Origin: a virus
Strand: one strand, 5' to 3'
DNA length: 25,140 nucleotides
IMG/VR virus record: IMGVR_UViG_3300008120_000280
Span: 1-25,140 of that record
The notes under the pieces are model-generated. The model did not search any database. It worked only from the letters and a program-made list of their open reading frames with translations, and was not told the DNA's origin. Position 1 is the first letter of the stretch, and each line of letters starts with the position of its first letter. Positions 1-25,140 of the stretch are shown here, one piece after another. The position numbers and the translations under genes are program-made.

Positions 1-116
1 AAAAAAAAAAAAAAAAATATATAATAGAGTGAAACTAAGACCCTTACAAGCCAAAAAAAATGTTATTCTAGCTGTTATTCTTTTGTTATTGTTATTTTGC
101 AATTCTAACACCACCA
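1..116. other. AT-rich leader at window edge, no gene seen
   Basis: The window opens with a run of 17 A, followed by AT-rich sequence with no supported coding region. The A-run may be a contig edge or a real low-complexity tract. Four copies of TGTTATT lie at 61-96 (separate entry). I could not find a clear TAnnTTTG promoter motif here. The segment probably serves as the upstream region or leader of the nuclease gene that follows. Confidence 0.5.
61..96. repeat. four direct copies of TGTTATT
   Basis: TGTTATT occurs at 61-67, 73-79, 84-90 and 90-96, just upstream of the first gene. The copies share one orientation with irregular spacing (12, 11 and 6 nt). They may be operator-like sites or a low-complexity AT tract; nothing in the sequence decides between these. 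Confidence 0.35.
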
Positions 117-122
117 TTGATT

Positions 123-566
123 ATGAAGCCTTTAGACATCCTTAAACAATTAGCCACGGAAGATAACCGCAAACGCCACCCCGACTTTCCCGATGACTAC
201 CGCCCTGCCAAGAAATACAAAACCAGCAGCGCCAATGGACTGACCAAGGCAGTGGTGGATTTCCTAAACTTCTCAGGTCATTGGGCTACCAGGATAAACA
301 ATCAAGGTACTTGGGTTCGGGATAAGTTCAAGCAAGGCGGTGGATATTACCGCCCATCAACCCAAGCCAAAGGGATTGCCGACATTGATTCGCTGATCAA
401 GGGTCGGAAGGTGGCCATTGAAATCAAAATCGGCGCGGACAGGCAATCCGAAGCTCAAAAGGAGTTCCAAGCCAAGATTGAGCGCGCTGGTGGTCACTAT
501 TGGATCGTAAAGGACTTCGACCAATTCCACGAGCTTTATCGTATCTTTGTAGAACAAAACCCTTGA
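123..566 (+). CDS. VRR-NUC-type PD-(D/E)XK nuclease
   Basis: A 147-aa protein resembling the VRR-NUC branch of the PD-(D/E)XK nucleases, which cut DNA using divalent metal. The C-terminal half carries the expected core: GIADIDSLIKG at about residues 84-94 (D87/D89), AIEIKIG at 98-104 (E100 and K102, the ExK pair), then Q112 in the following helix and a closing strand GGHYWIVKDFDQF. The Lys-rich N-terminal half probably binds DNA. I chose ATG at 123; a TTG two codons upstream is less likely. In phages such stand-alone nucleases process recombination or packaging intermediates, which would fit the nearby terminase genes. The fold assignment is good; the exact substrate is not known. Confidence 0.75.
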   Translation: MKPLDILKQLATEDNRKRHPDFPDDYRPAKKYKTSSANGLTKAVVDFLNFSGHWATRINNQGTWVRDKFKQGGGYYRPSTQAKGIADIDSLIKGRKVAIEIKIGADRQSEAQKEFQAKIERAGGHYWIVKDFDQFHELYRIFVEQNP

Positions 567-569
567 ATC

Positions 570-701
570 ATGCCATTTAAGTCGAAATCACAGCAGCGAT
601 TCATCTGCGCAACTGACCCTAAGCTATGTCGCAAATTCGCAGCAGAAACGCCCAAATCGGCTTATAAGAGCTTACCTGAGAGGGTTAAAAGGAAAAAGTA
701 A
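570..701 (+). CDS. small basic conserved phage protein, 43 aa
   Basis: A 43-aa ORF starting MPFKSKSQQRFICAT and ending in a basic tail (PERVKRKK). This pattern (MPFKSK..QRF....P....... E.P....LPE.V) recurs as a tiny protein in many phages and bacteria, often near packaging or head genes, with no settled function. The ATG begins 3 nt after the nuclease stop codon and the gene fits the gap before the next one, which supports it being real. The high Lys/Arg content suggests nucleic-acid binding, which is inference. Confidence 0.65.
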   Translation: MPFKSKSQQRFICATDPKLCRKFAAETPKSAYKSLPERVKRKK

Positions 702-721
702 AACATACTTCATAAAACTTC

Positions 722-991
722 ATGCCAGCACCAAAAGGCAATAAATACAGCACCGGTAGGCCATCAGGTTCAAAGAATGAACGCACGATGCAATGGGAAG
801 AATTAGGCGAGGCTTTGCTAACGAAACATTCGGAGCGAGCCAATCGCATTCTTGAGACTATGCCCGATGATAAGTTCTTGGACAACTACGGCAAGCTTCT
901 TGAATACTTCAAGCCTAAGCAGGCGCGAACCGAGATAAAGCAGGAAGGCACGCAACAAATAGAAGTCATCATCAAGCGTAAAGCTGAATGA
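722..991 (+). CDS. candidate small terminase subunit / DNA-binding protein
   Basis: An 89-aa protein with a basic N-terminus (MPAPKGNKYSTGRPSGSKNE), the GRPxGSKN-type motif seen in small terminase-like and DUF5681-like phage proteins, followed by a helical central region and a charged tail. Small terminases recognise phage DNA and deliver it to the large subunit. The position before the large terminase, separated only by the tRNA, supports the role. It is shorter than typical small terminases (about 150-200 aa), so it could instead be a general DNA-binding protein. The N-terminal motif is seen directly; the role comes mainly from context. Confidence 0.55.
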   Translation: MPAPKGNKYSTGRPSGSKNERTMQWEELGEALLTKHSERANRILETMPDDKFLDNYGKLLEYFKPKQARTEIKQEGTQQIEVIIKRKAE

Positions 992-993
992 TC

Positions 994-1068
994 TGCCAGT
1001 TGATGTAATTGGCAACATCTACCTTTCGTTTGGGTAGTATGCGGGTTCGACTCCCCCACTGGCAACCA
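994..1068 (+). tRNA. tRNA, anticodon CGT (probably Thr), encoded CCA
   Basis: A complete cloverleaf can be drawn. The acceptor stem TGCCAGT (994-1000) pairs perfectly with ACTGGCA (1058-1064). The D stem is ATGT/ACAT (1003-1006, 1015-1018) with GG in the loop. The anticodon stem is TACCT/GGGTA (1020-1024, 1032-1036) with one T.G pair and a 7-nt loop TTCGTTT. The T arm GCGGG-TTCGACT-CCCCC (1041-1057) matches TTCRANT. Discriminator A is at 1065 and an encoded CCA at 1066-1068. The anticodon at 1027-1029 reads CGT, implying tRNA-Thr for ACG. Oddities are one C-C mismatch in the T stem and T rather than a purine at position 37. The tRNA starts 2 nt after the previous stop codon, and its last base is the A of the terminase ATG. 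Confidence 0.8.
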
Positions 1069-2375
1069 TGGCAATAGAACTAGAACTTCCAAGACCCCAT
1101 ACGAACCAACAGTTTTTGCTGGACAATCGTAAGCGGTTCAATGTTCTGAAGTGTGGACGGCGGTTTGGCAAGACCGAGCTATGCCAGGAACTTATAGCCG
1201 AATCGTTTGAGAATGGATGGTATACAGGATACTTCAGTCCAACTTATAAGGATCTTTACGAGGTTTGGCGCACCACGCTGAACAACTTCCATAACATCAT
1301 CACGCATAAATCAGAGACAGTCAAGCAGGTCGTTTTTCTTAACGGTGCCAAGGTTGACTTTTGGTCAATGGAAGAACCCAACTCAGGCCGAGGTCGCAAG
1401 TACCACCGGGTGCTAATCGATGAGTGCGAGAAGGCAGGTAAGTTCGAGGAAGCTTGGACCCAGGCGATTGCTCCGACTTTGACTGATTTCGGTGGTGATG
1501 CTTACTTCCTATCTACGCCTCAATTCGGACAGACCTACTTCAAGAAGCTCTGCAAGCAACAGGACCTAATGCCTGATAATTGGAAGACCTTTGTTTATTC
1601 TACCTATGACAATCCCCATATAGATCGCGATGAGATTGAGATGATGCGGACTATCTTACCGCCCCTGGTCTTTGAGTGCGAGTACATGGCAGCGGATGTG
1701 GATGGCAAGGCGGTCAATCCGTTCCTGTATGCTTTAAATCCTGATGTACACTTTGACAACTCGGTCAATATGGATTGGAAGAAGCAGCTGCATATCGGCA
1801 TCGACTTCAACTTAAATCCATTCGCGGTGGTGTTCGCCAATATTTGGAGGGATGAGGCAGGTCTGCACGTTAACTTCGTGAATGAGTTCAGCATCGACAA
1901 CGGATCTCTCCAATCCATGGCGCAGCGTATCAAGGCGATGTTTGGCAGCATCCTTCATAATGCAAAGCTTACAGGTGATGCGATGGGTAAGAATAGGAAC
2001 ATAGCTTTGGCGGATAATGCCAGCAACTACGAAACGCTTCGGAGGTTGCTAGGTATCAGGGATGCGCAGATGGTATTGCCTCCTAACCCCACGCATGAGG
2101 GGAGCCGTAACGACTTCAACTATTTGCTTCATATCGCCTCGGACCGCAGGAACCAGATTCATGTCAAGGTGAACCCGACCACCTGCCCAGGCTTGGCCCA
2201 CGATATGCGGATGGTCCAGTGCGATGCGGTGGGTAGCATCATCAAGGGCAATCGTAAGGACTTAAGCCAAAAAGCTGACTTCCTTGACTGTGCGCGTTAT
2301 ATTATTAATACATTTGTGAAAGCCGAGATTGAGCGGCACCAGAAAAGCAACTTCGGACAATTAAACTTCAAGTGA
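1068..2375 (+). CDS. terL: terminase large subunit
   Basis: A 435-aa packaging motor with an N-terminal ATPase and a C-terminal RNase H-like nuclease. The Walker A-type motif GRRFGKT is at residues 30-36, Walker B VLIDE at about 115-119, and the coupling motif FLSTPQFG near 147-154. Nuclease acidic residues are D246 in HIGIDFN, D304 in LTGDAMG, and D404/D407 in KADFLDCARY. Length and motif order are normal for the family. The ATG at 1068 overlaps the final A of the upstream tRNA, so there is no room for an ordinary leader between them. The stop overlaps the next gene start (TGATG). It acts with the small terminase and portal to fill procapsids. Confidence 0.95.
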   Translation: MAIELELPRPHTNQQFLLDNRKRFNVLKCGRRFGKTELCQELIAESFENGWYTGYFSPTYKDLYEVWRTTLNNFHNIITHKSETVKQVVFLNGAKVDFWSMEEPNSGRGRKYHRVLIDECEKAGKFEEAWTQAIAPTLTDFGGDAYFLSTPQFGQTYFKKLCKQQDLMPDNWKTFVYSTYDNPHIDRDEIEMMRTILPPLVFECEYMAADVDGKAVNPFLYALNPDVHFDNSVNMDWKKQLHIGIDFNLNPFAVVFANIWRDEAGLHVNFVNEFSIDNGSLQSMAQRIKAMFGSILHNAKLTGDAMGKNRNIALADNASNYETLRRLLGIRDAQMVLPPNPTHEGSRNDFNYLLHIASDRRNQIHVKVNPTTCPGLAHDMRMVQCDAVGSIIKGNRKDLSQKADFLDCARYIINTFVKAEIERHQKSNFGQLNFK

Positions 2376-2776
2376 TGTACTGTAAAGACTGCATAAAAGT
2401 GAACCCATTGCCACGATGCGTAGAGCCAGGACAAGAGATAATTCTGACCGGTATCAACTTTCCAAACGATGTCAGCACTACGCTTTATGCCATACTTTGG
2501 GACATATCCAACAATCGGCAGACACTATTCACCATAACCGTTGATGGAAGTGGTGACATCATCGAAACGGATGGGGTGGCTTCGACAGGGCTGAACCTGA
2601 CCGATGCTTACGATCTGATGGGCCATAGCTACGAGCTTGAGTTCACTACTCTTGACCTGCAATCGGTCAGCGTTACCATCGATGGGCAGACAGGCTGCTG
2701 TGCTAAATTCACGACCTTGAAGCCATTGGTTGGAGCTGGCGAGATTGCTTTGTCAACAGGTGGCTGCAATGATTGA
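2375..2776 (+). CDS. unknown Cys-containing beta-rich protein
   Basis: A 133-aa protein I do not recognise. It opens with a cysteine cluster (MYCKDCIKVNPLPRC), continues with alternating hydrophobic/polar segments typical of a beta-sandwich, and has a CC pair near the C-terminus (QTGCCAKFTTLKP). The start is ATG at 2375 in the TGATG overlap with the large terminase; a GTG one codon upstream is less likely. An Ig-like or virion-decorating role is possible by fold impression only. It is certainly co-transcribed with the terminase. Confidence 0.6.
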   Translation: MYCKDCIKVNPLPRCVEPGQEIILTGINFPNDVSTTLYAILWDISNNRQTLFTITVDGSGDIIETDGVASTGLNLTDAYDLMGHSYELEFTTLDLQSVSVTIDGQTGCCAKFTTLKPLVGAGEIALSTGGCND

Positions 2777-3107
2777 GATACTGGCAGGCATCATCGCTTC
2801 GAGCTGCATCAGCTTGGGCGTTTACGTTTCGGCACAGTTCAACAACTTCGAGGCTTTCGATGACAGCCCTGAGATACTCCGAAAAGAGCGTATCGATGGG
2901 GCTATGATACTTTGGTGGGTTAGGTGGTATGGTAGCTACCTGCCTTACTTGATGAGAAAACCCCTGTACTTTTGCCTACCTTGCATGGGGTCTATTTGGT
3001 CGGTTCCTGCTCTTTTGTATCTATCTTTGCCCTGGTACTATTGGCCATTCTTTATGCTCGGCACTTGTGGGCTTAACGGATTTGTAAAGTACAATTTCAA
3101 CACATGA
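2769..3107 (+). CDS. putative small membrane protein with CxxC motif
   Basis: A 112-aa protein with an N-terminal hydrophobic segment (MIEILAGIIASSCISLGVYV) and a long aromatic hydrophobic region after residue 60 that includes CLPCMGSIW, so probably two or three membrane segments. The CxxC motif at a membrane boundary recalls DUF1360-type small membrane proteins. I chose ATG at 2769, which gives an 8-nt overlap with the previous gene, instead of an in-frame start at 2730 that would overlap by 47 nt. A holin-like function cannot be excluded, but no lysin is adjacent. Confidence 0.6.
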   Translation: MIEILAGIIASSCISLGVYVSAQFNNFEAFDDSPEILRKERIDGAMILWWVRWYGSYLPYLMRKPLYFCLPCMGSIWSVPALLYLSLPWYYWPFFMLGTCGLNGFVKYNFNT

Positions 3108-3292
3108 AGAAGCACTACCACCGCGTTCATGGTTACCATTATATCATGCGCGGCGGCGAGTGGTATGTTTTGATTGGGGGCAAGTGGCATAAGTGCGCCC
3201 CACCAACCCAGCGTTACCCATTACTTATAAATGATGATATTCAAGAAGAAACAACCCGACCTGAAGCAGATCTGGAAGGACCACCGCGATGA
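3104..3292 (+). CDS. hypothetical 62-aa protein
   Basis: Begins at the ATGA overlap with the membrane-protein gene, the coupling used throughout this operon. The N-terminal 40 residues are rich in His, Tyr and Trp and contain two similar short strands (GGEWYVLIGGKWHKC), possibly a small beta-hairpin domain. The last 20 codons overlap the next gene in another frame. I do not recognise the family; the coupling argues that it is translated. Confidence 0.5.
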   Translation: MKKHYHRVHGYHYIMRGGEWYVLIGGKWHKCAPPTQRYPLLINDDIQEETTRPEADLEGPPR

Positions 3293-3920
3293 GCTGTTAA
3301 AGCTCTATGCGGCCGAGGTTCCGCAAGGTGATAAGGTCAGTATGGACAAGGCTTTGGTGGATTTGGATGGTAAGGTTTACTATCGGTTCACCGGGTCAAG
3401 CACCATCATCCCATTGGAACGGATGGGCAAGATGCAGGACTTCCTCACGATGATGAGCGCGGGTCTAGATGAGAAGGAACTAACCGCCTTGATTGATGTT
3501 GCCAATGGCGAGTTGGCTATGGCATTGGCTGGCAAGAAGGCTGATGTGGTCAAGATCGGTGCGGTTCTTAACCAGATCAAGGAGCGGCAACAGATGATAC
3601 TGCATGACCAACTGATGTGGCAATTCATGGCGGTTCAGTTGGTTCGTGAAGATGAGCCACCTGCCAGGTTTATCCAAAAGATTCACGATGAAAAGGTTGA
3701 AGCGTTGCAGCAGCTGTACTATCAGCACCCTGATTACGCTTTTTTTCAGACTCCCGAATTGAGGCTTCTAAACGAGTTGTTAAAGTGTTCACCACAAGAT
3801 TGGGAAACATTATTGGTCAGCTCGATTCGGGAGAGAGACCGCCTAAAGAAGATGCTTTCATACTTGCGTGGCGCGAAAGGATCCGCGAGCGACAAGAAGA
3901 CCACCGTACCCATGTCATGA
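3231..3920 (+). CDS. putative tail assembly chaperone (short form)
   Basis: A 229-aa mostly helical, charged protein lying two reading frames before the tape measure, the position held by lambda gpG-type tail assembly chaperones. These proteins coat the tape measure during tail assembly and are absent from the virion. Its 3' portion overlaps a second open frame in the -1 register. At codons 171-172 it crosses T TTT TTT followed by a stable stem (separate entry), so part of the product is probably diverted into a 275-aa fusion. Two adjacent ATG codons (3231, 3234) could serve as the start. I do not recognise the sequence family; role is inferred from position and the frameshift architecture. 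Confidence 0.65.
   Translation: MMIFKKKQPDLKQIWKDHRDELLKLYAAEVPQGDKVSMDKALVDLDGKVYYRFTGSSTIIPLERMGKMQDFLTMMSAGLDEKELTALIDVANGELAMALAGKKADVVKIGAVLNQIKERQQMILHDQLMWQFMAVQLVREDEPPARFIQKIHDEKVEALQQLYYQHPDYAFFQTPELRLLNELLKCSPQDWETLLVSSIRERDRLKKMLSYLRGAKGSASDKKTTVPMS
3740..3833 (+). promoter_or_regulatory. programmed -1 ribosomal frameshift element
   Basis: The heptamer T TTT TTT (3740-3746) lies in the correct phase for a -1 slip relative to the 229-aa frame (codons GCT TTT TTT CAG). After a 4-nt spacer, CTCCCGAATTGAG (3751-3763) pairs with CTCGATTCGGGAG (3821-3833): 13 bp with one T.G wobble, closing a 57-nt loop. The -1 frame has its last upstream stop at 3731-3733 and is then open through 4057. 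Slippery site, spacer, stem and open frame all agree with a gpG/gpGT-type frameshift. The spacer is slightly short and the loop long, so a pseudoknot or nested helix may be involved. Confidence 0.75.
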
Positions 3921-4057
3921 TGTTGGTGGAGGGTGATGTCAGGAACTACGAGGCTATGATGTCTGCTAGTTGCGAGACTTACCTGATTGCTATGGAGGCT
4001 TATGTCAAGAAGGTTTTATTGAGCCGACCCAAGGAAAAGTCACCCATTAAACGCTGA
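3746..4057 (+). CDS. tail chaperone frameshift extension (gpT-like)
   Basis: An open segment in the -1 frame of the 229-aa gene, ending 18 nt before the tape measure ATG. If reached by the -1 slip, it adds 103 residues to the first 172 of the upstream protein, giving a 275-aa fusion. No ATG lies in the overlapped part; a GTG occurs at 3785. An alternative start is ATG at 3917, which overlaps the upstream stop as ATGA and would make a separate 46-aa protein (MMLVEGDVRNYEAMM...). Both routes may operate. In gpGT-type pairs the extension binds the tape measure. Sequence family not recognised; the role rests on architecture. Confidence 0.65.
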   Translation, partial: SDSRIEASKRVVKVFTTRLGNIIGQLDSGERPPKEDAFILAWRERIRERQEDHRTHVMMLVEGDVRNYEAMMSASCETYLIAMEAYVKKVLLSRPKEKSPIKR

Positions 4058-4075
4058 ATTTCTTAACTTTGGAAC

Positions 4076-7000
4076 ATGGCAACAGAAGACATACTCATAC
4101 GGTACCGGGCTGATGTTAGCCAGCTCGAAGGTGATATAAACAAGGTTATCCAAAGTCAGGAGGAACTGACTGCGGCAACCAAGGCCAATACCCAAGAGCA
4201 ACAGAAGTCTGTTAGTGCTGCCGAGTTTGCTGCCAAGAAGCGCGTTCAGTTACTTGACCAGGAAAAGAAGACAATCAATGAGCTTAAGGATGCGCAGAAG
4301 AAAGCTTTCAATGGTGAGGAAGTATCCAAGTTCAATGCCCAGATAGCGCAGAGTGAGAAACGAGTTCAGGCATTGGGTGGCAGTTATAGACAGGCTGCAG
4401 ATAATGTTCAAAATAGCAATCAACAGATATTAGGTGGCATCAATAAGATTGGTGCTGCTTTTGGTATAGCATTTACTGCCGAGGCACTTATACAGTTTGC
4501 ACAGCAGGCGGTTGGTGCGTTTTTAGAAGCTGAAGAGCAGGCAGCCAAGTTAAGGTTTGCCGTTACAAGTATTGGTGGTGAAGGTGAAGAGGCATTGGCT
4601 CGATTGACCAAGCAGGCGGAAGACCTTGCTGCCGTTACTTTCTTTGGTGATGATGATATCACCGCTGCACAGGCTGCGTTGAGTGCATTCGGTTTGACTG
4701 CCGATCAGATTGAAGGCATTATTCCGAAGCTTGCCGACTTTGCTGCCGTTACTGGTGGAACGGTTACAGATGCTGCCAATACTTTGGGTGGTGCTTTGGA
4801 AGGTAGGGCTGGTGAGTTCAAGCGATTTGGAATTGAAGTAGATGCTGCCAGTACCAAGGCTGAGAATCTTGCACAGGTTAGCGCAGGTTTGGCTAAGCAG
4901 GCAGGAGCGGCTGGCAATGCTTTGAATACCGCAGCAGGTAAAGCCAAGGATTTTAAGGATCAGGCAGGAGAGTTTGTAGAGGCAATAGGTCAAGGGATAG
5001 TTATAGGCACTCAAAAGATAGGCGAGTTTTTACAGGTTGTCTTTGATGTTTACAAAGAGGCTTTAGCTCCTTTGATTGATGCTGTTATAAGGCTTAAAAA
5101 TGTATTGGTTAGCTTTATTCCTGATGCTGTAATAACCAAGATAAAAGAGTTTTTTACAAATACCGCATCCTTAAAGACTGTTTTAGAAACTGCAGCTCTT
5201 CCATTAAAGACTCTTGTCAATATTTTAGCTACCTGGTATAATGGTCTTTTAAAAGCCGTTGCCGGTGTATCAGGTTTAGTCAGTGCAATTCGTGTAGGCT
5301 TCAATGAAATAGGTCAGACTGTTACCAATGTAGGTGGGGGCATTGCTGATGTGATAAATGGAATAGCAGACTTTGACCCTGCCAAGATTAAGGCTGGATT
5401 GGGCAAGGTTAAGGGAGCATTTACTCAGGCAGGTTCGGATATTGCCAATGCTTTCAATGAAGGTTATAACAAGACCTTAAAGATTGCTGAAGGTGCCGAA
5501 GAGCAGGTGGAAAAGACTACTAAGGTTGTCGAGGCTGCCAGTGAAAAGATATTCAAGTCCGATGAGCTGCGCAAGAAGTCAACCAAGGAGTTGAATGCTG
5601 AATTGGAAAAGCAAAGTAAGATCCAGAGCAATGCGGCTCGGCAGAATGTCGAATCCATCAACAAGGAATTGGAGGCTCGTAAGAAGCAAGGGGATGCAGC
5701 CAAGAAGGCTGGAGATGATGCAGCCAAGGCAGCCGAACAGTTTAAGAAGCTTATTGAAGGTATCGATGGCGAGATTACAAAGCTTCAGGCTGACCTTGAG
5801 CGCAGGAAGATTGAGATAATCCCTGCTGATTCGCAGAAGGCCCAGGAAGACCGCATCAAGGCTTTGGCTGATCTGAATGAGAAGGCTATTAGTGATGAGA
5901 TAGCTGCCAAAGTTAAGTTGGTTCAGGATGATGCGAACCTAAGCGAGGCGCAGAAGAACCAAGCCATAGCCAAGTATGAAGAACTCAAGGCGGCACGATT
6001 GGCATTGGCTCAGTTCAACGAGCAGAATGAACTGAATATAATCAGTGCGCAGCAGGTCGCAAGGATAGAGGCAGCTTTCAAGAAGATTGACGATTTGAAT
6101 GTAGAGCAGGCTTTGGTAATTGAAGCTGATAAGGTCGAGGCGGCTAACGAGGCGGTGGCTAAAAGCTTTGAAGACTTAAGCAATGCGATTAGCAAGAGTG
6201 ATTTGGAATCCGCTAAGGAGGTTGCAACGGCAAGGACTCAACAGTTAAATAATGCTTTAAGAAGTGAAGAAGAACAAAAAAAGATTCAGATAGATAATGC
6301 TTTTCAAACTGCCAAAGCACAAATAAAAGCAGGAGATGGAGCTGCTGCCGAACTTGAAGCTATCACACAAGATAAAACCAATAAGATTGCCAATCTTGAA
6401 AAGGAAACCAAAGAAAAGATAGCTAAAAATGATGCGGAGTTAAATAATCAAATAATAACCAATACTGAGCGATCAACAGAAGCACGTATTGCCCAGACCT
6501 TTGAGATATTGGATGCCACGAAACAGTTGTTTAGTGAGCTTTCTGCCATATACGACCAATTCAGTGAGCAGCGTATTGGTCAAATCGAAGCCGAAAGGGA
6601 TGCACAATTGGAATCCATTGATGCCCAGATTGAGCAGAACGCTGAATATTTGGAGAATAGAAGGATTAGCGAAGAGGAAGCGGCAGCCAATGAAAAGGCT
6701 TTGCAAGAAGAAAAGGTTAGGATTGAAGCGGCTGCACAGAAGAAGATTCGTGAAGAAAAACGCAAGCAGGCTATATTGGATAAGGCTGCCGCAGCATTTG
6801 AAATCGGTTTGGCTACAGCCGTTGCGATTGTGGCTGCTCAAAAACAACCACCACCATTGAACGCGATTTTAACGGCTATTATCGCCACTACTTCTGCGCT
6901 TCAATTGGCAGCGGTTGCAGCCCAACCTATCCCATACCGCAAAGGTTCCAAGAATACCGGAAGCAATGAGCATTTGGCGCGAGTGGGTGAGGAAGGTGAG

Positions 7001-7339
7001 GAATTGGTCTGGATGCCTGCAAATAGCAAGGTATTGCCAGCTCGACAAACCAAGAAGTATTCCGATGTCATCGATGCGATGTATGACAATAAGCTTGATG
7101 ATTACGTTTATAAGAACTACATTACCCCTGCTTTGATGGCTCAGAAGGAGGCGAAGGAGAACCAACGCGCCAAGAGTTTCGCCGAGAATATGGCTAGCTC
7201 GATTGTCTATAATCAGGCAGGCTTAACCCCATCCGATCTGGAGGCACAGCGCAAGAGGGGTCAATATATCAGGAACGTGGATGAGATAGCCGATGCAATT
7301 GCCAAGAAGCTACCCATTAGAGACATATACCGCGCATGA
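4076..7339 (+). CDS. tail tape measure protein
   Basis: A 1087-aa protein, the longest gene here. It has long helical, Lys/Glu/Ala/Gln-rich stretches (about residues 20-115 and 490-900) broken by hydrophobic segments near 117-150 and 905-950. The C-terminal motif ARVGEEGEELVWMPANSK (about 966-983) matches the conserved GE.G.E....P..S...P ending of tape measures. The protein sets tail length; at about 0.15 nm per residue a fully extended copy would span roughly 160 nm, an estimate only. It follows the chaperone pair directly and overlaps the next gene by ATGA. Regions about 4970-5320 and 6235-6475 look more AT-rich than their surroundings. Confidence 0.93.
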   Translation: MATEDILIRYRADVSQLEGDINKVIQSQEELTAATKANTQEQQKSVSAAEFAAKKRVQLLDQEKKTINELKDAQKKAFNGEEVSKFNAQIAQSEKRVQALGGSYRQAADNVQNSNQQILGGINKIGAAFGIAFTAEALIQFAQQAVGAFLEAEEQAAKLRFAVTSIGGEGEEALARLTKQAEDLAAVTFFGDDDITAAQAALSAFGLTADQIEGIIPKLADFAAVTGGTVTDAANTLGGALEGRAGEFKRFGIEVDAASTKAENLAQVSAGLAKQAGAAGNALNTAAGKAKDFKDQAGEFVEAIGQGIVIGTQKIGEFLQVVFDVYKEALAPLIDAVIRLKNVLVSFIPDAVITKIKEFFTNTASLKTVLETAALPLKTLVNILATWYNGLLKAVAGVSGLVSAIRVGFNEIGQTVTNVGGGIADVINGIADFDPAKIKAGLGKVKGAFTQAGSDIANAFNEGYNKTLKIAEGAEEQVEKTTKVVEAASEKIFKSDELRKKSTKELNAELEKQSKIQSNAARQNVESINKELEARKKQGDAAKKAGDDAAKAAEQFKKLIEGIDGEITKLQADLERRKIEIIPADSQKAQEDRIKALADLNEKAISDEIAAKVKLVQDDANLSEAQKNQAIAKYEELKAARLALAQFNEQNELNIISAQQVARIEAAFKKIDDLNVEQALVIEADKVEAANEAVAKSFEDLSNAISKSDLESAKEVATARTQQLNNALRSEEEQKKIQIDNAFQTAKAQIKAGDGAAAELEAITQDKTNKIANLEKETKEKIAKNDAELNNQIITNTERSTEARIAQTFEILDATKQLFSELSAIYDQFSEQRIGQIEAERDAQLESIDAQIEQNAEYLENRRISEEEAAANEKALQEEKVRIEAAAQKKIREEKRKQAILDKAAAAFEIGLATAVAIVAAQKQPPPLNAILTAIIATTSALQLAAVAAQPIPYRKGSKNTGSNEHLARVGEEGEELVWMPANSKVLPARQTKKYSDVIDAMYDNKLDDYVYKNYITPALMAQKEAKENQRAKSFAENMASSIVYNQAGLTPSDLEAQRKRGQYIRNVDEIADAIAKKLPIRDIYRA

Positions 7340-9003
7340 GTTATAACATTACCGATTTTAGTGAGCTTGAAATAGAGATTACCGATACGGTTAGAACTTG
7401 GTATATTCCAAAGTTCAGAATCTATATGGTCGTGGATGGCGATTTCTGCTATCTGTATTGGACTGATTCGGAAAAGGGCAGACCAGGAGTAACCAGAAAA
7501 CTTCCATTGGATTACAACGATGTGACCTTTGGCGTATTGACTCCGACCTCTGCCACTGAAGTCAAGCAGACCATCGAGGCTTATCAGATTTCAGCTTTCC
7601 CAAGTCTTAGCGGTTATGTCCCATATACCGGAGCGACTCAGAATGTAGACATAACGCCTTATGGTTTAACCACTGACTTTGTTGAGTTCGATTTGAATCC
7701 AGTCAGTGGTGCTGGTGCTGGCAAGATTGTTTACGATGGTCAGACAGGATCGCTTACTTATCTTCTCAATAACAGCAATGTTCCAAGCCATATTGGTCAG
7801 ACCCTTCATGCCTATGTGCATAATGCCGAGGCGGTTCAGATTAACAAGGGCGAGGCGGTTTATTTATTTGCAGCGACAGGCAACAAGGCATCTGTTAAGC
7901 TTGCATATAACACGAGCGATGCCACCAGTGCCAAGACTTTCGGACTTGCTGCCGAGGATATTTCGGCAGGTGGTCAAGGCATGGTGATTACGGTAGGTCA
8001 ATTGCAGGGAGTCAATACAGCTGCATTTAGTGAAGGCGATACGCTTTATCTTGGAGCTACGGCAGGCACTTTGACAAATGTCAAGCCATACGCCCCTAAT
8101 CATTTGGTGTATATTGGAATAGTTGAGAAAGCCAACGCTAATGGTGAGATCTATGTAAGGGTGCAGAACGGCTACGAGCTGGATGAGATTCACGATGTGG
8201 ACTTAATCACCACGCCTCCGATAGCAGGTGATGTATTGACTTATAACGGTTCGCTTTGGGTTAATCAGGCTCCTAGTGGTGGAACAGGTACGGTTACTTC
8301 GATTGCAACGACTTCCCCGATTACAGGTGGACCGATTACGACAACAGGAACTATTGGCATAAATAATGCCGCGGCTGATGGTTCAACCAAGGGCGCAGCA
8401 GCGTTTACAGCTTCTGATTTCAACGATAACGGTTCGGGAGTAATCAGCATAGACTACACCAACGGACAAGCAGCAAGCGGCTCTAATAAAGGATTTCTGA
8501 CCTCGGCTGATTGGACCACGTTTAATGGCAAACAGGACTTGCTTGTCAGTGGTACCAATATCAAAACCATTAATGGCACAAGCATTCTTGGTAGCGGCTC
8601 AATTCCTATTCCTGGTTACACCTTGTCAGTCCAAGCCTTGACATCATCACCTGTCGATGCTCAAACCATATACTTTGGAAACCTACCAAAAGCACCTGTC
8701 ACCGTGGCTGGTACTTCAAAGGTTTACATTCCAAAAGATGGCACAATTAAAAGGGCAGAGATTTATTGCTATAGTGGAACTGCTGGAACAAACCAAGCTT
8801 GGAGCGGTTATGTGAGGCTAAACAACTTGACTGATACATTGATTCAAACATTGTCAGTTGCAACAAATGAAAGAAGGTTTAGCAACTCATCATTGAGCAT
8901 TGTGGTGGTTGCTGGTGATTATATTGAAATCAAATTTATCAATCCAACATGGGCAACCAATCCGCTAACCACTATTTTTGGCGGTTACATATATATTGAA
9001 TAA
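7336..9003 (+). CDS. tail fibre-like protein
   Basis: A 555-aa protein coupled to the tape measure by ATGA. After a roughly 90-aa N-terminal domain, probably the tail-attachment part, it carries YVPYTGATQNVDITPYGL (about 94-111), a motif common in fibre proteins of Bacteroidota phages. This is followed by beta-rich Gly/Thr/Ser repeats such as TSPITGGPITTTGTIG and FLTSADWTTFNGKQD, typical of trimeric fibre shafts. The C-terminal 125 residues, from about base 8625, form a distinct beta-rich domain ending in aromatic YIYIE, probably the receptor-contacting tip, and have a different base style from the rest. No chaperone or sialidase domain was seen. Confidence 0.75.
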   Translation: MSYNITDFSELEIEITDTVRTWYIPKFRIYMVVDGDFCYLYWTDSEKGRPGVTRKLPLDYNDVTFGVLTPTSATEVKQTIEAYQISAFPSLSGYVPYTGATQNVDITPYGLTTDFVEFDLNPVSGAGAGKIVYDGQTGSLTYLLNNSNVPSHIGQTLHAYVHNAEAVQINKGEAVYLFAATGNKASVKLAYNTSDATSAKTFGLAAEDISAGGQGMVITVGQLQGVNTAAFSEGDTLYLGATAGTLTNVKPYAPNHLVYIGIVEKANANGEIYVRVQNGYELDEIHDVDLITTPPIAGDVLTYNGSLWVNQAPSGGTGTVTSIATTSPITGGPITTTGTIGINNAAADGSTKGAAAFTASDFNDNGSGVISIDYTNGQAASGSNKGFLTSADWTTFNGKQDLLVSGTNIKTINGTSILGSGSIPIPGYTLSVQALTSSPVDAQTIYFGNLPKAPVTVAGTSKVYIPKDGTIKRAEIYCYSGTAGTNQAWSGYVRLNNLTDTLIQTLSVATNERRFSNSSLSIVVVAGDYIEIKFINPTWATNPLTTIFGGYIYIE

Positions 9004-9302
9004 TGACACTACAAGCAAACCAACGAGAGATTACACCTGTAAGTATATGGACTCAGGGATACGTTTACCAAGCCAATGTGTTGAAGCTTTGCTTATACAC
9101 TGGCTACGATTTCATTGCTTCACCAGGTCAGGTGCATTACGACTTGATTCAGCACGAAGAAGATGTGGATGGTTCAATATTTGAGACTGTCTTGGCTGAG
9201 GGCAACGTGCCACTCACATACGCCCTAGTGGCTAGTTGGGGCGCAGATGACCAACCCATATTTGATTATGTAGCTCAGGAACTTCAATTGATATTGGTAT
9301 GA
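9003..9302 (+). CDS. hypothetical protein in tail operon
   Basis: A 99-aa acidic protein starting at a TAATG overlap with the fibre gene. It has mixed alpha/beta character with several aromatic residues (VSIWTQGYVYQANVLKLC) and no recognised motif. The position between fibre and distal tail genes suggests a small tail component or a fibre assembly factor, by context only. Confidence 0.55.
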   Translation: MTLQANQREITPVSIWTQGYVYQANVLKLCLYTGYDFIASPGQVHYDLIQHEEDVDGSIFETVLAEGNVPLTYALVASWGADDQPIFDYVAQELQLILV

Positions 9303-9730
9303 TAAGAATCATAATCATACTACTATTGGCCGTTCCATGTCAAGCCCAAAAGTTCAGCTTCAAGGAGCATCGGACTAGTTTGGCTTTTGCTTTTGCCAAT
9401 GGTCTTAGCGATGGGACAAGGGATGCAGCGATGTTCCATATGAATGATGCCAGTTCTAGATGGTGGAACTCGGATGAGAGTTGGGAGAACAAGTATAGGG
9501 ACTATCCAAACGATATGAGGCCAGCGTTTTGGGGTTCCACCAATGTATTTGTTTGGACTACCGATGCGCCCCATTTCTTCAATATGATATCCAATCAGGC
9601 TATGAGCTTTGCGATTGTAACCTATCCCGGTAACTCAGGCAAGTTTAAGCACATGTTAAGGGATGCGGTTATTTACAATTTAACCAGGCAGGCTGGTCAT
9701 TCATTAATGTATAAAGTGATTCTGAAATAA
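9299..9730 (+). CDS. exported hypothetical protein with signal peptide
   Basis: A 143-aa protein with a clear N-terminal signal: MIRIIIILLLAVPCQAQKF has a basic start, a hydrophobic core and a probable signal peptidase I site after AQ. The mature part is rich in Trp, Phe, Asn and Asp (SSRWWNSDESWENKYRDYP, AFWGSTNVFVWTTDAPHFF), a pattern I associate with uncharacterised Bacteroidota and Bacteroidota-phage proteins of similar size. Export from inside a tail operon suggests action in the host envelope, for example superinfection exclusion or help in lysis. This role is inference. It overlaps the neighbours by 4 nt upstream and 1 nt downstream. Confidence 0.65.
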   Translation: MIRIIIILLLAVPCQAQKFSFKEHRTSLAFAFANGLSDGTRDAAMFHMNDASSRWWNSDESWENKYRDYPNDMRPAFWGSTNVFVWTTDAPHFFNMISNQAMSFAIVTYPGNSGKFKHMLRDAVIYNLTRQAGHSLMYKVILK

Positions 9731-11919
9731 TGGCATTTCGCTTCTACCTAGATGGTCGGCTGACTGATCAGCCAATGAATGATAAGGAATTGTCTACCAC
9801 CATCAAACGGAACAGTTCGCTTGGTGCTTTGCTAGTTACGCAAGATGTGGAGCTATCTTATAACGGTAACAATGCTCCACAGCCATTGGAGATAAGCGGC
9901 TATTCGTATCTTAAAAGTAAGTTCGATTCGGGATCATGCCAAGAGGTCGGCATTAGGGTAATCGATGACAGCGACCCGACCCAGACTATTGAGATTTACT
10001 TGGGAGTCATCAAGGTTCCATCCATTCGATTCGATTTGCAGAGGGCATTTGCTAGATGCAAGGTTCAGGACAATAGCTTCTATGCCTACATCAACAATAA
10101 CAAGTCCATCAAATATGATATCCAATCCCCTACGACAAAGAACGGCGTTGTGATTAACCCACCGCCTGCTTATGATGTCAATGTGTTTTTAGGTTGCGAT
10201 GGTACCCCTTTGCTCACTCCTGCCAAAGGTTATCGGGTTTATGATGTTTTGCAGTATTTGGTCTATGCGATAAGCGATGGCAAAGTGGCATTCTTTTCCA
10301 ACTTTCTTGCCACTCAACCTGAAGTATTCATATTTGATGGATTTGCCTTACAGAATCAAGGTGCTTCGCCAGCAGTTAGGGTTAGCTTCTCAGCTTTATT
10401 CAACGAGATGTCCAAGATATTCAATCTCAGCTTTTTTATCGATACTACCGATTCGACTAATCCGACCATGATTATGGAAAAGACATCGGATTTATTTACT
10501 GGATTGAATCAGTTCGAGTTTTTGGATATCAAGGATTTGGAATCCAATATCAGGGAAGATAACTTGTACGGCACGGTCAATGCTGGAAGTGATTACAATC
10601 CTGTTGGGTCAGATCAGGTTTATACCATCCCAGGTGTAAGTTATTACAGCTTTGGCGAAGAAACATTTACTCCCAAAGGTCAGTGTAATATCGACAACGA
10701 GCTGGACTTGGTGAATCAATTCAAGATATCCAATAACGCGGTTAATGATCAGATAAATGGTGGCGTTAGTGGTTACGATGATGATTTGTTTTTGATTGAA
10801 TGCGACAATATCGATTACATTACCCATATCGCTTCTGCCGTAGTTTATTCTCCTTGGACACCTCCGAATCCTTCTTGCCCCAACGCTAGATACTATAACT
10901 ATAATCTCAGCAATCTTCAGAAGCTTGCCAATTACGGCAATTCGCTTCAAACGACCTTATTCAATACCTTGACAGTAGGAACAAGTGGATTTCAAGCGAG
11001 TCAAGGCAGTGAGACTTTGCTGGTCAGCACCGATCCGCAGTATATTGCCAATTACATAAGCCTACCCGAAACTATTCTGACCTTTGGGGATTTGACTTCA
11101 CCGGGCAATTATAATGCAGGTCAATACAGTGCAATCACAGGTCGCTACACAGCCAATGCCAACGGAACCCATAGCTTTGCTGGCAATTATGTATTTAAGT
11201 GCGATAACCTGAAGGCTTGCTTTTCCAACTTTACCATAAGCACGGCTGGCCCTGGTCTGCCTGTTGGGGCTTATTCAAACATCTACATGCAGGATGTGTT
11301 GTATATCAAAGCTTACATAAGGATTTACGACTCAACCAATGTTCTGCTATCAACCCAATCGGCTCAGACAATTGTATCGACTGGGATGGATTCAAGCCAA
11401 TTAGGGATTAATTATGTGGTAGATATGGCTTCTACCGATTATGCCGAGTATAGCATTGAGGCCAATATTTATAAAAGAGTCAATTTTGGAAGCAATAACC
11501 TTACTGGCACTTTCCCATTAGGCGCGGTATTCAGCCAAGCTTTGCCATTGCATCCCAACTTCGGATATCAGATATCAGGCAACCTATGGGCCACTTGGAA
11601 TTGGCCAGGATGTACAAGATTTCCTTTTGTAAATATCTTTACCCAAGCCGAATCGATTACGGCCTGCACAGGTACGCCGACTTCGGGCATAACCTTGACT
11701 GTTCCCAATCAAGGAACTTTTGAGAGTTACGAATACTCCTTCGATTACGATATCAGCCAATCAGATTGGTTAAACATAGTATCGCAGCCAACCACTTTGT
11801 TTATCTTTGAGAAAGATAATCAGCGCAGAATAGGTTGGATTGATACCATGAAGCGCAATGATTGGACAGGTTTAACCCAGATAAAATTAGTCACCAATAA
11901 TGTCGTTACTACGCAATAA
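9730..11919 (+). CDS. distal tail / baseplate-type structural protein
   Basis: A 729-aa protein starting with MAFRFYLDGRLTDQPMNDKE, a compact beta-type opening often found in phage proteins that bind the tail tip, followed by long beta-rich sequence with no enzymatic motif. The C-terminal region (residues about 690-729) again looks like a small beta barrel. It lies downstream of tape measure and fibre and directly before the large receptor-binding candidate, the usual place for distal tail or tail-hub proteins. The ATG overlaps the previous stop by 1 nt (TAATG). The family is not firmly recognised; the structural role rests on order and composition. Confidence 0.6.
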   Translation: MAFRFYLDGRLTDQPMNDKELSTTIKRNSSLGALLVTQDVELSYNGNNAPQPLEISGYSYLKSKFDSGSCQEVGIRVIDDSDPTQTIEIYLGVIKVPSIRFDLQRAFARCKVQDNSFYAYINNNKSIKYDIQSPTTKNGVVINPPPAYDVNVFLGCDGTPLLTPAKGYRVYDVLQYLVYAISDGKVAFFSNFLATQPEVFIFDGFALQNQGASPAVRVSFSALFNEMSKIFNLSFFIDTTDSTNPTMIMEKTSDLFTGLNQFEFLDIKDLESNIREDNLYGTVNAGSDYNPVGSDQVYTIPGVSYYSFGEETFTPKGQCNIDNELDLVNQFKISNNAVNDQINGGVSGYDDDLFLIECDNIDYITHIASAVVYSPWTPPNPSCPNARYYNYNLSNLQKLANYGNSLQTTLFNTLTVGTSGFQASQGSETLLVSTDPQYIANYISLPETILTFGDLTSPGNYNAGQYSAITGRYTANANGTHSFAGNYVFKCDNLKACFSNFTISTAGPGLPVGAYSNIYMQDVLYIKAYIRIYDSTNVLLSTQSAQTIVSTGMDSSQLGINYVVDMASTDYAEYSIEANIYKRVNFGSNNLTGTFPLGAVFSQALPLHPNFGYQISGNLWATWNWPGCTRFPFVNIFTQAESITACTGTPTSGITLTVPNQGTFESYEYSFDYDISQSDWLNIVSQPTTLFIFEKDNQRRIGWIDTMKRNDWTGLTQIKLVTNNVVTTQ

Positions 11920-14242
11920 GTTCCAGCCATACTTCCCAGACCCCGATGCTCCCAACAACTACCAATGCGGTTCGGAGCAATATTGCCACCCTGTAACGGT
12001 TGGCGATACCGTTTGGAGCCAGTTCTATCAGACTCCTTGTAATGAATCGGAGATAGCCGATCCTGAGTTTGATGATTATGCTTTAGGATCAGAATTGATT
12101 ACCAACGGTACTTTCAATGTAGATCCTGTGGCCACCTGGTCTTATGATCCAGAATGGACATGGGATGCAGGCAATACCGAGATGGATTGTTTGAATGGTA
12201 GCGGTGCTTTGTTAGAACAGTCAAGCTTGTCGCTTACGGCTGGATTGGTTTACCGAATCAGCTTTGATACGGTCATCACCAATGGCGAGTTTGTGGTTTT
12301 GTTTGGTTATGGTGACCCATTGCAGACCCAAACGCCTGCCATAACTACTTCTGGAACTTATGAGTTCGACTTGCAGTTCAATGCTACAGGATTTGAAACG
12401 ATTACTTTTTTTACTGCCAATAACTTTACTGGCAGCGTTACCAATGTCAGCGTTAAGGTCATAAACTTTGCCAAGTGGGATTACAACGATAGCTGGATTT
12501 TGTCTGATGGTCAAGCCTGCCACATACCTGGTCAGATTGGCGATTTGGAAGAAACCGTAGCTAACTATTTGGATGCAGGTAGTTACTATAAGCTCGAAAT
12601 AACCGTATCAAGCAGAACGGCGGGTTCAGTAACGGTGAATATCAGTGATGTCAATACCGGAGCGATAACTACCAATGGGGTCTTTACTTTTTGGAATACA
12701 CCTACATTGGCAGGAGTGGTAAGCATTTCAGCTACATCGGATTTCGATGGTTGTATAACAGGCTTGGCTATTTATAAGCTTCGGAATGACTACAGTGCTG
12801 AATTGATAGATTCCAACGGCACTGAATATGATGTTTCCGATGCGTTTAGTTATTACCAAGATTATGTAACACTTGGATTCTCATTCGATGATTATGAGTT
12901 AGCTGATGGATGCTATACACTAAATGTTTATGACCAGTGCATAGTGACCTCGGATAATTTGGTTTTAAACGGTGATTTTGCCTTTGGTTTTACTGATTGG
13001 TCTAGGAACAATGGAACTTCTCAATATGCTATTGTAAGCGATGAACTTCAATTTATCTTCAGTCCATTTACGCAAGGTTATACTTCATACATTACCAATG
13101 GTGATTTCAGTAGCGGTGCGGCTTGGACTATCAATGCAGGATGGAGCATTGCAGGAGGTAAGGCAGTACATACACCGGGCAATTCTGGAACTTTGTTCCA
13201 AACCATGACATTGCCAACACCACCACCATTACAAAACTATAGCTATTGGGTAAAGTTTACGGTCACGAATTGGACTGCAGGAACAATCAACTTAAAGCTT
13301 GGCAATGCAGTAAATGGAACAACTTATACTTGGAAGGGCAATGATACATTTCTTCAATTTTATACCCCAAGACAAAGTGGTTCAGTTGACATAATTTTTA
13401 CCCCATCATCCACATTTGATGGAGAGATTGACAATGTTGATGTTGTTTTAACAAGTGGTCATGTTGCTTTTCCAATCATTACCAATGCAAACCAACCCTT
13501 GTTCACAATTGGAACTTATCAAACTGAATGGGAAATTGTTGGAGTATCAGACCCAAATATTTCAGTTAGATTTTATTTGCAAGGAGGAGTGCCAACACCT
13601 CCCTATCAATCTGATATTGGTCTTCAGAGTTACACCCAAACATACAACTTGAATGGTGGTAATGTAGTTGGGGTTGCCAACTTTGGTAAGACATCCATTG
13701 ACTACATCCAAACAAATTATGTTATTGGAGACATAACGGTTGACAACATCAATGTTATAAAAACCGAACCTTTTGAAGCGTCCTATACTTCCGAGTGCCT
13801 AAAATTCGATTCCAATGGATTTGAAAGAACCAAGATGATAGTGGGATGGTGCGACCAGCCAAGCTTCGGATTTGAGTTTACACAGACAGGATTCAGGCTT
13901 CAGCAAAGGGCTGAGATTCGTTCAATCGCTCCAACCTATCCCAAGGCTACCACCGTTATGAAAAGCGGAACAGGCAACGCTAGGGTAGCTTATAGCGAAG
14001 TCGAAAAGTATTGGCAGTTGCATACCAATTTTGCTTCAGAAACATTCCACGATGCAATGGCTGCCATCATTAGCTGCGACCATTTCCAAATCGGCGATAC
14101 TGAAGGATCGGGAGTGGAATACGTTTCCGAGCCTGAAGATTATACACCCAATTGGCAAGGCGATGGGTCATATAGCTTGGCTACGGCAGTCATCAACTTG
14201 CGTGTTAAAGAAAAAGGCCAACAGTTCAATCGGCACATTTAA
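11900..14242 (+). CDS. receptor-binding tail protein with CBM-like modules
   Basis: A 780-aa protein. A short N-terminal part (1-60) and a C-terminal part (about 625-780) enclose a series of beta-sandwich modules that resemble galactose-binding or CBM4/9 carbohydrate-binding domains. Module openings of the form NGxF...W occur at about 69 (NGTFNV), 358 (NGDFAFGFTDW) and 400 (NGDFSSGAAW); another module spans about 190-293. Shared features include HIPG or HTPG (208-211, 424-427) and FDG-I/C near module ends. Such modules bind cell-surface glycans, which suits a host-recognition role at the tail tip. The section near bases 13190-13790 has an AT-richer, low-CpG style. It overlaps the previous gene by 20 nt. 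Confidence 0.65.
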   Translation: MSLLRNKFQPYFPDPDAPNNYQCGSEQYCHPVTVGDTVWSQFYQTPCNESEIADPEFDDYALGSELITNGTFNVDPVATWSYDPEWTWDAGNTEMDCLNGSGALLEQSSLSLTAGLVYRISFDTVITNGEFVVLFGYGDPLQTQTPAITTSGTYEFDLQFNATGFETITFFTANNFTGSVTNVSVKVINFAKWDYNDSWILSDGQACHIPGQIGDLEETVANYLDAGSYYKLEITVSSRTAGSVTVNISDVNTGAITTNGVFTFWNTPTLAGVVSISATSDFDGCITGLAIYKLRNDYSAELIDSNGTEYDVSDAFSYYQDYVTLGFSFDDYELADGCYTLNVYDQCIVTSDNLVLNGDFAFGFTDWSRNNGTSQYAIVSDELQFIFSPFTQGYTSYITNGDFSSGAAWTINAGWSIAGGKAVHTPGNSGTLFQTMTLPTPPPLQNYSYWVKFTVTNWTAGTINLKLGNAVNGTTYTWKGNDTFLQFYTPRQSGSVDIIFTPSSTFDGEIDNVDVVLTSGHVAFPIITNANQPLFTIGTYQTEWEIVGVSDPNISVRFYLQGGVPTPPYQSDIGLQSYTQTYNLNGGNVVGVANFGKTSIDYIQTNYVIGDITVDNINVIKTEPFEASYTSECLKFDSNGFERTKMIVGWCDQPSFGFEFTQTGFRLQQRAEIRSIAPTYPKATTVMKSGTGNARVAYSEVEKYWQLHTNFASETFHDAMAAIISCDHFQIGDTEGSGVEYVSEPEDYTPNWQGDGSYSLATAVINLRVKEKGQQFNRHI

Positions 14243-14247
14243 TTGAT

Positions 14248-14255
14248 TATATTTG
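14248..14255 (+). promoter_or_regulatory. promoter -7 element TATATTTG (major tail gene)
   Basis: TATATTTG fits the Bacteroidota -7 consensus TAnnTTTG exactly and sits 78 nt upstream of the major tail protein ATG, in one of the few real intergenic gaps. No convincing TTTG -33 element is visible at the usual distance. The leader that follows has no Shine-Dalgarno but is A/C-rich (CAAAAAATCTATTGCTCTC before the ATG). Confidence 0.6.
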
Positions 14256-14333
14256 CAACAACTGGTGCCAAATCGGGTGAGGCATTAAGTAACCCCAAGA
14301 ACTCAATCTAAACTCAAAAAATCTATTGCTCTC

Positions 14334-14888
14334 ATGGCAACTTGTTTGAATTACAACTGCGAGGCTCTTGGCGATCACGAAGTAGCCACGTTGACCTGTA
14401 AAGGTCCACGTCCTGCCGGTATTTCCGAAGTAGTCCTCATCCTTTGCGGTAACGACCTTACCGATCCTTCAGATGGAACTGAAGTAAACGCTCTTATCGC
14501 TGCTGGCGATGCAAAGCTTGTCCAACAGATCCGCATGGGTATCGGTCAGGGTGAATCTACCTTGTCTCCGAAGACCACTGCTTGCGGTCTGCCTCAGACT
14601 TTGTACATCACCTATTCAGGTAACATCATCGACTATTCCTGGAACACAACCAACTTTGACTTTTGGACAACCTTGTCTAGCGGTTACACCATCGCAGGTG
14701 CTATCGCTCGCCTTTGCCCAAAGACTGGATTTGATGATGAGTCAGTTTACTTGGATGGTGAAATCGCTTTCACAGGTGGAGCTATCATCACTGATACTGA
14801 TGAAGAGCCAGCACGTTTCGAACTGACCTTTACCTACAAAGGTAACATCAGCTTGATCCCAACACCAACAGGAGTATTTAGCGCATAA
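14334..14888 (+). CDS. probable major tail protein
   Basis: A 184-aa Cys-containing protein (six Cys, including MATCLNYNC) of the size usual for siphovirus tail-tube subunits. It is beta-rich and ends FTYKGNISLIPTPTGVFSA. Two observations support a highly expressed structural protein: its own promoter-like site and leader, and a codon style (frequent GGT, ATC, AAC, CGT/CGC) shared with the major capsid gene and unlike most neighbours. It lies well downstream of the tape measure instead of just before the chaperones as in lambda. It could alternatively be a capsid decoration protein. Confidence 0.65.
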   Translation: MATCLNYNCEALGDHEVATLTCKGPRPAGISEVVLILCGNDLTDPSDGTEVNALIAAGDAKLVQQIRMGIGQGESTLSPKTTACGLPQTLYITYSGNIIDYSWNTTNFDFWTTLSSGYTIAGAIARLCPKTGFDDESVYLDGEIAFTGGAIITDTDEEPARFELTFTYKGNISLIPTPTGVFSA

Positions 14889-14899
14889 TCAGTGGAACT

Positions 14900-17113
14900 A
14901 TGACCAGAGGCATCTTGCTGATGGCGTGGGGAAAAAGGGGCTATGGTTTCATGGCCCACAACCTCGCGGTTTCCATTAAGCATCACAGCCCTGGCATACC
15001 CATCCACCTTATAGCTACCGAGAAGGTTCTGAAGGAGGTCACTGACCGCTCTATGTTTGACAGCATCGAGTTGTTGGATGGCGATCCTTCAGATCCCGGT
15101 AGGTATAAAGCGGATATTTACGAACTGACCCCATTCGACTCCACTTTGTTCTTGGATGTCGATGGCATTTGTTTGAGACCTGTCGAGGAGATGTTCGATA
15201 GGTTGGATGCTTCGGGCGCATATTATGCGACCTTCATCAACGAGGTTTACGATGTAAATAGTCCTAATATCCTACCACAGATGTGGTGGGCTTATAGGCA
15301 AGACATTTGGGACCATTGCTGTTTCGACCATGAGACCAAGTTCCCAGCCACTCAAAGCTCGATTCAATACATAAGGAAGTGCGATAAGACTGCTGAGATG
15401 TATAGCATCTTCAAGGCTGAGATGGACAGTCCGATACCTTTGGAGAGGCTTAGGAATAAGTGGGGCGGTGGCCAGCCTGATGAACTATATCTGAACATTG
15501 CACTGGCTAGGATGGGGGAATGGCATCACATTGGTGAGGCTTCGATGTACTTCGGAAACACTTCAGCCAAGCGACCCCATGAGATTGCAGAGGTTTACAC
15601 TTTTTTAAGTTTGTTCGGCAACCGTTCCAACATCAAGCCGATGTATTGGGAATACTACGACCGCATTCTGATGAAGATTCAGTCGGGTCGAGGTCAACGG
15701 CATAATTTCAAAGGTCATATATTACGAAGCGACAAGATTGCCAACATAAGTTCGCCCAAGACCAAGGTAGTACCTCCGACCATTGCCAAGATTGGCGATA
15801 ACAATCGGACTAAGCTTCCTGGTAAGGTGGCTTTATTTACAAGCTACTTTGAGCAGCAGTATGGCGATAGGCAGCGTGAACTGAGGCAGGCGATGAACCT
15901 GAACTGCGACTGTCCCAGCATTGATGTGATTTATAATCTTGGCAAGAGTTGGGAACATCCGAAGGTGATAAATGTCGAAGGTTATGACCGCCCAACTTAC
16001 ACAGATTTTATCAAAGAGATGCAAGCGGTCGAGGCGGATTGGTACATTTTAGCCAATACCGATATTTACTTTACCACCGAAATCGAAGACATCAAATCGC
16101 TTCAGATGGAGGGTAAGGTACTTTGCCTAAGTCGTTGGGATGTGCTTCATAACGGCAACAGCAAGCTATTCGATTATGAATGGACCCAAGACACTTGGAT
16201 ATGGAAAGGCAAGCCCACAACGCTTAAAAATGTGGATTTCACTATGGGTCTGCCTGCCTGTGATAACCGCTTGGCTTATGAGATTGCTCAGGTGGGACTA
16301 AAGCCGATAAATCCAAGCAAGGATATCAAGACCTATCATCTTCATCTAACCAATAAACGAAGCTACAAGGAGCGCGACAGATTGCCTGGCGCGACCTTGC
16401 CAGTTCCACCGACCAAGGCTGATTTATACAAAAAGAAGAGGTTACTTATTAAGCAGCCGGGTAAAGTGGGTGACTTATTGATAGTTCTACCTATTGCCAA
16501 TTGGTACAGTGAGCGTGGATTTGATGTATTTTGGCATTGTCCAAAGCAGTACCATTCCTTGCTGGCTTATGCCGATTATGTCCAGCCTGTCGAATCCGAC
16601 CGAGGCAATTACGATAGGGTGATTGATTTGAGTTTCGGATTGGACCAAAAAAGTCCAATTCACTACCGATGGATCAAGGACCGAAGGAATGTGGACAGCT
16701 TTGTCACCTACAAATACCGATTGGCAGGAGTGCCGCTGACTGAATTGAGAAACCTTAAATACAAGCGAAATGAAATATCTGAAATGGCCCTTTGTGATGC
16801 TTTGGGAATTGATAGTAGTAGGCCTTACCATGTCGTTCACAGTAGTAGTGACTATGGGAGTCCTGCTGATATTCTGGTTTCAGACAATGTGGTCCGCTTT
16901 GAAAAGGTGGGCGATTTCACAATTTTTGATTGGCGGAAAGTCCTAGAAGGGGCTGCTTCCATCCATTGCATAGATTCAAGCCTGGCAAACTTTGTGGATG
17001 CAATCGATACCAATGCCGAGCTTCACTACTATATAACCGATAAGGTTCCGCAACAATCGGACCGAACCATACTGACTAAAAACTGGCAGCAATATGATAT
17101 GGCACGAGTTTGA
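14900..17113 (+). CDS. three-domain glycosyltransferase fusion
   Basis: A 737-aa protein made of three apparent sugar-transfer units. Residues 1-280 are GT-A-like, with LFLDVDG carrying a DxD metal/nucleotide-sugar motif at 86-88 and a GGGQPDELYLN segment (189-199) as in GT8-like enzymes. Residues about 308-490 form a second domain with ANTDIYF (385-391), DTWIW and GLPACDNRLAY, a pattern found in phage- and Bacteroidota-encoded glycosyltransferase-like proteins. Residues about 513-715 look like a GT-B/GT9 heptosyltransferase: IKQPGKVGDLLIVLPIA (517-532) and HCIDSSLANFVDA (689-701). Together with the next genes it would build or decorate a glycan, on virion proteins or on the host surface. Donor and acceptor are unknown. 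Confidence 0.75.
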   Translation: MTRGILLMAWGKRGYGFMAHNLAVSIKHHSPGIPIHLIATEKVLKEVTDRSMFDSIELLDGDPSDPGRYKADIYELTPFDSTLFLDVDGICLRPVEEMFDRLDASGAYYATFINEVYDVNSPNILPQMWWAYRQDIWDHCCFDHETKFPATQSSIQYIRKCDKTAEMYSIFKAEMDSPIPLERLRNKWGGGQPDELYLNIALARMGEWHHIGEASMYFGNTSAKRPHEIAEVYTFLSLFGNRSNIKPMYWEYYDRILMKIQSGRGQRHNFKGHILRSDKIANISSPKTKVVPPTIAKIGDNNRTKLPGKVALFTSYFEQQYGDRQRELRQAMNLNCDCPSIDVIYNLGKSWEHPKVINVEGYDRPTYTDFIKEMQAVEADWYILANTDIYFTTEIEDIKSLQMEGKVLCLSRWDVLHNGNSKLFDYEWTQDTWIWKGKPTTLKNVDFTMGLPACDNRLAYEIAQVGLKPINPSKDIKTYHLHLTNKRSYKERDRLPGATLPVPPTKADLYKKKRLLIKQPGKVGDLLIVLPIANWYSERGFDVFWHCPKQYHSLLAYADYVQPVESDRGNYDRVIDLSFGLDQKSPIHYRWIKDRRNVDSFVTYKYRLAGVPLTELRNLKYKRNEISEMALCDALGIDSSRPYHVVHSSSDYGSPADILVSDNVVRFEKVGDFTIFDWRKVLEGAASIHCIDSSLANFVDAIDTNAELHYYITDKVPQQSDRTILTKNWQQYDMARV

Positions 17114-17324
17114 CATTACTCTAAGCGATAAGAAGCTTGATGAGATGGGAATTGACAAGTTCACGGAAAGCAAGGCTATGGTTGCTCTAGACAATGTTTA
17201 TTCATTCCACAAGTCTTATAATGAATCGAGCGATGAGGTTACTTTCATCATGTTTATGAATGGTGACACTATGCAGGTCAATTGCTCCTATGAAACCATG
17301 AAAAAAATAATGCGATGCAGATAG
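17094..17324 (+). CDS. hypothetical protein in sugar cassette
   Basis: A 76-aa protein starting within the last 20 nt of the glycosyltransferase fusion and ending 10 nt into the methyltransferase gene. It is a compact, Met- and charge-rich sequence with no motif I recognise. Overlap on both sides makes translation likely. It might be a partner of the neighbouring enzymes; there is no direct evidence. Confidence 0.5.
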   Translation: MIWHEFDITLSDKKLDEMGIDKFTESKAMVALDNVYSFHKSYNESSDEVTFIMFMNGDTMQVNCSYETMKKIMRCR

Positions 17325-17953
17325 CCCAGCACCTGATGCCAAACGGCATGGGAGCGCATAACGACTTCAGAGATGCCATCACCGAACTTATCAAAACCAA
17401 GAAGCTTGAAAGAATTATTGAAACGGGCAGCTATCTTGGCGAAGGAACTACCCAAGGCATTGCTAATGCTTTGGTGGGAGATGAGCAAGTCTATTCTATC
17501 GAAGTTAACCCACGCCACTATGAAGCTGCAAGGAAAAGGCATCGTAATTCGATTATCACTTTCCTGCTTGGTCTATCTGTTAAGCGTTCTGATATTCCCA
17601 CTGATATTAGTTTCGATGTTCCTGATGATATCGTTATTGACCATCTTGACCATAACAGGGACATTCTCTATAGACAAGAAGTGAGCTTCAAGGTGCCAGA
17701 TGAGATGCTTCATTTCGCCTTGGCTAAATTGGACTTTCAACCTGATCTGGTTATCTTGGACAGTGCCGGTCACATGGGATTGATAGAGTTCAAGTATTTA
17801 ATGGAAAGGGTAGAACCTGGCTTTTATTTGGCTTTGGATGATACCAACCATGTCAAGCATTACCATACTTGCGAGAGTCTCAAGACAGTCGATTGCGAAC
17901 TGATATGGCAGACTGAACAGGGCTTTGGTAGCCGAATCTATTACATCAAATGA
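17315..17953 (+). CDS. SAM-dependent methyltransferase
   Basis: A 212-aa class I methyltransferase. Motif I is IETGSYLGEGT (35-45), the glycine-rich SAM loop. The acidic residue after strand 2 is E63 in VYSIEVNP. The strand-4 motif is DLVILDSAGH (144-153), followed by YLALDDTNHVKHYH (171-184), whose DD and His residues recall metal-assisted sugar methyltransferases of the methyltransferase-24 type. Placement between glycosyltransferases points to a sugar or glycan substrate rather than DNA, and no DNA-methyltransferase motif (DPPY) is present. The stop overlaps the next gene as ATGA. Confidence 0.75.
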   Translation: MQIAQHLMPNGMGAHNDFRDAITELIKTKKLERIIETGSYLGEGTTQGIANALVGDEQVYSIEVNPRHYEAARKRHRNSIITFLLGLSVKRSDIPTDISFDVPDDIVIDHLDHNRDILYRQEVSFKVPDEMLHFALAKLDFQPDLVILDSAGHMGLIEFKYLMERVEPGFYLALDDTNHVKHYHTCESLKTVDCELIWQTEQGFGSRIYYIK

Positions 17954-18723
17954 GATACGCCTTAACAATAGTTTACAACGCCAAGCATCATCTGCTTAAC
18001 AACGGCTTTGCTGAAAAGATGGTTCAGATGTTTGACAAGTGGGTGATAATCGAAGGCTTCAGCAGAAACGGTGGTTCTACAGAGTGGTGTACAAGCATCA
18101 GACCGCCACATCAGTCTACGGATGGCACTATCGAGACTTGTCAAGATTTGGCAAGTCAATATCCGACCAAAGTCATATTCCATACATCGGCTCAAGGTTA
18201 TGCTTCCAAGGATGACCAAGTAAACAAAGGAATTGAACTACTGCAAGGCAATCCCGATGGATGGCTTTGGCAGGTCGATTCCGATGAACAGTGGACTGAA
18301 CAGGACTTGACCGAGGCTGAAAGTATGCTTGAAATAGGCTCGAATGTAGCTGGAGGCTTTCAGTTTTATCATTATCTTTGCAAGGATAGTGATGGCAAGC
18401 AGTTGGTGGGGAAAGGATCTTGGGGCGATAACATCGTAGCGCGATTGTGGTGGTGGCATGGTCAGAAGTTCAAGACCCATGAACCTGCAATCATGCACGG
18501 ACAGGATGGCATCAAGTTCCTACCGCAGAAATTTCATCATTACTCTTATGTATTCGAGCAAGATGTGGAATTCAAAAGCAAGTATTACAAAGGCTACAGA
18601 CCAGTGCTATCTAATTGGAGAATGCTCCAACAGAAGCGGTTCAATTACCCTATACCTGCCAAGACATTGCTCGGAAGCGGCACATCGGTTGACCTCACTA
18701 ACTCTTATATAACTACGCTATGA
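17950..18723 (+). CDS. GT-A glycosyltransferase (GT2-like)
   Basis: A 257-aa protein with a GT-A layout: N-terminal strand MRYALTIVYNAKHH, EGFSRNGGSTEW (35-46), and QVDSDEQW (108-115) containing a DxD-type DSD motif for the nucleotide-sugar metal. The His/Trp-rich middle (LWWWHGQKFKTHEP) may form the acceptor site. It is coupled on both sides by ATGA overlaps and belongs to the same cassette as the three-domain fusion and the methyltransferase. The specific sugar is unknown. Confidence 0.68.
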   Translation: MRYALTIVYNAKHHLLNNGFAEKMVQMFDKWVIIEGFSRNGGSTEWCTSIRPPHQSTDGTIETCQDLASQYPTKVIFHTSAQGYASKDDQVNKGIELLQGNPDGWLWQVDSDEQWTEQDLTEAESMLEIGSNVAGGFQFYHYLCKDSDGKQLVGKGSWGDNIVARLWWWHGQKFKTHEPAIMHGQDGIKFLPQKFHHYSYVFEQDVEFKSKYYKGYRPVLSNWRMLQQKRFNYPIPAKTLLGSGTSVDLTNSYITTL

Positions 18724-18794
18724 AAGGATGTTCATCATGCGGTGGCTCAAAGCCAAGGACTAGACCTAAACCGCCCACTAAACCAAAACCCTAA
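18720..18794 (+). CDS. 24-aa CxxC Pro/Lys-rich micro-protein
   Basis: Reads MKGCSSCGGSKPRTRPKPPT followed by KPKP and stop. It begins at an ATGA overlap with the glycosyltransferase and its TAA shares one base with the portal ATG, so it exactly bridges the two genes. A CxxCGG motif followed by a basic proline-rich tail suggests a metal-binding knuckle. The seamless coupling argues that it is a real gene and not a spacer. Confidence 0.6.
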   Translation: MKGCSSCGGSKPRTRPKPPTKPKP

Positions 18795-20689
18795 TGCTAA
18801 CAGCTGAGCAGTTATCCTATTTGGTCGATGAAATTACATCGATCCGCAACAAAGGGAATAAATCAAGAGGCATTTCATTACTTCGCCAAGATGAGGAAGT
18901 AACACCGAATATACCTGATTTCTTCCCAGGCTATGTGTTATCCGTGAAATGGCTTGACCAGATACTTATACATGCTCAGAAGGGAGTGTTTCCGGGGTTA
19001 TTGTTTGCTAAGAATGCGCCGAACCAGACTCCCAAGGAGTTTGAATATGTTCGTGCCAACTTCAAGCAGACTACCTTACAAGTCTTCAAGGATATGGTCG
19101 ATACTTATGGCCGTGCCTATCATGAGAATAATTGGTCAATCAGTTACACCCCTGATGCGGACCAATATGTAAACACCGATACCACTTTAGCCAAGTACCT
19201 TGATCAGGACTTTCCTGAGTATGGCAGCTTGGATAACTTCGTGTTCACCTTCCTGCCTCCATTGAAACTGATGGATGCAATGGGAGTAGTTGCGGTTATG
19301 CCATACGAACTCGATACCGTTGAAATCGAAGGCGAAGAAGTGCTTAACCCTGATGAGTTGGTTGAGCCTTACACCAAGTTCTACCATACTACCAGAGTCT
19401 TGGCATTCGATGAGGAATTCGCCATCATAGAGAGTGATGAACGCTCCAAAGTAGAATACAATAACAAGGAGGTGATGGATGGAATCGTTTATCTGATATT
19501 TGACGATGAATGGATTTACAAGGCTGTCCAAGTTGGCAAGAAAGTAGATTATCAGTTTGAGCTGGTGCCTTACTTCAACCACGCCACAGGTATGCTTCCT
19601 GTTAAGCGTGTTGATGGTATCTCGATTCAAATCGATGAGGTAATGATGCAGCAATCTCCATTCCTTTACGCTACGGATGTATTGGATGAGGTTCTTTTGG
19701 ATGCCGCATTGCTTCGTGGCATCAAGCCAACCTGCACCTATCCTTACCGGGTGATGATTGGTGACCCTTGCCAATTCCAAATCAGGGTGGATGGCGAGAA
19801 TCTGACTTGTGACGGTGGTTTCCATTATCGCATGGATGGCTCCAAGACTATCTGCTCGGAGTGTAGCGGTTCAGGTCTTAAGGACAGGATAAGTCCTTAT
19901 GGCACCTTGCTTATCAAGCCTCAAACCAATACTTCCCAAGGCGATAACATCAGCCCCGATTCGGCTATATTCTATGCTGCACCATCGACTGAAACGCCAA
20001 GGTTCTTGCGAGAGGAAATTGCTTATAACATGAATCAAGCCTATGAGATTCTACACCTCAAGAAAACAAATAACAAGGTCCAAGGCGGTGAAGGCATCAC
20101 TGCAACAGAGGCGGCATCAGACCAAAAGGCACTCATCGCTGGAATCAAACAGAACTGTATGCAGCTCTTTGATATGTATGAGTGGTGCGTTAACATGGTT
20201 GGATTGATGCGCTATGGCGAGAACTATCGCCAGCCTGTAATCAAGCGACCTGTGAACTATGACTTCTATTTGGAGTCGGATTACTTGGCTCAGATTAACG
20301 AGGCTATCATGGCCAAGCAGCCACCGTTTGTTATCCAATCCATCATCTACAAATACCTTCAGACCCTTTACTATCCCGATGTTCAAGGTCAGCAGATTTT
20401 CAACCTTATTAGCCAAGCCGATAGGTTGCTTACTATGACTTTGGATGAGATTAATCTGAAGCTTTCCAAGGGATTGGTAGATAAGTGGGAGGTTGTTCTG
20501 CATGATTCGGCTATCAACTTGGTGAACGCTCTTATGATGGAGAATCCTGCATTCTTTGAGCAGGACTTCGACACCCAATTGGCTCAGTTGATAGAACGCG
20601 CCAAGAATATTGCTGCCAGTATTCAGTTGACTACCGCAGCACCCTTCAACGCACAATCATTAGTTAGCAATATTGTAGCTGGCATCTAA
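18794..20689 (+). CDS. portal protein
   Basis: A 631-aa protein with the size, helical C-terminal half and context of a phage portal, the dodecameric ring through which DNA enters the head. It is followed directly by a Mu gpF-like minor head protein, then scaffold and capsid genes. Residues about 310-360 form an inserted Cys-rich section: C314, C326, C339 and then C354-x2-C357 in ICSECSGSG, resembling a zinc knuckle with DnaJ-like CxGxG spacing. I recall similar Cys insertions in portals of Bacteroidota phages. Identification rests on context and general similarity more than one diagnostic motif. Confidence 0.75.
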   Translation: MLTAEQLSYLVDEITSIRNKGNKSRGISLLRQDEEVTPNIPDFFPGYVLSVKWLDQILIHAQKGVFPGLLFAKNAPNQTPKEFEYVRANFKQTTLQVFKDMVDTYGRAYHENNWSISYTPDADQYVNTDTTLAKYLDQDFPEYGSLDNFVFTFLPPLKLMDAMGVVAVMPYELDTVEIEGEEVLNPDELVEPYTKFYHTTRVLAFDEEFAIIESDERSKVEYNNKEVMDGIVYLIFDDEWIYKAVQVGKKVDYQFELVPYFNHATGMLPVKRVDGISIQIDEVMMQQSPFLYATDVLDEVLLDAALLRGIKPTCTYPYRVMIGDPCQFQIRVDGENLTCDGGFHYRMDGSKTICSECSGSGLKDRISPYGTLLIKPQTNTSQGDNISPDSAIFYAAPSTETPRFLREEIAYNMNQAYEILHLKKTNNKVQGGEGITATEAASDQKALIAGIKQNCMQLFDMYEWCVNMVGLMRYGENYRQPVIKRPVNYDFYLESDYLAQINEAIMAKQPPFVIQSIIYKYLQTLYYPDVQGQQIFNLISQADRLLTMTLDEINLKLSKGLVDKWEVVLHDSAINLVNALMMENPAFFEQDFDTQLAQLIERAKNIAASIQLTTAAPFNAQSLVSNIVAGI

Positions 20690-21636
20690 TGGCAACGATT
20701 AGTGAGCTGATAGCTGAAAAAACGCGGCGGCTCACCACCGTTCCTGATGAGTATTTGACCGAGGTCGAGAGGGCGCAGAAGAAACTGTTTCCTCAAATCG
20801 TTGATATCCTACGCCAGCTGACTGTTGACTCGGCAGGTAACTTGGTTCTAAACGCTTCCAATCTTGCCTTGGCTTCCGATGTGAAAGAGTTAGTTCAGCA
20901 GATTTTGGCTGATTCGGAATACATCGGAGCGGTTCAGACCTATGCCAGGCAGATGGGTGAACAGGCCAAGGTCAGTGATTCTTTGTTTGCAAAGACCTTT
21001 GATGATTATGCGACTACGGCAGTCAGTCAGCAGCTACTCAGAACCACGCAGCGCAATGCGGTTGACTTGCTTGTGAATGCCATCGGTAATCAAAGGTTCG
21101 CTGATGTGGTGCGTGAGAATATCGAAACGGCTATCAGTTCCAATGCTGGCTTTACCGAGACTGTTAAACAGCTTCAAACAATAGTTACAGGCGATGATGA
21201 GGTGGATGGGAAGTTGCTTCAGTATAACAAGCAGATTGCCCATGATACCTTTGCCATAGCCGATAGGAACTACACTTCGGCAGTCAGCGAAGAGCTGGAA
21301 GCGGAATGGTTCTTTTATTCAGGAAGTGAGATTGAAACTACAAGGCCTTTCTGTGCTGAAAGACATAATCAATACTATTATTACAAAGAAATTGAATTGT
21401 GGGGAGAAGGCAGAAAAACACCACCTTTAAGACTACCTGATTCATCAGGAGCATGGGCTGGTCAGATTCCTGGCACCAACTCATCCACGATTTATTCCTA
21501 TGCAGGTGGTTACAATTGCAGACATTCCATCATACCGGTATCCATCAGGCGAGTTCCTAAAGCAGTAATATTGGAGGCGATAAACAAATATGGATTTGAG
21601 CCGAGCGCGGTCGAAACGGATTTGCTAGGATTATAA
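20689..21636 (+). CDS. Mu gpF-like minor head protein
   Basis: A 315-aa protein whose C-terminal part has the phage Mu gpF / SPP1 gp7 head-morphogenesis signature: ETTRPFCAERHNQ (216-228), W256 in AWAGQIPG, and GGYNCRHSIIPV (273-284). The N-terminal two thirds are helical. Such proteins bind the portal and enter the procapsid in a few copies, with roles in assembly or DNA ejection. The ATG overlaps the portal stop (TAATG). Bases about 21290-21480 look more AT-rich than the rest of the gene. Family assignment is good. Confidence 0.85.
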   Translation: MATISELIAEKTRRLTTVPDEYLTEVERAQKKLFPQIVDILRQLTVDSAGNLVLNASNLALASDVKELVQQILADSEYIGAVQTYARQMGEQAKVSDSLFAKTFDDYATTAVSQQLLRTTQRNAVDLLVNAIGNQRFADVVRENIETAISSNAGFTETVKQLQTIVTGDDEVDGKLLQYNKQIAHDTFAIADRNYTSAVSEELEAEWFFYSGSEIETTRPFCAERHNQYYYYKEIELWGEGRKTPPLRLPDSSGAWAGQIPGTNSSTIYSYAGGYNCRHSIIPVSIRRVPKAVILEAINKYGFEPSAVETDLLGL

Positions 21637-21657
21637 AAAGCCACCTTACGGGGCGGC
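21635..21657 (-). terminator. minus-strand intrinsic terminator
   Basis: Read on the minus strand, GCCGCC-CCGTAA-GGTGGC forms a 6-bp stem (one G.U) with a 6-nt loop followed by five T. On the plus strand the hairpin exists but lacks a downstream T-tract. It therefore looks oriented to stop leftward transcription, although the only minus-strand gene candidate nearby is very short. Confidence 0.5.
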
Positions 21658-21688
21658 AAGCAAACAACCAAACGCGATTCAAATATAA

Positions 21689-21778
21689 TTAAGTAATAAT
21701 CCACCACCAAATGATGATGCAAATACTTACTGCTATAGGCCAGAAGCAGCCTTGGAATTTGTCTTTATTATCTTCCAT
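21689..21778 (-). CDS. possible 29-aa membrane micro-protein
   Basis: On the minus strand, ATG at 21778 opens a 29-aa reading frame: MEDNKDKFQGCFWPIAVSIC then IIIWWWIIT. A charged, soluble start is followed by one strongly hydrophobic, Trp-rich segment long enough to span a membrane. TATAATTG, close to the TAnnTTTG promoter consensus, ends only a few bases before the ATG, and a leftward terminator lies 32 nt past the stop. It is the only minus-strand gene candidate in the window. It could be chance, since the region is AT-rich. Confidence 0.35.
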   Translation of the reverse strand: MEDNKDKFQGCFWPIAVSICIIIWWWIIT

Positions 21779-21815
21779 GCCACAATTATAGTTATAAAAC
21801 AGTAATTTTGTTAAG

Positions 21816-21823
21816 TATATTTG
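21816..21823 (+). promoter_or_regulatory. promoter -7 element TATATTTG (pre-scaffold gene)
   Basis: An exact TATATTTG 19 nt upstream of the ATG at 21842, in the main intergenic gap. It is identical to the elements before the major tail and major capsid genes. A TTTTG occurs only about 6 nt upstream, too close to be a -33 element. The resulting leader would be about 12 nt. Confidence 0.55.
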
Positions 21824-21841
21824 TATAAAAATCACCCCTTT

Positions 21842-22138
21842 ATGGATCATCTGAAGAAAGCCCAAAGCATGAAGACAGGTCGGGTAGCGATGCTTCCACC
21901 ATCCATCTACAACAATCCAATCAGGATGGCTAATGGTCAATGGGTGATTATTGAAACGCCACCCGATATCGTGCAGGTCAGTCCTAACCGATTCGTGATA
22001 CTTGATACTAACCAGACCGCTCCTGCCGAGCCGACTGTAGATACCCTAACTTCGGAGCAACCGATTGCCGAAGCCCCAAAGAAAAGAAATCGGAAACCAA
22101 AACAAACTACAAATGATAGACCTGAAGCAGCTGAATGA
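21842..22138 (+). CDS. hypothetical protein before scaffold gene
   Basis: A 98-aa protein starting MDHLKKAQSMKTGRVAMLPP. The centre is a small beta-type domain (ANGQWVIIETPPDIVQV), and the C-terminal third is Pro/Lys/Glu-rich and probably disordered. I start at ATG 21842 because an upstream in-frame TTG lies inside the promoter motif. It overlaps the scaffold gene by 26 nt. Position between minor head and scaffold suggests a head-assembly factor; the family is not recognised. Confidence 0.6.
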   Translation: MDHLKKAQSMKTGRVAMLPPSIYNNPIRMANGQWVIIETPPDIVQVSPNRFVILDTNQTAPAEPTVDTLTSEQPIAEAPKKRNRKPKQTTNDRPEAAE

Positions 22139-22973
22139 GTTCGCAGGTATCGAAGCCGAAAACTTCGACCAATTTAAAGAACAGTTCCAAACCAAATTCG
22201 TACTTAAAGAGAATGTCGTAAAAGACCCCGACTTGACATCAGCCATAACCGGTAAGGTGATGGGTAGCCAAATGACCAAGATCAGGCAGATGTTCAAGGA
22301 GGAAGGCATTGAGATAACCGAAGAGGAAACCAAGACCATTAAGAAGAATGAGGAACTGTTCCAACTGGGAATGAACAAGCTCAAAGGAAACTATATAAAC
22401 CAGATTGAAGATGTCAAAAAATCCTCCGCACTCGGGTCAGATGAACGGCTCAAGGAATATGAATCGCGTATTCAAAAGATTGAGAAAGAAAAAAACGACA
22501 TTAAAGCAGCTTGGAAAAGCACTGGCGAAGAGTTTGAGAAATACAAGTCCGACATTTCCACCTCAATGAAGCAAAAGGAAATCGATTATAAGGTTTCCAA
22601 AGCGAAAGAATCCCTGAAGCTACGCGCCAAGATTAACGAAGCAGAGCGAGCAGGATTTGAGGCAATCCTTAAAAACCGCCTTAAGTTCGATATGGATGAT
22701 AGCGGATCACTGGTCATAATGAATGGCAACGGTGAGCGCATAAAGTCCAAGGTAAAGGCAGGCGATTTCATGCCAGCCGAGGAAGCCATGCAAGAGATAG
22801 TCAACGAGCTTGGCTTGGGTGAATCAAATCCTCATGCTGGCAAGGCTGCTCCACAGGTTCCGTTGACTAACCAAGGCTTCGGACTTAACAACCGCAATCC
22901 TCGCCCTATGCCGAACCAACAAGCTCCAGCGATGGCAGCAGGTAAGCGCATCCATCCGAGGGCTTCAAAATAA
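22113..22973 (+). CDS. putative capsid scaffolding protein
   Basis: A 286-aa highly charged helical protein located directly before the major capsid gene, where scaffolding proteins are normally encoded. Predicted coiled coil spans about residues 110-165 (ERLKEYESRIQKIEKEKND). It is followed by LKFDMDDSGSLVIMNGNGER (190-209), reminiscent of the C-terminal region of Gp20-type phage minor structural/scaffold proteins, and a Pro/Asn/Gln-rich tail ending HPRASK. I chose ATG at 22113 (MIDLKQLNEF); an in-frame ATG at 22065 would extend it 16 residues into the previous gene. It is terminated by a strong hairpin just downstream. Confidence 0.7.
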   Translation: MIDLKQLNEFAGIEAENFDQFKEQFQTKFVLKENVVKDPDLTSAITGKVMGSQMTKIRQMFKEEGIEITEEETKTIKKNEELFQLGMNKLKGNYINQIEDVKKSSALGSDERLKEYESRIQKIEKEKNDIKAAWKSTGEEFEKYKSDISTSMKQKEIDYKVSKAKESLKLRAKINEAERAGFEAILKNRLKFDMDDSGSLVIMNGNGERIKSKVKAGDFMPAEEAMQEIVNELGLGESNPHAGKAAPQVPLTNQGFGLNNRNPRPMPNQQAPAMAAGKRIHPRASK

Positions 22974-22998
22974 TACGGTTTGAATTGAATATAGTGGA

Positions 22999-23024
22999 GG
23001 CTGTGAGAAATCACGGCCTTTTTT
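22999..23024 (+). terminator. intrinsic terminator after scaffold gene
   Basis: GGCTGTGA-GAAA-TCACGGCC (22999-23018) forms an 8-bp stem with one T.G pair and a GAAA tetraloop, followed by six T. It ends two bases before the capsid promoter element, so upstream read-through is separated from capsid transcription. Confidence 0.85.
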
Positions 23025-23026
23025 CG

Positions 23027-23034
23027 TATATTTG
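23027..23034 (+). promoter_or_regulatory. promoter -7 element TATATTTG (major capsid gene)
   Basis: An exact TATATTTG lying immediately after the terminator T-tract and 98 nt before the capsid ATG's preceding base. The bases that follow (CCAACGGTGCGAA) resemble those after the major tail promoter (CAACAACTGGTGCCAA), so the initially transcribed region may also matter. No clear -33 element is visible; that position falls inside the terminator stem. Confidence 0.65.
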
Positions 23035-23047
23035 CCAACGGTGCGAA

Positions 23048-23087
23048 CCACTGCAATAGTGTGGATTTGTTGCAAGCCACTGCAATA
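23048..23087 (+). repeat. direct repeat CCACTGCAATA in capsid leader
   Basis: The 11-mer CCACTGCAATA occurs at 23048-23058 and 23077-23087, 29 nt apart, within the untranslated leader of the capsid gene. Small hairpins can be drawn around both copies (CACT/AGTG and TTGCA/TGCAA). They may stabilise the mRNA or bind a protein; this is inference. Confidence 0.55.
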
Positions 23088-23131
23088 ACAGGGCAAACTC
23101 AACTAATTCTAATCTTAAATCCATACTAATC

Positions 23132-24181
23132 ATGTCATGTTCTTCAACCCTGCTCGCTTGCCCCGATGTGCAGCTAGAGCTTAATTCTTATTTCACAACT
23201 TGTAATGTAGCTACCCTTGGCCGCGATTCAGCGTTCCTTGGCATGCTTACTTCACCTGAGAACGTATCTGGTATCAATCAGGTAGTAAACCCAGGTGGTG
23301 CAAAAACCCGCACCGTTATCCTTCGCTACGATTCAGGTATCCCTGTTGCCAATGTAGAAGAGGTAACCGAGTGTAACTTGGACTGTGCCGCTACCAACCA
23401 AGGTGGTGACAACTCAGCCGAATACTCGATGGATATCTGCCAGAAGGTAAAATACGGTGAGTCTTATTCCGTTTATGAATTGGCTAACATCTGCCGTTCA
23501 AACCAAGACTTCATCGCTGCTCGCCTGAATGCTATGGCTGGTGCTATCGAGCAGAAAATCGCTCAGAAGACTGCTGAAGAAGCTGTTCCTTTGGTAGGCG
23601 GTTGGGCTTCTGATGTATCCAACGTAACAGGTGCAGTAAAGCAAGTTGCCACCAAGAATGGCACTGCCTTGAATCCTTACTTCCTTCCTGAGATCGACTT
23701 GGCTTCCAAGCAAACTGGCTACTGCGCTCCTATCGGTATCTTCGGTGGTTCTGAATTGTACCTTTCAACTGATTTGTTAAACGTAGGTTGCTGCGGACAA
23801 GATGGAATGGATTTGATGGGTATCATGGGTCGCTACGGCAAAGTAGTTGCTTGGGATCCTTATATTGTTGATGCTTTCACTTCTAACAACATCTCTTTGA
23901 TGACCCAACTTGGTGCTATGCAACTGTTGGTGTATACTGTTGGAACTGAAGCGTCTTTCAGCCCACTTGCTTCCGGTGCTTCCAGCAACTTCGAGATCAT
24001 CCCATTGACTACTCCACGTTATGGCATCCCAGTTGACTTGATCGTATCAAACAATTGCGGTCAGATCAGTATGACCATGCAGACTTCAACCAAGCTTGTT
24101 GCTTTGCCAACTGACTTGATCTGTTCTGGTCCTTCACAAGGAGTTAACTTCGTGAACTTGATCGAAGTAAACAACGCGTAA
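23132..24181 (+). CDS. major capsid protein
   Basis: A 349-aa protein, the expected length for an HK97-fold major capsid protein, located after the scaffold gene with its own promoter, long leader and terminator. Its codon style (ATC, GGT, AAC, CGC preference) matches the major tail gene and suggests very high expression. The fold cannot be proved by eye, but IEQKIAQKTAEEA and a beta-rich C-terminal half are compatible with it. It is unusually rich in Cys (12), including CNLDC and GCCGQ. The ATG follows an A/C-rich sequence without Shine-Dalgarno. Confidence 0.82.
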   Translation: MSCSSTLLACPDVQLELNSYFTTCNVATLGRDSAFLGMLTSPENVSGINQVVNPGGAKTRTVILRYDSGIPVANVEEVTECNLDCAATNQGGDNSAEYSMDICQKVKYGESYSVYELANICRSNQDFIAARLNAMAGAIEQKIAQKTAEEAVPLVGGWASDVSNVTGAVKQVATKNGTALNPYFLPEIDLASKQTGYCAPIGIFGGSELYLSTDLLNVGCCGQDGMDLMGIMGRYGKVVAWDPYIVDAFTSNNISLMTQLGAMQLLVYTVGTEASFSPLASGASSNFEIIPLTTPRYGIPVDLIVSNNCGQISMTMQTSTKLVALPTDLICSGPSQGVNFVNLIEVNNA

Positions 24182-24201
24182 TCGGTTTCATTTTGTTAAT
24201 T

Positions 24202-24229
24202 GGGAGGGGTGCCTTTAGCCCCTCCCTTT
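24202..24229 (+). terminator. intrinsic terminator after major capsid gene
   Basis: GGGAGGGG (24202-24209) pairs perfectly with CCCCTCCC (24219-24226) around a 9-nt loop, followed by TTTA. The T-tract is short but the stem is very GC-rich. It lies 20 nt after the capsid stop codon and 12 nt before the next ATG, isolating a monocistronic capsid transcript. Confidence 0.75.
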
Positions 24230-24241
24230 AATCTTATAAGC

Positions 24242-25140
24242 ATGGAGTGTTTCAAAGACCTTATACAAGTCAGGGACCTGTGCAACGCCCCTGCCCCCAA
24301 AAGCTCAATTTATATCGATGATGTCGGGGTAAGCCTGGCAGATATCGAGAGCTTTATCACCGCCCAATACAGCACCGCTGCCGAGTATTTTCAAGCTCGC
24401 TCGGAACATGCTGTCAGGGAGATGACCAACACCATTTACAATTACTTCCAAGGTAATTACAACGCATCCAGTCTAGTCGATTCCCATCGCTTGGGAGTTT
24501 ACAATGGAACGCAAACCCTGAAGACTGGCGCGAATTACCGAGGCATTCAGATGGTATTCAATCAATCCGATACTTTTTTTAATGTATCGATAGGAGAAAT
24601 CAGCCTTCTTGTAAACTATAACGGAACGGTGACAATCGAATTATGGGACTTGCTTCAAAACAAGCAGCTCGATACTATCGATATCATCACTCCTGCTGGT
24701 CAGATTTCGACCGTTTACCTTCAGAAACAATACGCATCCGCCAAGCAACCGCTTAACCTGTTCATTGGTTACGATGCGACTATGATAGATTCCTACACGA
24801 CCCCAATCAAATCGGGTCTTTGCTGCGGTAAGGTTTCATGCAGCAACAGTTACGTTTCGGCTTATGGGGTTGAGGTGGATGGTCCGTTCTACGATTCAAA
24901 CACCACAGCCATCAACCATACTTCAGGTTTATCGGTGGTTTACGATGTAGCCTGTGACCACATGAGCTGGCTTTGTTCCCATGCTGCGAACTTGGCTTTA
25001 CCCTTAGCATACAAGACCGCCGAGATATTGGTCGCTGATGCCGCTTATAATACCAGCGGTGAACGTGCCACCAACCACCACACCATCAACATCGATCAGT
25101 TAAAGGAACGCCATAGTTTCTACGTTTCAAAGTACAAGGA
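24242..25140 (+). CDS. head-associated structural protein, partial
   Basis: An open frame from ATG at 24242 that runs off the window edge; at least 299 residues are seen with no stop. It begins MECFKDLIQVRDLCNAPAPK and contains further cysteines (GLCCGKVSC, VACDHMSWLC). This opening recurs in proteins encoded just after the capsid gene in Bacteroidota phages and is probably a head-closure, connector or decoration component. The remainder is mixed alpha/beta. Its promoter is not evident, so it may depend on read-through of the capsid terminator. Confidence 0.65.
   Translation, partial: MECFKDLIQVRDLCNAPAPKSSIYIDDVGVSLADIESFITAQYSTAAEYFQARSEHAVREMTNTIYNYFQGNYNASSLVDSHRLGVYNGTQTLKTGANYRGIQMVFNQSDTFFNVSIGEISLLVNYNGTVTIELWDLLQNKQLDTIDIITPAGQISTVYLQKQYASAKQPLNLFIGYDATMIDSYTTPIKSGLCCGKVSCSNSYVSAYGVEVDGPFYDSNTTAINHTSGLSVVYDVACDHMSWLCSHAANLALPLAYKTAEILVADAAYNTSGERATNHHTINIDQLKERHSFYVSKYK

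Follow-up and report, generated by a model that had tools for sequence, protein, structure and literature searches.

The tail assembly chaperones gpG and gpGT of phage lambda are a described case of -1 frameshifted products (Xu, Hendrix and Duda 2004, as cited in PMC5009743), and certain cases in tailed phages are said to lack stimulatory signals (PMC5009743). Two other kinds of site are relevant for comparison. In the cassettes of E. coli dnaX and of IS elements, an in-phase X XXY YYZ heptamer is followed by a short spacer and a 3' stem. Transcriptional slippage, on the other hand, occurs at runs of at least 9 A or T, as in Thermus dnaX, the Shigella type III secretion genes and Citrobacter tssM1 (PMC5009743, PMC4256274). 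Here we compare with these systems a locus in the IMG/VR virus record IMGVR_UViG_3300008120_000280 (positions 1-25,140; this whole stretch of 25,140 nucleotides is called the window). As in lambda, two overlapping frames lie directly before the tape measure gene, the -1 slip falls near the end of G and the T extension is in the -1 frame; unlike lambda, the window has a U7 site, a strong downstream stem and no similarity in the family libraries. It shares the in-phase heptamer, the short spacer and the 3' stem with the dnaX and IS cassettes but differs from them by its homopolymeric U7, the 57 nt between the stem arms and the lack, by eye, of an upstream Shine-Dalgarno-like stimulator. Sites of transcriptional slippage are matched in length by the T9 of distant relatives described below, whereas the window itself has only T7, with a stem downstream. 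Judged by sequence comparison, the locus is a real and conserved programmed frameshift of a known kind, carried by an undescribed phage family.

The 0-frame ORF, located at 3231-3920 on the plus strand as are the other parts of this locus, encodes a G-like protein of 229 aa, a probable tail assembly chaperone that is conserved in relatives. Within this ORF the 0 frame reads GCT TTT TTT CAG, which places the slippery heptamer T TTT TTT in phase at 3740-3746. It is followed by a 4-nt spacer (3747-3750) and by a 13-bp stem with its 5' arm at 3751-3763 and its 3' arm at 3821-3833. The -1 frame, which encodes a T-like domain, has a TGA just upstream (3731-3733), is open from 3734 to 4057, beyond the stop of the 0 frame, and closes 18 nt short of the ATG at 4076 of an ORF encoding a probable tape measure protein of 1087 aa (4076-7339). 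Both frames are used over 3747-3920 and, at the end of this overlap, a -1-frame ATG overlaps the 0-frame stop (ATGA, 3917-3920), where reinitiation could give a product of 46 aa. The predicted products are 229 aa without a slip and a 275-aa fusion (172 + 103) after a -1 slip. A preliminary description of the same DNA had reported these elements: every coordinate of the heptamer, spacer and stem arms was verified in the sequence, the extent of the -1 frame from its last stop to 18 nt before the tape measure ORF was confirmed, and a recheck of the ORFs returned the same two protein lengths and the ATGA at 3917.

The order of the genes (terminase, small genes, the G/GT pair and a long tape-measure-like ORF) corresponds to that around lambda G/GT. 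The pair lies directly upstream of the tape measure ORF, whose identity is itself deduced from length, gene order and a weak phrog_991 match, and the second frame overlaps the first, can be reached by a shift and is conserved, with the slippery sequence in phase. The 1087-aa ORF matched phrog_26705, of unknown function (E 2.9e-14), and the tape measure family phrog_991 at an E-value of only 0.067. Neither the G nor the T product gave anything meaningful in Pfam, NCBIfam or PHROGs. Isolate phages searched with DNA and protein of both frames gave no match, the G proteins of the more distant clades B, C and D gave none either, and no prophages were found in the genome collection. AlphaFold models of the two frames (pLDDT 45 and 59) were too poor for a fold search. 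Gene order and frameshift architecture thus fit the tail chaperone identity given in the preliminary description and suggest that the pair encodes such proteins, although the family libraries returned no sequence match to known chaperones. Since family models do not recognise this phage family, the T product is likely missed in annotation.

Close relatives of the window were 14 IMG/VR contigs retrieved with the G protein, one of which (L007) ends soon 3' of the site. Thirteen of them carry T7, the exception being L010, and the open -1 frame together with a stem of 10-13 bp was found in every related contig examined. Aligned with those of the window, the G proteins show 73-94% identity and the -1 products 61-97%, the -1 product of L010 having 68%. 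Of the 0-frame codons, a fraction of 0.465 differs synonymously 5' of the site, against 0.205 within the overlap and 0.085 in its first ten codons. This drop, which begins at the T7, is on the codon comparison the mark of two overlapping coding frames. A test on doubly synonymous sites in the overlap had no power, with only two such sites. In recodings that preserve the 0-frame protein with phage codon usage, 0.17% of cases kept the -1 frame free of stops across the 59 codons. The frameshift reading of the preliminary description is borne out by these comparisons: the two frames, slip site and stem are maintained in relatives with as little as 61% identity in the -1 product, and the synonymous drop starts exactly at the slip site.

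The stem comprises 12 Watson-Crick pairs and one G-U pair around a loop of 57 nt, and no second inverted repeat of 10 nt or longer (arms within 150 nt) was reported in 2300-4500. Among 3000 recodings preserving the 0-frame protein, one produced a stem at least 13 bp long that began 3-9 nt 3' of the run, and in a comparison with 300 recodings the observed stem beat all 300 in the window and in L012, and 293 of 300 in L010. Across the 13 pairs, 95.5% of the cells of alignment A3 are paired, compared with 17-56% once the arms are slid, and variable columns are fewer in the stem core (4/22) than in the rest of the overlap (81/143; Fisher p 0.001). For the RNA at 3747-3850 the folding energy is -31.3 kcal/mol, with z -2.9 relative to dinucleotide shuffles; other segments along the gene reach z -3.3, making the folding energy alone unexceptional. 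The argument for the stem is carried by its position and conservation, not by folding energy. The preliminary description had proposed looking in related phages for a conserved U7, spacer and stem with compensatory changes. The run and the stem are indeed kept; the spacer, 4 nt in the window, varies from 4 to 6 nt in relatives, and no compensatory changes were found. In alignment A3 two-sided covariation is absent from the stem, eight of the 13 pairs being invariant and four varying on one side, for example U-A to U-G. On this alignment the stem is conserved, not proved by covariation, and dual coding of conserved protein motifs probably contributes to its invariance. The spacer usually quoted is 5-9 nt, a typical rather than a strictly defining value, and the natural range is wider (PMC5009743).

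The locus very probably works through a -1 shift of ribosomes at the U7, upstream of the stem, in the manner of lambda G/GT. Ribosomes translating the G-like gene would arrive at GCU UUU UUU, where a fraction of them would slip back one base on the U7, aided by the 13-bp stem 4 nt downstream. The slipped ribosomes would then read the -1 frame to 4057 and produce the 275-aa G-T fusion alongside the 229-aa G protein. By analogy with lambda gpG and gpGT, the many copies of G would associate with the tape measure protein, and the few copies of GT would bring in the tail tube protein. From these elements and from the lambda precedent we infer the ribosome as the agent of the slip, its frequency and the chaperone function of the products. 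Several observations count against the ribosomal reading. In E. coli, slipping is weak on U_UUU_UUU relative to A_AAA_AAG (PMC5009743), the stem has no two-sided covariation, and two contigs of a more distant clade (L061 and L130) have T7 without a stem. In addition, L010 lacks the heptamer: its site reads AGC CTT TTT ACC, two T-to-C changes having destroyed the heptamer (C CTT TTT A), and is followed by a 10-bp stem. The preliminary description had regarded loss of the heptamer in a close relative with both frames intact as evidence against frameshifting, and this is what one of the 14 relatives displays, with the stem intact as well. In L010, tRNA-Phe may still be able to slip from UUU to UUU in the P site.

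The alternative that survives best is transcriptional slippage, in which an extra U inserted by RNA polymerase at the T run gives mRNAs with U8 that are read normally into the -1 frame. Slippage of the bacterial enzyme on 9 consecutive A or T is known (PMC5009743), and the homologous place in distant lineages carries a T run of exactly nine, in two codon phases and without a stem. The window and its near relatives, in contrast, have only T7 (T5 in L010), short of the homopolymer of about 9 A or T expected of such a site, and their conserved downstream stem is able to act on ribosomes and not on a polymerase located at the T run. The ribosome is favoured because a stem 3' of the T run cannot yet exist in the nascent RNA while the run is being transcribed. 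For the window we therefore consider polymerase slippage improbable.

The more distant phages were found by terminase profile and G-protein searches. Every distant phage with a G gene carries a T run at the homologous FF position, even where G identity to the window is down to 15-26%. Seven more distant lineages keep the run, and six of them (one in part) have exactly T9 without a stem: clade B (T9 in L062 and L129, T7 in L061 and L130), clade C (L064-L067, L069, L070 and L109-L115), clade D (L068, L118, L121, L123 and L131-L136), clade E (L116, L117 and L122), clade F (L127) and clade G (L128). The seventh lineage, H, consists of L125 and L126, which are identical over the site (2387-2480) and have T TTT TTC followed at a short distance by an 11-bp stem. 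The arms of this stem, GCCTTGCCTTT and AGAGGTAAGGC, are separated by 66 nt; the geometry is that of the window and the sequence is different. In a profile comparison of clades A and C the T domains gave nothing significant and the G domains a probability of 74%. In L128 (IMGVR_UViG_3300033148_004524, 2423-3521), a single 4.5-kb contig, the -1 frame runs past the T9 without a stop into a tape-measure-like protein, and a shift there would give a G-T-tape measure fusion.

The T9 starts at codon position 3 in most contigs and at position 1 in L127 and L129. Because T9 occurs in two codon phases, it is seemingly the length of nine that is kept and not one codon context. At 13 representative T9 loci there is no other T run of at least 8 on that strand. 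None of the T9 sites tested has a stem clearly above the recoded background, whereas the window clade and H exceed it. Strong stems occur only where the T run is seven or shorter; the exception among the short runs is L061 and L130, with T7 and no stem. Counted by lineage, a stem is present in two of three short-run cases and in none of six T9 cases, so that the apparent link between a short T run and a stem is suggestive and not significant. The contrast among relatives between T7 with a stem and T9 without one is new here and was unexpected. The survey suggests that homopolymer length is traded against RNA structure at one homologous site. In the T9 lineages polymerase slippage is a serious candidate because the bacterial polymerase slips on 9 A or T; the ribosome is also possible there, U9 containing an in-phase heptamer. 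We tentatively propose, while considering it rather less probable than its converse, that the phage group has two exchangeable means for the G-to-T step, namely, in most lineages, a T9 on which RNA polymerase slips and, in the window clade and separately in L125 and L126, a shorter U run with a stem on which ribosomes slip. If true, frameshifting at a homologous site would have switched in evolution between the transcriptional and the translational mode. The choice between ribosome and polymerase slippage becomes directly testable with a few reporters.

A different route to the downstream frame would be a separate short gene, with termination and reinitiation at the ATGA at 3917 giving a 46-aa protein and no fusion. 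The overlap of a -1 ATG with the 0-frame stop is found in all 13 close sequences examined (as ATGA, TGATG or TAATG), even though the stop has shifted by one codon among them, and clade B also has TAATG. Clades C and D, in contrast, have no ATG at the 0-frame stop, the synonymous drop starts at the T7 and not at 3917, and the ATGA cannot be the sole route because 58 conserved -1 codons precede it. We therefore regard a separate gene in place of the fusion as very unlikely. The preliminary description had offered the ATGA as a second way into the downstream frame; the overlap is kept in every close relative, as this would predict, but it cannot explain the 58 upstream codons. A second product of 46 aa made by reinitiation in addition to the fusion is possible on the sequence, as is translational coupling at 3917-3920. 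Two internal starts for the -1 frame, GTG at 3785 and TTG at 3800, were rejected, being absent in several relatives, which means that the conserved -1 codons upstream of the ATG need a shift.

Finally, although homopolymers are error prone, a single ORF broken by a miscounted T run (an assembly error or pseudogene) can be set aside with near certainty: T7 occurs in contigs from many metagenomes, both frames are conserved across the overlap, a T run is in place in all lineages, and the window count is not the error of one assembly because two contigs of separate metagenome records, L002 and L007, match the window at 100% over the site.

Three other features of the record were observed. A few bases before the tape measure start, at 4064-4078 (TAACTTTGGAACATG), lies a TAnnTTTG motif, with similar ones in several relatives; it resembles the -7 promoter element of Bacteroidota, and a Bacteroidota host and a very short leader would fit. 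Between the tail and portal genes (14900-18723) are three ORFs of 737, 212 and 257 aa that by eye are of sugar-transferase or methyltransferase type, the 737-aa ORF having no Pfam or PHROG match. The record starts with a run of 17 A (positions 1-17), and a near relative (L046) has A18 at 4933.
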